Assembly: GCA_963924555.1 (NCBI GenBank)
Contig: OZ004593.1
Coordinates: 4,646,480-4,710,479, forward strand
From: Crambe crambe
Lineage: Eukaryota > Porifera > Demospongiae > Poecilosclerida > Crambeidae
Length of the DNA: 64,000 nt
Direction of reading: 5' to 3'
The translations under genes and the position numbers were made by a program. Under the pieces are notes generated by a model. That model was given only the letters and a program-made list of their open reading frames with translations, made no database searches and had not been told where the DNA came from. Positions within the stretch are counted from its first letter, which is position 1; every line of letters begins with the position of its first letter. Positions 1 through 64,000 of this stretch are shown piece after piece.

Positions 1-1150
1 AGTTTATCAGCTATGAATACCGAGGAAGCCGCTGGTAAAACAGCTCTCAACATAGCAATGGCCGTGCAGGCACAGTGCAAATGCATAGAATCAAAGCCCT
101 TTAACAAGAAGGAAGCTGAGGTATTCTGCACCCATTTCAAAATTGAAGCCCTCAAGGTCAATTACAACCCTCTGTATCTCACCTTTTACATAGGTTCCCT
201 CGAAGATAAGTCCATCTTGATAAGTGGGCTCAATTCTGTTACAATGATGAGGGACACCTACCTTAGAGAAATCGCTCATTTGTTGGAAAAAAAAAGCTAT
301 ATGATTGATTTTTGTCCGTGGTATTTTAGCAACAGGAAGCACTATACAGCTTGAAGGTAAATTCATCTGCATTCTCATTCTCCACACACGTCAGGTGTTC
401 AAACGACAAGAAACTAGAGTGATACTTGACGACAAGAAACTAGAGTGATAAATATTTGCCAATTTTTGAGGTTCTGAACCCCTTGAAACTTCCAGGCACC
501 ACAGAAGCTGCTGAAACTCATTATGGATTCGTAAAAAGTTGGCAATATCAACGTTTATGTTTTTTCCTTTAATGAAACTGTACAATGCTCATCAGTATCC
601 GATGAACACCATCTGCTATGTTGGGCCCTTTGGAGCCCAGTGATGCCCAGCAATGCCTTTTTGATTTAGCAAGCCTCATTAAGGAGGCATTGGATGCATT
701 GCATGAACTCATTTGGATGTAAGATTACCCAATGTATATTTTTCCTTGACTGGTTAACAGTGCAAGGTTGTGCCTTATCAACACGGACTGCATCCAAGAG
801 TCCCACTTAACTTTGAGCTACCAATCACAGAAACTTCAAAAAACCCCTATTACGGATAAAGAAATACATGCAAGAAAGCAAACATCGGTGTGGGAAATGC
901 GTACCTACATATGAATCATACCGCAACTCAAATCGACTACCCTGAAGTTGGAAAATATCAAGTTATATATTCCTCCAGCATGAAATCTCAACAAGATGTG
1001 CAAAACCTGGGAGACAACTATGGGAGACAACTATGGGAGACAACTATGGTATTGGTGATGCACCTATCATTAGTTCAGCTGACTTTTTCTCTGAATGGCT
1101 TGACTGTATCTAACTCTTAACTGTAGCAAATTTACAGTGAAGGATATTCA
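1..1150. other. Mostly unassigned DNA with one low-support ORF and a short tandem triplet
   Basis: I recognise no gene here. An open frame at 13-354 (+, 113 codons) begins with a stretch like an ankyrin helix (GKTALNIAMAV), but the rest matches no family I know and there is no clear splice context. At about 1010-1050 a 14-bp unit (ggagacaactatgg) is repeated three times in tandem. The stretch may hold decayed upstream parts of the hAT element that follows, but nothing in it proves this. Confidence 0.3.
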
Positions 1151-1155
1151 ACCTA

Positions 1156-1437
1156 CTTGCTAAGACATACACAACTATATCGTCTCTTTACCCTAATTTC
1201 AGTAAATTTTTTTTGACTTTGCCAATTTCTACTGCTGACTGTGAAAGAGTCTTCTCCACAATGAAGCGTATTAAAATCAGGCTCAGGAGTCAAATGACCA
1301 ATGTCACTTTGAATCATTGTATGAAGGTTTCAATGGTGGGTTTACTTCTTGTTGAGTTTGATTTTGATAAGTGTGTAGATTCATGGTCCAGACTAAAGAA
1401 TCAGCATTTAATTAACAATAATAACTGTCTGACTTAA
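1156..1437 (+). mobile_element. hAT transposase C-terminal remnant (dimerisation domain)
   Basis: The frame reads SLYPNFSKFFLTLPIST then ADCERVFSTMKRIK and LRSQM, with LNHCMKVS shortly after. This is the C-terminal hAT dimerisation signature, in which a leucine-rich strand and 'P.S.A..ER.FS..k.ik...R' are diagnostic. Only about 90 residues are present; full hAT transposases have 500-700, and the catalytic part is not found upstream. No start codon is plausible. It is a truncated DNA-transposon relic. It resembles the hAT class that has given rise to vertebrate ZNF862-like genes, but domestication is not supported here because no intact larger frame exists. Confidence 0.8.
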
Positions 1438-1439
1438 TT

Positions 1440-2310
1440 TCAGTCTCATATGTATTGTTTTCAGCCTCACTATAACCAGTCTCGCTATTAAACTGCAACC
1501 AATGCATCGGCAGACTCTCTTCCTATATGAAGAGAGATGGCAAGAGATCGTATTCCAGGCTGTGCTGTCAGAACTGCCTACATCACACAGATTGGTCTAC
1601 AGCAAACCTCTTGCTGGTTGGAATGTCTTTGCCCCTCAGACCCGAGACCATGTGGAGGAGCAGAAAGAAGTCCAGAGAGAAAGGTGAAGTTGTAGGACAT
1701 TCCAAAAAGAACAGACCAGCCATTGGTGTGGCTGGAATATCAAGTGACCCGTCAAATAGAGTGTTTTGTGATACAGATGTGTATCTATAGCACTTAAAGG
1801 GTTAAATCCCAACAAAGAAGAATATCTGAAATTCAGTAATTAATTGTTTGTGTAATATACTGTAAAATGTATGAAGGGAAACTAATTGAAATTGTACTGT
1901 ATGCAAAAATTATTATATGGACAAACGTGTAAATCATTTCCGTGATTTTTATTCATCATTTTTTTCCACAATACCAATGACACTCAAATGTGAATCTAAA
2001 CCTTCGGCATGATGCCTGGATTCATTTAAAACCTAAATTGGTCAGTTAAATCCTAAATTCGACACAAAAAATTAAGACCGTTTTTCACAACTTTTACCAG
2101 GTCGCCGCTTTGGGGAAATGTAAAAAAAAAACCAACAAACAACAAAAAAAAACAAAAAAACAACAACGGCAGTTGCATTATTTCAACAATCTAATGTAGT
2201 TATTACTTTTCATTTCATATTAAATTTTATCATCAAATTACTTTTCATTTCATTCATCTGCATAACTGGAGTTTTACCCGTCAAGCCAGACCAACTGTGT
2301 CATCTAAGGT
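1440..2310. other. Unassigned, with two overlapping short ORFs and an A-rich tract
   Basis: An open frame at 1527-1790 (+) ends with a basic, Cys-containing stretch (RLCCQNCLHHTDWS, then a run of K/R). It could be the tail of a transposase but I cannot name it. At 2108-2165 there is an A-rich tract with scattered C. No other feature is seen. Confidence 0.25.
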
Positions 2311-2317
2311 GTTACAC

Positions 2318-2470
2318 CACATGACAGTGGAAGCTGTATGTCTGAGGCAGGAATCACAATCTTTCGCTAATTTCTTGATAAATTCTGGCCACCAAACATG
2401 TAATCGAGCCAAAAACTTCATCTTTACAATTCCAATATGGCCTGTGTGTAATTCAGCCGGAACCCATTCT
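2318..2470 (-). mobile_element. Fossil Gypsy/Ty3-type retroelement fragment: integrase zinc-binding (H2C2) region
   Basis: The minus strand encodes an HHCC-type integrase zinc-binding segment, with ELHTGHIGIVKMK followed by the W-rich helix and the CDSC pair. This is the hallmark of Metaviridae/Gypsy-like pol polyproteins. Only this small piece is recognisable; LTRs, reverse transcriptase and capsid parts are not seen nearby. It is a broken, fairly old fossil. Confidence 0.7.
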
Positions 2471-2589
2471 CCGTTACAATGATTTTCACTCCACACATTC
2501 GCTAGGGCAGAAAACAAAGCGATAGAAGAAACATCATTCATAATCCTTGGCCTGAAGAACTGCAAAATTACCACACTAGAAGTCAATCA

Positions 2590-4832
2590 GGATATATGTT
2601 CCTACTCGGATCCAACAAATGAAGGGCAGCCGACATTGTTATGTGGGAACCTTATCGCCCACATTGTAAAGGATGCCAACACAGCCCTAGGAAGCAAAGT
2701 TTGCAAATTTGAAATCTATCCTGTGATGATTGAGGTTGATGGTCTGCAGAAGCTTGACCACCAATCAGGGTCTAAAACTTCAGTACTCTATCGAGTACTC
2801 TCCAGTCTAGCAGATGAATCCAATTCAAGTGGGTGGCCTGGTCATCCATTTTTCATTGTGTGTGTTGCTGCCACAGAGAGCTACCGGAACAAACCTCATG
2901 GCCTATCGTCACATCTGCACGACCTAATGGGTAACTCAATTTTAGAGCTAAACGAATAATAACAGGATTTTATTGACCAAGGTGCCTGCATGCACAACTG
3001 TACGATTCCTGTATTCTTCTGAGCTCTAATTCTGAGATTGTAGAGATCCACCTGGTGGAATTACCAGGTAGAGAGGCTCAATAAGACCCAGACTCAGATG
3101 ATGAAGTCATTCCAGATGTCCCAATTTTCATGGCTGGATGGTGTTGCAGAAGAATTATTTAACTTCATCTGACAATTGCATACCGCCACACATATTATGT
3201 TATATGGTCTGTAAAACCTCCAATTAAAATCTGGAAGTTGTGTGTAATATTGTGTTCTTGGTAGCATATCAAGGAGAATTCAAACTCAAGCGGTCTTCTA
3301 CACCGACTACTGGTGGCTTGTTGGATGTTCAATATGCTAAGAGAATCTGGGCTGTCTAATATAACCTCATTATATATGCAAATCAGTGCTATGGAGTTAT
3401 GGAAAGTTTTGAATAACCATTCTGTACAAATTCATCACAGAATAGCTAATCATTGTTGCTGTATTACAGTTAATTATTCATTTCCATGCACCCAGAATCT
3501 AAGCATGGCATAGCAAAAGACAGGGACCTGATCATAGACTGTTTACTTCAATGTGACGTCTTCTCTTCTGAACCGAACCACTTTCATCAATCTTAAGCCC
3601 AAGGACTTCCTACATTGAGGCATTGGCCTGTGCATTGAAGTTGTCATGTTCAATCGTGTTTCTGTGTTTTTGGTCGTCTGTTATTGTTGTGTCAAGTTGT
3701 GTGTGCCTGTTTTTTTTCCAGTTAGGTTGAGTTTCATATAAAAGGAAGTAGTAGCTAAGCATTTTAGCAATTGAGTTTGAGCAATTGGAAATTGAGCTAG
3801 CAGAATGGCCATGAGAATCTTAAATAGAATGAAAATAGGGAGAAGTCATGAGAAACGTTGAAAACCTGATACATATTTCACAGGTAATGAATTTTGCTGC
3901 CAAAGCAAGAGAGATAGAGCATGTGCATCACTTACATCAGATTGCGAATAGCCCGGGTTGTCAGGCACTTCAGATTCTGACTCAGATAATATTACTGATC
4001 CCCCTATAGAGAAAGCATTCTCTGATGCAATTCAGAAGAGCTTTTCCAGTTTAAAGATCCGTTACAATAAAGCAAAACTGGAAAACTATAATAAAGCATC
4101 TGGTAATGTGCTTTTAGAACGAGAAGTGAAATCTATATTTGTACGCCCTGCATATAAAGATTTATCAGTTACGGTGTGGGATTCCACTGGGGATATTCTG
4201 TTGCTGGGCAGCCCAGCAAATCTGTCTTTTTTGTTTACCTCTTGTTTATGGCCCTGGAAAAAAAAGGAGGAAGTAATGCTTGAATCTAATCCTACTAACT
4301 GTACTTATTATTTCAGCAATAGAGATAGAAAAGTACAATCCCATGCCGCCTGATTGATGGCAATACTGAATGTGCTAATGAATCAACGTGTCAGTTCAGG
4401 TTAAGCACAACCTGGGTGCTCAAATTTCACACAAAAGTGACATTGAGACCTGAACTATCAAGAAGTACCCCCACTGCAGGAGCAGTGAAAGAAATAGAAT
4501 CTTCCTGTTCTAAATCATTGTAGACTCACACGTAGACCCAAAGACAGAGTTTAATCAGCCATCCACCAGTACTGCAAGTGGTACAGTATGTGACTACAGT
4601 TGTGAAGTCTTGAGTCTTGGATTACTCCATATTGACATGTAGAACATATCTCTTCCTTACATGTCATGCAATATTGTATTGTGAATTTACAATACTTGGG
4701 TGAGTTAATAACTCTCTACAAATCTATGTTGTGGATGACAACCATTGGGTAGTGTCCAGCTGTCTCGAAGGAACAATCACCATTTATGATAGCAATTACA
4801 GTGGAATTCTCAACTCTTCCCACTTTTAAGTA
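2590..4832. other. Long stretch without a recognised gene
   Basis: Two open frames stand out. One at 2636-2959 (+, 107 codons) has a hydrophobic strand (HPFFIVCVAAT) loosely like a Walker-B strand of AAA proteins, but no Walker A is visible. The other, at 3958-4353 (+, about 131 codons, no ATG at its start), begins with an acidic Ser/Asp run and has a charged middle; I do not recognise it. No repeats or RNA genes are seen. Confidence 0.25.
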
Positions 4833-5257
4833 CAGTGGACCCTCGCACATCCGAACGCCCGGATTATCCGAACAGAGAATTGAAGTTGACTGGGTAATGA
4901 TCGTCATTATAATAACCTATCATGCTATTGTACCCGCGCATGCGCACCAAGCTGCTCTTTGGAATTGCAGCTGCAGCTAGCTGATCTGATAGATCTGAGT
5001 AGCTAGCTGATCGAGAATGGCGACCAAAAGCCTGAAAAGGAAGCGAGTGGTTCTAAACAAGACAAGGGGGTGAGGTCTGGAAGGCTCTGGAGGGTGCCAA
5101 ACTGGCAGGGTTGAAGATGAACAGGTCATCCTGACACTTCCTGCATTTAAAAGATATACATTGTACTTAATGATATTCATGATTTCGCATATCCGAATTT
5201 TTGGCATATACGAACAGGGGTCGGTCCCGATGGGTTCGGATATGTGAGGGTCCACTG
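4833..5257 (+). mobile_element. pogo/Tigger-like element, internally deleted (425 bp, TA target duplication)
   Basis: The ends are inverted copies of CAGTGGACCCTCGCACATCC. They are flanked by TA on both sides (4831-4832 and 5258-5259), as expected for the pogo branch of Tc1/mariner. Inside, at 5017-5073, an ATG opens a 18-codon frame (MATKSLKRKRVVLNKTRG, then stop). This looks like the start of a pogo-type transposase, whose N-terminus is typically a basic KRKR run before the DNA-binding helices. A second inner copy of the TIR motif (catatccgaa) lies near 5188-5197. The element is therefore a deletion derivative of a coding element, not a MITE of unknown source. Confidence 0.8.
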
Positions 5258-5963
5258 TACAGGTGTGATAAGTGTGTGGGCTGTATAATTAATGGGGGAA
5301 AAGAGCAATTACAAGCAGTAAGTGTGGAAGATGGCAATGTTGTGTACATACAAATATCATCAAGTCCGACAAACAAAACTTGTGAATGAGAACTCTTCCC
5401 TTACCAACCAGTTGGCTCGCACTAGTTTGGCCTCAAGGTCATTCCCACGGATCGAGAAGATTAAGGGTTACATACAATTAATGGAGGTTAAAAAAAAGAA
5501 GAAGTCATTTTCCATGTTTACATCAATATTGTAGGCTACTGAGGGATAATTATTCCATAAGGTGCAGGTCACCATGCACGTAATTAAAATTCCTTGGATT
5601 GACCAATCAAAACACTCATATAGATAGATATAAAAGCACACCACGTGTAGCCATAGATATATTACATGGAACAGGATTGGAAACTCGTCATGTGAGCCCA
5701 TAGGCCTAATATAATTGTAAACGGACAATCCTTGCCATAGCATTTTCGCTCTGTTGCCATGGTTTTAGGCGATGTTGTAGACGCTCTGTCTTGTGGTTTT
5801 GTGGTTTTTGCAAAGCGTGCAACAGTTTGCTAGGCCAGGACTGTCCGTGACACATGCGCGGAACTTACCACAATCATCTTTTCTTATTGCAGGTGAGAAA
5901 AAAAGCAGTAACCATGCTAGAGTTGGAGGACTGTTTAGTGACCTTACCATGGCTGAAATACTT

Positions 5964-6277
5964 TTGTCATTTATGTAATGGTTGTTCCTTGGCAAAATTG
6001 TCAAATTTGAGACTTTTATTGCTAGCTAGGTACTCTTGAATTATTTCATTGTGTGAATTAAAATATTTCATTGTGTGGTAGCTGTCACCGAGTCTTCCTC
6101 CTGCTTCTGCCTGTTGTGGGACTGTTACCTCGTTCTTTTGTGGATTCCTGTCTTAGGTCTCCTAACCTGTAAGTATTCGACCTAGCTAGATAGAACAAGA
6201 ACACTTTTGCAGCAAACTAGTCTACTCTTGTTGTCATTTATGTAATGGTTGTTCCTTGGCAAAATTGTCAAATTTGA
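5964..6277. repeat. Exact 47-bp direct repeat (5964-6010 and 6231-6277)
   Basis: Two identical 47-bp copies (core ttgttccttggcaaaattg) lie 267 bp apart. Directly after the second copy (6279-6307) comes a sequence like a pogo-type terminal repeat read outward (gataaccgaggttagactgta), so one copy may mark the inside edge of a small transposon. The left end was not found. Confidence 0.6.
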
Positions 6278-6441
6278 AGGTGTCCAGATAACCGAGGTTA
6301 GACTGTATGGAGGAGCCACTGTACATGCCTGTAATATGAATGGGTGTGCAAAGCCTGGGGCCTCGAGATCCTCGGTGTCTTACCAAACTGCCTTTGACAT
6401 CACAACCAAATATAAAAATCTATGTTTGGACCGGCTACTCT

Positions 6442-6562
6442 GGCCTTCCTCAGGGCTGAAATGGTAGAATGTTCAACTTTGGCCGTCAAAATTAATACCT
6501 TCACTCCATCCTTGGTGTGGCCATCTGTTGAACATTCTACCGTTTCAGCCCCGAGGAAGGCT
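6442..6562. repeat. Imperfect palindrome, about 36-bp arms with a 50-bp loop
   Basis: The left arm, 6442-6476 (ggccttcctcagggctgaaa and onward), is inverted at 6527-6562. The arm motif 'actct(g/a)gccttc.tcaggg' also occurs at about 31175-31200. It resembles the 'cttcatcagg' sequence that I associate with ends of Penelope-like retroelements; that link is from memory and weak. The overlapping ORFs on the two strands here are by-products of the palindrome. Confidence 0.65.
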
Positions 6563-7860
6563 AGGCTTTTACATTGGAAGTTATTTGGTTGTGATTTTTG
6601 TAAGAATATTTCTAACAAGAAATTTACAACAAACCCCCTTTTCTCATTCTATCACATTATAGATCAAGAAATGGCTCAAGATAAGAAACAAGATATAGGT
6701 AAATAACAGGTATGAATCGTGGTGCTCCCTGTCATCTGATTATTATACAGACTATGAAGAGGGTGACCAAAGTTTTTCGATAATTTGGGCTCCAGACGTC
6801 GACATACACGAGGCTGCTGGGCTAGGCCAGGCACCGACAGGCCTCAGAGGGGCCACCCCTAGTGCTACAAAGGCGAACATTGTCCGTTGGTTGGACAAAC
6901 TAGTCTGTGTTACATTTTCTTTAGTTAGGAGATAGCATTAAAGTTTTAGCAAGTATAAATTGCATGCATTGAGGTATGAACTACTGGATTAAGTGACTTT
7001 CATATGTATGAATTCTGTTATAACTTGTTTAATGGTCATATTTTATATAAATTTGGTACATTACTTTGTGTAACAAAAACACTATGAAAATAAGAGAAAT
7101 GTATGTTCATTTGAATATGTATGGGAGCAGTAACAGCATTACTAATGGAATGAAGCAAGTAGAACTTCGAAGTACAATGTTGTGCACTATAAAATTGTCA
7201 TGAAAATAGCTAGCTAGGCATATTATCATGATTATTAATATTGATTATAAGGACAAGGATGAGTAGGAGAAAATTGAGATTTGATACAAGGAAGAATCAG
7301 AGGAAGAGAAAAAGAGAAGATGACTGCACTGCAGACACATCTCTGATTCTACAAATCCCACATTCCATCTACAGAGCTTCCTCTGCCAAGAGTTTATACA
7401 CTATGCTGACAAGATCACAGTCCAGTATACCTAGGGAGTGGGCAGTGCAGTTCATTACAGCTAACAATTGCCTTGCCTTACAAAAGGTGAGATATAACCA
7501 GTGAGAGAAGAGAATGGAAGCAATTTTCACCATTACAATCATCCATGAGAGAAGTGAAAGGAGCAAAACTTGCATTCTTGACACAACAGCTATGCCAGGA
7601 TCCCATAAAGACAGAGGGGAAGCACTAGTGATAACCCCAATGTCAAAGAATTCTATGATAACACTGAAACCATAACAATTCTTTCTGTCGAGGCTCCATT
7701 AAAGGAAATTGTAGAGGTAGTGATGAACCAGTCTCTGATGCAGAAAATGCACCTCTACCAAAGAGGCAAAGAAAAATAGTTGCTAAAACTAAAAAGTTAA
7801 ATCCACTCATATAGAATTATTATTATGGTAATACTGATAGCAATAAACATAATTTTTTCT
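6563..7860. other. Unassigned, with one exon-like basic ORF
   Basis: At about 7247-7489 (+) an open stretch follows an AG and ends at an exon-like donor (AAAAG/GTGAGA). It encodes a very basic start (SRRKLRFDTRKNQRKRKRE) and then a neutral segment. It may belong to the same mobile element as the minus-strand gene at 7865-8760, since the two converge, but I found no terminal repeats that tie them together. Confidence 0.25.
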
Positions 7861-7864
7861 CTAT

Positions 7865-8749
7865 TTATCTGAACTCTGTTTTGGTACTACACAGTTGTTT
7901 CCTTATTCCTTTACTCTTTTGCGTGGTCTTCTTTTTATGATCCTTATATTTCTCCATCAATGCACTTGTGTGTGAGAATCCTCTGAGTGTCACATAATGT
8001 TCGATTACAAATTCCAGCAGAGTGTCAGCTTGTTTTCCTCCCAATCGTCTGCTATCATTGACCAAAATAATTGGACATCTTCATTCTCTTATTCCACTCA
8101 TTGCTACTTCCTTTATTCCACATTCTTCACTTCCCTTGTCCAAATGCTGCCTAACTTCCATTTCCATTGACACAAAAAATGTGTATACTGCATCCAACAT
8201 CTCACTTAGACACAAATCAAGCTCTTTTTGCAATGGGTTTGACATGCGAAGAAGTTTTTTCTTCAAGGCTCTTATAACATATCCTGCTATGTACCGTACA
8301 CTATTAGCCTCTTGAAAATCCAAAGTCTCTTTTTGCTTACTTTGCTCCTCTGCCACAGGATAGTGCTCTTTCACTCGTCTCTCAAGCAATAATTGAGTCA
8401 GATGCTGATAGAGGATTGGATCTTTAGCTGCATCACCACCACTATAACCTAAAAATTTCACCCATCTTTTATTAAATTGCTCTGATATTCTCAGTTTATG
8501 AAATTTCTCCCACATTTTGTGCATCCACCTCTTCTTATCATCAAGACATTTATCCAAGTCAGCAAACAGCAACTCCAAAAAAACATCAGTCCTGTTTGTG
8601 TTTTTCTCTATAAGAAGCCACTGCAAAAGACTCTTTGCTGACTTCAGTGCCTCCTGAGCTCGTGCAGACTGCAGGTGGAAACTTTCATCTGATATCACAG
8701 ACTGTATTGTAGCTATGAAAAGGTCTCTGCAGTCTTTGCATGAAGTAGA
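7865..8749 (-). pseudogene. Transposon-type protein gene of unknown family, interrupted by one in-frame TGA
   Basis: The frame runs about 290 codons on the minus strand, from an exon-like start near 8749 (CKDCRDLF, a CxxC pair, just downstream of it) to 7865. It is closed once at about 8081-8083 by TGA between VAMSGIRE and RCPIILVNDS; the frame is otherwise continuous. Recognisable points are NSVRYIAGYVIRALKKK and, near the end, LLEFVIEHYVTLRGFSHTS. A 'RY.aGYV.r.L' helix of this kind is, from memory, frequent in repetitive uncharacterised proteins of sponges and cnidarians that behave like DNA transposons. No catalytic triad can be assigned. Whether the TGA is real, a sequencing error, or hidden in an intron is undecided. 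Confidence 0.5.
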
Positions 8750-8984
8750 ATCTGAACAATCAATGAAGTTGGAAAAGTAAAATCTTTACCTGTTTGCTTA
8801 TGGCTTGCTAGCTAGCCCTAGCTGTTATAACTATCTTTCAGATAGCTACGTAGCTAGTTTATAAAGAAGCAACCATACCTGTTTGACTTATATTAGAGCC
8901 ATCACCCGTGCTGAAAGATGCCATGAACTCATTAACTAGGCCAGCTGCATTGCGCATAGCAGGCCGCGCGCGCTATGGCACGGA

Positions 8985-11712
8985 TAGTCCGCGAATTTGG
9001 GGAGTTTTCAATCCTGTTCCGTGTAATATATCTATAGTGCAACCAGGCATCCAGTTCCAAAAAGTTCTCAGAGCCATAACTTCTACAAAAATCACTATTA
9101 TAGCTTACTTTTTGCTTCTATCAGCTCCTCTCTGAACACTCTAAATGATGCCACTTTCAAAATCTACCACAATCTGACCATTATAGAGTTTTGTAACTGC
9201 CCACCTATTTAGGTGGGCAAATAAAAAAATATTATGGGCTATGACATCATCATTTCTATACCGCGTTTTTACCGGGAAATTGATTCTAGAAGAAGGTTTT
9301 GAGTTAGCTAACAAAGAGTGTTGTTGGAGGAGATTTGCAAATGCCAGCCAGGTCCAAGAGGCAGAGAGCAGGGGAGAAGAACACAAAGAAGGCAAGAGCC
9401 AAGAAAGGAAGGATAGAAGTTGGTGAAGGATCCTCTGCTGGGTTAGAAGAAAGTGGTGAGGTGCATGGATTGTTAGAGCTTGCTACAATGTCTGGTGACG
9501 CTTTAGATACTGAGGATGAAGCTGTAGACCCATCTTTTGATCTAGATAGTAGCATGAAAGATGATGTGGATCATATGATTGAAGCTTTTTGTGAGGAATG
9601 GGTCTTGCAATTGGATAGGGATGATCCCTTAGCTTTAGGATTGTTCTTGAGCTTCCAGCTATCTAAGCACTTCAATATGGGAGCAACAAAAGCTGCTGAG
9701 CTTGCTGGGCTTATGATTGGAAGGTCTGATAGAACTGTGAGGGAATGGAGAACCTACTTTTTCAATCATGAAGGACAAATACCTGACTGTAAACAGGGCC
9801 AGTATCAGCGTACAGGGGTTCTTTGGTGTAGTGAAGATTTGAACAAGAAAGCTAAGAAGTATGTACGAAATAATTGTAATGTTAAGGGTAAGCCCAATCT
9901 TACTGTAGGCAGTTTCTGTGAATGGATTAACAATGACTTGTTACCTAACTCAACTCTCGAGCCTGGATTTCCAAGGAAAGTTTCACCAGAAACTGCTCGT
10001 AAATGGTTGCATGAACTTGGGTTTAGTGTCCTCGATAAAAAGAAGGGTACATTTGTCGATGGTCACGAGCGTGATGACGTGGTTGAGTATCGCTCGAAAT
10101 TTTTACATAAACTCATTGGTCTTGGTTTTCTTAATGAGGGAAATGCTCCTACCGAAGATGCCAAAACAGCCCTACATAACTATACTAACTTGGAACAACC
10201 TAGTCCAGATATAATTGATAAAACAATTGTAATATTTCATGATGAGTCTACATTTCATGCGAATGAAGACCAGGCTACTTTTTGGGGAGAGAAAGGTACC
10301 ACAGTAATGCGACCAAAGTCTAGGGGAAGTGGAATTATGGTTTCCGATTTTATAGAGGAAAACAATGGGTATTTGGCTTTGACTCAGGCTGAGTATGATG
10401 AGGCTAAAAAGAGTGACTCATCAGCAAAAATGTATGCCCGGCAGTTGTTGGAATTTGGTGAAAATAAGGAAGGGTACTGGACTTCAGACAAATTTATTTC
10501 TCAAATAAGAAGTGCTGTTAAAATAGCTAATATAAAGTACCCTAAAAGCAGTGGATATAAAATTGTGTGGATGTTTGACCACAGCAGCTGCCACGCAGCC
10601 ATGGCCGACGATTCTTTGGATGTCAACCATATGAATGTGAATCCTGGAGGGAAGCAGAGGGTATTGAGAGATGGGTGGTGGGGCGGAAAGCCACAGAAGA
10701 TGACAGATGCGCATGGTGTGCCTAAGGGTTTGAAAAGGGTATTAGAAGAGCGCAGCATAAATACTGCACGGTTGAACCAAGCCCAGATGCGTGAATTACT
10801 AGGTAGTCACCCTGACTTCAAGTATGAGAAATCCAGAATTGAACGTTTGTTAACAGAGGAATATGGCCATATAGTTTACATGATTCCTAAATTTCATTGC
10901 GAACTAAACCCCATAGAACGGGTTTGGGCGCAGGCGAAGCGTTATGCTAGAGCTTATTGTAAATATAATATACAGAGTCTTAGAAACACTGTTATACCAG
11001 CATTAGACGTAGTAACCCTAGATAATATCAAGAACCACTTCAGAAAAGTACGCCACTATATGTTTGCATATTTGGAAGGAATTCCTGGGGGTTCCGATCT
11101 AGAAAAACTTGTTAAAGCATACAAGAAGGAAATTAAGTCCCATCGTAGAATTTCCGAAATTCAGTAATTAGTTTCATTGTGTATATTTGCTATTTTTTTG
11201 ATGTTTTGCATATTATGTTCTATAATACTTAAAAAGACATGTTCCAATGATGTTCTCTTTAAGTTTGAGAATTTTTTGCAGAAATCCTTAATTATTGATG
11301 GCGTTTTGATTGATCATCCTTATTTTCACTGTTGCACTCTAGAAACTAAACACTCCATGGTACTGTCAAATTTGTTCAATAACAACAATTTTGCTCCTTA
11401 TTAGCAACCTGTTGATTGTGATTTGAAATAATATGATAAAATATTTTTGCTGTTGATGTCATTTATTCAAAATGTCCATATATGGAAGCAAAACCGACTG
11501 GCGCGTTACCATGGTAACCAAATTCTAGCATATTATAGTACATACCTAGCTAGACCACTCCACAAAATTTGACATTATGAAAGGAAATGGTATCTTGTCC
11601 ACATCAAAAACAAAAATTTGGAGAAATTGGAACTGGATGCCTGGTTGCACTATATGGTGTAGCTCAAAATCATTCTAGACCCTTGAAAAAAGAGAGCCAA
11701 TTTCCGAAATGT
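8985..11712 (+). mobile_element. IS630/Tc1/mariner-superfamily element with intact transposase and inverted terminal regions (about 2.7 kb)
   Basis: A perfect 28-bp inverted pair (left 9033-9060, right 11627-11654; core gtgcaaccaggcatccag) brackets a single long ORF. Outside each copy a further 45-55 bp matches imperfectly (left 'cgcgaatttgg.gagttttcaa', right inverted 'cggaaattgg.ctttttcaag'), so the true ends are probably near 8985 and 11712. The exact ends and a TA duplication could not be fixed. The inner perfect 28-mer may be the transposase-binding site. An intact ORF with well-kept terminal sites suggests recent activity. Confidence 0.7.
9341..11167 (+). CDS. Transposase, IS630/Tc1/mariner superfamily, DD112E type (608 aa)
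   Basis: Single intact exon. I chose the ATG at 9341, which gives MPARSKRQRAGEK; the frame extends two codons upstream only through TTG. Layout: basic nuclear-localisation-like run (residues 3-28), acidic linker (about 40-80), helix-turn-helix-like region (about 105-145, with GRSDRTVREW), then SPETARKWLHELGF and the motif FVDGHERDDVVEYR. The DDE/RNase H-like catalytic core follows. Acid residues sit in VIFHDESTFHAN (Asp301), VWMFDHSSCHA (Asp413) and PKFHCELNPIERVW (Glu526). The 112-residue gap between the second Asp and the Glu is far longer than the 34-41 of classical Tc1/mariner. Cut-and-paste transposition in the nucleus is inferred. From memory, the same FVDGHER/HDESTFHAN/FHCELNPIE layout is common in basidiomycete and cnidarian repeats. 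Confidence 0.85.
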   Translation: MPARSKRQRAGEKNTKKARAKKGRIEVGEGSSAGLEESGEVHGLLELATMSGDALDTEDEAVDPSFDLDSSMKDDVDHMIEAFCEEWVLQLDRDDPLALGLFLSFQLSKHFNMGATKAAELAGLMIGRSDRTVREWRTYFFNHEGQIPDCKQGQYQRTGVLWCSEDLNKKAKKYVRNNCNVKGKPNLTVGSFCEWINNDLLPNSTLEPGFPRKVSPETARKWLHELGFSVLDKKKGTFVDGHERDDVVEYRSKFLHKLIGLGFLNEGNAPTEDAKTALHNYTNLEQPSPDIIDKTIVIFHDESTFHANEDQATFWGEKGTTVMRPKSRGSGIMVSDFIEENNGYLALTQAEYDEAKKSDSSAKMYARQLLEFGENKEGYWTSDKFISQIRSAVKIANIKYPKSSGYKIVWMFDHSSCHAAMADDSLDVNHMNVNPGGKQRVLRDGWWGGKPQKMTDAHGVPKGLKRVLEERSINTARLNQAQMRELLGSHPDFKYEKSRIERLLTEEYGHIVYMIPKFHCELNPIERVWAQAKRYARAYCKYNIQSLRNTVIPALDVVTLDNIKNHFRKVRHYMFAYLEGIPGGSDLEKLVKAYKKEIKSHRRISEIQ

Positions 11713-12480
11713 CAAGCGATTTTTAAAATTAAATTTCACTATCTATCTAATGTCCAAGGCTATGAACCAAAGCCTCAGAACCAAAACCAGATCCAGAAGC
11801 AAGGCGTGGGTTCACTCCAGCCACTGACTACCAGGAGCAGATCACTACTGATCTTCAAGCAGCAACAGGGATCAATCTCGAACATATTTTGTCTGATATA
11901 TCTGATGCCTCCACATCAGATTATTGATTGTACACAGGGATTCAATTTGGTAAAACCAGAATTGTAATTTTGGAAGCTAAAACAGATGAAACTATGACAG
12001 ACGATAGTGTGGCTCAGGTAGTCCAACCACACAGCTGCATTGTTATTCTGATGACTCGGATAACAGAAGTGGCACTACTTGATCTGTCATGTGCCATAGA
12101 TAGTCATTACATAGTCTGGTGAGAACGCTCTCTACAGGATAAGTCCACTCAAGTGTAGAGCCCATTGTGCATAGCTGGGTTCTCCCATGATGAACATTAT
12201 GCAATGCTTACTATGTAGGGCAAGAAGACAGGAAGAGGACCGACTCTGCATCTAGTAAGACTTACTAGCACATTTTTTGCCTTATCCTTCCTTAGATGAA
12301 GATACTGGTAAAATTTCAAAAAATATTTGATAAACAGGTGCATGTAACTGTAGAAGTGCTTATTCAATATATAAAGGAAAAAATATTTATTCTAAATAAA
12401 AAAGAGAAGTAGGGATGGCTGTGTGCGGTTCAAAAAAGTTCAGCAACAAGAGAGTGGACTTCAGTCAAGTAACCCCTTAC
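11170..12480. other. Unassigned flank of the transposase element
   Basis: Contains the right terminal region of the element (to about 11712). Beyond it a stop-free stretch at about 11766-11920 encodes TPATDYQEQITTDLQAATG and ends in an acidic tail. It could be an exon but has no recognisable domain. At 12375-12420 a segment (ttctaaataaaaaagag, then agtagggatgg) matches one arm end of the hairpin element at 52228-52469, so a fragment of that family probably lies here. Confidence 0.3.
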
Positions 12481-12481
12481 C

Positions 12482-12961
12482 CATCATCAACTACGAGCCA
12501 ACTATTCCTACTTCACTCCCATGATGAGGTATAACTTAAGGGAGTGATGCCCTTGTTAAAATATCTACAACCAACGATTCACTGAATGATTGGTGTGGCC
12601 TTGCATCCACAGACAATATATCTTCTGAAACAGAGTTTGCTAATCACCAACTACGAGCCAACTATTCCTACTTCACTCCCATGATGAGGTATAACTTAAG
12701 TGAGTGATGCCCTTGTTAAAATATCTACAACCAACGATTCACTGAATGATTGGTGTGGCCTTGCATCCACAGACAATATATCTTCTAAAACAGAGTTTGC
12801 TAATCACCAACTACGAGCCAACTATTCCTACTTCACTCCCATGATGAGGTATAACTTAAGGGAGTGATGCCCTTGTTAAAATATCTACAACTAACGATTC
12901 ACTGAATGATTGGTGTGGCCTTGCATCCACAGACAATATATCTTCTAAAACAGAGTATGCT
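12482..12961. repeat. Tandem repeat, 3 copies of a 160-bp unit
   Basis: The unit begins near 'ctacgagccaactattcc', which occurs at 12491, 12651 and 12811, exactly 160 bp apart. Copies differ at only a few bases (for example ggga/gtga, gaaa/aaaa and gttt/gtat), so the array is young. There are no intervening spacers, which rules out a CRISPR-like array. It encodes no conserved frame. Confidence 0.9.
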
Positions 12962-13091
12962 AAGATCTTAAGTGGTAAGGGCATACATGACACATTTTTG
13001 TTACTGTAATTAAAGATCACTCCTATCAATTTGTTACTGATCACCTAAAGCGACCACATGTGCGCATTACCTAGCAACATACAAACGTACG

Positions 13092-13720
13092 TATATGCAC
13101 ACGGCTGCTTTCTGCTGTCATTTTCGGAAGAAAGAATTCTGTGTTAAAAGTCCCATCAGGTCAAGACATTGCTTAATGCTTTCCTGCTATTTGTTCAATA
13201 CTTCTCGACCTGCTGCTTGCTACTTTCAGTTTTAGAACTGTGCCATTAGTTTGGAACAACTCCTATTCTTCAGGCACACATTCAGTAACCTGCAGCTGTT
13301 TGTACAGTAAGGTATGTTAATAATATCATAACCATGTTCACTGATTCATCACTGCTTAATTCTCACAACAGTTCTTGCTCTGACTCCACTATCACTTCGG
13401 AACTACACCTTCACTGATATGTCCATATATACACACAGCTGCTTTCTGCTGTCAATTATTTTGGAAAAATTCCTTGTTAAAAGTCCTTTCGGGTCAGAGA
13501 TATTGACATTGCTTAGTGCTTTCCAGCGTTTGTTCAACGAGGTTAATATTTCACATTCTGTTGCTATTTCTGTTTTGGAACTGTACCATTAGTATGGAAC
13601 TCCTAGTAATCTGCAGCTGTTTGAACAATAAGGGTATTTTAGTGTCATAACCATGTTCACTGATTCATCAGTGCTGACATCACAGTTCTTTCTCTGACTT
13701 CAGGTGTCCACTATCACTAC
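13092..13720. repeat. Old tandem duplication of about 310 bp (two diverged copies)
   Basis: Copy 1 (about 13092-13413) and copy 2 (about 13422-13720) share in order: cagctgctttctgctgtca, 'tgttaaaagtcc', 'gacattgctta', 'aactgt.ccattagt.tggaac', 'ctgcagctgttt', 'ataaccatgttcactgattc' and 'ccactatcac'. Divergence with many small indels makes it clearly older than the 160-bp array next to it. No coding frame survives in both copies. Confidence 0.8.
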
Positions 13721-15044
13721 ACCTTTACTGATTTCCTTCTCCCAAGTCTCTCTCTCTCTCTCTAATTTTGTACCTTCAGTGAGTTCGGTAGCACTAAATA
13801 AGCATGCCCTCAAAACAGCAGAACTACAATGACGATGTCATCAGCGGTGCTGGTACATACTGGATTTCTTGTGCATGTGGCAGATGGCTCCATGAAGATT
13901 CTGCAGGAGAGGCTGGTTGATGAAGAAGGCAAAGAGTCCCTATCGTGTCATTTCAAATCACTATTATTTCCTTCAAAAATCAATCATATGAGAATATAGC
14001 TAATTTCATAAGCAATGGCATGATAGGGGTAGAGTTTTATGGGCGTGGAGTAAGCGAGTGGGAAGTGAGTCGGTCAATAATTGTGCATATGAATTAGTAC
14101 TATGGTCGTTTATTGAGGACGGTAGTCGATGTTGGGATCCTGTCAACATGTAGTCTCCAGCATCCCAAGAACTACAACTGGGATGCACGTGCTACTATTC
14201 TATATCTAGAACATTCCCTGGACAGACTCGAACGTCCCACCCCTCTCATGTGGTAGAATTAGAGTAACAAGTGGGTCCCATGGCCGGGGACGTAACTGCA
14301 TCGTTCCCAAGACTTGGCCCATTGTACACTATGACTCAATTTAGAGCTATAGCTCAGTTCAGGGTGTGTGACTAGGTAGAAAGCAAGGTTTGGGTACAAT
14401 ACTTTGCCTAGCCCCTATGCTCTCAACAGTTGATGATTGATTTTCAAGGGCCTAGTTTTATCAGGTTCTACGAAATCGGTAGGACCACTGGACTTGGACA
14501 AGTTTACTCCATAAGAATAGACCTTCATCTTGGTGCAAGTTTGAAATTTCAGTCCCGTAGTTAAGTTTACAGGTACCAAAGTAGGTCGATAATCTTACAC
14601 TAATGTAATATTTTCAGATGCATGTTACTATCCAACAATTACGTTAATCACTAAGTAAAAGTGAGTTACACACCCCCCCCCCCCCCCCAATTAAATTAAC
14701 ATGAATATGGTTCTCATGTAACATGATACTGTACAATGACAGATTGGAAAATTAAGCACCCAGTGTTGTAACAAATGACGAACGACTCAAAAATGAAGGT
14801 AGACAAATTCCAAGGACCAGTTAAAACAATTTTTTTCATAGTAACATGTGCTTACTAAGGTAAGAGTCAGACAGATAAGAGTGTGTATCAACTGAGTACT
14901 GGAGAAGAACTTGTAGTTGTGTTACTTTCTTGGCAACAAGTTCGTTTACAGGCCACTACTGTATTTTAAAGAGTCTGATGTGTTGCTAGCGACACCTAGG
15001 GTGCTGCACCTTCGTACTGCAGAAAGCACTATTGATGTATCAAT
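13721..15044. other. No recognised gene; short (CT)n and poly-C tracts
   Basis: There is a CT run at about 13747-13764 and a run of about 17 C at 14672-14688. Nothing else could be supported. A 60-codon minus-strand frame at 14006-14188 has no recognisable features. Confidence 0.4.
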
Positions 15045-15150
15045 ATTGGACCAGGTCCCACCATCAACTTGTGACCAATGGGGACCAGGTCCCAACATCA
15101 ACTTGGACCAGGTCCCACCATCAACTTGTGACCAATGGGACCAGGTTCAA
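15045..15150. repeat. Minisatellite, unit built on 'ggaccaggtcccaccatcaac'
   Basis: Three to four units built on ggaccaggtccca.catcaac alternate with 'ttgtgaccaatggg'. The array is imperfect, with a short unit in the middle. A few hundred bases on (15575-15665) a second weak repeat built on 'ggggtcact' occurs. Frames through both look open only because of the periodicity. Confidence 0.75.
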
Positions 15151-17130
15151 TCATGCTGACAACAAGGAGAGTTTATGTCTAGCAGGCAGAAGACAGGCTT
15201 CTGTTGAGGGGTTGCAATTATTCTACAACTTTAAAGTTTAAAAAGGATCTCTTCAGATTTCTGGAGCACTAACGAATTACAATCAACCAACTTTTTGTTG
15301 ATCAGCAAAAAAGCATGACCATGGTAATCCCTACATCTTTTTTTTTCTTTTTTTTTCCCTTTTTTTTTATATTTCACAGAAATGTTTTTTCCTTAAAGCA
15401 TTGGAGCAGATGATCAGTTTGGACTTTTTAGAGAAGACCAGCAAGCAATGCTTGGTAGGTATTGTGATAAAATCAATGTTAATTTATTACATAGACAAAT
15501 GGAGATATTATAGTAATGTCCTAACTGAGAGACAACATGTTACTTGTACAAGCTTCAATATTATCACAGCTATCACTGGGGTCACTGGGATCTGTACTGG
15601 GGTCACTACTGTCACTGAGGGACACTGCTATTTCTGGGGTCACTTCTTTCACTGGGATCACTTCTGGTTGAGAGTTTTTTTATCCCTAAAAACAGGGAAA
15701 AGGTTTCTTTGTGGGCAGCCAGCATATGGTTGCCCAAAACCGTAAACCTGGGGCTAACCCAAGTGTTGACTCTACAATTTCGAGCATCGAAAATCATAGA
15801 CATGGCTCTTCAGGGGAATCAAAATTACATACTCAGCGGCAGTACCGGGAACAATTAATTGCAAATATGATAAAAACGGCAGGTGATTTGCATACCGTAG
15901 TGTAAAAAATAAACTATTTGATGTCCCAGAAATGACATATGAATACAAGCCTACTGTGGAGTATTATACAACAAGGATTGACCCCGCTGCTCTGATAGAA
16001 GGCCTAATCCAGGCCAGACATTGTGTTAAAAGACAAACTATCATCCATTGTTTAACAGACTTAAGAAATTTGGTCAGACTATTCATTGTTTTGTTTTTTT
16101 AATTTCATTTCATAGATTGCTGACATTGAGTGTATGCCTTCATATTATGCAAAATAGAATCTTACATTTGATGAATCCCTTCTCACATAAGCAGGGCCCT
16201 CATTGTAATAGCTATACCCTTAAACCATTGCACTGCCATGCATACTACTATACCCTCATCACTAGGCTTGCAGGTTCACATCAACCATAGTGAGTTGCTC
16301 TCCTGTTATCAAGAGCTCACGCTCAATATCCAGAGTTCCTAATGTAGTCTAAATAGGATCACTTTCAGTCTTTTCACATAGTTATCAAAATCTTCAAGCA
16401 GGGTGTCTCTTCTACAAGAGTCTTGTTTGAAGCATAGTCTAACATTGTCTTTCACCACTTCTCCAGTGCAGCTCATGTACATGTCCACAATACAAAACTG
16501 CCAACGACTGCTTTCAGGTTTCTGGGACCGACCCAAATGGATGGTTAATGCACATTAACCTGATATTTATTTTATTTTGTTCTAACAATAATATTTATTG
16601 GACTTTACACGTATACATGATTGACACCCGGTGGTTCAGGAACCTTTCTGCAGTGGACTACTAGTACAAAGGTGAAACCTACCCAGACTACTTCAATACT
16701 GACGTCAGGGAAAACAATCAAGCAAGAAGATTTTTGGCAAGAAGAAATATAGTAGAAGTGCAAGAAGCACAGGATGCTCAAGCTTCACCATTCAGAGGAA
16801 CATATTCGTTCTATCGTCAATTAAATGACAGTACACCATATTGCTGCTAAACACACTGATTGCAAGAGTTATCCACCAGAGTTGCCACCATTGATGACGT
16901 CAGGATATAGGTGCTTTATCAAGTGATAATCGTGACTTTATTGAGGAACTAAAACAAGGCCTCAAAATGCCACTAGTTCTGGTTACGTAGCAATCTCTTG
17001 GTAATCTTCACTGGGATTGGCATACTTCAGCCACAGACATCAGCTCAGCATTGCAACCGACGTCAAAATCTGCTACTATGTATTATTGAAGAAAAAAGTA
17101 GGAGCTAGGGCCGGAGGGCTAGGGCTAAGG
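15151..17130. other. Mostly unassigned; one exon-like open stretch
   Basis: At 15318-15390 a piece (atccctacatc, then ttcacagaaatgtttttt) matches the right flank of the hairpin element at 55087-55334. At about 15880-16103 (+) there is a stop-free run of some 70 codons without an early ATG, containing FDVPEMTYEYKPTVEYYTTR and then a stretch with two Cys; it may be an exon but I do not recognise it. T-rich tracts lie at 15340-15370. Nothing else is supportable. Confidence 0.25.
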
Positions 17131-17135
17131 CTCAG

Positions 17136-17276
17136 AGCTAAGGTAAAGAGCTCCTCACTATTCTTGTGTATGAGATTCTAGGGGCTAAGGTAAAGAGCTC
17201 CTCACTATTCTTGTGTATGAGATTCTAGGGGCTAAGGTAAAGAGCTCCTCACTATTCTTGTGTATGAGATTCCTTA
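17136..17276. repeat. Tandem repeat, 3 copies of a 47-bp unit
   Basis: The phrase aggtaaagagctcctcacta starts at 17141, 17188 and 17235, exactly 47 bp apart, and copies are almost identical. A degenerate start (agggctaaggctcagagcta) precedes the first copy. Confidence 0.9.
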
Positions 17277-18212
17277 ATATGTCACTGCCAAAAAGAGGGG
17301 GAGACCCTTGGGACTCCATTAAGTGGTTCAACCCTCTTGTGTGTGTATACGTATATATGTAGGGGCTCCTTCGTATCAAAGGGGAAAATCTGTTTTGAGT
17401 ATTATTATTCTAAATATTATTTCCCATTCGACATCATTTCTCTTTTGAAAAGGACTAGCAACTGGTCTCCAGAAGAGTTTTTGAAAATGCTAAAGCCGGC
17501 AAGTTTTGCTCTCTAATCATATAGTGTTGTAAAGTTATCGTTTCTTTCTTTGATTATACCAATGCAGCCCAGGAAGAAATCAGGATATAACTACTTTCTT
17601 AAAGATGAATTGCATAAAGAGGTGTGTGGCTATGTAATGCAGTTAGTCACATAAATTTTCGTTGTTTTTTTATGTTCTTGGTTATGTTCACTGTAAAATT
17701 TACCTTATATAAATTACAAGTAGCTAAGCTGTAACTATTAGGGTTGTCAGGCAGCTGGAGAAGGATGGTGGCATAATGCCAATGTTTAATGAATCTCCTA
17801 ACCACTGGGGTTTGGCCATCGGACTGAGAGACAGTCTTTTTCTTCAACTGGTGCAATTTTAGGTGAAGAATCTTCATTCTCACTCTCCCTCTCCTCTAGT
17901 AGAAATGCTATTTTCTCTTCCGCTGACATAGCTAGCTAGTTACCAGGAGCAAGACTCACTCCAAGCATACCAGTACCAGCCACAGCCCAGCACTAGCCCT
18001 GGAGGGAACAGAGCCCAAGATAGCCAGTTACGCCGACCCAGACAGATTCTTAACAGGAGTAGAAGAACCAGGTGACAATACACATGCCTTTGATACCATG
18101 CAATTTAGCTTGATAAAGTGCATGTACGTGATCATGTTATGACTGACATAGCCTATTCCCTCTTCCTATGGAGAGAATAAAGAGAGCAAGGTAACGAAGT
18201 CGATTATCATTA
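17277..18212. other. Unassigned; possible short exon at 17564
   Basis: At 17564-17620 (+) an ATG opens MQPRKKSGYNYFLKDELHKE, which ends at a possible donor (AAAGAG/GTGTGT). It is loosely like the first helix of an HMG box. At about 17985-18070 a stop-free piece (EGTEPKIASYADPDRFLTG) also ends at a GT. These could be leading exons of the SET-like fragment that follows, but phases were not proven. Confidence 0.25.
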
Positions 18213-18408
18213 AGTAAGCAGTAATAGATAATAATTCAAGGATCACTCCGGACATCGAGGTATTGATAGAGGGACTGTTGTCTGACAAAACGCCAGAGCT
18301 CGTCGTAGACCACGACCCTGTGAAGGATCGTATGGTGATGGCGGGTGAAGGCATACTCAAGGGTGAGTATGTGTGCGAGTATACTCCCCACACGGTATAC
18401 AGAAGGTA
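18213..18408 (+). pseudogene. SET-domain-like exon (protein lysine methyltransferase family), isolated
   Basis: Between an AG at about 18212 and a donor (AGAAG/GTAACG) the frame is open and reads ...EVLIEGLLSDKTPELVVDH, then VKDRMVMAGEGILKGEYVCEY and TPHTVYRR. The second half fits the first strands of a SET domain ('G.GvfA...i.kGeyV.EY.ge', as in SETD8/KMT5A-type enzymes), which bind S-adenosylmethionine and methylate lysines. The downstream catalytic motifs of SET (NHS/ELxFDY) were not found within the next 2 kb, so this is either one exon of a gene with distant exons or a gene fragment. A RecQ-like piece follows within 100 bp, an odd pairing that favours debris. Confidence 0.4.
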
Positions 18409-18483
18409 ACGCAATGCACACAAGTATTGTGTGCACCAATGCTGATAGACAGTGCTATCAATTATGCAATTTAAAAAATAACA

Positions 18484-18728
18484 GGAAAGGAGTTGTCAAT
18501 GGAAGTGGAGTGACTTTGAAAGAAACTGACATTGCACCTTCTAAACTAGTGGTGTCCATCTCTCCCTGCAAGTCTTTGAATTTGTATCAGTTGGAGACAT
18601 TCTTGCCAATTGCAGAAAAACTTCGTAAAGAAGGACCACAATACCCTCGAATGATTATTTATTGTAGACGTTTCCATGACTGTTTCATACATCTACATAC
18701 GAGGGTGAAAGGTTATCGTGTGGGGTGA
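18484..18728 (+). pseudogene. RecQ-like helicase fragment
   Basis: The frame after an AG reads ...APSKLVVSISPCKSLNLYQ, then EKLRKEGPQYPRMIIYCRRFHDC and stops at 18728. 'v.iSP...l' followed by 'p..iIyCr...dC' matches the linker between the two RecA-like lobes of RecQ-family DNA helicases, at the start of lobe 2. Neither the Walker A nor the DExH motif is present nearby. Sponges carry, as I recall, large families of RecQ-like genes, many of them fragmentary. It is probably a decayed or retro-moved piece. The 5' half of the longer open frame here (from 18345) is unrelated and overlaps the SET-like exon in another frame. Confidence 0.4.
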
Positions 18729-18729
18729 T

Positions 18730-19690
18730 TTAGACAAACTGAACTTTTGGGATGTAGAATAACCAGTACTGATGCTTCCTTGAAATCAAATCATGCAACT
18801 CAGAAACAACAACGACGATAATAATAGTAACTGATTTTTTATAGTGTAGAGTGTAGCTGTTCAGACAAGACACATATTACGAGGTACGTGTAAAATAACT
18901 CACTCTAGTTAAAGCTAAACAACACCCAAGCCAGTCCCTCCATGCTCCACAACTTTAATTACAATAGAGGGCAAAGAAGTGTGCCCTAAAGACTGCGAAC
19001 ATCATATTCTGCCTGCATCAGGAAACCCTGGAGGTGCTTTATTAAAGAGGCTCTCATTTTTGCTTAGTGCTTTGAATAGGTTCTCCTGGAGATTCTCGAG
19101 CAGCTCTGCGAGTTGTTTGGAGTTGTGCTAACCATTTTCCGGACCAGCACCGGCAGAGAGAGAGAGGTAGAGGGAAAGGCATAGAGAGACAAATAAAGAG
19201 AGATGGAGCAGAGGGAAAGGGAACGGCAAGAAAGAGAGATTCAGATGCAGGAGATGAGGGATTCGGCATTTCAGCAAACTACTACCAACTACCATGGCAA
19301 TCATGATGCCCGGACTACTGGAAGGACGGGCTATACATAACTCCAGGGTAGATGGGAACACTACGTTGTCTGGCCAAGACCCAAAAATGGTCCTTTACGG
19401 CCAGGAAGATCCTGGCTATGCTATTTTCTGACGACAATTTAGAGGAGCACAAGTGCTGTTCGTAAAACCGGGTCCAAGCATGAAGGAATGGACATTTATA
19501 GGAGTGGACTATAGATCAAGAAGTTTGTCTTCTGTTGCCCAGGACAAACTAGCTGGGAGTGTTTTCAGGAGAGGGCCAATGCAAGATGCAAGGATATTGG
19601 GAAATTGATGACGCTTGTTATTTAAGAGGGGCTCTGACATGAGTACCGTGTGTGCAACTAATAAGCACAAATAAGTTACAAGCTGAAAAA
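18730..19690. other. No recognised gene
   Basis: A purine-rich stretch (gagagagagaggtagaggga and onward, 19154-19240) produces long minus-strand frames rich in Ser, Pro and Leu that are low-complexity artefacts. Nothing else could be supported. Confidence 0.4.
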
Positions 19691-19863
19691 TCAAAGGTAC
19701 ATCAAGAAAATCTTGTTAGCAATGATAATGTACATCAAGAAAATCTTATTAGCAATGATAATAATATACATCAAGAAAATCTTGTCAGCAATGATAATGT
19801 ACATTCTTATCAAGAAAATCTTATTAGCAATGATAATGTACATAAGAAAATCTTGTCAGAAGG
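19690..19863 (+). repeat. 33-bp period minisatellite, open in frame as (V/I)HQENL(V/I)SNDN
   Basis: Five units of 'catcaagaaaatcttgttag' plus 'caatgataatgta' follow each other with small 3-bp and 6-bp length changes. All changes keep the reading frame, so the + strand encodes five near-identical 11-residue blocks from a frame that opens at 19652 (ATG) and stops at 19871. Frame-preserving indels hint at selection on a protein, but a 33-bp unit makes this partly expected by chance. No family is recognised. Confidence 0.7.
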
Positions 19864-19929
19864 CTATGACTGAACAGTAGTGTGTGGTACACCAGACAAT
19901 AATAGTAGTTTAGCTACCCGTGTACATTC

Positions 19930-20040
19930 AATGGTCTTGGAGGTAGCTATAGCTGTGGAGGACACCCCACTTGGAGTATGCATCAATGACGAGGAAGAAG
20001 TTCTCTCCCACAAACAAACCAGCATAGTACCCAGGTAGAC
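19930..20040 (-). mobile_element. Fossil Gypsy/Ty3-type retroelement fragment: integrase core
   Basis: The minus strand encodes YYAGLFVGENFFLVIDAYSK and a following W, the start of an integrase (rve) core in which 'D.AGPf.g..flvvDa.SKW' holds the first catalytic Asp. Only this short piece is recognisable and no LTRs were found. It is a broken, old fossil, separate from the zinc-binding fragment at 2.3 kb. Confidence 0.65.
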
Positions 20041-20102
20041 ACCTGTTTCTGAAGCTAGCCAGCCTACTTACGTAGATCATGTGACTCAATTTTAATGCGA
20101 GG

Positions 20103-20282
20103 ATGGGGAAAATAGAGGAGATGAAGAACTTATGTGAACAGCAGCAAGAAACAAATATACTCTGCAAGAGCATACTAACCTTGCTGAAGAAGCAAGAGAA
20201 GGCAAACATTGATGAATATAAGGTTTTTTATTTCACAATTCATTTTAGATGTAGAATAGCTAATCAGTCCATGATCCATTGA
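20103..20282 (+). CDS. Small ORF or exon with coiled-coil character (59 aa)
   Basis: The ATG at 20103 opens MGKIEEMKNLCEQQQETNIL and continues with KKQEKANIDEYK before a hydrophobic tail. The first 40 residues are charged, Gln/Glu/Lys-rich and have heptad-like Leu/Ile spacing, as in a coiled coil. A GT directly after DEYK (AAG/GTTTTT) could be a weak donor, in which case the tail is intronic. No partner exons are assigned. It faces the integrase fossil on the other strand and may be part of old repeat debris. Confidence 0.25.
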   Translation: MGKIEEMKNLCEQQQETNILCKSILTLLKKQEKANIDEYKVFYFTIHFRCRIANQSMIH

Positions 20283-21508
20283 AGCCAATTAACTATGTAG
20301 CTAGATTGTTTTTCCTTACATGATAATACTTTGAATAACACAATAGGTTGATATTAACACCAACATTATAAGGTTCTTCTGCTGCTCACGCTTCAGGATT
20401 TTGAAAGAGCATCAGTATGCAGTAAGTAATTAAAGCATGCAGAGTAATTGTACTCAAAAAAAGGGCAACTTTGTGCAGGTGGCACGAAAGTGTGAAGTTT
20501 CTTGGACAGGGGTATGTGCTCCAATCCTGAATAAGTTTTTATTTTGAAATAATGAGATGGGTTTACTATACCATCAACATCCCACAAGAAATCAAAGTGG
20601 AATGCCTGAAACAGTGGACTGGTATGTAGCATCTGTTGACAAGTATGGTGTGCCCATTGAAGCTTTCCTGTAATACTATATAGCCTATACTCCATATAAT
20701 GCACACTCCAGACTGCCAATCATTCCCTACTACAAGAGCAACAGCATAATTAGCTGGAGTGTCTTTAGTGACAAGTTTACGAGATGGTGTTGCTCATGAC
20801 AAGCCTTCATGTAGCCATTAGTTACCTCAGGCATGTGGACTCTGTAGTAGAAACATGCTAGCTAGCTAAACTGCTTTATAAATGATTGAAAATGAATATT
20901 TCCTTCGATAATACCTCCTCCTCATCAGTTATCTGCTCAATATCTGTAATAATTATCGATACTTGCTATAACTGGTGTGCGCTGAGGGTTAGCACTTCAG
21001 TGCTTTTCATTTAAGATCTGGAAGAACTTGTACCTGCTGAGGAAGAGTTATCATGAATAAAAACCAGTCAACAGTAATGCGCTGTCTGGCTGATCTCTCT
21101 ACCTGGCTGGCACAATTCTACAAGATCAATTCACACCACAAGTTCAACCACAAGTTCGAAGTGCCTCAGCACAATTTACCAAGTACAAGAGCGTTTATAT
21201 CAATTCATACCACATGTTCAAAATTAGTATTGTATTTCCTTTCCTTAGTGCATCTCCAGTACTAGCCTGGGTTCAAGGCTATGGTCACCAGCACTACAGT
21301 CATTACAGTGAATTATCATGATCATGTTTGAAAGTATTTAACATGTATACAAAGCTAATCACAAGTAAATGATAATTGTTAAAAGATGAAAAACTGTTAC
21401 CTGTACAGTCAGTTTGCCAACATACCAGAAGTCGTAGACCGCCGTATTATTTTATTTGTATTGTCGAGTCAGCAAAATTAACTTATTAATTATTCATAAG
21501 TATTACTA
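20283..21508. other. No recognised gene
   Basis: A 21-bp phrase (gcaactttgtgcaggtggca, then c) at about 20465 recurs at 49906, showing a small dispersed repeat. Short frames on both strands here show no domain or splice context. Confidence 0.35.
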
Positions 21509-22204
21509 GGCCATGCAAACTAAATTCATTGTTTCTCAGGCCCTCCCGCATGGCTAATTTACTTCCTGCTTGGCAACAATTATTACTTCCTCCTATTGAT
21601 CACATGGTCAGCACATGACTGTACAAACTAGCTTGACACCCCAGTTCTAACCAGTTAGTGTCAAACAAGCTTGCTGTTCATAACAACTAACTGCATGCTG
21701 TCGCCTGGAGCTGCTAACTAGGGAGAGCTGAGCGATCGAGTATGTTAGTTTCTACGAAAATAATGGTGCAGTATGCTTCTAGGAAGGTTGTGGAGAGAGA
21801 CTGGAGGATAGTTGTCATCCCGGATGAAGATGCTGCAGGCGCTACAGTCTTGTCACTATTTCAAGGGATCATTGACCATAGCTTCGATTCCATGGAGCCC
21901 TTCTCTCTATCGCCTGAGAAGCAGAGCAGTGCTATTCAAGCTCAGGACAGCCAAAATTTCCAGGATGTTCCACTGATCGCTCACTTATCTGAAGTGGTAG
22001 CGGCCTTCGGTATGTACTTCAAGTACGTGGTGCTGAGTGACTTTGAACAACCTGCTACATCCTCTGTTGTTGCTGTTTAACTGGATTCTTGTGGTTTTTA
22101 ATTAATAGTGGGTGGGGCTTGCAAAATAAAATAAAATTGCGCATTCCGCATGGATTTTCTCTTATTAAGTGCCTGAGAAACAATGAATTTAGTTTGCATG
22201 GCCC
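21509..22204 (+). mobile_element. TIR-bounded compact element (696 bp) with 33-bp perfect terminal repeats and TA flanks
   Basis: Left end 21509-21541 and right end 22171-22203 are perfect inverted copies over 33 bp (starting ggccatgcaaactaaattca). Both are bordered by TA (21507-21508 and 22205-22206); the right end has one extra C. The TA duplication points to the Tc1/mariner group. Inside there is no transposase but one intact 112-codon ORF (21742-22080) with a polyadenylation signal (aataaa) some 45 bp after its stop. GC content and lack of stops differ from a typical MITE. It is either a deletion derivative in which the ORF is an uncharacterised second gene, or a unit that has captured a host exon. 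Confidence 0.8.
21742..22080 (+). CDS. Uncharacterised 112-aa protein carried inside a TIR element
   Basis: I do not recognise this protein. It begins MLVSTKIMVQYASRKVVERD and continues with RIVVIPDEDAAGATVLSLF, an amphipathic middle (HSFDSMEPFSLSPEKQSS) and a C-terminal segment LIAHLSEVVAAFGMYFKYVV. It has no signal peptide, Cys pairs, or transposase acid motif. Composition is that of a soluble alpha/beta protein. The ATG lies about 200 bp inside the left terminal repeat in a locally GC-richer region, and an aataaa follows the stop, so it could be a complete transcription unit. Two earlier explanations cannot be excluded: chance ORF, or a captured exon of a host gene. Confidence 0.5.
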   Translation: MLVSTKIMVQYASRKVVERDWRIVVIPDEDAAGATVLSLFQGIIDHSFDSMEPFSLSPEKQSSAIQAQDSQNFQDVPLIAHLSEVVAAFGMYFKYVVLSDFEQPATSSVVAV

Positions 22205-22572
22205 TATATCTGTTATAAGATGTGTCAGAAGCAAAATGAACTAAAAAAACTTCTGCCACTATAAAGATACAATATATATCATACCTACATTAATAAATTT
22301 TCACAACATTCTCCCTTCATAACTGGTAAATATCAAGACTGAACCTCCTTACTTCCTGTCTGGATACCATTTTTGCAATAGGTAAGAGGTTGAAGTTGCA
22401 GAAACAACTTTATCTAAGCACTGACTAGAACATATAAAAAAATTAAGCTGTACCCAATTCTCAAATTAAAGTTATGCCTAAAATAACTAGTGGACTCTGG
22501 TTGAAGCCAAGTAAAGTTAACATCATTTGTATCCATTTACATCATAGGCCATAAAAATGAATAACAATAATA
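22205..22572. other. No recognised gene
   Basis: AT-rich spacer between the TIR element and the next ORF. No repeat or signal was identified. Confidence 0.4.
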
Positions 22573-23079
22573 ATGAATAATGCAGCAAGCTTGCCAAGCA
22601 TGGCACAAAGAAGTAGGTGCAGGTTGTCGTATCCAGCATCTCGGCAGGAAGAACAAGGTGAAGCCTGTGCATTGTGTGGTAATACTCATTTGCACACATC
22701 AAAGTATCCGGATTTATCATCACAACAATGTGCACAAACATTGGGGGTAGATGCAGAAAGTTTTATATGCCGGCCCTGTAGGGATGAGTTTCACGGCTGG
22801 TGAAAGACCCTAGTTTCCTACTCTAGCACTATAGTGGGAAGGGAAGGCATGTTCAGTTGGCTATGATTGCATCAACTGTACCAACACAAAAACTAAAGAG
22901 AGCAAGGACTTATTGATACAGCAGTGGACATATACTTAGAAGAAGTAAGTAGGTCTGCAGAGTCCACAGATGATGTTGATGACATTTTAGACTGGGTGTT
23001 TGGTAGTGAAGACTGTGAACAGAATGTTAGTATTGAAGAGAGTGACATTAACAGTGAATTTTCTGACTCAGAATACTAG
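22573..23079 (+). pseudogene. Zinc-ribbon-like ORF followed by an acidic tail piece; probable transposon-type gene remnant
   Basis: ORF 22573-22803 contains EACALCGNTHLHTSKYPDL, then SQQCAQTLGVDAESFICRPC: two CxxC pairs plus an extra Cys, a zinc-binding arrangement. Its stop is followed by a second stop-free frame (about 22897-23079) reading LIDTAVDIYLEEVSRSAEST, then a very acidic end (ESDINSEFSDSEY, stop). An aataaa occurs about 100 bp later. CxxC...CxxC N-termini of this kind occur, as I recall, in repetitive uncharacterised proteins of sponges and Hydra. Whether the two frames belong to one spliced gene is undecided; the intervening 90 bp has no clean donor/acceptor pair. Confidence 0.4.
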
Positions 23080-25005
23080 GTACATTACATATCATCTGTC
23101 AGGATTTCATTTTTGCATGTGCCAGAGTTTTGATTTAAAAGGCAAACTTTAAAACAATAGTTATCCTACAACATATTCAAAATAAAACTTGTTCTAAACC
23201 TCCATTTAGTAATGGCGCTAGACAGAATCTTACTAGTACAATCTACTTGGCACCCTTGTAGCTAAAATAATGAGTTTGTATTTTATAAACACGCTGCTTT
23301 CAACTATTTTTATGGTTCCATAGCATACCTTACTCCTTGAACTATGACTGGACCAAATAAAGATATCTAAACATTGATACTTTTCGAGCTAGACTCCAGT
23401 TTTATGACTCACAGAAACAAAGAGAAAGTGCGTCCATTTTTTAAAATATAAATGACGTCATTTTGCAAATAAATTCACGTGAGCGGGCCAGTGGCAAACT
23501 GACTGTAGTGCCACAGCATTCAAAGTCCCAGTGCTGGAGACCAATTATTTTTCCTTACCTTCTTGTCCACCTGTCGAAGTCTGGCAGAGCAAGAACATAT
23601 AACACATGAAACTAATGATGACTTGATTGAGCAATTTTTATGTGTGCTTTCAGGCAGCAAGTTGCAATTTAATAAGTGCAGGGTCCGTTATTTGTTATGA
23701 TAAGCACTATCAAAAATATGCTTCTACTATAACCACAATACAAGATCCCCAAGACATAACATAGCATAAACCACAGCAACGCACAAGAGAGCCTTGTCAG
23801 CTGTGGCATGTGCCAGGGAACATAGCATAGACCTTTGACATATATTTATAGCTGATACTCGCAGCAGCAAGAATGGGGTCAGTTATGTTACAGTAACTGA
23901 CCATACTACAAAAGATCGACGGTCACTACCATCATATAATGGAGAAAGAGCTCCAAGATATAGAACAAAAGTTACTAACTATAATAACACGGTAGATGAT
24001 TCAGTGTTACAGCTACTCCACCACTCTCCGCTGGTCGATTATCTGGGCCTAACCATAAGACCACTTTAATTGCCTGGCGACGTTTTGCTCTTGTTATGGG
24101 TGTAGCATGTTACCCTGCTCTGCCAGATTATACTATTTATCAAATTTATAGTTCGTGCAACACAAAGAAGGTCGATTAGAATTACTAGACCTTGAATCTC
24201 CCCACCCATAGATGTCCCAGGCAGAAAATCAATATTTTGACTGACCTAAATTAAAGGATAATGAAAGGACTTTCCACCTAGGACTTGCTAACTACACATC
24301 ACATTCCCCGAATAGCTAGGGAAAAAAGACCTGGTCTGGTGTTGATTGGTATTCGCAAAATGTCCATGTGTGGTGTCGGGGATTCCTACAGATCATCAAA
24401 TATTAATCTAAACCGCAGATATAGATATCACTCACAACTGCTCACCTATCGCACTAACTACCTTCCTTCAAGGAAGTTCCTCCAGAGTCCAGAAGCTCCA
24501 CTTTCTCCAACTACCATAAGATTAATAAAACATGCCTGGGAAAACCTGTTTCAACAGTGCTGACACTTACCAGCATTTAATTGTAGCTAAGTAGAAGCTA
24601 GGCTCCTCTTCAAGCGAAGTGTCTGAGCAGTCAACTCTGCCAACTCTCCTTATTACCTAACGAATGCACGAGGTCGATCGGCACACGTGCAGTGAGCGCA
24701 TGCGCAGCGCGCGCAATTTATACACGCGCGCGCATGTTGAATTTGTTGTTGTTTTTGTTTTGTTGTTGTTGTTGTTGTTTTGGTTCATCGAGGCCAGCAT
24801 CATGCCAGGGATTTGTATTAGCTAATAATTATAAAGCACATCATAATAATAGTTCTACAGAAAATATTTAGCTATATAAAGAAAGAGTCAAAAGGATGAC
24901 TAGAATCCAGTGTTTGGATGACTGACCCTTCTTTCAGCTTCAATTTTTCAGAATACACTGTGTATAGGATAGCTATTAAATTAACATATAAGCTTACATA
25001 AAATT
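23080..25005. other. No recognised gene; GC-rich palindromic patch at 24690-24745
   Basis: Most of the stretch has no supported feature. At 24690-24745 the DNA becomes strongly CG-rich (gcgcatgcgcagcgcgcgc, then acgcgcgcgcatg). GCGCATGCGC is the palindromic consensus bound by NRF1-type factors in animals, and similar patches sit just upstream of the ATGs of three host genes in this window. It could therefore be an orphan promoter, but no gene start was identified on either side. A T/G-rich tract (ttgttgttgttg) follows at 24745-24785. Confidence 0.4.
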
Positions 25006-25010
25006 CTTAC

Positions 25011-28000
25011 TCTCGATTAAGTCTTGTGAAAAAATCATTAGCTTCTGCTTCACGCCTGTCTATGTTAGATAACTCTCTGCAGTATTCAAAATAAGTTTTG
25101 CAATAATAAGGTATGCTATGTGTGTACTTATCTTCCATAGCAGCATGTCAATTTGCACTGTCATGGTCTTAGTATTGTTGTAATAGTAATAATATACTGA
25201 TTATTCTAGTGAAGTCTATAGCTACACAGAGTTTAGCATATTGGTTCAGGCAAGCAAATAAATGAGACACTGAGTGTGGACATGGGTTTCTATAGAGCTT
25301 GCACTTTTTTTATTAATTGATCTTGGTTTTATGTGTCCATCTATTATATCACATGACTTGAAATTGTAGTGTGCAAGCTCACTTACAATATTAAAAGGAT
25401 CTTACTTGTCTCTCATCCTGGTACAAGTGAAAAACCAGAAACAGATGCAAATCAATCCAACGATAGAAAATGAGCCACACAAGACAGAGACAAAAATGAT
25501 CACTCCGAAGATATGAACTATATAATAATTATTGGTATCGTAAAGTGAATCAGGGGCAGATCCAGGGTAGGGGTCCAGGGGGTCCAGACCCCCCCATTTG
25601 TTGATAAGTTAGTAATAGGTTTATAATGCAGCACAAAAGACAAACTTCCATACTCATTTGTGTTTGTTCTCTAAAGGGATACTAGCTTTACCAATGTTTT
25701 GCTTCCACAGGAGGGGCATGTTGGACTCCCCCCTTTCAAAATTGCTGGATCTGCCCCTGTGAATGTACACACACATAGGCATGCATGCACACACACGCAT
25801 GCATGCACATACACACATGCATGCATGCACACACGCACAATTGAATCTCCAATAGCAGACACTCTGAAAAAGGACAAATCTCTCAACAAGGCGGGACAAC
25901 TTAAAAGTACTTTTGTATTAACTATACACTTAATACAAAGTAACCTCCAAAGAGGACAACCTCTCTACAAAGGACAAAAGGCTGGATCCAAATGTGTCCA
26001 TTATTTGGAGATTTCATTTCTTACTTCCACATGTTCGGAAGTTGAATTTGAACTGAGGACAATTGATTTTTTCAAAAGGAATAGTAAATCCTTCAAAAGT
26101 TATTACTCCACAGGCTTTTGTTTCTTCACACCAATAGCACTCAAATATGGTGGCATTTTGTGAAGCCATAGAGTGTAGCTACAATGAATATAGAGAGAAT
26201 TAAATAGTTAACTAGGAGAGCATTGGGGCCCTATATTTTATGAGACAAGGGGCGCCTGTACAACCTTGAGTGCTACTTCACCAAGGAATTTTCTAACGAT
26301 ATAATTTTCGATCAAACTTGTTACCTCCAGTGCCCCCACCCCTAACCATCTTCCTACACCAATATAATTTATACAGGGATTTCCCCCATTAAATCAACAT
26401 TATAATAATTATAGCAACTAAAATATTTATATATAGTAAAGAATGCTAAAACACTGACTTACTCTTTGGGTGCAGGCAGTGCAATTGGTGTTACTGAATC
26501 GTGCACAAAAGTATATCGAATCTGAAGTTGGAATAGTTACATGTACACTCTTAGCTCATAGCCTTAAGTTATTATACAGTGAAACCTCCAATAACCTTGA
26601 ACATTCTGATAACCTCTCAACAAAGGACAATCTAAAAGTGCCTTTGCTTAATAACGAATGACCTCTATGGGTCCTAGCATTATTCCCTCAGGCCCCCTTA
26701 TTTGTTATTAGTTACAATCATAATCAAAAAAAGAGAGGCTATATGGGTCCCAAGTGTGTCAGAGGATTCACTCCAAAATTAGAGAGCTACTGCTAATTGG
26801 CTATATCTCATTCATTAACTAGCTAACATATAATACACTTGCTACCTATAGTAAGGGTTGGACTTGGGTCAGTCGATATTGTCAATTCAGTAGTGCTTTG
26901 GTTACGTTCATTGCTACAAGTATAGTTTCCTTCATCCGCAAAGTTTGGGTGATAAATAAAGAGAGTTAGCACAATGCTAGGTCCAGTGGTACCATTGGGG
27001 TAGATCAGAGTGTTATCCCCATCGTGAATAGTAATAAAATATTTTGATATATTGCTAAAATCTGCTCCACTACTTGTAGTCCATGATGGCATTGGGAGGG
27101 TAGAATTTCTTGAATAGCCAAGGACTTCACACTTGAGTGCCACGGTTGGTCCTCCCAGGATAACATTTATACTTGGAAATACACGAGTAATAGCTGCAAG
27201 GATCAAACCAGTCGTCAGGTATATACTCAGTAGTGATTCATGCTAGCTACATTATCATATTAGCCTGAAGGAGATGTTAATACTAAAAATATCCACCATA
27301 CAAAACCTAAAAGCATCAAGTAGTGGAATGAGGGTTCTCTACTTATCTTGGTCTGTGTCTAGCTACTTATCTTGGTCTGTGTCTAGCTACTTATCTTGGT
27401 CTGTGTCTAGCTACTTATCTTGGTCTGTGTCTATATAACCTACTATACATCTTACTTGGTAATTGCACATCATAACTCCTTCTTTCTGGGAGAATGGCAT
27501 TATCAAAAGTAGCTTCACATGTATAGATTTCATCATCTAGTTCGTTAAGTTCTCTTGCAGTCAGCTTGCTGGTTCTGGTTGCATCTGCACTGAGTATTGT
27601 AAATTTACTTGAATTGAGCATCATATCGCTGCCTCTACTCCAATGCCACTCAATCGATCCTTCATTCGATACTGTGCATGTCAGTATCAATGACTTACTA
27701 ATTAAAGTTTCATATCCTACTACCAAAATCTGAGTCTCTGTTATGGGGGTCTGAAATATCACACGACTACTTGGTACAGTTGGTTGTGAGTCTGTACAAA
27801 ATCTGACTTCACTCAAAAGGAACCAGTCTACATTGTATACCTCCGTGAATGTCCACCTGAGGAGAACCACTAGACTCATGAATGGTGTGCGAGGAAGAAG
27901 AGAAACTCTTCTGATAGTGTGATCATCATCAGACAGCTCCCTGTTATTCCATATGTCAAAAATGACCTCTGCCATTTCAGATGCAGTTGTTACTGATAGA

Positions 28001-28796
28001 TCTGATGTACGATACAGACGCAAATTTGGTAGGCTAATATTCTGATTTGGATAGTTCAGAAAGTACAGATCAATAGCCGTCATTAAAGAGGCACTGGTAA
28101 GTTGAAATGATAAATATGAATACATATTGGTCTTGTTCCATGCTATAAACTGGAGCCTATCGTCATTATGATCGATATTTGGCTGACTAGGTCCTAAGAT
28201 ATCATCCGCTAATACTATAAATCCTGGACAAATAGTGTGATTACTTCCATCCACAGAGCAGCCCTGTGATCGAGGTGCAATAGCCAAAGTTCCTTTAAAT
28301 GAATCAGAGACTGTTCGAAAAAATCTCACATTTGCTGTAGTCATATTAAAGTCATGAAGGAAGGTCATAATGAAGACGGTATACTTGTGAATGGGTATGT
28401 AGTAGCTTAAGTAGACAGCAATGGTGTATTAGCTATCACTAAAATAGTGATATAGTACTTGAGAAAAAGGGTCTTATCAAAAAGTTGTAGCTAGATAAAA
28501 GGCTTGTAAAGTTTACAAGTCACATATACAAATTACCTGAAATCAGTGATTTCAAACCACAGATTAAGAGCTCTGAAATGATACCAATAACCATTTTGAA
28601 TTTTTGCTCCATAAGGCCCCTTTTCTCAAGTATTGATAATCTGATATCATTGTAATAATGATCCTCTATGTCATTATTGAGGGGATCTGGCTCTATTGGC
28701 GAAATTAATGTATTACTCACGACCAATAGTGCAGAGCTGAGCTGAAATACACAGTGCATGAAATAGAGCAAACAATAAAACACAGAAGCGGTGCAT
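25011..28796 (-). CDS. Type I membrane receptor B: signal peptide, novel N-terminal domain, two Ig domains, TM, short tail
   Basis: Reconstructed from splice sites with matching phases: exon 1 28796-28724, exon 2 28334-27456, exon 3 27193-26846, exon 4 25517-25406, exon 5 25076-25011. Exon 1 gives the signal peptide MHRFCVLLFALFHALC. Exon 2 (293 codons) holds a domain of about 190 residues with GCS...TICP...RFC cysteines and the core YFLNYPNQNISLPNLRLY, followed by an Ig domain (LTCTV..W...YTCEA). Exon 3 is a second Ig (VALKCEV..W...NYTCSN). Exon 4 is a membrane helix (GVIIFVSVLCGSFSIVG, then CTRMR stop-transfer). Exon 5 begins the cytoplasmic part; a plausible final exon near 24920 would close it after about ten residues, so no kinase is evident. 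It is probably a cell-surface recognition or adhesion receptor. Paralogue A lies just upstream. The exon 1 donor (G/GTCGTG) is weak but conserved in position with A. Confidence 0.75.
25551..25759. mobile_element. MITE with CAGGGGCAGATCCAG ends and 5-bp duplication TGAAT (209 bp)
   Basis: Left end caggggcagatccagg is inverted at the right end (ctggatctgcccctg). TGAAT flanks both sides (25546-25550 and 25760-25764). The subterminal parts are G-rich on the left (gggggtcc) and C-rich on the right. It lies in the intron between exons 3 and 4 of receptor gene B. Its ends fit the consensus CAGKGGCRGATYCAGG shared with the 605-bp element at 51524-52128. Confidence 0.85.
25768..25836. repeat. Microsatellite of CA and GCAT units
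   Basis: Alternating 'acacaca' and 'gcatgcatgc' blocks directly follow the MITE. They create long Cys/His-rich frames on both strands that are artefacts. Confidence 0.85.
27337..27433. repeat. Tandem repeat, 4 copies of a 24-bp unit
   Basis: The unit tacttatcttggtctgtgtc plus 'tagc' is repeated four times with virtually no change. It sits in the intron just beyond the donor of exon 2 of receptor gene B (donor gtaag read on the minus strand at 27455-27451). Confidence 0.9.
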
Positions 28797-28820
28797 TTCT
28801 TTAACTATATACTGACTTCT

Positions 28821-28848
28821 AGCAGCGCGTTCGCGCGCACGCGTTCAC
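28821..28848 (-). promoter_or_regulatory. CG-repeat promoter patch of receptor gene B
   Basis: The sequence agcagcgcgttcgcgcgcac (then gcgtt) is an isolated CG-rich island in AT-rich DNA. It begins about 25 bp upstream of the gene B ATG (28796, minus strand). Analogous CG patches precede gene A/the dehydrogenase and the third UGT gene. Confidence 0.45.
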
Positions 28849-28859
28849 ATATCAAAGGT

Positions 28860-29956
28860 TCAAAGGTTCAATGTTAGGAATACCTCTATGATAATATGGT
28901 GTGAATTGATTAAGGGTAGAATGTCTCTTCACAGGGATGAATTAGGATAGGACCATCCATAATAGGTGAGGCTGAAGGATAGTTGTAATGATAGAGCTTG
29001 TCTTTATGAACAAGGCAGAGCTGGATTAATGATCTTGATCCCTGTATACCATGGTCCCTAGCATCGTCCCGTAAGGTCATCGGCATGAGAAGTGATCCAA
29101 GGTAGACTCCATTCACAGTAGCACCTACACCTGATCTGCTAGGAGGGAGTCAATTACAAGTAGAAATGGCAATCGAGAGAGAACTTCACTCCACGTTTCA
29201 ATTTGAAGGTACGTATACGGTATGTGACTTTTTGTTCTGCCACTCCTTTGTCATGTGTCATTAAAATTAATGCAGACCATTTCTATGCTTAGCTACACTA
29301 GCTATGAAGCTGCTCTCAAAGAAGTGGGCTGCACCACACACTCTTTCCAGAACTTTCATCGGCACATTATGTATGATGTGTCAGGATGATGATACTGTCC
29401 AACTGAGCATGCGCATCAAATTTTAATGAATGAATAATGATTGTATTGTTATCTATTCTAGATATGGAAGGTGCCAAGATAGTATAAATCCTGGAGATGA
29501 CCTGTGTAGACACAGAAGCATCGACTCTTAATAAATGCACATATAGGTTTTGTTAGCTATGTACCTTCCTGAAAATTTCCTTCCTAGCTCTCTTTTATCT
29601 TGTAACCATCTGTGCACAGTAAATAAATTAATTAATTAAACTCTGAGCTTGGACTTGTACGAATGTTTATTCAGTAGGGATAGCCTTGGTCTCATCGCCA
29701 ATGTTTAAATTTAGCTAGGAATAGCTAGCATTTTAATCGATTGACACCAAAGCATAAAGGATTGGATCATTCATGTATTCTAACTCCATCTGTGTAGCTA
29801 CTCATAGTTTGTGAGAACTACAAGTATAACTGATTTTGAAGTATATTATATATCTACCACTGACTACATTTTACATACTGATAACTCATAAGTGGAGAGT
29901 ATCGGTTTGGGTCCTATGGTTGTGTATGCTACTGTTAGCTAAATAGCTATTTTTGC
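28860..29956. other. Intergenic, no recognised gene
   Basis: A doubled 'tcaaaggttcaaaggttcaa' lies at 28852-28870. An ORF of 68 codons on the minus strand (29116-28910) has no recognisable feature. Nothing else was found. Confidence 0.35.
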
Positions 29957-30190
29957 AGAGGTATCAGAGAGTGCGCTAGCACTCTCTAAGTAAGGATGGC
30001 AGGTCAAAGGTCATAAGACAGTATAAACTAAAAACTCTTCTTTCTATTCTACCTTTACTCTACAGGTTCTCAGAAGGCTACAGTGAATCATCATAGCTAC
30101 ACAGAAGAGAGAAGAATGTTCAAAAATCTAAAATTCTTTCGCTGACATAAGAAAAAAACGATATCTAAAATTGACTTTTGTTCTATTTCT
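29957..30190. repeat. Dispersed repeat, copy 1 (second copy at 50803-51002)
   Basis: The two copies share in order: 'agcactctctaagta.ggatggc', 'ggtcataaga', 'ttctactctaca.ggttctcag', 'aaggctacagtga', 'acacagaagag', 'gaagaatgtt', 'cataagaaaaaaacga' and 'ttgttct.tttct'. They are in the same orientation, with small deletions distinguishing them. The start (gagagtgcgctagcactctc) is itself palindromic, suggesting a transposable unit. Family unknown. Confidence 0.75.
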
Positions 30191-30493
30191 AGCTAATAGC
30201 TACTAGTTGCTTGAGTTCTGCACCTATCATCACTGACAGTCAGCCTGATGACCAGTTTCAGACTCAGAGTCTCGACATGAGGTATACAGTGAAGGACCTT
30301 CCAAGAAAAGGACAACCTCCCAATGTCTTTCAGGCCCCTAACTTCAAGGACAAATCCTTTACTCGGAAGTTCCAGTGGAATGTTTGATACCTTTTTATTA
30401 TACACCAAAAGAGGACTACAAAGGATAAAAGGCTGGGTTTCAAGTATGTTTATTATTTGGAGGTAATTAAACACATAAAAGGGAAAATCTTAC

Positions 30494-33217
30494 CTTTCTC
30501 TGTACCCTTTAAAAATTCTATAAAGACAGCAAAAAATCAAAGAAGCAACTCCAAAAATGATGACTGCAGCAACAACAGAGGTACCAATCACCAAGGCTTC
30601 AAAAATATTTACTGTAATTATTATTTGATTATAATAGTAAGATTTGTCTCAATAATTATCGTTCTTACTTGCACATATCCGGAGGTTAAGCTTGGCCAGA
30701 GGACAATTAGAACTTCTTATTACTGTATTAAGATCTAAAGACTCATTCCACTGTCCACATAACCCTGTTTCTTCACACCAGTAGCATTTCCCCCCACTAT
30801 TCTAAAATGTATAAATTGCTAATCATAATGAAACTCACTAGTGATATTAGTGGTCACATGACTTGTGACCAATCAGATTCTCTAAAAAAGTGTGCTCTAT
30901 AATTATCTCACTTTTACGCATGTGCACTAAAATGCTTATTGAGGAACTTGTACACAGGAGCCTCGGTGGAAGATCCACTTGAACTATGACCTTCCAGCCT
31001 CAGTCCCTATAGTACCTATAACAGTGCTTACAAGCTAAGACTAGCTGTTAGTTTCAAATAGGAAAACTTCGGGAATTTTCCTGATTAATTTTGAATAACT
31101 TGATCATTCAATAGAATTAGTTCTCATAAAATTAGCTTATGAAACAAACCACCAACGTTTCGACCAGAATACTCTAGCCTTCATCAGGGTGATACAAAAA
31201 ATGCACACAGAAAACCCAATGTGTGTCAGAGCTTGTTAGGTACTATAAAAGAAAGCTAAGTATGGTGAGTCATAGGATTGTTCTGTAAAGATCAACTGGA
31301 ATCCGATTAGACCCAAGTCATGTGATCAGCACTAAATCGTTTAGATCACTCTGAACTAGCTGCATGATACACTTGAATGGTGCCATAGCTAGTGCTGTCA
31401 GTCAGTGAAGCACGCACTGAACTAATTTAGCTTTTTTTTACTGGATTTTAAGAAACCCTTAGGATGACTACCATCTATTCTTAAAAGCACTTACAAAGTC
31501 AAGACATGAATGACAGTTGGTACCATTGAAACTTGAACAATCTAAAGGTCAATGATAAGTCAATAGTCATTTTAAGTGAGTCTACTCAGCCACTTGTAAC
31601 AGTTAGAATCTGAAATATTTTTTTAAATATAAACTGAACTGTTTAACCAGAGGAAAATGAGATGGGCTTGTTCAATTCTTTGAATACGGTCATGATAGCT
31701 AGCATTTAATCATGGGAATAAGTCTCTGATCTGCTTTAGCTAACATGGGATGAAGCATGGTCTGTATAGATAAGTTGACCTTGATGGGTGAATCGGACCA
31801 ATGCATAAGGCACTTATGATATCCATCCATAATTATGATTGCTCTACAGTCTACACTAAAGATCTCACCTTGGACTGATTCATGAGCAGAAATATTTAGT
31901 CTTGCACCAACTGCTGCTGCAACGATTGAAGATAGTGATGTAATCATGGCTTCACATTTGCAGTGAACTGATAACTATTCTTATGATTAGTACCTTGAAA
32001 ATCTATTGTATACGTCCGATTCCTATAAGCTGTAGGATGACCATACATGTGAATAGCTTCACACATGAACATTAAAGGACTTGAGGTATTAAACTGATTA
32101 ATGACCAACTTGCTTGACCTAGTTCCATCTGCACTGAAGATTGAGAATTCACTTGAATTTCGTAATATTATAGCATCCTTGTATCTCCATCGCCACTTGT
32201 ATGATCCTTGCAGTGTTACTGTGCATGTGAGTGTCACTACCCTATTGATAAGATCTCTTGAACTTGGGATGTATATTGCATTTTCTGTTGCAGGCCTCTT
32301 AAAAATCACTACATTTGGTGAGTAATTTGGTTGCACGTCTCCACAAAATCTTGCTTCACTCAAAAGGAACCAGTTTATGTGGTATAGATCTGTGAATGTC
32401 CATCTGAGGAGAAATATTAAACTTCTAGATGGTAAAAGTGGACGTAGAGTAACTCTCCTTGTAGTGTAATCATTTTCAGACAACCATTCATTATTCAATA
32501 TGTAAAACATAACTTCTTCAGCATTATCATCAGATATAGTTGTTGATCTTGGATCAGATGTACGATATAGCTGCAGATTTGGTAGGCTAATGTTCTGAAT
32601 TGGATAATTCAGGAAGTACAGATCAATAGCTGTCACTAAGGTGACACTGGTAAGTCGAAAAGATGCATATGGAAATGTACTGTTTGATCTCCATGCTACA
32701 TACTGGAGCCTATCATCATTTTCATCGATATTTGGCTCACTATGTCCTACGAAATTATCTCCTACTACTATAAATCTTGGACAAATAGTGTGACCACTAT
32801 CATCCTTGGAGCAGCCTTGTAATTCAGGTGTCACAGATGCAGTTCCTTTAAATACATCAGGGACAGATTGAAAAGATCTCAAACTTGCTATAATCAGAGA
32901 AAGTAATAATGCATGAGAGCTACTGAGCTACTCCAGCCAATATTCGACCCTGATTATCTGGCACTTGGCCATTTTTAGTTTTAACAGCTACTTGGTTATT
33001 ACATTAATCACTGGTACAGTAAGGAAGTATCATCCAGAAAACCCAGAAAATATTCTTGCCTAAGCTCTCCGAATAATCAAGGTTGCACTGTAGCATAGTT
33101 ACATGGGTCACACTTCCAGCATGATGAATATTCTCACAACCAACCTGGAGTGCAGAGTTGAGCAGAAATGTTGAATACACATCTCAGTAGAAGAAAGAAA
33201 ATATGAAATCTGTGCAT
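30494..33217 (-). CDS. Type I membrane receptor A, paralogue of B (possibly incomplete in its second Ig)
   Basis: Exon 1 33217-33145 (MHRFHIFFLLLRCVFNISAQ, signal peptide), exon 2 32887-31994 (298 codons), exon 3 starting at 31916, and transmembrane exon 4 30611-30494 (VIGTSVVAAVIIFGVASLIF). Splice phases 1, 1, 1 and 2 equal those of gene B. Exon 2 carries the same N-terminal domain (GCSKDDSGHTICPRFIV, YFLNYPIQNISLPNLQLY, ARFCGD) and an Ig domain (LTCTV..W...FMCEA). Exon 3 starts like an Ig (SAHESVQGEIFSVDCRA) but loses similarity to B and reaches a stop at 31699. Either a donor at CAAG/GTGAG (phase 1, about 31868) shortens it, or the second Ig is damaged. N-glycosylation sequons (NIS, NSS, NRT) fit an extracellular role. 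No cytoplasmic exon after exon 4 was found. Its ATG is 208 bp from the divergent dehydrogenase ATG. Confidence 0.65.
31145..31205. repeat. Retroelement-end-like sequence (Penelope-type, uncertain)
   Basis: The phrase 'aacgtttcgaccag', then 'tactctagccttcatcaggg', resembles a sequence I associate with ends of Penelope-like elements. A looser match (ttggctgaaatgcctcagcc, then atcatcagggc) occurs at 46112-46150, and the palindrome at 6.45 kb shares its core. It lies in the intron between exons 3 and 4 of receptor gene A. The family is a guess. Confidence 0.3.
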
Positions 33218-33425
33218 CTCTTTGAATTCTTTTGTTGAGAGGTTTGTCAGCCACCTAGCTAGCTCCTATGACAATAATACTACCTATCTTTTGACTCTTG
33301 TTACTATTAGGCACGAATTACGTAATACTACGCGTGCGCGCGCGCCGGGACGCGCGCGCGCCGGGCCACGCCCCCGATCAATCCTCACCTCGACCTCTCA
33401 TCCTCAGTACTCTATACATGTGAAA
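33218..33425. promoter_or_regulatory. Divergent promoter region between receptor A (-) and ACADM (+) with doubled CG motif
   Basis: Only 208 bp separate the two start codons. Within it, the 14-mer GCGCGCGCGCCGGG occurs twice, at 33336-33349 and 33352-33365, followed by a GC-box-like ccacgccccc. The same 14-mer occurs once more in the window, 35 bp upstream of the third UGT gene. The motif is largely self-complementary, so it could act in both directions. A shared promoter is inferred from spacing. Confidence 0.6.
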
Positions 33426-36400
33426 ATGGCAGGACTACGTGTTTCTCGTATGCTTTTAGGAAGAGTTCCAACTAGGGTAAGTGATAGTTTGAAGTCGTTA
33501 TTAAAGATCACAGTACCAATTTTAATATAGTTCTTCTCAGCCACTCCAAAACTGTCTTCGGGACTAAATTTTGGTGAGTAGTTCATAGCTAACTAGAATC
33601 ACGATCTGGAGCTAGTGGTACTGTTATAGTAAACTTTTTGGAGATTCAAGAATCTACTTGAACAATTTTATGTCTGGCAAGTGCTAAATGACAAAATTAA
33701 TAATTATAGTATTTAAGCATTCCAAGCTACTTCTCTCCTAGCGCTGGGAGGTGGAGATGGCAATTTTCCCTGCATCATCCAGCAATGATTTTTTGATTGA
33801 AGGGAACAGTTTGTGAGAGCAGGACAGAGTTCCCAATTTCCATTGCTAGGAACTTAAGAGCATAGCCATGAGTCTCTATAGCCGTGTTTATACGCACGCC
33901 CAACCCGGGTTGAGATTCAATCCGGATTCCAATCCACCTAATTGATATGGGTTGGGCTACCCGGATTGGAATCCGGGTTGGTACCGTTCACACGCGAAGC
34001 GAATCCGGGTTGAATCCGGGTTAGAACCCCCGTGTAAACGGGGCTTAGGTCACTTATATTGTCTTGAGGTCGTGGGCCTTAAGGGCATGGTTAATTCTAG
34101 TATGAACACTTACCCACAAATACAATATCAGGTCGGGCTGAAGTCGTCAGAATATTCTGGGGGATGGTCGATGGCAGATTGTCAGTGGCCCTGCAAGTGA
34201 TTAATAATGGCTTCTAGATGCTCAGTCCACCCCTTGCCCCATTACAACTTCCTTTCCAGGATGAAACCCTGCTGATGTAAGCCCCCATAAAATGAAGTGG
34301 GTGTGGGACTCAATGTATCAGAGTGTACTCAATTATTGCCAAAGGTTGGTACTGTGACCTTTGGTACTGTGACCTTTCTTGATTTAAGCTGACAATTTCT
34401 AGAAGTAGGGCTGCATAAATCACTGTTATTGATCGCATGGAGAGAGCTATAGAGTTATCATACACTGATTCAGAAGTTCTCCAACTGGTTCCTGTTGTCT
34501 GGGCTGTGGCCTCAAAGCCATTCACTGCACACTACGTTTCCCTAGCTTTATGTAAACTTCAGTAGACCCCTTATTTAGGCACACCTAAGCTTAAAACTAT
34601 CTGGCTGCAAAAGCACAATTTCACAATTTATTATCGCAGTAGTAAGTGACTACAGGACATTGATAATGGGCTGCATGACTCACCTTACTTACCTAAGGTC
34701 ATCCTATTGCAGTGTATGCTACTTACTGAAACAAGTACCTAGCACTTCTTTTGTTGAAAATGGCAAGAGATAATTGTCTCTATGAAGCAGTTACAAACCA
34801 AGACATATCCCTATAAAGAGGTCATGCCTTCTCTTATCAGAGAGTGCGGTAGTATGGAATGGGCATGGCTTCTCTCATTAGAGTCCCTTAGGAATGCACC
34901 CATGATTTCTTATCACACACTGAAGTCACACAATTTTCAGAAGGCTCAGTCTCATACATTGTTTTGTTCATTTGTTTTGTTTTGTTTTGTTGTTTTTTTT
35001 GTTTTTTTTTTTTTTTTGTTTTTTTGTTTTGTTTTGTTTTGTTTTGTTTTGTTTTAGGGTTCTGCCCACACTGGTTGACAATGGCCATTTTGTTTTGTTT
35101 TGTTTTGTTTAGGGTTCTGCCCACACTGGTTGACAATGGCCATTTTGGCCACCACTTGGCTATTTCGGCCACCACTTAGCTATTTTTGGCCACCACTCAT
35201 ATACTTAGCTCTAGTTGTACTGCATACCAGTTTTAATCATCCAAAGGGACCCCTAAATGAAGTTGAATAGTTCTGTTGGGACATGGTGGAGTGGCAGTGA
35301 TTTCATGCCACCCTTGCCCACACCGAAAAAAACAACAACAACAAAACAAGTTCTGCCCAGGATTCTTGAGTGGTGGCCGAAATTTATTTGCCATGCCCAT
35401 TTTATAAGATTATGTTCCCAATGGGGTTTATTTGAAAAGGATAAACTGGCTAACAGATCCAACATAATCACAACCCCATAGTAGTTCAGTAGCTCAAAGG
35501 CACAAGAACCTCTTAGTGGGACCAGCTAATTATAGGGTTCCACTCTTCAGAGGCTTAGTAGATGATTAATGTCCCTGATAGGGAGGTTTTTGTTGTTGTT
35601 GTTGTTATTGTTGTTGTTGTTATTGTCGTTGTTGTATTGTGTCCTCACTCTATTATTATAGGACCTTGCAGTATAAAGAAATTTTAGGCTAATTCTGTAG
35701 TCCTGTTAAACTTATTATTTGGTGCAGGTAGTAATGCTATGCTTTATGCTTAGAACTATCTCCGGAGCAAAAGGAGTACCAGCAGCTAGCGAGGAAATTT
35801 AGTCGTGAAGTTATAAAACCAGCTGCTGCAAAGTATGATCAGTCTGGAGAAGTAAGTTCTATTTTTGTACACAATATTCTATATAGAATAAAAATGCCCT
35901 CTTTTTGATTGAAAGCCATTTTATAGGGTTTTCTCCCAGTATACTAAATGCAGGGTGCTATTTGGAAGAAACTGGGCCCATGGCATTATAACATTCTCAT
36001 GGGCTATGGCATTATTTGTTCAGGTTCTTAGGTTAGACTCTAACCTCAGCACCAGGTGTGCAGGGGTTATAATACTCGGTCCTGTCTGTGTGTCTTGAGC
36101 CTTATGGCCATGGCCACATTGCTAACATAGCATTGGTGTGGCAAAGTTGGTGTAGTTATAAAAATTTTCTGTGCAAAATGGGGTTCACTAATTTTCCTGG
36201 ATCTGCTCCTGGGGAATCCCCCTGTCACTCCTCCATCAAACCCTGAACTTGGTCCCCCCCCTCCTCCTCCTCCGTCCCTCCCCTAACGATGCCTTTTATG
36301 GCAGTACTTAAAATCATAAATAAGATGATAACTACTAACTATTATGTCTGCAGTATCCATGGGACATAGTCAAGGAGGGCTGGAAACTCGGCTTTCAGAG

Positions 36401-39301
36401 CATGGGCATCCCCTCTAAGTTTGGCGGAATGGGACTGGGAGTTCTGGAAGAAGTTATTGTGACTGAAGAGATAGCCTTTGGATGCACGGGAATCATGACA
36501 GCAATGTCTGCCAATGGTTTAGCTGTGAGTCTCTCTATGTAGTAGTGGAAGGGGGGGGGGGGTTTCCCTCAAAATATGTGTGCTTATTTTTTGTTCTTGA
36601 AAGTGTCTAGTCTACCTGGGTTGCTCCAAATACATGGCTCACATAACTCTCTATTATAGTCCAGACATGATTACCTAATAGCAGTTTGTATAGGTAATCA
36701 CATCCTTTTGAGTGCAATTTAGGTATAATTGCATGAGGTGAAGCCCTGAGTGCAATTTTAGACAGTTTCAATGCAATTATACCCAAATTGCACGAAAAAG
36801 CATGTGATTGCCTATTAATCATGTGGTAGGTTACTTGTATCAGCCAAGCAGCTGCATGTAGGAATTAAGCTGTTAGGGGTGGCTGACAATCCACTTACTT
36901 AGATAAGCTTGGCACCTACAATTCACTTTGAAAAAAAAAATATTGTAGAAATAAATCAAGCTAGCCTACCATCTTCATGGCTAGATCTGCACATGCTCAG
37001 ATGTAGGAGTGCAATTAATTATAAACTATTAGGGATTAATTGCACAATGAGGGAACCATTTATTGATCAGACAAGGAGAGAAAATAACCAGACAGATGTA
37101 GAAATTGACCGGAAAATATCCTGTGACGGACTGTTATTGTGAGCCCTCAAAATACATATGTGTGCACTTAAAGTGTCCAGTCTGGTTATTGTTATTTACT
37201 TGTGTGAAATATTTGACACACTTGAAATGCATCCTTTTGTCCTTTATGTGTATTTGTAATTTTAGATGGCACCTCTTCTTGTGGGAGCAAATGATGAACA
37301 GTTGATGAAGTACCTTGGCCGCTTAGTGGAAGAACCACTCATGGCAGTAAGTTAGAGAATTTACGTATCTCCTAGAAAAAATCAGAAATGACACTTCTTC
37401 ATCTCCAAGCAGCATGAGTTCCTGAAGACTTGAACTGCTGCAACATGTGAAAGATACTTCAATAGTGTATTCCTATACTACTTCTCATATAGGCATACTG
37501 TGTCACGGAGCCTGGTTGTGGCTCAGATGTGAACGGAATAAAGACAAAAGCTGTTAAAAAAGGCGATGAGGTACAGTTTTAAGAGACATTTGATACTGGG
37601 ATTTGATTCTTAAGAATACTATCCAAGTTATGAAGGGAGGTATCTGTTTACCCAGAGCTGGTGTGCACTATTTAGAAAGGCCATCTTCTTGTACTTTATA
37701 TTATAGTGGGTGCTGAATGGCTCGAAAATGTGGATCACTAATGGTGGAGTGGCTAACTGGTAAGTTAAATTTTCTGTTAGTGCTGTCTGTAATGAGACGA
37801 GTACAAATGTGGTGAAACTATATTAAGGAGTCTCATGGTGGGCATCTTTCATTCTGATTTCAGGTACTTTGTGCTTGCCCGTACGGCAGATGACCCTGCC
37901 ACTCCGGCAGGTAAGGCTTTCACAGCATTCATTGTTGAACGAGAATGGCCAGGTGTGAGTGTCGGACGCAAGGAGTGGAACATGGGTCAGCGTGCTTCCA
38001 GCACCACTGGGGTCACCTTTGAAGATGTGGTAGTGCCAGCTGAGGTAAGACTTGAGAAAAGGGATCTGATCGCTGTAAAAAAAAAAAAAAACACTATTAA
38101 AGTTTGATTTTAATACCACATAGGTTCCCAGATTAGGTGAATTTTTTGCTCCTCAAGTATTAATACACGAATTACTGTAGACATAGTGTTATTTTTAATG
38201 ATTTCTCTACAGAATTTGGTAGGTGCTCCTGGAAAAGGGTTTATCTATGCGATGAATGCCTTTGATAAGACCAGACCAGGAGTAAGTTAATAACAACAAA
38301 ATCAAATTTATTTTATTTTTTAAATTATTTATTTGCTGCAGGTAGCAGCAGGAGCAGTGGGTCTAGCTCAGCGTTGTCTTGAAGAAGCAACAGAATATTC
38401 CCTGACGAGAAAGACATTCGGTACAGAGATTGCTAATCACCAAGCTGTTGCCTTCATGCTGGCAGATATGGCCATTGGAGTCGAGTCCTCCAGACTCTGC
38501 ACTTACCTCTCAGCATGGGAGTTGGACAATGGTCATAAGAATACCTACGCTGCCTCCATTGCCAAAGCACTGGCTTCAGAAGTGGCCAATAAGTCTGCTG
38601 CCGATGCTGTCCAAGTAAGGATACGATAAGAATAGTTATGGCTAACAAGATTCACTTGCATTCCCATAGACCAGCCACTGAAATATTTATTTCACAGTGT
38701 GTTGGCAATAGTAACCATTAACTGAGCATGCACATTGTTTCGTAAGTGAATTATACACTTGTCTAGTTAATGTAGGGTCAAAAATAGTGTGCTCATAATA
38801 CAGTATAGTGCGATATTTTCGTGGGTAAAAATTCTCATGGGTTTCGTGGTTTTGAATAATACATGAGAATAAGGGAATTTATATGGTTCACACTCACACA
38901 TCAATATTTGCAAAACCACGAAAATTTTGACCCACGAAAATTTTTCACTATACAGTAGTTCAATCTTGTCTTTAGCTAAGGATTTGAGCCTTTTTTGCTT
39001 GTAATGTTTACAGATCTTTGGTGGAGCTGGATACAACAGTGAATATCCAGTGGAAAAGTTAATGAGGGATGCTAAGATATTCCAGGTAAGTTGGCTAATT
39101 GTTACAATGTATTATAGGTAGAAAAATGTAACATGAGCAGAATTATGGATGATCTGTACACCCCCATTTGTACATAGGCCCGGCGAGGATTTAATTTTCA
39201 ATTTTTTTTTTCTATAGATCTATGAGGGCACTTCACAAATCCAACGTCTGGTCATCTCCAGAATTATTACTGACACAGCAAAGTCTATGATGTCAAAATA
39301 G
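33426..39301 (+). CDS. ACADM: Medium-chain specific acyl-CoA dehydrogenase, mitochondrial (12 exons, 417 aa)
   Basis: FAD enzyme of mitochondrial beta-oxidation that forms trans-2-enoyl-CoA from medium-chain acyl-CoA and passes electrons to ETF. Exons: 33426-33476, 33531-33573, 35754-35851, 36354-36524, 37266-37346, 37493-37570, 37707-37759, 37864-38044, 38213-38281, 38342-38614, 39014-39085, 39218-39301; all have GT/AG borders and phases that join. The 1254-nt frame is intact. The presequence [17 protein letters not shown] is Arg-rich without acids, typical of mitochondrial targeting. Signature motifs: [48 protein letters not shown] and the catalytic-base motif [10 protein letters not shown] with Glu393. 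Length and motif detail ([18 protein letters not shown]) fit MCAD better than SCAD or LCAD; human ACADM is 421 aa, also in 12 exons. Exon 2 needs the AG at 33530; the AG ten bases on would break the frame. The stop is about 120 bp before the UGT pseudogene. Confidence 0.95.
33881..34044. mobile_element. MITE in ACADM intron 2 (164 bp)
   Basis: Left end gccgtgtttatacgcac is inverted at the right (cgtgtaaacggggc). The interior is built of repeated 'aatccgggttg' and 'aacccgggttg' units in both orientations. Flanks are ATA (left) and TTA (right), compatible with a 3-bp TWA-like duplication of Harbinger type but not proof of it. Confidence 0.6.
34960..35200. repeat. T/G-rich tract with a duplicated 40-bp block and 'ggccaccactt' repeats, ACADM intron 2
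   Basis: A (ttttg)n tract is interrupted by two identical blocks starting 'agggttctgcccacactggt' (about 35056 and 35110). It is followed by three 'tggccaccactt.gctattt' units. It is low-complexity intronic DNA; the long Phe-rich and Lys/Asn-rich frames on the two strands are artefacts. A (gtt)n microsatellite follows at about 35588-35635. Confidence 0.8.
38801..38955. mobile_element. Palindromic MITE in ACADM intron 10 (155 bp, TA flanks)
   Basis: The left arm 'cagtatagtgcgatattttcg', with 'tgggtaaaaattctcatggg' and 'ttcgtggttttg' after it, is inverted on the right (aaaaccacgaaaattttgac, then cccacgaaaatttttcacta). TA lies at 38799-38800 and 38956-38957. This fits a Tc1/mariner-type MITE. 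Confidence 0.75.
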
Positions 39302-39421
39302 CTAGCTTAGGTGTGATATTGATACTCTCTTCAGACTCTTTCATCCATTGTAGAATAAGTTCGGTCAATTTCATTGGCCCTGTATTGCACATTCGCACTT
39401 ATTGAATATGACATCGTGACA

Positions 39422-39898
39422 ATGAAAATTGTTTTAATTATCTTTGTTTTTCTTCACATCTGGAGCACCGAAGCTTCTCCGAAAAGCAGTGAACAGTTGA
39501 GAAATGAAGTGAAAAATGAGGGACTTGAATCGGATCCTTGGAGAGAAGATTGTGCCCATGATGTTATAACAACCAGACCCCTCTCTGTCCTTCTGTTAAA
39601 CGGTCTGTACCTCGGTCATTTCTTCCCCCTAGTTAGTTTAGGTGAGGAATTGGTGAGAAGGGGCCACAATGTCAATCTGTGCCAATGTACTCAAGGGATA
39701 GAGCATTCATCAAGAAATTGCCGAGGGTTGGAATCAAGTTAGTGAGTGCAGGCTATGACAATGGAGTCACACAAGAGGAATTTGATGACCAAACTTAAAG
39801 AAGGAGCACTTTAATACATCACAACTGATCTGCCATCTATGATCCAGATCAGAGCCAAGGTGGAGGAAATTGGGTTGAACCAATTTGACATTATTGAA
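39422..39898 (+). pseudogene. Truncated UDP-glycosyltransferase pseudogene
   Basis: The start MKIVLIIFVFLHIWSTEASP and the segment LSVLLLNGLYLGHFFPLVSL are nearly identical to the intact gene at 40176. A 2-nt loss after RGHNVN (gtcaatctgtgcc versus gtcactctctgtgcc) shifts the frame; two further small deletions follow, and similarity ends abruptly at about 39898 within the codons for FDII. Immediately after comes a 32-bp phrase (39901-39932) that recurs exactly at 56967-56998. The upstream region resembles the promoter of the intact neighbour (cgcacttattgaatatgaca versus gcgcgcttattttataataa). It keeps about one quarter of the gene and is too damaged to act; it began as a tandem duplicate. Confidence 0.9.
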
Positions 39899-40133
39899 GT
39901 AGGATGGAAAGGTGGCCAGAAAAGTATATATGCTAATGTGTTATAGAATAACTTATCTGAAACATATACATTATGAAACATGGGCTGTGTGCATGAGAAT
40001 TTGAGAATACTATTTTAATAGCGAATGTTGAGCCCTATTCAACAAATGAGAGCTGCTAATTATGATAATCAAAGCTAGCTAGAAAACGTGTAACATAATC
40101 TGTGCACCAACACTTGGAGAAATCCACACTCCC

Positions 40134-40160
40134 GTGTTGCGCATGCGCGCTTATTTTATA
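40134..40160 (+). promoter_or_regulatory. NRF1-like palindrome upstream of the second UGT gene
   Basis: TGCGCATGCGCGC at 40138-40150 contains the palindrome GCGCATGCGC, 25 bp before the ATG, and is followed by an AT-rich stretch (ttattttataa). Its closeness to the ATG suggests a very short 5' leader. Confidence 0.4.
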
Positions 40161-40175
40161 ATAACCTAAGAGGGA

Positions 40176-41843
40176 ATGAAAATTGTTTTAATTATCTTTG
40201 TTTTTCTTCACACCTGGAGCAACGAAGCTTCTCCGAAAAGAAGTGAACAGTTGAAAAATGAAGTGAAAGGAGGGGGACCCGAATCAGATCCTTGGACGGA
40301 AGATCGTGCCCCGCATAATCATGATGTTATGACAACTACCAGACCCCTCTCTGTCCTTCTATTAAACGGTCTGTACCTCGGTCATCTCTTCCCCCTGGTT
40401 AGTTTAGGTGAGGAATTGGTGAGAAGGGGCCACAATGTCACTCTCTGTGCCAATGTACTCAAGGGATCAAGCATCTATCCAGAAATTGCCGAGAGGGTTG
40501 GAATCCAGTTTGTGAGTGCAGGCTATGATAGTGGAGTCACACAAGAGGAATTTGATGATATTCAATTAGCATTATACCACTTAAAGATGGAGCACTTTAA
40601 TACAGCACAACTGATCCATCTTGGATGGCCATCTATGATCCAGATCAGAGCCAAGGTAGAGGAAATTGGGTTGAACCAATTTGACATTATCGTCAGCGAT
40701 TTTGCCCTCATACCAACTAGTGTTTACTTCCATGAAAAGGGCAAGAAGTCTATCATATTCAGCACTTTATTATCAGTACGATTCCCAGCTACTGAACCAG
40801 AATGGCCTGTTCCAATAGTCAGTTCAGGACAAGCAGATGACCTCAGTTTCATAGAGAGGTTCCTCAATACCTTTTTCATCAGACCTTTAACTTACTCTTT
40901 TTTAAACCCCATATTTGAGGGTATAACTGGATCTGATCCACACTACAAGGAAGTTCTAGGAAATGTGACCGTTCTCTCTTACCCTGGTGTGCACATACCT
41001 GTGATCATAACTTCAGTATATGGTTTCGATTATCCAAGAATACGATGGCCTCTTATTGAATATGTGGGTCCTGTGCTGACAAACTCACCTCCACAGATTG
41101 ATGAAGAACTGCAGACTTGGCTTGATGGAAAGCCTAGAAAATCCGTTATCTACATCAGCATGGGTACGACTGCTTCTCTGTCAGAAAACAATGCAAGAGC
41201 TATACTAGAAGCAGTAATGTCGACTCCTTATCATGCCTTGTGGGTGATTAAGCCTCGAAATAGAGATGTACTTAATGGTGTTGACTTGACAGTGTATGGT
41301 AGCCGGTTGTTCTTGGCGGAGTGGGTTCCTCAGCAAAGAGTTCTGAGACATGCGTCAATTTTGATGGCTGTGCTGCACTGTGGTTTGAACGGAGTCCAGG
41401 AGAGTCTCTCCAATGCTCTTCCTGTTATCTGTATACCTTATGCCTATGACCAGTTTGAAGTAGCCACGAGGATTGCTAGTGCTGGTGTGGGTATTCCCAT
41501 GTATGGCTTCATCGATTCCTTAAGAGGAAAGAAAGAGTTCGATTCAGATGCGATGAAAGGTGCCATACATTCGTTGCTTTCTGGGAACTATGCTGAGAAC
41601 GCTTTAAAGATTCAGCGGCTCTTCAAGCAAGCAGGTGGTGTCAAAAGGGCTGCAGACCTGATAGAATTCTACGAAGATGTCGGATATGAACACTTGGTTC
41701 CGGCATATGCCAAACATGACTGGAATTGGGTGCAGTTTTACAATGCTGATGTCTGGATAACTCTGTGCATGACTTGCTTTGGAGTAGGATGGGTGTGGTG
41801 GAAAATAGTGAAATGGGTTCTACATAGATGTGGATGCTGCTAG
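40176..41843 (+). CDS. UDP-glycosyltransferase (UGT family, membrane-bound), intact (555 aa)
   Basis: Transfers a sugar from a UDP-sugar to small lipophilic acceptors, usually in the ER lumen; sugar and acceptor cannot be told from sequence. Single exon. N-terminal signal peptide MKIVLIIFVFLHTWSNEASP, then an unusual charged linker of about 45 residues. GLYLGHLFPLVSL holds the likely catalytic His70, with partner Asp175 in FDIIVSDFAL. The donor-binding signature runs from Trp383 to Asp425-Gln426 (EWVPQQRVLRH, HCGLNGVQES, PYAYDQ). A C-terminal membrane helix (ITLCMTCFGVGWVWWKIVKW) ends in a short Cys-rich basic tail, RCGCC. Length fits animal UGTs (about 520-560). It lies between a broken copy and a second intact paralogue; identical blocks shared with the latter suggest conversion. 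Confidence 0.93.
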   Translation: MKIVLIIFVFLHTWSNEASPKRSEQLKNEVKGGGPESDPWTEDRAPHNHDVMTTTRPLSVLLLNGLYLGHLFPLVSLGEELVRRGHNVTLCANVLKGSSIYPEIAERVGIQFVSAGYDSGVTQEEFDDIQLALYHLKMEHFNTAQLIHLGWPSMIQIRAKVEEIGLNQFDIIVSDFALIPTSVYFHEKGKKSIIFSTLLSVRFPATEPEWPVPIVSSGQADDLSFIERFLNTFFIRPLTYSFLNPIFEGITGSDPHYKEVLGNVTVLSYPGVHIPVIITSVYGFDYPRIRWPLIEYVGPVLTNSPPQIDEELQTWLDGKPRKSVIYISMGTTASLSENNARAILEAVMSTPYHALWVIKPRNRDVLNGVDLTVYGSRLFLAEWVPQQRVLRHASILMAVLHCGLNGVQESLSNALPVICIPYAYDQFEVATRIASAGVGIPMYGFIDSLRGKKEFDSDAMKGAIHSLLSGNYAENALKIQRLFKQAGGVKRAADLIEFYEDVGYEHLVPAYAKHDWNWVQFYNADVWITLCMTCFGVGWVWWKIVKWVLHRCGCC

Positions 41844-43265
41844 TGTGTTAGAGCTGCTGCAATTTTAGTATAGACACTGATCTGCTATATGGTGTTATCA
41901 CAAAAATGATGTTTCTGGTTTCATGGGGTTCAATATAAAATATTGGGGTGTTGCTATGTTTAGCTAAAACTTATACATTCAGCATGTAAAAATTTAGCAT
42001 GACTTACACCAAAGCTACACACAGACTGTTCCAAGCAAGTCTCTCTTTAGATGCATCACAACCACTAAATTTTCAAATGAGTGACTGAAAAGGGTTTCTG
42101 GGGTGGGGGAGACTCAAGTTAGAAAATCTCTGGGTGTCCCTACGTACCTCTGTATGAAACCCTGTTTTGTTTTTTTAACAGTGCAGTGTTGCATGAGCAA
42201 GACTAGTGTAAGATTAGAACCATGTGTGTTCATGGAAATGGGAGTTTCACACACCCGTCAGGCGTGTATCCCTGAACAACTGCTTTCTTAGAATAATTAG
42301 CTATTCCACCACCATTTAACCTAAATTCATTGTGGCATGTGTACTGGAATTACTCTCATCTCTTAATCCAGTCAGGAATTAAAATAGCTGCAGCTTGATA
42401 CACAATACTTGCTATAAATTCATAACCATAATGTGCACTAGCAAGAGCTGGTTACTTTTGGAGACTGCAGGCCCTTTAATGTATGCCACATCACAGACCC
42501 CCTCTTCATTTTCGGTTCAACCTTAAGTTTAACTGCTAATAGAATTGTATGATCAGACCTTTAAGCAAGAGTGAAGGATTTTTCTGCTTATCAAACTCTT
42601 GACTTCAAAAACGTAAGCATGCTGGCAGGCAAACCTCAAAGTTCCCCCCTTTAGTGCTGCCTTAGCTAAATAGTTGTAGGATGGGAAAGTTGTGAAATCC
42701 ACAGGTGGTATATACTGAACTGATCTGGTCACATTGGTAAAAATAGAGGTTGTTGTAGGTTAGAGTTACATGATAATTATCCCTTTCGTCTCTTGAAGCA
42801 TTTCGTGCTCCACATCACTGTAAAAAGTTTCCCGGCTCACAGGAAGGATTACCAGCAATCAAGGATCAATCATAACTTGCTGGCCATTGTGTTTGGCAAG
42901 AAGAGATCCACCAGCAAATCACGAAAGCAGACACACCACTAGACTTCCAAACATGTTTATGACCAAAGATATAGGAGCTGTATTAACATTCATTTTGTGT
43001 AGAGCTCAGCACCACTACCAAGGGCATCTGAAGCTAGCAAATTAGAAGCTGGAAAGAAGTAGCTAGTAAACTTTTCTGAGTCTAAAGCATAAGCATCTCA
43101 ATAATTCCCGTTTTCTTTCCTTCAAGACTGAATCAAGTGTTGGAAATCAACATCTTGAAGGCCAGGAAATGTCACATTCTCAATTTTCCTCAGCTGCACT
43201 TTAGGATCTGGGTATGCCATATTTATTTTATCATTAAACTAGCTTTTTGTACTGTGTGGCTGCTG
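41844..43265. other. Intergenic between UGT genes
   Basis: The first part (to about 42420) resembles the 3' flank of the next gene (for example 'gctgctgcaattttagtatagacact' and 'cactctcgtctctta'-like text), so the tandem duplication included the 3' flank. No other gene is seen; short frames here have no domain. Confidence 0.5.
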
Positions 43266-43270
43266 CAGGC

Positions 43271-43284
43271 GCGCGCGCGCCGGG
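43271..43284 (+). promoter_or_regulatory. CG-repeat promoter motif of the third UGT gene
   Basis: Exact copy of GCGCGCGCGCCGGG, found twice in the receptor A/ACADM divergent promoter. It ends 35 bp upstream of the chosen ATG at 43319. Being in the same position relative to unrelated genes argues for a core-promoter role. Confidence 0.5.
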
Positions 43285-43318
43285 CACTATATATTCATCG
43301 ACCCTGTACCTTCCCAAA

Positions 43319-44953
43319 ATGACGAATTTGGTATCGTTTTATATATGCCTTGTGTTTCTTCATGTCTGGAATATTTCCAGCCACGAAACTTCTCCAGAAA
43401 GCAGCGAGCGATCAGAAAATAACTTGAAAAGTGGTGAGTTCGAATCTCAGGAAGATCGCAAGATCTCTGTCCTTTTGATAAACGGTCTGTACCTCGGTCA
43501 TCTCTTCCCCCTGGTTAGTTTAGGTGAGGAATTGGTGAGAAGGGGCCACAATGTCACTCTCTGTGCCAATGTACTCAAGGGATCAAGCATCTATCCAGAA
43601 ATTGCCGAGAGGGTTGGAATCCAGTTTTTGAACCCTGGCTACGACAGTGGATTCACACAAGAAGAATTTGATGACTTTCAGTTAGGCCTCTACTCCCTCA
43701 AAGCAGACAGATTTGCAGTGAAAAATATGCACATGAACGAACCATCCATGATTCAAATCAGAGCCAAGGTAGAAGAGACTGGGCTGGATAAATTCGATAT
43801 GATTATCAGTGATGCAGTTCTCATGCCAATTGGTATCTACTTTCACAAAAAGGGAAAGAAATCTGTTCTTTTTTCAACTCTATTGGGAGGACGTTTCCCA
43901 GCTACTGAGCCAGAATGGCCTGTTCCAATAGTCAATTCAGGACAAGCAGATGACCTCAGTTTTATCGAGAGGTTTCTCAATACGTTATTCATCAGACTTT
44001 TCTTTCTCACACTCTTTAATATATTTCTTAGTATACCTGGATCTGATCCATACTACAAGGAAGTTCTAGGAAATGTGACCGTTCTCTCTTACCCTGGTGT
44101 GCACATACCTATGATCATCACTTCAGTATATGGTTTCGACTATCCAAGAATACGATGGCCTCTTATTGAATATGTGGGTCCCGTGCTGACAAACTCACCT
44201 CCACAGATTGATGGAGAACTGCAGACTTGGCTTGATGGAAAGCCTAGAAAATCCGTTATCTGCATCAGCATGGGTACGACTGCTTCTCTGTCAGAAAACA
44301 ATGCAAGAGCTATACTAGAAGCAGTAATGTCGACTCCTTATCATGCCTTGTGGGTGATTAAGCCTCAAAATAGAGATGTACTTAATGGTGTTGACTTGAC
44401 AGTGTATGGTAGCCGGTTGTTCTTGGCGGAGTGGGTTCCTCAGCAAAGAGTTCTGAGACACGTGTCAATTTTGATGACTGTGCTGCACTGTGGTTTGAAC
44501 GGAGTCCAGGAGAGTCTCTCCAATGCTCTTCCTGTTATCTGTATACCTTATGCCTATGACCAGTTTGAAGTAGCCACGAGGATTGCTAGTGCTGGTGTGG
44601 GTATTCCCATGTATGGCTTCATCGATTCCTTAAGAGGAAAGAAAGAGTTCGATTCAGATGCAATGAAAGGTGCCATACATTCGTTGCTTTCTGGGAACTA
44701 TGCTGAGAACGCTTTAAAGATTCAGCGGCTCTTCAAGCAAGCAGGTGGTGTCAAAAGGGCTGCAGACCTGATAGAATTCTACGAAGATGTCGGATATGAA
44801 CACTTGGTTCCAGCATATGCCAAACATGAATGGAATTGGGTGCAGCTTTACAATGCTGATGTCTGGATAACTCTGTGCATGACTTGCTTTGGAGTAGGAT
44901 GGGTGTGGTGGAAAATAGCGAAATGGGTTCTACATAGATGTGGATGCTGCTAG
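43319..44953 (+). CDS. UDP-glycosyltransferase (UGT family, membrane-bound), intact paralogue (544 aa)
   Basis: I chose the ATG at 43319 because it gives a good signal peptide (MTNLVSFYICLVFLHVWN); the in-frame ATG at 43247 would put the promoter CG motif inside the coding region. The role is as for the gene at 40176: GLYLGHLFPLVSL with the N-terminal His, FDMIISDAVL with Asp, the EWVPQQRVLRH...PYAYDQ donor signature, and a C-terminal membrane helix with an RCGCC tail. Differences are concentrated in the signal peptide, the short linker, and the acceptor-binding part (roughly residues 105-240: for example LGLYSLKADRFAVKNMHMNE). Two blocks are almost identical to the neighbour: about 150 bp around GLYLGHLF to VGIQF, and everything from GSDP.YKEVLGN to the end. 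That mosaic keeps the donor site constant and varies the acceptor site. Confidence 0.93.
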   Translation: MTNLVSFYICLVFLHVWNISSHETSPESSERSENNLKSGEFESQEDRKISVLLINGLYLGHLFPLVSLGEELVRRGHNVTLCANVLKGSSIYPEIAERVGIQFLNPGYDSGFTQEEFDDFQLGLYSLKADRFAVKNMHMNEPSMIQIRAKVEETGLDKFDMIISDAVLMPIGIYFHKKGKKSVLFSTLLGGRFPATEPEWPVPIVNSGQADDLSFIERFLNTLFIRLFFLTLFNIFLSIPGSDPYYKEVLGNVTVLSYPGVHIPMIITSVYGFDYPRIRWPLIEYVGPVLTNSPPQIDGELQTWLDGKPRKSVICISMGTTASLSENNARAILEAVMSTPYHALWVIKPQNRDVLNGVDLTVYGSRLFLAEWVPQQRVLRHVSILMTVLHCGLNGVQESLSNALPVICIPYAYDQFEVATRIASAGVGIPMYGFIDSLRGKKEFDSDAMKGAIHSLLSGNYAENALKIQRLFKQAGGVKRAADLIEFYEDVGYEHLVPAYAKHEWNWVQLYNADVWITLCMTCFGVGWVWWKIAKWVLHRCGCC

Positions 44954-47830
44954 TGTGTTAGAATTCTTACCTAGCTGCTGCAATTTTAGTATAGACACTA
45001 CAAAACCTGATCTACTGTATGATGTCACAAAAAATTCTGGTTCCATGGGAGAATACCATTGCACATACATCTATCAAATGAGTAGCTCTATCCACTATGT
45101 TGCTTCTATATTCAAATAAGCATTCATCAGAACGCCAGATATTAGTTGGCTACTGCAGCTATAATTCACTCTCGTCTCTTACTCCAATCAAACAGCATAC
45201 TCAAGAGCTGGTTAGACCAGGATGGGTGTGGTTGGAATGAAATATGGGTGTGGTTGTGTCTAGATAATTACAGAATTATTGTGCGCATGCGTCAAGTGAC
45301 TGTGTGTGTGTGTGTGTCTGTCTTCAGACGAGTGCTGCAGGCCCGCTGCTGTTAGTTTGAAAGTTTCCCGAGCTTTATACGCCACAAGGAGGACGAAATT
45401 CGGAGAGTGTAGCAGTAAGGTGTTCAAAGTAGCCAGAATATTAATACAGTTAGCTAGATTAGTATAAATTGTAGCTAGCTACAAGCAGATATATATTGCT
45501 ACTGGTAGTTTTTGTACTGGGGGGAGCTATTCTTAGTTAATGAGTGAAATAAGGGTGGGAATATTTGCCTGGATTTTTAGGATAGAAATTACATCATGAC
45601 AAATTATTCATACTTACAATGCATATGATGTGGCTTGCACCATGTGTTGAGTAGAAAGTAAATTGTGACCTATGCACTCTATGTACGTGATCATGGGATG
45701 ACTGCTGCTTAGCATAATGGATTGCATGTATGCACTGTTGAGATAAGGTGTGACCAAACTGTAATAACATGTAAATACTAATTAGCTATCTAAGTTTGGG
45801 GGTGTGGTCCTTAGGGTGGAGTGACACTTTACAGTATCTAGCATATATTGATTAATTAGAAGAGTTATGACATACAGGACTCGGAGCTATTGATTATGAA
45901 ATGAACTCCATCCAAATTGAGTAAATTATTACTCAAATTATTGTTTATGAGTATCAGGTGGTCCTCAAAATAGCTGTACTCATAAGATCCCTGTTCGCTG
46001 TTGGTAAAGAGAAACAGGTAGAGGATGTCCAAAGCTTTTTATGGAATATGTATATTATCTGTTTAGTCACTTTTTTTTTTTTTTCAATCACAAATAATCA
46101 TAATGCCTACATGTTTTGGCTGAAATGCCTCAGCCATCATCAGGGCTTACATAAAATATCATGTTTTCCACTGGCTACAAGTTGAATCTCCTGCTGTTCT
46201 TTGCAGGTTATACAGCGATTGCGATACATGAATTCTTGCTCTAAAAAATATGCAAAACAACAACAACAATAACAACAAAAAACAAATGAACAGCCTGCAG
46301 CAGTTAGTATCAGACAACTAGAATTTTCTAAGTGATAGGATCAAGGAAATGGGACCACTTTGGAGTATAAATTTTCCAAACTTTAGAATGTAACATGAAA
46401 AAGTCTTAGCTCTAATTGTTATGGTGGTTTGTAACCTTGTAAAGTTTTGTTTTGTGCAAGTGATCAGGTCCTTAAGTGTGCACCCATGATAGTTGTATTC
46501 ACTTGGATTATGATATAGCTGTGCTCTCCTTATCAGTGTCATTTTCTCCCTTTATTATAATAACCATCGACCTATAGCTGCCTTAATTAACAAAATGCCT
46601 TGTTGAGGACAAAGTTGAATGCACAATCAAATCATCCATGATCCTTGAAGACTACTGGCACAGCTTTGCTGTCCTTGATGTGAGTTTTATTTCATAGACA
46701 CAATAAACCTTACTTGATTAACTATGTCTACCATAATTTCGTTCATCTAGCCCATTTTAAACTCTAGCTACCTTCAATTCAGAGCCTTTTGGCCTTTGTT
46801 GAGAGGTCAGCCTCACTTTGACAGTTTAACTAAAATCAAAAAGAAGGCCACGAGGTTCCACTGTAATTTCTTTTTCTGACCTGGAAGTGATTAATGCAAT
46901 AGCTAATGGACTATTAATAATGTTCAAGGGGTCGAGTCAGAAATAAATAATGCTTGACAATTTGACAAAGCAGGGGGAACTATTTTAGTAATCCCTCTCT
47001 AACTTCTCTAATAATAAGAATTATACTTTCACTGATCCCAAAAAGGGTGCAAGGTTCCACCGTAACAGTTAGATCGTGTAGGAATATACACTATAATATA
47101 GCATGCTGAATGATGGAAGGAGGGAGGGAGGGAGGGAGGAGGACATTATGACTGTGTTTTGTTTAAAAGCCCTTCTCCCAGTAGATACCTTTGTGCATGT
47201 TGGGACTGTTGAAAAAAGTATAGGTTATTTTTGAGGGGTAAAAATATGATTTCGTGGCTAGCCTAAATTTAACCCATGACCATGTGTGCATGAAATCAAT
47301 CACGTCCAGTTCTAGATTGTATTTCAAATGCAAAAAGACTTGTCTTCTGGATCTCCAAGGCCCAATTCACTGGTATTAATCATCACCTTTAAATTTAGTG
47401 GACTAAAATATAAGTGTTCTTTTGTTGTGAAAAATAGTCCATCAGGAAGAAGCATAGATCATAATTATATTGGTCTGCATACTGGCTTCTACTACAAATG
47501 AAATAGTCGATATGTAGTCACAACTTCTACTTCTAGCACAGACATTTGCCGCTCTTGCTGCTCATTTCACTAGATGTTGCAGATAGTGTGCATGGCACAT
47601 GGCTGCTGCGTGCTGCACCGACTGACCATCCATTAACCACAAAAAGCACAAATTTTTTACCCCTTGAGAATAACTTGCTATAGGGTAGCACCTGTTATGT
47701 GAAAGTGGTTGCACCAGCAGTAGTGGAGATATTATCATGGTGGGGCTGTGCCATGACTAATTAATGATGAATCGGCTAGACTATGAAGAGCTGGTGGTTA
47801 AACCTATGTAGGAATTTCGTTGTTTTAATC
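44954..47830. other. Long stretch without a recognised gene
   Basis: The first 250 bp resemble the 3' flank of the neighbouring UGT gene. A (tg)n tract lies at 45299-45318, T-rich tracts at 46070-46085, and a (gga)n-type run (gaaggagggagggaggg) at about 47116-47142. Decayed transposon ends of the 'aggttccac(t/c)gtaa' type occur at 46852-46866 and 47050-47066. A Penelope-like end motif is possible at 46112-46150. No coding region is supported. Confidence 0.35.
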
Positions 47831-47831
47831 A

Positions 47832-47891
47832 AAGGTTAGTGGTACTGTCTGAAGGTTAGTGGTACTGTCTGAAGGTTACTGGTACTGTCCA
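47832..47891. repeat. Tandem repeat, 3 copies of a 20-bp unit
   Basis: The unit gaaggttagtggtactgtct occurs three times, the last with two changes (gaaggttactggtactgtcc). Confidence 0.85.
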
Positions 47892-47945
47892 AGCAACTTT
47901 ACAGGACTTAGTTTTGAATGGTCTCAAGGAGATAAAATTTCATTG

Positions 47946-48646
47946 AGGTTACGATATAGAGTTTGCTTTCATGAGTTAATGAGCTGGCCATGAGCCTTTT
48001 TTTGTTGAAAACTGCAGTTTGTGCCTAAGAAGCACCTCTTACTCTACAGTTGAGTGCAAAAAATGACTCCCTGAAAAGCTATGGTTACAGAGAAACACAC
48101 CGCTATGGCTGCCTACCTCAATCGATTTCTAGTCGGCAAATTTTTCCAACCTTGGCCTTGTGCTGACCGTATTTGATGGTTATTCTATTCATTCAAGCTA
48201 GTGGGCAGGGACGTACTGAGTAATTTTGAACCAGAGAAGTAGTGAACGAGAGTTACAGCTGTTCCAAGCCGATTGGTCACTTAAAATCAGCAGTAAAACC
48301 AGGTAAAAATTGCCGTATCTGAAGATAGCTTCATCACTTAACCAAAAACTCTCGATGTGTCCCTAGATATCAGTCTGTTGGACTGAAATAAGCACAGAAT
48401 GCAGCTATCAAACAACTGAGGTTGGAAAAATTCGCCAACTAGAAATCGATCGAGGTAGGCAGCCATAGCGGTGTGTTTCTCCGTAACCATAGCTTTTCAG
48501 GGAGTCAATTTTTGCACTCAGCTGTAGAGTAAGAGATGCTTCTCAGGCACAAACTGCAGTTTTCAATAAAAAAAGGCTCATGGCCAGAACAGAGTGCAGC
48601 TCATTAACTCATGAATTATTCATAAGCAAACTCTATACCGTAACCT
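47946..48646. mobile_element. Foldback element with about 210-230-bp inverted arms (0.7 kb)
   Basis: Left arm about 47946-48158, right arm about 48417-48646, spacer about 260 bp. The inner ends (ttccaacct / aggttggaa), the middle (cgctatggctgcctacctc / gaggtaggcagccatagcg) and the outer ends (ggttacgatatagag / ctctataccgtaacc) all match in inverted order, with small indels in the right arm. There is no ORF in the spacer and the target duplication could not be defined. It is a DNA-transposon-type or foldback element of unknown superfamily. Confidence 0.85.
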
Positions 48647-48830
48647 TAAGCCTATCACTATTGCCTCCATCTGCAGGTATAATTTATTATGACCATCAAA
48701 TTATTAATTCACGGTATCTTCTAGCTTTAGAGTCATGATTTGTGTGTGCATAAAGGCAAGGGGTATGGTGAAGCCTTGCAATAGCTAATACTACATGGTA
48801 CTATAAAATCTATAGTGATTCCAGGCCAAA

Positions 48831-49830
48831 AGGGACTATTATGTTATGCACTGGGGCGCTGGCAAGCATGAGGTCAAATGTGACCTTTACTACAAGTGCA
48901 AATGACCTTATAGGTATCCTTGTTAAGGAAAGGTTTAAGAGTCATTGATGAACACATACCTTATATCAAACTATCAAAATTATGGTCTAAGTGAATTGAA
49001 ATCATGAGGACTCAAGTGCTAACTTAGATATTCTCACTAAGCAAGCTTGCTCAGATGGGACTTTTAGTCACTGCAAGTGACATGCCTTATTTTAGTGCTA
49101 TTTATAGCTTCCAAATATGATATTTTACAATCTCACTCACTATTAGCCTTGCACCCAGGCTCTAAAATTTTGTGGAGGTGGAAAATATAGCCTGGTACCC
49201 TGGTACCCATTGTTAGCACATGCGCCAACCCGGTGGGTTTATAATCTCTCAGTCAGTACTGCAGCAGACAGCTAGTTCATGTACCAGTTCAGTGTGTTTT
49301 ACACCCTATCTCAGCTGGGACAACCTTTTGATAACTTTTTTTTTCTTTTTTTTTTGTCAACTGGAGCGATGAGTGAAGATAAAATGATGGCACAACTATC
49401 GGTACCAACTAGGCTTTGCTTATGGTTGAACAAAACACTTGAAATAAGCCGATGGTGTACCAGGCTAGAAGGGAATGGTGTAAAAGGTTATGGTCATCTC
49501 GTCTAGCATAGGGAGAGCAGCATTATGGATAAGGAATTTCTCAACACTATGAGTAGTTTTAGAAGTGCCAGTCTTGTCTTCTCTTCTCCAGAAGCTCATT
49601 ACAATAGCTTTTCACATTGGTATCTTGTAGCGCATGCTCGTACATGCTGTGATGTCATGCACCGACATAAAATGAAATTTTGCAACGAACAGTTGGGTAC
49701 CAGGCTCTATTTCCCGCCCCTGCATAATTTCAGAGCCTGGGTACAAGGGCTAACTCACTATTTACTTTAGCTACACTTTATTGGTCCTATGATTTCAGGT
49801 AACTATATTGCATAGGTCTAACTTAAGGGG
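48831..49830. repeat. Segmental duplicate, copy 1, interrupted by a transposon (copy 2 at 52911-53370)
   Basis: Both copies share 'caggccaaaa.gga', 'tattatgttatgc', 'gtcaaatgtgacctt', 'acttataggta'-like text, 'caaaattatggtctaagtg' and 'ctcagatgggacttttagtc', then 'attggtcctatgatt.caggtaact' and 'ataggtctaact.aagg'. In copy 1 the element at 49144-49752 lies between the last two blocks; copy 2 has no insertion. The copies are noncoding, in the same orientation, about 4 kb apart. Confidence 0.85.
49144..49752. mobile_element. TAGCC-ended TIR element, 609 bp, 9-bp duplication ACTCACTAT
   Basis: The left end (TAGCCTTGCACCCAGGCTCT, continuing to 'agcctggtaccc') is inverted over about 55 bp at the right end, which finishes GTACAAGGGCTA. 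The 9-bp ACTCACTAT lies at both borders (49135-49143 and 49753-49761), and the homologous empty site in copy 2 of the surrounding duplicate (near 53278) has it once in diverged form. Each terminus also contains a smaller internal hairpin (aggct...agcct). Short frames inside have no transposase features. The duplication size fits hAT (8) or Mutator-like (8-11) elements. Confidence 0.85.
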
Positions 49831-49989
49831 CTCCGACATGACTACACACACCAACTAAGTATAACAGGATCATTATTGTGGAAAACAGCTGAAAAACCAG
49901 GAATGCAACTTTGTGCAGGTGGCACATGAGCCATACAAGCAGGAAAAGTAATAATAGTAAACAATTGCATGTAGCTATAATAGCCAGTA

Positions 49990-50240
49990 TAGGGAGCACT
50001 CCTGAAGAATAATAATGGAGGCAATCTTTCAGCGCCAGATTCAGAGCCTATTCCAGAGCCAGTGTCACCAGAAGAGTCTGGCCCGAGTGAGACTAACTCC
50101 AGAGCTAGTCTGGGCTAGCAGACCTCCGATACAAAGAGGTGTTGAGATCCAGACGAGTCCGAAGTGCAGCGTTGAGAGAGAGAGAGAGCCAGACTCTCCT
50201 GAGTCCAGGTTCAGGGCCACCTCACCATGGCATGAGTGAT
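49990..50240 (+). other. Pro/Ser/Glu-rich open stretch, doubtful exon
   Basis: One frame reads LSAPDSEPIPEPVSPEESGP, and after a stop another gives EREPDSPESRFRATSPWHE. The composition resembles a disordered linker, but repeated 'ccagag' and 'gagaga' words could produce it by chance. No splice-consistent gene could be built. Confidence 0.2.
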
Positions 50241-50392
50241 CACTCGACCAACAGTACTGCAGGACAGAAAGACTCGGCATCCTGCCGGATATAGTGGATG
50301 GGGCTGTGTATCGGTATACTTGCAGATGCCCATAAATCCATAAGAGTCCATACTTGGCATGTTGTTTCCTCATGGTCTGGGGTAGACAGCTA

Positions 50393-50498
50393 CGGATGGG
50401 ATTAAGTGATCAGCGCTTTCAGCAGTTTATTCTAAAGCTAGAAATTCGTGATCTAGGAAGTTAGGATATATATAGACAATTCCATCCGTAGTTGTCTT
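50393..50498. repeat. Small inverted-repeat unit (about 106 bp)
   Basis: tagacagctacggatgg (50393-50409) is inverted at 50481-50498 (ccatccgtagttgtctta) with one mismatch. It may be a tiny MITE; target duplication unclear. Confidence 0.5.
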
Positions 50499-50802
50499 AT
50501 AAGTATGCAAAGGAAGGATGTGGAGCTATTTTCAACATTGTACAAAAAAAAAGAAGTATTAATTTTAGTCTTTTTAGCTTCAAGCAGTGCTAGCCTCTCG
50601 GTAACTGCCCTGTTTTTCCTAGTTCTTGGGAGATCAGCGACCGTAGATAAGTCCTCCACTGTGGTCTTTGTAGCTTATCTCTGCAAGTTTCGGTAGTCTC
50701 GATATCTGTCCCTAGCAACCTGCAAAACAAGTGCATGGGCGGGATGTTGGAGCCCCCTTAATGGCATGGTCATGACTCATTGAAATTGTGAATATATATA
50801 TA

Positions 50803-51002
50803 TCGAGAGTGGGTTAGCACTCTCTAAGTAGGGATGGCGGGACAACGGTCATAAGACTCTTCTACTCTTGCTCTACAGGTTCTCAGAAGGCTACAGTGAA
50901 ATACTACATCTACACAGAAGAGGGAAGAATGTTTAAAAGTCTAGAATTCATTCGCTAACATAAGAAAAAAACGAGTTCTAAAATCTATTGTTCTGTTTCT
51001 TT
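50803..51002. repeat. Dispersed repeat, copy 2 (copy 1 at 29957-30190)
   Basis: Same orientation and block order as copy 1, beginning 'gagtgggttagcactctcta' and ending 'ttgttctgtttct'. An (ata)n microsatellite lies directly downstream. Confidence 0.75.
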
Positions 51003-51523
51003 ATAATAATAATAATAATGTAGAAGATTGACATACCGACTCACTGGCTGTAGTCATCAAAATTCTGCTTTGGCCATCTGTTAGAGCAGCACCTAGAGGC
51101 TGATCTTTTGCTATTAGTTTTGACTAAGGCTCTACTTCATAAATCAGTGATATTGATAGATAAGTGCACATGTGGCTACAGTAGAGCTAAGTTTCAGTTC
51201 AGTAGCTCTTAAGTTTAGCTAGCTGAACTAGGTCTTCAGTTTAATAGCTATTTATTTATGATGTTCCAGTCACTCCTTGCTGTATTGCAGTACAGATGCT
51301 CATCCTATAGTAGCATTATAGCCAGTACTTGGCTGTAGTGGTAGTCAGCTCACTTCACCATGCCATGCACATGTCATTTACATTACTGTTGCTGTAAAGT
51401 TTTAATAGATAAAATTCAAATAGCTAAACAAATTCTTCGACCAGAGACTGCTATAAAAGAAAAGTTTATGTAGAGCTGGCTTTGTATAGTACTCTACTGT
51501 AGACTCATGTCAAATTAATAATC

Positions 51524-52128
51524 CAGTGGCGGATTCAGGATTGGAGAAAGGGGGTTGCGTGCGAAATTTTTGCTGGGCCACACCCATTTTACTTGATCAC
51601 GCCCATTTTACTTGACCACACCCACTTTTGAGGCTGACTGTTCACACAGAATCAATATTATGCACACAAATTTTATTATACTAAAATATAAAAAGTAAGA
51701 GAGCTAGCTAGCTAGCTTTAGCTACATAATATGGCTACTAAAAATAGCACAGCACCAGACCTGGAAGGAGATCAAAAGGAGCATTCCAGGAATGGCCTCT
51801 GAATAATCTGAGGTTGATTCACTGATGGCAGCTTCAGAGGTGATGCTACTCTCACATTCAAGAGGCTGTACAGAATATGTATACAGACAAAGCCTTTGGC
51901 CTTATAGCTAGCTAGCTATACCTTCTGAAGAGACTCTTTCAAAAAAAGAAGAAGAGAGAAGTGTTGGGGTTTTGCTTCCGCACACGTGGCTAGCTCGATC
52001 TAATTATAATGTTTGCTGAATCATCACCTTACATCTGAGTATGCTCAGTAGGTGCAGCGTGCTGCACTGAATAGCGGCCCAAAGGGGGTTTCAATGGAAA
52101 CCTTCAAACCCCCCTGGATCCGCCACTG
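51524..52128. mobile_element. CAGTGGCGGATTCAGG-ended element, 605 bp, 5-bp duplication TAATC
   Basis: Left end cagtggcggattcagg is inverted at the right (cctggatccgccactg). TAATC flanks both ends (51519-51523 and 52129-52133). Next to the termini lie G-rich (left, ggggg) and C-rich (right, ccccc) tracts, as in the 209-bp relative at 25551-25759. There is no ORF with transposase features, so it is non-autonomous. Confidence 0.88.
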
Positions 52129-52227
52129 TAATCACTGCATACTCTCAGTTGAAGTGACACTGCCACCCTCAATTCTTTACATACACAAACTTACATTCAA
52201 CTTCAAGCACTAAGAAAAAGGATAGAA

Positions 52228-52469
52228 ACAAGTCAGCGCAAAAAATTTAAGTAGGGATAGCCTGAAATCTAGCTGGGCTGTATAATGTACTGCAGCCTCG
52301 TATGAAAACCATCCCTACATTTACAACTGTCATAGCTAGCTATAGGCAGTGGATGTAAATGTAGGGATGGTTTTCATACGAGACTGCAGTACATTATACA
52401 GCCCAGCTAGATTTTAGGTTATCCCTACTTAACCTTTTTATTTAGAAGAAATTTTTTGCGCTCACTTGT
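52228..52469. mobile_element. Long-hairpin element, about 85-bp arms (242 bp)
   Basis: The left arm runs from 52228 (acaagtcagcgcaaaaaatt) to about 52313 and is inverted from about 52358 to 52469. The right arm has an extra block of about 18 bp (cctttttatttagaagaa). Inner words 'gtagggatggttttcatacg' and 'ctgcagtacattatacagcc' pair almost perfectly. Transcripts would fold into a long hairpin. Confidence 0.85.
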
Positions 52470-52910
52470 ATATCTAGCTAGGTCTACACTCCAAATGTCC
52501 CAGGCATATGTACGTATGGTACCATGGTATGTACGCGTGTCCCAAATTAGTAGCGCTGTGCGTGCATAATGTGCATGCTCCAATTGTAATCGAACTAGTA
52601 CAGCCTTTTGTCATAGAGGTGCTAGGCTCATCTAAGTGGATTGTAGGCGCTTGGCTTATAAGTGCTTGTGGTAAGTATTTACAGCTTTCTATGTATGGAG
52701 CTTCCCACCACTTACGTACATGACTCTTGTCTCTGACAGCAATATCAAGCACTGGAGCCTATCAGCTACTTTAATTGCTCACTTGCTCACTGTCAAATCC
52801 TGCACATTATTATAGCAGTAGTTGTAGAGGCTCGGCTTATCTAAGTGCTTTGGTACACATAAACTCAACAGCAAAACTTGCTTGCTCACTTGCTGTCAAA
52901 TGTTCACATC

Positions 52911-53370
52911 GCCCAGGCCAAAAAGGATTATGTTATGCGCTGCACGCACAAAAAAAAAAGTCAAATGTGACCTTACTACAGGTGCAAGTGACCTTATAGG
53001 TACAAGCTATGTGCTGTATAGCCTCACAGTTAAAAAAAACAACAAGAGTCAACAGTCATTGATGAACTCATGCTACCTTGCATCAAACTTCAAACTGTCA
53101 AAATTATGGTCTAAGTGGAGATATCCTCTAGCTTACTCAGATGGGACTTTTAGTCAATGCAAGTGACTTGCCTTTCTTTTAGTGCAGTTACATAATATTG
53201 ATCTCAATTGAGACCTCATATCTTCCAAAAGTCTACCTGTTACAGCTAGTGCTTCCCTATGCGATATTTTACTATCTCCCTCACCCTATTGGTTGCATGC
53301 TTTAGCTGCGCTTCATTGGTCCTATGATTCCAGGTAACTTAATATTATATAGGTCTAACTGAAGGTACAG
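52911..53370. repeat. Segmental duplicate, copy 2 (empty site for the 49144 element)
   Basis: Homologous to 48831-49146 plus 49753-49830. At the point where copy 1 carries the transposon, this copy reads 'tatctccctcaccctattgg' without interruption. Copy 2 has an A-rich insertion and a small extra block (ttgatctcaattgagacctc) of its own. Confidence 0.85.
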
Positions 53371-53617
53371 TGGAGCTTATTGACAATAGTTACAGCAATT
53401 CCATCCCTATAGGAAGTTTTGGCCACCACAAAATATTTATAAGAGTAGGAGCTGAAATAGCATGAATTTAAGTAAAGGAGGAGTCAAAATAGGAGCATAA
53501 AAGAGCATGCATGCATATCCTTCATTTCTTATACCTCTTGCTGAGAGTTGGCTATAATATTTAAGTTTGATTAGTATGTACATCACTATATATATGATAT
53601 GTCATCAGAGATGCTGC

Positions 53618-53620
53618 TTT

Positions 53621-53656
<36 letters not shown>
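53618..53656. repeat. (GTT)n microsatellite
   Basis: About a dozen 'gtt' units followed by T residues. It makes a poly-Val frame that is an artefact. Confidence 0.95.
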
Positions 53657-53737
53657 TTTTGCATGTAGTTCCATGTTGTTGCAAAAAATTATGCTACTGT
53701 ATATACATAACTGAGTGTCTTGTGTTGCCTAAAATGC

Positions 53738-54344
53738 TAGCCTCGTCCCCCCAGGCCCTCTTTTTAGTTATGAATGTGGAGGGCCTGGTACACGAAGTCA
53801 CGGGGGGATAGAACTGGGGTAGAACCGTTAATTGGGCGTGGGCAGTGCACGAGAGCATTATGACCATGCCCACGTATTTGGACTACGGGCTACAGGATCG
53901 ACCTAAAGTCACCAGGTGTTCAGAAGAACTTCTGCTGTTTCGCTACAACAAAAAGACCAATTTGCTATGGCTATACAACCAAGGACTTACTAAAACTCGT
54001 GAAGAATTCTGAGGCTGATCTATTTATAATCCAGCTAAGCCTAAAATCTAGACTACTTGATAGCTTTACTGGCAGCTCCGATACTATCTGGTGCTAGGCT
54101 AGCAGAGCGTAGCAAAACTCGAATTCAGTGGCAGCTGAATGGCTCAACGCCTCTTCTTTCTTAGGCCTGGCCGAGCCATGTGCTCGTGCGTGGTCATAGC
54201 ACCGATTCATCATGGTGACGTATGCGATGGGAATGCGTTTCCTTGGACACACCCACGCTATGGGGTTTCTATGGTTTTGCGACATTTTCGCGTACCAGGC
54301 CCTCCACAATCATAATTAAAAAGGAGGGCCTGGAGACGAGGCTA
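53738..54344. mobile_element. TAGCCTCG-ended TIR element, 607 bp, 8-bp duplication TAAAATGC
   Basis: The left end TAGCCTCGTCCCCCCAGGCC is inverted over about 55 bp at the right (ending GGAGACGAGGCTA). TAAAATGC occurs at 53730-53737 and 54345-54352. Each terminus carries its own hairpin: ccaggccctc ... gagggcctgg with about 18 bp between. End structure and duplication length are like the 49144 element, so the two are probably members of one superfamily. The interior has no recognisable transposase. Confidence 0.87.
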
Positions 54345-54352
54345 TAAAATGC

Positions 54353-54666
54353 TATACCTGGCCAGAACTGCCAGAAATTGTAGCAATGCATATGATACTG
54401 AATTGATCCTGTTATGTAACCAGATGCCCTGTTGCTGAACATGTGTGTGTCTTCAGCCATGCTAGCTAGCTAGCTACTATCATGATCTCTTAGCTTAAGG
54501 CAACTGTCCTGTTACACAACGGCATAGTTCATACATGTCATGTACCTACATGGACAGGCATGAGCATGTGCAGTTAAACATTGCCATGGAAATGGATCCT
54601 TGGATTCTACATTCTTTCATGAATTATCTAGCTAACCTCTAATTACATAGCAGAGGTAACTTCATC

Positions 54667-54699
<33 letters not shown>

Positions 54700-55086
54700 G
54701 TCATAACTCTGGAATCAAAATTTGATTCCACTTTCATTCTAAAATTAAGATAACAAAATTAATGATACAATAATTGTTTAGTGTGCCCCATTATTGTTAT
54801 AATCAATTGTGCACCAATTTCATACTTAATACTGAGGGTAGTAATAAATCTGATATTCAACAAAGGAGTGTGCAATAAGCATTTTATATATAAGTTGGTT
54901 CCAGTCAGGCAGGCTACATATGCCGTGTAGGAAGTTGTAATGTGAACCTGTAATACTTACTACGAAGCACTTAGATAAGCCTATCAGCCCACCAGACTTA
55001 CAAATAACTTAGGATAAGCCAATGCCTATCATCTTCAGAAATGTCAGCCAAAAACGTTAGTCTGGGCATGCGTGGACAAGGCGTTG
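54353..55086. repeat. Unassigned DNA with a run of about 30 G
   Basis: A homopolymer of about 30 G lies at 54669-54698; its exact length is unreliable in any assembly. A run of 'gctagctagctagct' occurs at 54464-54476. Nothing else was found. Confidence 0.7.
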
Positions 55087-55334
55087 AATGTAGGCAACAT
55101 TGCTCTAAAAAGTAAGGGAAGAAGGATGGAAGGATGGAAATGGGATCAGTCTTTGTTCTGTATATCCAGCTAACAATCCCTACATATACGTCGGGTAGCT
55201 TCAGATAATAGTGCGTATAATGTAGGGATTGTTGGTTGGATATACAGAACAAAGACTGATCCTATTTCCATCCTTCCATCCTTCTTCCCTACCCTTGTTT
55301 CCTTACTTTTTAGAGCAATGGTCATCCCTACATT
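55087..55334. mobile_element. Long-hairpin element, about 95-bp arms (248 bp)
   Basis: The left arm starts 'aatgtaggcaacattgctc' and includes 'gatcagtctttgttctgtat'. The right arm is its inverse and ends 'gagcaatggtcatccctac'. The loop is about 35 bp. The terminal word 'gtagggat' is shared with the hairpin element at 52228, and the right flank (ttcacagaaatgtttttccc) recurs at 15372-15390, so several units of this type exist in the window. Confidence 0.85.
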
Positions 55335-57420
55335 TCTTTCATTTCACAGAAATGTTTTTCCCTTGTTCCTGGTCTCTCTATTAAGTTTGATGGTTTTATG
55401 TATAGAATTCATTCTTTTATGTGTATGCAGATGAAAGAAGAATAGTTCTCTAATAGCAAAGCAGCCCAATCAGTGAGTCAAGGCTTGAAGTGTGAAGATG
55501 CAGAAGAGTCTACCGGTAGATGGATAGGTAAATGTAAAATCCCTGAGTTGATCGAATAGTCTATGACCTAGCATGCACATAATCTTTAGCTAGCTAGCTA
55601 GCTGAGCTGAGTAATATAATAAATTCGAATAATTGGATATCAATTACGTGCATGCGTATTATAAAAGAAAAAAGGCTTCCAATAATTATGTTAGTCGAGT
55701 ACTGTGCTCTGTGGAGTCTCCTTTTACATCTACTCTTTCGAGGGTTGATGAGTACAAAAGATCGTAGCTAGTAGAATTTGGAGCAGATTTATCCAGAAAT
55801 CATAGCTGTAGCTTGGGTGGTTCGAGAGATATGGTTGTCTAAGAATAAGAAGAATAATAGAGAAGAAGAATCCAGTAATTTACCTGCTTGCCGTATTTCT
55901 GAAACGGTAAGCTCCCTAGTCCTGAAAGTTTGTCTGCACTTTGTAGTAGGCTCTAGTAGGCTGAATAATCATTCACAGTAGCTTTTGTCGAGTCTAAGTG
56001 GGGAGGGAACTAGAATTTCACTTTTGCATTAGTCTATATGTGGCGCACACAGCCATCTGGGTCATCCCTACATAGAGAGAGCGGTAGCTCTCTCTGATAA
56101 TTTACTGAGTTTACTGAAGTATAACACTTTAAGTAAGCCCCTCTTGCCTTTGGCATTTTGGCTGTACTTACTCATCCCACCAAAGATAATGGCCTATAAC
56201 TATTTTCATTATAAGCATTTGCTGTGATTTACTTAGTCCCTTGATACCAGCAAAGAAAGACACATAAGGAGAACTGAGTATAGCAGTTATAGACTTCTTA
56301 CCTGCATTGGCAGATCACATGACTTACACACTTCCAATTCAAGTAAAAGGGGTGTGGTTGCTGCCACTTCGAAAGCGTGCAGAGCAGTGCTATCTTATAA
56401 AGCTGGAGTTTTAAAGCCTAGGAGATAAGAAGTACTTTAAGTTGCAATTTTTTCATCTATAATACTGTGACTAATGGAGAGGTGGTGCTAGTATAGTATT
56501 TTCCATACAACTCCATACATTTCTGCCCTGCAAATGCCAGAGACCACACCCTTTTTATAAATCTCACATGAGAGAGACAGAGTCTATAGGCTCTATGAAC
56601 ATCTATTATCATTCATACGCACAGAATTCGTCATGTCCTTAGAAAAGCGAAAACCAATATCAAATAACATTTCACTTTCATGAATAACACTGTTAATTGC
56701 ACATTGAAATATTATGGTACAAAGTCAAATAAGACAACTGAAACAGAAACACGCTGTTTGTGATATAATTATTATAACTATCTGAGATAAATGAGGATAT
56801 CTCTATAATATTACATATAAAATTAATAGTGACTGAAAAAATTGGGGAAGGTTTTTTCTTCTTCAAATTGAGCTGTAAGTAACTTATGAATTAATATCAA
56901 TCCTGGCTAAATCTCTGGCTGTACAGCTAACGATAACTGTATTTAGACACTGCAGGAAAGAAAAAAAGGATGGAAAGGTGGCCAGAAAAGTATATATGGG
57001 GTGTGTGTATATAGCTATCAAGATGAGGTCTTGGTTACTCTCTAAGCACTAGAGGTGTAAATATGTTTACTTAACAAGACTTATTCTATTGACTACTCCA
57101 GTTTAGAATGTGTGGTTTTATACTAAGCAGGTTAACTTATCTCCCTACCAACCTCCCCTCAATCAAAGAAGCCGCCATATTTGATTGCAATTCTTGAAAT
57201 GAGATCATGTGATAAAGAGTAATTATTCTACAACTTATTTCCTACTTCAGCACAGAAGCATCTTCAGTACATCTCTCCCTGGGAGTCTGTTATCGGGAGT
57301 CTGCTATCTAGTCATAGCTCTATAGTTTACTTACCAGCAAGCAAGTTGCCATTACAGCCTGCCTGTGTCTACTATGGTACGTGGTTGTGCATATATCTAA
57401 GTCAACTTTAGCTATGTCAA
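55335..57420. other. Long stretch without a recognised gene
   Basis: A 67-codon frame at 55778-55981 has no recognisable domain. A palindrome (gagagagcggtagctctctc) lies at 56078-56097. The exact 32-bp phrase at 56967-56998 (gatggaaaggtggccagaaa in its middle) also marks the break in the UGT pseudogene at 39901-39932. No RNA gene was found. Confidence 0.35.
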
Positions 57421-57502
57421 CTTCAACTTGCCGGTGATTGCTGTATCAACTTGAGCTGTGGCTGACTGCTGTATCAACTTGAGCTGTGGCTGACTGCTAC
57501 GG
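57421..57502. repeat. Short tandem repeat, 28-bp unit, two and a half copies
   Basis: 'tgtatcaacttgagctgtgg' plus 'ctgactgc' occurs twice in tandem and is preceded by a degenerate copy. Confidence 0.75.
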
Positions 57503-59276
57503 CACTTCAACTACTGGATGGAACAACCCTGTTGCAGGTCTAAGTGGTGAGTTAGGGTGACAAATTGTGGTAAATTAGTCAATAGAAATGCATACATGAG
57601 GCTAGTGTAAGTTTGCCTGGAATTGTCCCGGCTAGGAACACTATGGTCTTTAATCTAATGATAAGTCATTGTTCTAATGAATTTGTGGTAACTCTAGTGC
57701 TAGTAGAATATGGTTAACCTAAGAGCCTGTCCATCTACTGGTGTCCTCGCTGTTTACATAGTCTGAATTCTGTTCGCTGTGTAGTCAGGTCTGTTCAGCC
57801 AGGTCTGTTCAGCGGTCTGACTAAAAATAGAGCGATAAAGGTTCACGATCATTTAATTTTTAAAATTCACTCTGGAGGGTTGAAGGAGAGGCTAAACGTC
57901 TCTCCTACCCTGTGTGTGTGTGTGTGTAAGGTGGTATGTGGTGGTGCCCTAAGAATAATTAAGGTCATTACCGAGTCTGAACAAGAGAAAATACTACAGG
58001 GATAGAAAATAGGAAATCAATAACGATCATGAGAGAAAAATTAATTTCGGTTTGACATCCAATGCTTATAATATCAAAATTTGGTCCGCCATTTTCTTCA
58101 AAATGATCCTGGCTACCAGCAGTCATTTTAATTATTATTGCGGCTTTTAACTTCCCATTCAGGCTTTTAACTTCCCATTCCTCTGCACTGATATCTGACA
58201 AAGATCTGGTTTTGGTATGTGTATAATTGGCTCTCATACCAATGACCACAGACAAGAAGGAAAGCATCCCATAGTGTGTATGGAACTGTTGGGAAAGAGA
58301 CTTGATTGTATGGTATTGGGTTCTATGTATTGATGCTTATGAACACTGCATGAATGGGAAGCTGATAATTGCTTTGATATAGTGGCAGGGGGAAAAAATC
58401 TGTTGTTAAATAGAGTCAGACTATCTACCCATAGTCACAGGTGGAAATATTAACTTGGGAGTGTCTGAGAAATATTAACTTGGACTGTCGTGGGGTTCCC
58501 ATCTATGTAAATGAGTCTCAGGCAAGTTACTGATCTATTATAGGCAAGTTAAAATGTGTACAATGGATGGGCAATACTACTACTACCAGGTCAGTCTATA
58601 CACGGGGAGAGTATGAGGTGGCTGAATGCAAACTATGCACTGGCTCACAGTACATCAATAGCAATTTTAAATGCATACCTATACATTAGAAAAAAATATT
58701 ACATGAAAATAGTGCTAAAAGTATCTTTGATTAAAGAGATGGAGAATAGGTACCCACAAAGTCAGTTAGCTACCATGTGAAGGGGTTACTCTTATTAAGT
58801 CAAGTGAATGCAAAATAAGCCCTACGACCCCAAACTAGATGGATGTTTTCCATACTTTACAATCACCATGGAACCTCTCTTAGTTATACCAGGACGCAAA
58901 GAAACCAACACATACTGCTAATACCTCTGAAGAGGGGAAACCTCTCTATTAAGACAAAAATAGCTGGTCCAATATATATAGAGCTTCCACTGTAAGTAAA
59001 TGTTAATATTAAGGGCTATTAAAGTATTAGTAAATTTAAGAGTCTTCAACTCCTATAGGAAATAATTAAGCAACCACTTATGGATTATGCAGCAGTACAC
59101 CCCTGACAATGTACCTAAACACCCACACAACAGCAGTGACCCTATTGCAATTAGAGAGGAACCTACTTTTGTGACCCCTGCCCACATAGGCCACCTCTCC
59201 ATTCAGGCCAGCTCTTCAGCTGTTTCTATTTTTCCCAAATCTTCATTATCTGGTCATCAACTAAGCGGAAATAATA
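57503..59276. other. Unassigned; hydrophobic minus-strand ORF and decayed transposon ends
   Basis: On the minus strand at 58267-57968 a 99-codon frame begins MLSFLSVVIGMRANYTHTKT and ends in a hydrophobic segment (LMIVIDFLFSIPVVFSLV); a GT follows the last codons (ACTCG/GTAATG). It could be a membrane-protein exon but nothing confirms it. A 20-bp direct duplication (ggcttttaacttcccattc) sits inside it at 58141-58180. A small decayed element with 'ggaacctctctta' and 'gcttccactgta' ends lies at about 58867-58993. A 70-codon frame at 59087-59299 is unassigned. Confidence 0.25.
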
Positions 59277-59454
59277 GGTATTCTGTGGGGGTTGCATAAT
59301 ATACCCACTACCCAGTCAAGATTGAAGCGTGCATGCCTATTTATAAGCAGACAGGGAGGAGGTTTGGTATTCTGTGGGGGCTGCATAATATACCCACTAC
59401 CCAGTCAAGATTGAAGCGTGCATGCCTATTTATAAGCAGACAGGGAGGAGGTTT
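59277..59454. repeat. Tandem duplication of an 89-bp unit
   Basis: Two copies, 59277-59365 and 59366-59454, differ at one position (ggggttgca / ggggctgca). Very recent. Confidence 0.95.
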
Positions 59455-59629
59455 GGTCAATTTCTTCATTCGTTTTTCTCACTGCTCTTGTCTGACCAAA
59501 AACTTCTTCCTATATAATATGGTAAAAAATTTCATAGTAAATTGTTATAAATTCATGTATTAATTTTTTAGAACCACAAAATCTTACCCAAGAACTATAA
59601 TTATAGAAACGAAAATTTATGGTGGGGGA

Positions 59630-59662
<33 letters not shown>

Positions 59663-60039
59663 AGTATAGTCAAAATGGTATCCTGTGTTAAAGTATGATC
59701 CCACCTCAGTCAATCCTTTCATGATATAGATCTAGTTTAACAGCTACTATAGCATTATAAGAACTATTTAAATTGTTAACATTTTGCTTTGATCAAAGAA
59801 AAGCTGATGTACGAGTTAAACCATTAGTCGTAGCATACATGATAGTGCTCTGGGCTAGCAATAATACTCAATCACTTGTAAAGATCACTTTATGGAGCAA
59901 TAATCATTATTAATGGTACACACAAAAGGAGAACCTTTGAGCAAAGGATACATTTGGACCAGCTGTTTGTCCACCGTAGAGAGGTTGTCCTCTCTTCAAA
60001 GGTCAGAGGCAAAAGTGTATAGAGGGATAGGGACTTTAA
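59455..60039. other. Unassigned; (CAA)n microsatellite
   Basis: A (caa)n tract lies at 59630-59662. Around 59930-60010 words such as 'gagaggttgtcctctcttcaaagg' belong to a widespread decayed repeat also seen at 25880-26000 and 30300-30440. Confidence 0.5.
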
Positions 60040-60225
60040 TTTGGTACTGAAACTGCCAAACTATTGCTGGAAAGAGGAGCTCAAGTTGACTTACAAGATA
60101 GTGATGGAGACTCCGCTCTAATATATGCATGTCGCAATGGAGAAATTAAAGTAGCCCAACTGTTATTGGAAAGTGGTGCTCTTATCGATTTACACATTGC
60201 ATGGAGTTGGGAGGTTTTACTGTAA
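60040..60225 (+). pseudogene. Ankyrin-repeat fragment (about 1.5 repeats)
   Basis: Between two stops the frame reads AKLLLERGAQVDLQDSDGDS, then ALIYACRNGEIKVAQLLLES and GALIDLH. This is one complete ankyrin repeat ('DGdSaLi.AcrnG...vaqLLLesGA.id') plus the end of the preceding one; ankyrin repeats mediate protein binding. It loses similarity after DLH and stops within ten codons. There are no upstream repeats and no ATG, so it is an isolated exon or gene fragment. Confidence 0.7.
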
Positions 60226-60249
60226 TGGTGACTATTGTACTGCTCATTC

Positions 60250-60251
<2 letters not shown>

Positions 60252-60293
<42 letters not shown>
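60252..60293. repeat. (GA)n microsatellite
   Basis: About 20 GA units, just downstream of the ankyrin fragment. Confidence 0.95.
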
Positions 60294-60296
<3 letters not shown>

Positions 60297-61104
60297 TCAA
60301 GCTTCCCTCATTGTGACCACAATCAATAATTGTGTTGGTGCTTGGATCTAAATATAAATTGATAGCGCCAACAGCCAAGGAAAGTGGAAGACATGCATGC
60401 AAATAGTAAAGAAGAGGGCAAAGATACCTATGTAGCTTACTCAGCCCATAAAATTTATAGCCCCATGCAGTGGGTTGAATTTAACCAGTGATAACTCCAC
60501 TATGTACATATTGTATACTGGTTTTGGCAGCCTCAGTCATAGGGGAAGTACAGTAGTAACATGATCAGGAAATATAGAATGCTGTGACCCTTGCCAATGC
60601 ATGACCTAGTACCCACCCACGTAAGGTTATCTAGGTGTAGATAATCAAATTAACTACAAGGTCTATATTCTTAAAGGAAATTACTGGTCAATTTCAGGCG
60701 TACGTTTTTCAGCATACAGATACCAGGTGCAGCATAGAGTAGAACACTCGTGGAACTAGTCCGATTAGAAAGGTATAACCTTAATTTCACAATGGGACAT
60801 TAAAAAAAAGTTATCCCTTCCTTTTTCTGCTGCATTATAAAGATAGCTAGCTAGATTATAGAGAAGTGTTCGTAATAGTTATAGTACTGGAGGGAGTGCT
60901 GTATGTGTAATAACATGAGAAGTGTGGTCAAGAGGCCAATATAGCATGAGGCGAAGTGTTTTAAGGTAGTTGGTGGATTTACAAACTGAGCTGTATCACA
61001 CTATATCTATGAGGACAAATCAATAATTTGATGAGTAAAATTGATGATGTTATTGATCTGAAATGTTAAAGCTCCCCCCCAAATAATAAAAATAAAAATA
61101 ATAA
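60294..61104. other. No recognised gene
   Basis: AT-rich, with scattered tagctagctag words (for example 60842-60853). Nothing supportable was found. Confidence 0.4.
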
Positions 61105-61640
61105 TAGGGTAGGTGTGGGTATTATGAGTCAGCTAAGTATTATTGCTCTTTTCTTGGAAATGGACTATCTTAGAATCCTGAAAATTGCTCCAGATATAAA
61201 ATAGGTTATGTAGAACTAATGTGTGGAGAAAGTAATAAAAATATTGCATCTTGTAGATAGGAGTTATGATCTTACATAACATACTCAGGAAGGTATTATG
61301 AGTCAAAGGTATGAACTATGAGTCGCTGGCTTGATTTTTGTCTCTAAAAATTGATAATGTAGCTACGATTTCTACAAAATAGAAATAATAACCTTAGATT
61401 ACTTTAAGATTCATTTTTTACTCCATCATTGCTTCCCTGCGCTTTTTTTATGGTTACGCCATTTTTAAAGTTCTCATCTAAGATTATGTTTATGCATGAA
61501 TAGGGCATTTTCTGGATGATTTTATTTGATCAAAAGACCAAAAAAATGATTGTCTTCATATCTAAAGTATCAACTCTTGTAGATTCTTATCAAGTGGTGA
61601 ACCCATAATAGGGACTGACTCATAATACCCACACCTACCC

Positions 61641-61642
<2 letters not shown>
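61105..61642. mobile_element. TAGGGTAGG-ended TIR element (538 bp), hAT-like ends
   Basis: Left end TAGGGTAGGTGTGGGTATTA (continuing tgagtcag) is inverted at the right (ctgactcataatacccacac, then ctaccctA). The ends match over about 31 bp. Flanks are 'taataata' on both sides, consistent with an 8-bp duplication, but an (aat)n tract continues to 61682 on the right, so the duplication cannot be proven. The 'TAGGG' start suits hAT. The interior has extra 'tattatgagtc' words and no transposase. Confidence 0.75.
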
Positions 61643-61684
<42 letters not shown>

Positions 61685-62627
61685 TAACTAGCCTGCACCC
61701 ACAGAAAATCTGTGGCAATCTTATTTTGCATTTGAAATTACATGCAATTGGGGCTGGTTTCTTTCTATATATGCTGTACTCTTCTTCCTTCAGTGAATGC
61801 AGTTTTCTGGCATCTTGCTTGCTACAGCCCTGCATTCTTCGCTAGCCTAGGCTTACTACAGTCTCCAGCACTTGTTTCTATCTTCACCAGCCTGGCTAGG
61901 CTTGCTGCATGCAGAGTAGCTATTGCTTTGTATTTCTTTTTTCTTTCTTTCTCCCCCTCACCTCTTTGTAACGTTGGACTCTTAAAGCGTCAAGATTCAT
62001 TGTTGAGTCAAGTCCATAGCTAGAAACTCGAGTGCTTGGGCGTATTGAGCCTCGCGATTTGAATTTGCATGTTGCCACAAGTGACATGCATGCACGTTAC
62101 CAATTGACCTTTGAACTGTGATGAACGTACGTACAAGCGTATTAATGAGCCTATTCAAAAACAGTGCTGCATGAAGGATATAGCACGGCCATGCAAAATA
62201 CAATTCCTCTTGATTACAGTGATGAGGCACATGATAAAATTTAATTGCCTATACTGTGAGCTTACAAGGGAATAAGATTATTATTTATGATCCAAACATT
62301 TCATTAAAATTTGAGAAAAAAATATTTGCTCAGCCTAGCTTAGGTCATGTTGTTCCAATTGTACCCAGAGGGTTGGCACAGGACAACTACTCCAATCTAT
62401 AGTAACGAGATCCAAAAAAAGTAATTATTTGCAGTTAGTGATAGTCAATAAACTATTAGAGTTAATTAGATTATATAGGCTAATTAAACTATTGTTAGAC
62501 TTCCACAATGGGTAGAGTGATTGTGCAGACTAGACTAAGGGCCACAGGAGAATGCTAATTAATGTCTGCAGTGAATTTTCTGTAGCTAGATATAATACTA
62601 ATCACTGCTGTTTTTGCTCCCAATTTA

Positions 62628-62630
<3 letters not shown>
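61643..62630. other. (AAT)n microsatellite, then unassigned DNA
   Basis: (aat)n runs from 61643 to about 61683 and creates a poly-Leu minus-strand frame that is an artefact. The frame at 61742-62023 is Ser/Ala/Leu-rich without domain or splice support. Nothing else was found. Confidence 0.5.

Positions 62631-62631
<1 letters not shown>

Positions 62632-62672
<41 letters not shown>
62632..62672. repeat. (TC)n microsatellite forming a polypyrimidine tract
   Basis: About 20 TC units ending in TCAG. The tract would act as a strong polypyrimidine tract for the exon-like stretch that follows. Confidence 0.9.
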
Positions 62673-62674
<2 letters not shown>

Positions 62675-62809
62675 GGCTATTTATTCGTGTGATGAAAAAT
62701 TAGAGTTGACAGGAGGCTATGGAAATTGCAGTGAGATTGCATGTGCATGTTCACTGAATGAGAAAGTTCTCTTTCTGAAGTTTGGACTCCAGTTTTGCAG
62801 TACAATTAG
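62675..62809 (+). CDS. Exon-like open stretch, Cys-rich, flanked by strong splice signals
   Basis: Preceded by (TC)n-CAG and ended by AG/GTAAGG. In phase 1 it is open through 44 codons: AIYSCDEKLELTGGYGNCSE, then IACACSLNEKVLFLKFGLQF and CSTI. Five cysteines and one NCS sequon suggest an extracellular or secreted segment. Candidate follow-on pieces at about 62850-63082 (ending at TATG/GTAAGT) and 63118-63211 have weaker support, and the former contains a (ttg)n-derived Leu run. No family is recognised. Confidence 0.35.
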
Positions 62810-63240
62810 GTAAGGCTATTGTTCTGACTAGCTTGCTTAGTACTAATAGCACTATAGACATTGCAATGGACAAAGGTCATTACCAAACTTATACTTTCTT
62901 TTATTTCTCTTATGATCCTCGCACACATGCAAGCACTGTTTTTACCAGTACAATCATGGAGCTGCATATCAATGGATTCCATCGCATTCCAGAGCCCAAG
63001 CCAATATGCCTTGTGCAGGATTTGTTATTATTATTGTTGTTGTTGTTGTCAGCAAGTGCCCACATACACTAATATTCTTATGGTAAGTATAATTTGGTAT
63101 AAGCTTTTTTCCACACAGTTACTCGCAGGAGAAGGAAGAGCCATCGGAATGAAGCTGGAGTACCATGGCTTTAAATACAGTTATCTAGCTAAGCTAGTGT
63201 ACCTTGCAGGCTAGATCCACCCTGCCACCACCAGGAATTT

Positions 63241-64000
63241 TCAAGCGTGCTTGTAATGTTACTGTCCCTTTACCGAATGATTGGGTTGACGCGCTCTAAT
63301 TGGAGAGTTATAGGAGTTTATAGTATTGTAGACCCTTTACCGATATATAGTTGCATTTGGTTTGTGTTACTGTAGATACTTTACCCGATTGAATTCCAAT
63401 TAAAGAGCACCTGGTGTGCTCTAATTGGTAAGATAATGGCAAAGATGATGGGGAAAAAAAAATTTTTTTTTTAAATGTAAATGAGGGAGAAGGTTGATTT
63501 TTAGCAAGCATAAATTATGATAACAAAATTAGAAAAAGAAGAGTGAATGATTTTCAAGAGCAATAATTATCTAACCCTAAATTTGGTCAGTACAAATTAA
63601 TGTCCTTATGCATAGTAAAAATAGCATCATCGTAGCTAAACTATTTGAATGAAGGGAGGGAAAAAATAGCACAGAATGTTATTGTACAATAGAGAATTTT
63701 TCAAAGTTTACAATGTCATAATTAATAGAAAGTACATTAAATATCCTAGAGGGGGTAAGGTGGCATGAATGGTTGCCACTAGTTCAGTGCCACTCATACT
63801 GTTGTGTTGTTCTGAGATAGAGCACTAACGGCATGTTCTATGTTGTATGATGTGTCAGAAGATCCAGGTATGTTATCTGCATGGGGGGAAGAAAAAGAAG
63901 GAAAAGATAAAAATACAATGCAAAGATGAAAGATCACAATGACTTACTTGGGGAGGGGGATATAGTTGCAGGATAATGCATTCATTAATATTTTGTAATT
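63241..64000. other. No recognised gene; small hairpin at 63398-63430
   Basis: The sequence ccaattaaagagcacc is inverted directly after itself (ggtgtgctctaattgg), giving a 16-bp-stem hairpin. Words 'ctttacc' and 'gctctaattgg' recur between 63255 and 63425, so a short degenerate repeat is present. The remainder is AT-rich with no supportable feature. Confidence 0.4.

Follow-up and report, generated by a model that had tools for sequence, protein, structure and literature searches.

Two tandem minus-strand genes of the sponge Crambe crambe, found within a 64,000-nucleotide stretch of contig OZ004593.1 (the window), probably encode kinase-less type I receptors, which belong to a DDR-like (discoidin domain receptor) family and act as decoys or co-receptors tuning signalling paralogues. 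Judged from sequence and a structure model, each protein combines a signal-peptide-like start, a jelly roll of discoidin/DS-like type, Ig domains (two in gene 1, one in gene 2), a Cys-rich juxtamembrane module, a single transmembrane (TM) segment and a short tail. The loops of the jelly roll may bind a matrix or cell-surface ligand, either protein or glycan, while the Ig and Cys modules would set spacing and pairing. As decoys or co-receptors, the window proteins would then tune the signalling paralogues, either by competing with them or by joining them. A discoidin-like fold alone fixes no ligand.

Gene 1 (28796-25007, minus strand) is organized into seven exons, and its model is open across all of them. 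Exon 1 (28724..28796) carries the start codon and a signal-peptide-like stretch and ends in phase 1. Exon 2 (27456..28334, phase 1 in and phase 1 out) encodes the discoidin/DS-like N-terminal domain (N-domain) together with Ig1, and exon 3 (26846..27193) encodes Ig2. Two small Cys-rich exons follow, both absent from the initial annotation: exon 4 (26463..26521), which runs from phase 1 to 0 and has a similar frame at locus L046, and the juxtamembrane exon 5 (26025..26178), which contains CYWCEET...RTCG and runs from phase 0 to 1. Exon 6 (25406..25517) supplies the TM segment and exon 7 (25007..25076) the remainder of the short, Tyr-free cytoplasmic tail and the stop codon. The splice phases are 1,1,1,0,1,2. 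The gene ends at 25007, beyond the limit of 25011 first drawn. Pfam detects Ig_3 (40.5 bits, cut-off 30) and I-set (39.2 bits, cut-off 23.7) in two stretches each, and these Ig matches above curated cut-offs place gene 1 in the immunoglobulin superfamily. The exon models of both genes are based on splice sites, open frames and paralogue conservation, with the TM exons judged by eye from the translation.

Gene 2 (33217-30078, minus strand) follows the plan of gene 1 without a detectable Ig2, and its model is likewise open across all exons, with phases 1,1,0,1,2. The start codon and signal-peptide-like stretch (33145..33217) precede a long exon encoding the N-domain and Ig1 (31994..32887). A small Cys exon (31495..31541, phase 1 to 0) was picked from two candidates by its likeness to exon 4 of gene 1 and is followed by a Cys-rich juxtamembrane exon resembling exon 5 (30669..30801) and the TM exon (30494..30611). 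The last exon (30078..30096), which supplies the tail SYDDSL and a stop, is tentative, being picked from many possible acceptors; the gene probably ends at 30078. An Ig2 profile finds no such exon at E<=10 in frames of >=40 residues, and the stretch from 31916 offers an acceptor and a half-Ig-like run, then stops. The separate Ig exon first assigned to both genes is thus retained for gene 1 only.

The tandem arrangement itself is borne out, each gene having a hydrophobic start, a long exon shared by N-domain and Ig, and a TM exon, and the two N-domains are 61% identical. The common exon order and phases originally given (1,1,1,2) hold in part: phase-1 introns are common to both genes, but two conserved exons between Ig2 and TM had been overlooked. 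In the paralogues, where each splice border was picked from several listed candidates, L038, L041 and L042 share the phase-1 acceptor of exon 2, and these three together with L043 share its phase-1 donor; phase-1 borders were assigned for Ig2 in L038 and L041 and for TM in L038, L041 and L043. Frames resembling the two Cys-rich exons also sit next to a TM frame on contig C6. For these exons the PDB offers no matching chain, a tail protein at E 0.26 being the best hit, and Rfam gives no match within the window. The three conserved Cys reported earlier for the N-domain were recovered as C24, C34 and C178, invariant in six Ig-branch members, and two of them stay invariant across 32 members.

The N-domain was initially described as novel and possibly a galactose-binding or discoidin-like beta sandwich. 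The fold assignment is supported by a good structure model, for which the DS-like domain of the human collagen receptor DDR1 is the closest fold; DDR1 rows rank first and second in both structure comparisons (Foldseek E and Z). The model therefore predicts a DS-like jelly roll in the ectodomain, as in the DDR family. Two matches weigh against a DDR-specific reading, namely a Bifidobacterium domain that ties on Z (15.0) and a Bacteroides chain close on Foldseek E (3e-6). An earlier model, built from six sequences, was poor (pLDDT 62.5, pTM 0.65) and is superseded, though most of what it matched already consisted of discoidin-like jelly rolls. Novelty holds by sequence and not by fold. None of 32 members matches Pfam F5_F8_type_C in the N-domain at E<=1, the best Pfam name (DUF5894, E 0.027) is below threshold and was rejected, and the 32-row profile finds no match in a PDB sequence search. 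Aligned directly with the DDR1 DS-like sequence, the N-domain profile gives no significant match (probability 7%, 15 columns). Against a 5.8-billion protein set, a single N-domain sequence yields none from 323 candidates, whereas the 32-row profile finds 230 proteins, so the single-sequence miss reflects a limit of sensitivity. Among the 120 of these that were listed none is named and nearly all come from ENA contigs; at least two look like the same species. Of 79 pattern matches in viral contigs none was confirmed, and no description of this domain family or of its cluster was found in the open-licence literature searched.

Within the family, the Ig and YAQV branches appear to be related only through an intermediate, L021-type branch. 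Direct comparison of the two falls short of significance (best E 4.8; hhalign 2%), while the L021-type branch matches the Ig branch at best E of 3.6e-5 and 1.9e-4 in the two directions and the YAQV branch at 1.6e-21 and 7.1e-19; reversed decoys reach 0.08 to 1.2 at best. Domain limits for this comparison came from an iterated profile, which is not counted as independent proof. The expectation that the N-domain always stands upstream of Ig fails, as in six relatives a single frame runs from the domain through a stalk rich in Pro/Ser/Thr to a TM.

The window contig (C16) holds at least 112 N-domain places, fragments and broken copies included, most of them at 5.43-6.07 Mb, and further places lie on C12, C21, C13, C20 and C1. 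The figure joins two genome searches: 98 places from the best 150 of 177 candidates (103 on C16, five second pieces excluded) and 14 from 19 rows, after removal of two second pieces and three places already counted. Frames in order on one strand indicate that paralogues join the same ectodomain to a DDR-class tyrosine kinase, YxxM motifs or an ITIM-like motif, the tails being assigned to ectodomains by position. Tail types across the family are kinase, YxxM, ITIM-like, YAQV repeats and, in the window pair, none. The kinase of paralogue L038 is closest to DDR2 and DDR1, with 261 bits for DDR1 and 266 bits for a DDR2/DDR1 mixed chain. Among the matches listed on C16, an N-domain place stands just upstream of 23 of the 27 DDR-like kinase places, against a circular-shift mean of 12.7 and maximum of 19, a control that is lenient in so dense a cluster. 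These 27 places, some broken or short, are 28 rows minus one second piece, taken from the best 131 of 1013 candidates. None of the 51 kinase rows among those best 131 falls in the window, and neither gene model has a kinase exon; the DDR combination of ectodomain and kinase on one protein is thus seen in L038 and not in the window pair. Both window tails lack YxxPhi, and with it the ITIM-like or activating motifs of paired receptors.

It is very improbable that one or both genes are decaying, functionless copies. No Ig2 is detectable in gene 2, whose last exon is poorly defined, and the tails are short, but both models are open over all exons, most of gene 2 exon 2 is intact in a near-identical protein-set record, and the pair stays below 1 in NG86 dN/dS (0.67 for the N-domain, 0.61 for Ig1). 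The same ratios fail to bear out the diversifying pressure previously suggested for the pair, and values below 1 extend to 14 of 15 N-domain pairs and 15 of 15 Ig1 pairs, L005/L006 being the only N-domain pair above 1 (1.17). The N-domain might instead be a general galactose-binding-like module, linked independently in this lineage to a DDR-class kinase, its likeness to DDR1 being one of fold and not of DDR-ectodomain descent; the leading rank of DDR1 in both structure comparisons and a kinase match that is independent of the domain match make this rather unlikely.

Two further readings concern function. Adhesion in the manner of the DDRs, with binding of collagen or other ECM, kinase-less forms buffering kinase forms and no self recognition, draws on DDR as best match for both structure and kinase. 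It is nevertheless doubtful: the collagen-binding domain of DDRs is the DS domain, whereas the fold match here is to the other, DS-like one; the genome has no more than two partial places for Pfam F5_F8_type_C, one above cut-off and neither on C16; and so high a copy number would be unusual for housekeeping adhesion. That copy number, on C16 and five other contigs, speaks for a complex for recognition of self/non-self or microbes, in which one ectodomain type, the window pair included, bears opposed tails as paired receptors do. The tails VMYEVI (L005) and YVEM/YEKM/YEKI (L003), 7 to 16 YxxPhi in each of four stalk members, and the name of one of the two chains nearest the Ig pair ('Cell recognition molecule, long form') point the same way. 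This reading is likewise doubtful, given dN/dS below 1 in nearly all N-domain pairs. Furthermore, allodeterminants are hyperpolymorphic, unlike two near-identical protein-set records, taken as the same species, which are 290/295 and 292/294 identical (98-99%). A transcriptome study of grafting in A. queenslandica does not use the words 'immunoglobulin', 'tyrosine kinase' or 'receptor' in its main text, as far as that was available (PMC5450542). More speculative still is a DDR-derived complex of about a hundred members, mostly on one chromosome, that serves sponge self or microbe recognition; competing tails (kinase, YxxM, ITIM-like, multi-YAQV, tail-less) would decide acceptance or attack, the window pair would be its decoy arm without tails, and the same ancestral receptor would have given rise to the DDRs found in other animals. 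We favour kinase-less, DDR-like decoys or co-receptors. In this family a discoidin-like domain hidden from Pfam yet visible by fold occurs alongside DDR-class kinases. The clustered family provides a concrete candidate set of recognition receptors.

The discoidin domain receptors DDR1 and DDR2 resemble the family in the nearest fold of the window N-domain (DDR1 DS-like) and the nearest kinases of a paralogue (DDR2 and DDR1). They possess two jelly rolls, while the window proteins have one, escape the Pfam discoidin model, add Ig domains and carry no kinase. The vertebrate paired Ig receptors (KIR, SIRP, LILR, Siglec) likewise show clustered, similar ectodomains with opposed cytoplasmic tails, but they have another fold at the tip and some sponge members carry their own tyrosine kinase; this is likeness without demonstrated common descent. 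The Hydractinia Alr allorecognition complex is also a cluster encoding type I membrane proteins that bear Ig-like domains, whereas allelic hypervariability and homophilic binding are not among the observed features of the sponge family. The Ig pair of gene 1 matches PDB chains at E 8e-10 and 1.8e-9, the nearest being named receptor tyrosine kinase and 'Cell recognition molecule, long form' (8qpx and 8ovq, which we take to be the receptor tyrosine kinase GCRTK and the adhesion molecule SAML of Geodia cydonium). Two tandem Ig domains and a TM are shared with these by gene 1 only, gene 2 showing Ig1 alone. The Geodia receptors have a Pro/Ser/Thr-rich N-terminal part; the window genes have in its place a discoidin-like N-terminus, modelled as a folded jelly roll, and add a Cys-rich juxtamembrane module. 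One paper puts the likeness between the catalytic patterns of DDR1 and those of the Geodia kinase at 59-61% (PMC10573612). Frames at the adjoining loci L045 and L047 encode, by eye, two Ig-like domains, together with a TM and a DDR-like kinase. An undescribed recognition or adhesion system, as initially proposed, remains plausible, but because the Ig pair of gene 1 resembles these sponge-type chains, a receptor tyrosine kinase and a cell recognition molecule, it would extend a known kind rather than stand apart.

The two tandem receptor genes of the window lie on the minus strand and share a common plan. A hydrophobic N-terminus is followed by one exon encoding both a discoidin-like domain of ~180 residues with a predicted jelly-roll fold (the N-domain) and a first Ig domain (Ig1). 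Towards the C-terminus, two small exons together encode a Cys-rich module and are followed by a transmembrane (TM) exon, and the tail is short. Gene 1 (28796 to 25007) comprises seven exons with GT-AG borders and an open frame of 564 residues, and additionally contains a separate exon for a second Ig domain (Ig2). Gene 2 (33217 to about 30078) comprises six exons and 427 residues; for the small Cys exon the model uses one of two candidates and for the last exon one of many, and the remaining four are clearly marked. No Ig2 exon was found in gene 2 by an Ig2 profile at E up to 10; the same profile picks up non-member exons at other loci (L037, the second gene of L036, and L019) at E 1.7e-30 to 6.6e-46. 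Elsewhere in the window, the plus strand contains a long frame matching a DDE_3 endonuclease of transposase type (9308-11164, E 9e-8) and two tandem UDP-glucuronosyl/glucosyl transferase-type frames (40170-41840 and 43238-44950; PF00201, E 9.7e-30 and 1.2e-27).

The two small Cys-rich exons were overlooked in the initial annotation. Across the genome searched (143 Mb, 119 contigs), the second has five relatives on contig C6 with 43-51% identity. The relatives lie on C6 at 2.76-2.83 and 5.24 Mb. One of these places (L046, C6:2766400-2768400, minus strand) represents another gene, where a frame resembling the first small exon and a TM frame also occur, with order kept. Gene 2, too, has its own versions of both. 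On all these grounds the two exons are very likely coding.

The diversifying pressure initially proposed for the pair is not shown by its dN/dS (NG86), which is 0.67 for the N-domain and 0.61 for Ig1. By the same method, dN/dS falls below 1 in 14 of 15 N-domain pairs and in all 15 Ig1 pairs, and the closest records compared from the protein set share 98-99% identity, which together support constraint on the genes. Within the shared exon (27456-28334 in gene 1, 31994-32887 in gene 2), the N-domain half has a dS of 0.38 against 1.03 for the Ig1 half, which suggests that the first half underwent gene conversion.

The N-domain occurs at no fewer than 112 listed places on contig C16, broken copies and fragments included, with additional places on C12, C21, C13, C20 and C1. 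The Ig branch of the family connects to the YAQV branch only through the intermediate L021-type branch, and a Pro/Ser/Thr-rich stalk replaces the Ig domains in six relatives examined. Loci L039 (C16:4066000-4075900) and L023 are one place with two diverged N-domain frames; at L023, the neighbouring frame terminates in a hydrophobic stretch that by eye resembles a GPI signal. Another tandem set, L040 and L044 (C16:4768000-4787800), has a stalk, a TM segment and YSVV-type motifs in repeated copies. The similarity of its front part to the L023 N-domain is only weak (E 0.01 and 0.04), and the iterated N-domain profile did not recover it.

In one paralogue, L038, the N-domain/Ig1 exon and the Ig2 exon precede a single exon with a TM segment, a juxtamembrane part and a tyrosine kinase, all joinable via phase-1 borders. 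This kinase scores 271 bits against DDR2 and 261 against DDR1, versus 228 for EGFR, 216 for TrkC and 187 for ROR2, and constitutes the independent link. With 131 of 1013 candidates scored, L038-type kinases occupy at least 27 listed C16 places, some short or broken; off C16, full-length kinases are at most 42% identical at closest among the matches listed, while identity rises to 53% in a few short C6 pieces. Same-strand N-domains lie 1.6-3.5 kb upstream of 23 of the 27 (circular-shift control: mean 12.7, maximum 19 in 10,000). The other four lack a detected N-domain; one, at 4.98 Mb, has frames encoding two Ig-like domains (by eye) upstream of its TM segment and kinase.

Cytoplasmic tails, assigned by position in the paralogues, differ sharply among family members. 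Besides the L038 kinase, they carry three YxxM/I motifs (L003), VMYEVI and YATV (L005), two YxxPhi motifs in each of two members (L027), or 7 to 16 YxxPhi motifs, many of them YAQV/YAHV, in four members at L025, L026 and L034, where N-domain, stalk, TM segment and tail all lie within a single frame. Neither a kinase nor such motifs were found in the tails of genes 1 and 2. Architecture, predicted fold, kin and tails form the established part of this system. The jelly roll would bind a ligand, which may be matrix, a microbe or another individual, and the tail-less window proteins may tune kinase- or motif-bearing paralogues by competition or mixed dimers.

The Ig pair of gene 1 leads back to sponge receptors, and these relatives suggest a demosponge as the source. 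Over the two Ig domains together, its top PDB match is 8qpx, 'Receptor tyrosine kinase (Fragment)' (E 8e-10), followed by 8ovq, 'Cell recognition molecule, long form' (E 1.8e-9), which we take to be Geodia cydonium GCRTK and SAML, respectively; DCC falls far behind (about 5e-4). A review puts the likeness between DDR1 and the Geodia kinase in their catalytic patterns at 59-61% (PMC10573612). The agreement of tip domain, Ig pair and kinase kin thus points to a single receptor stock.
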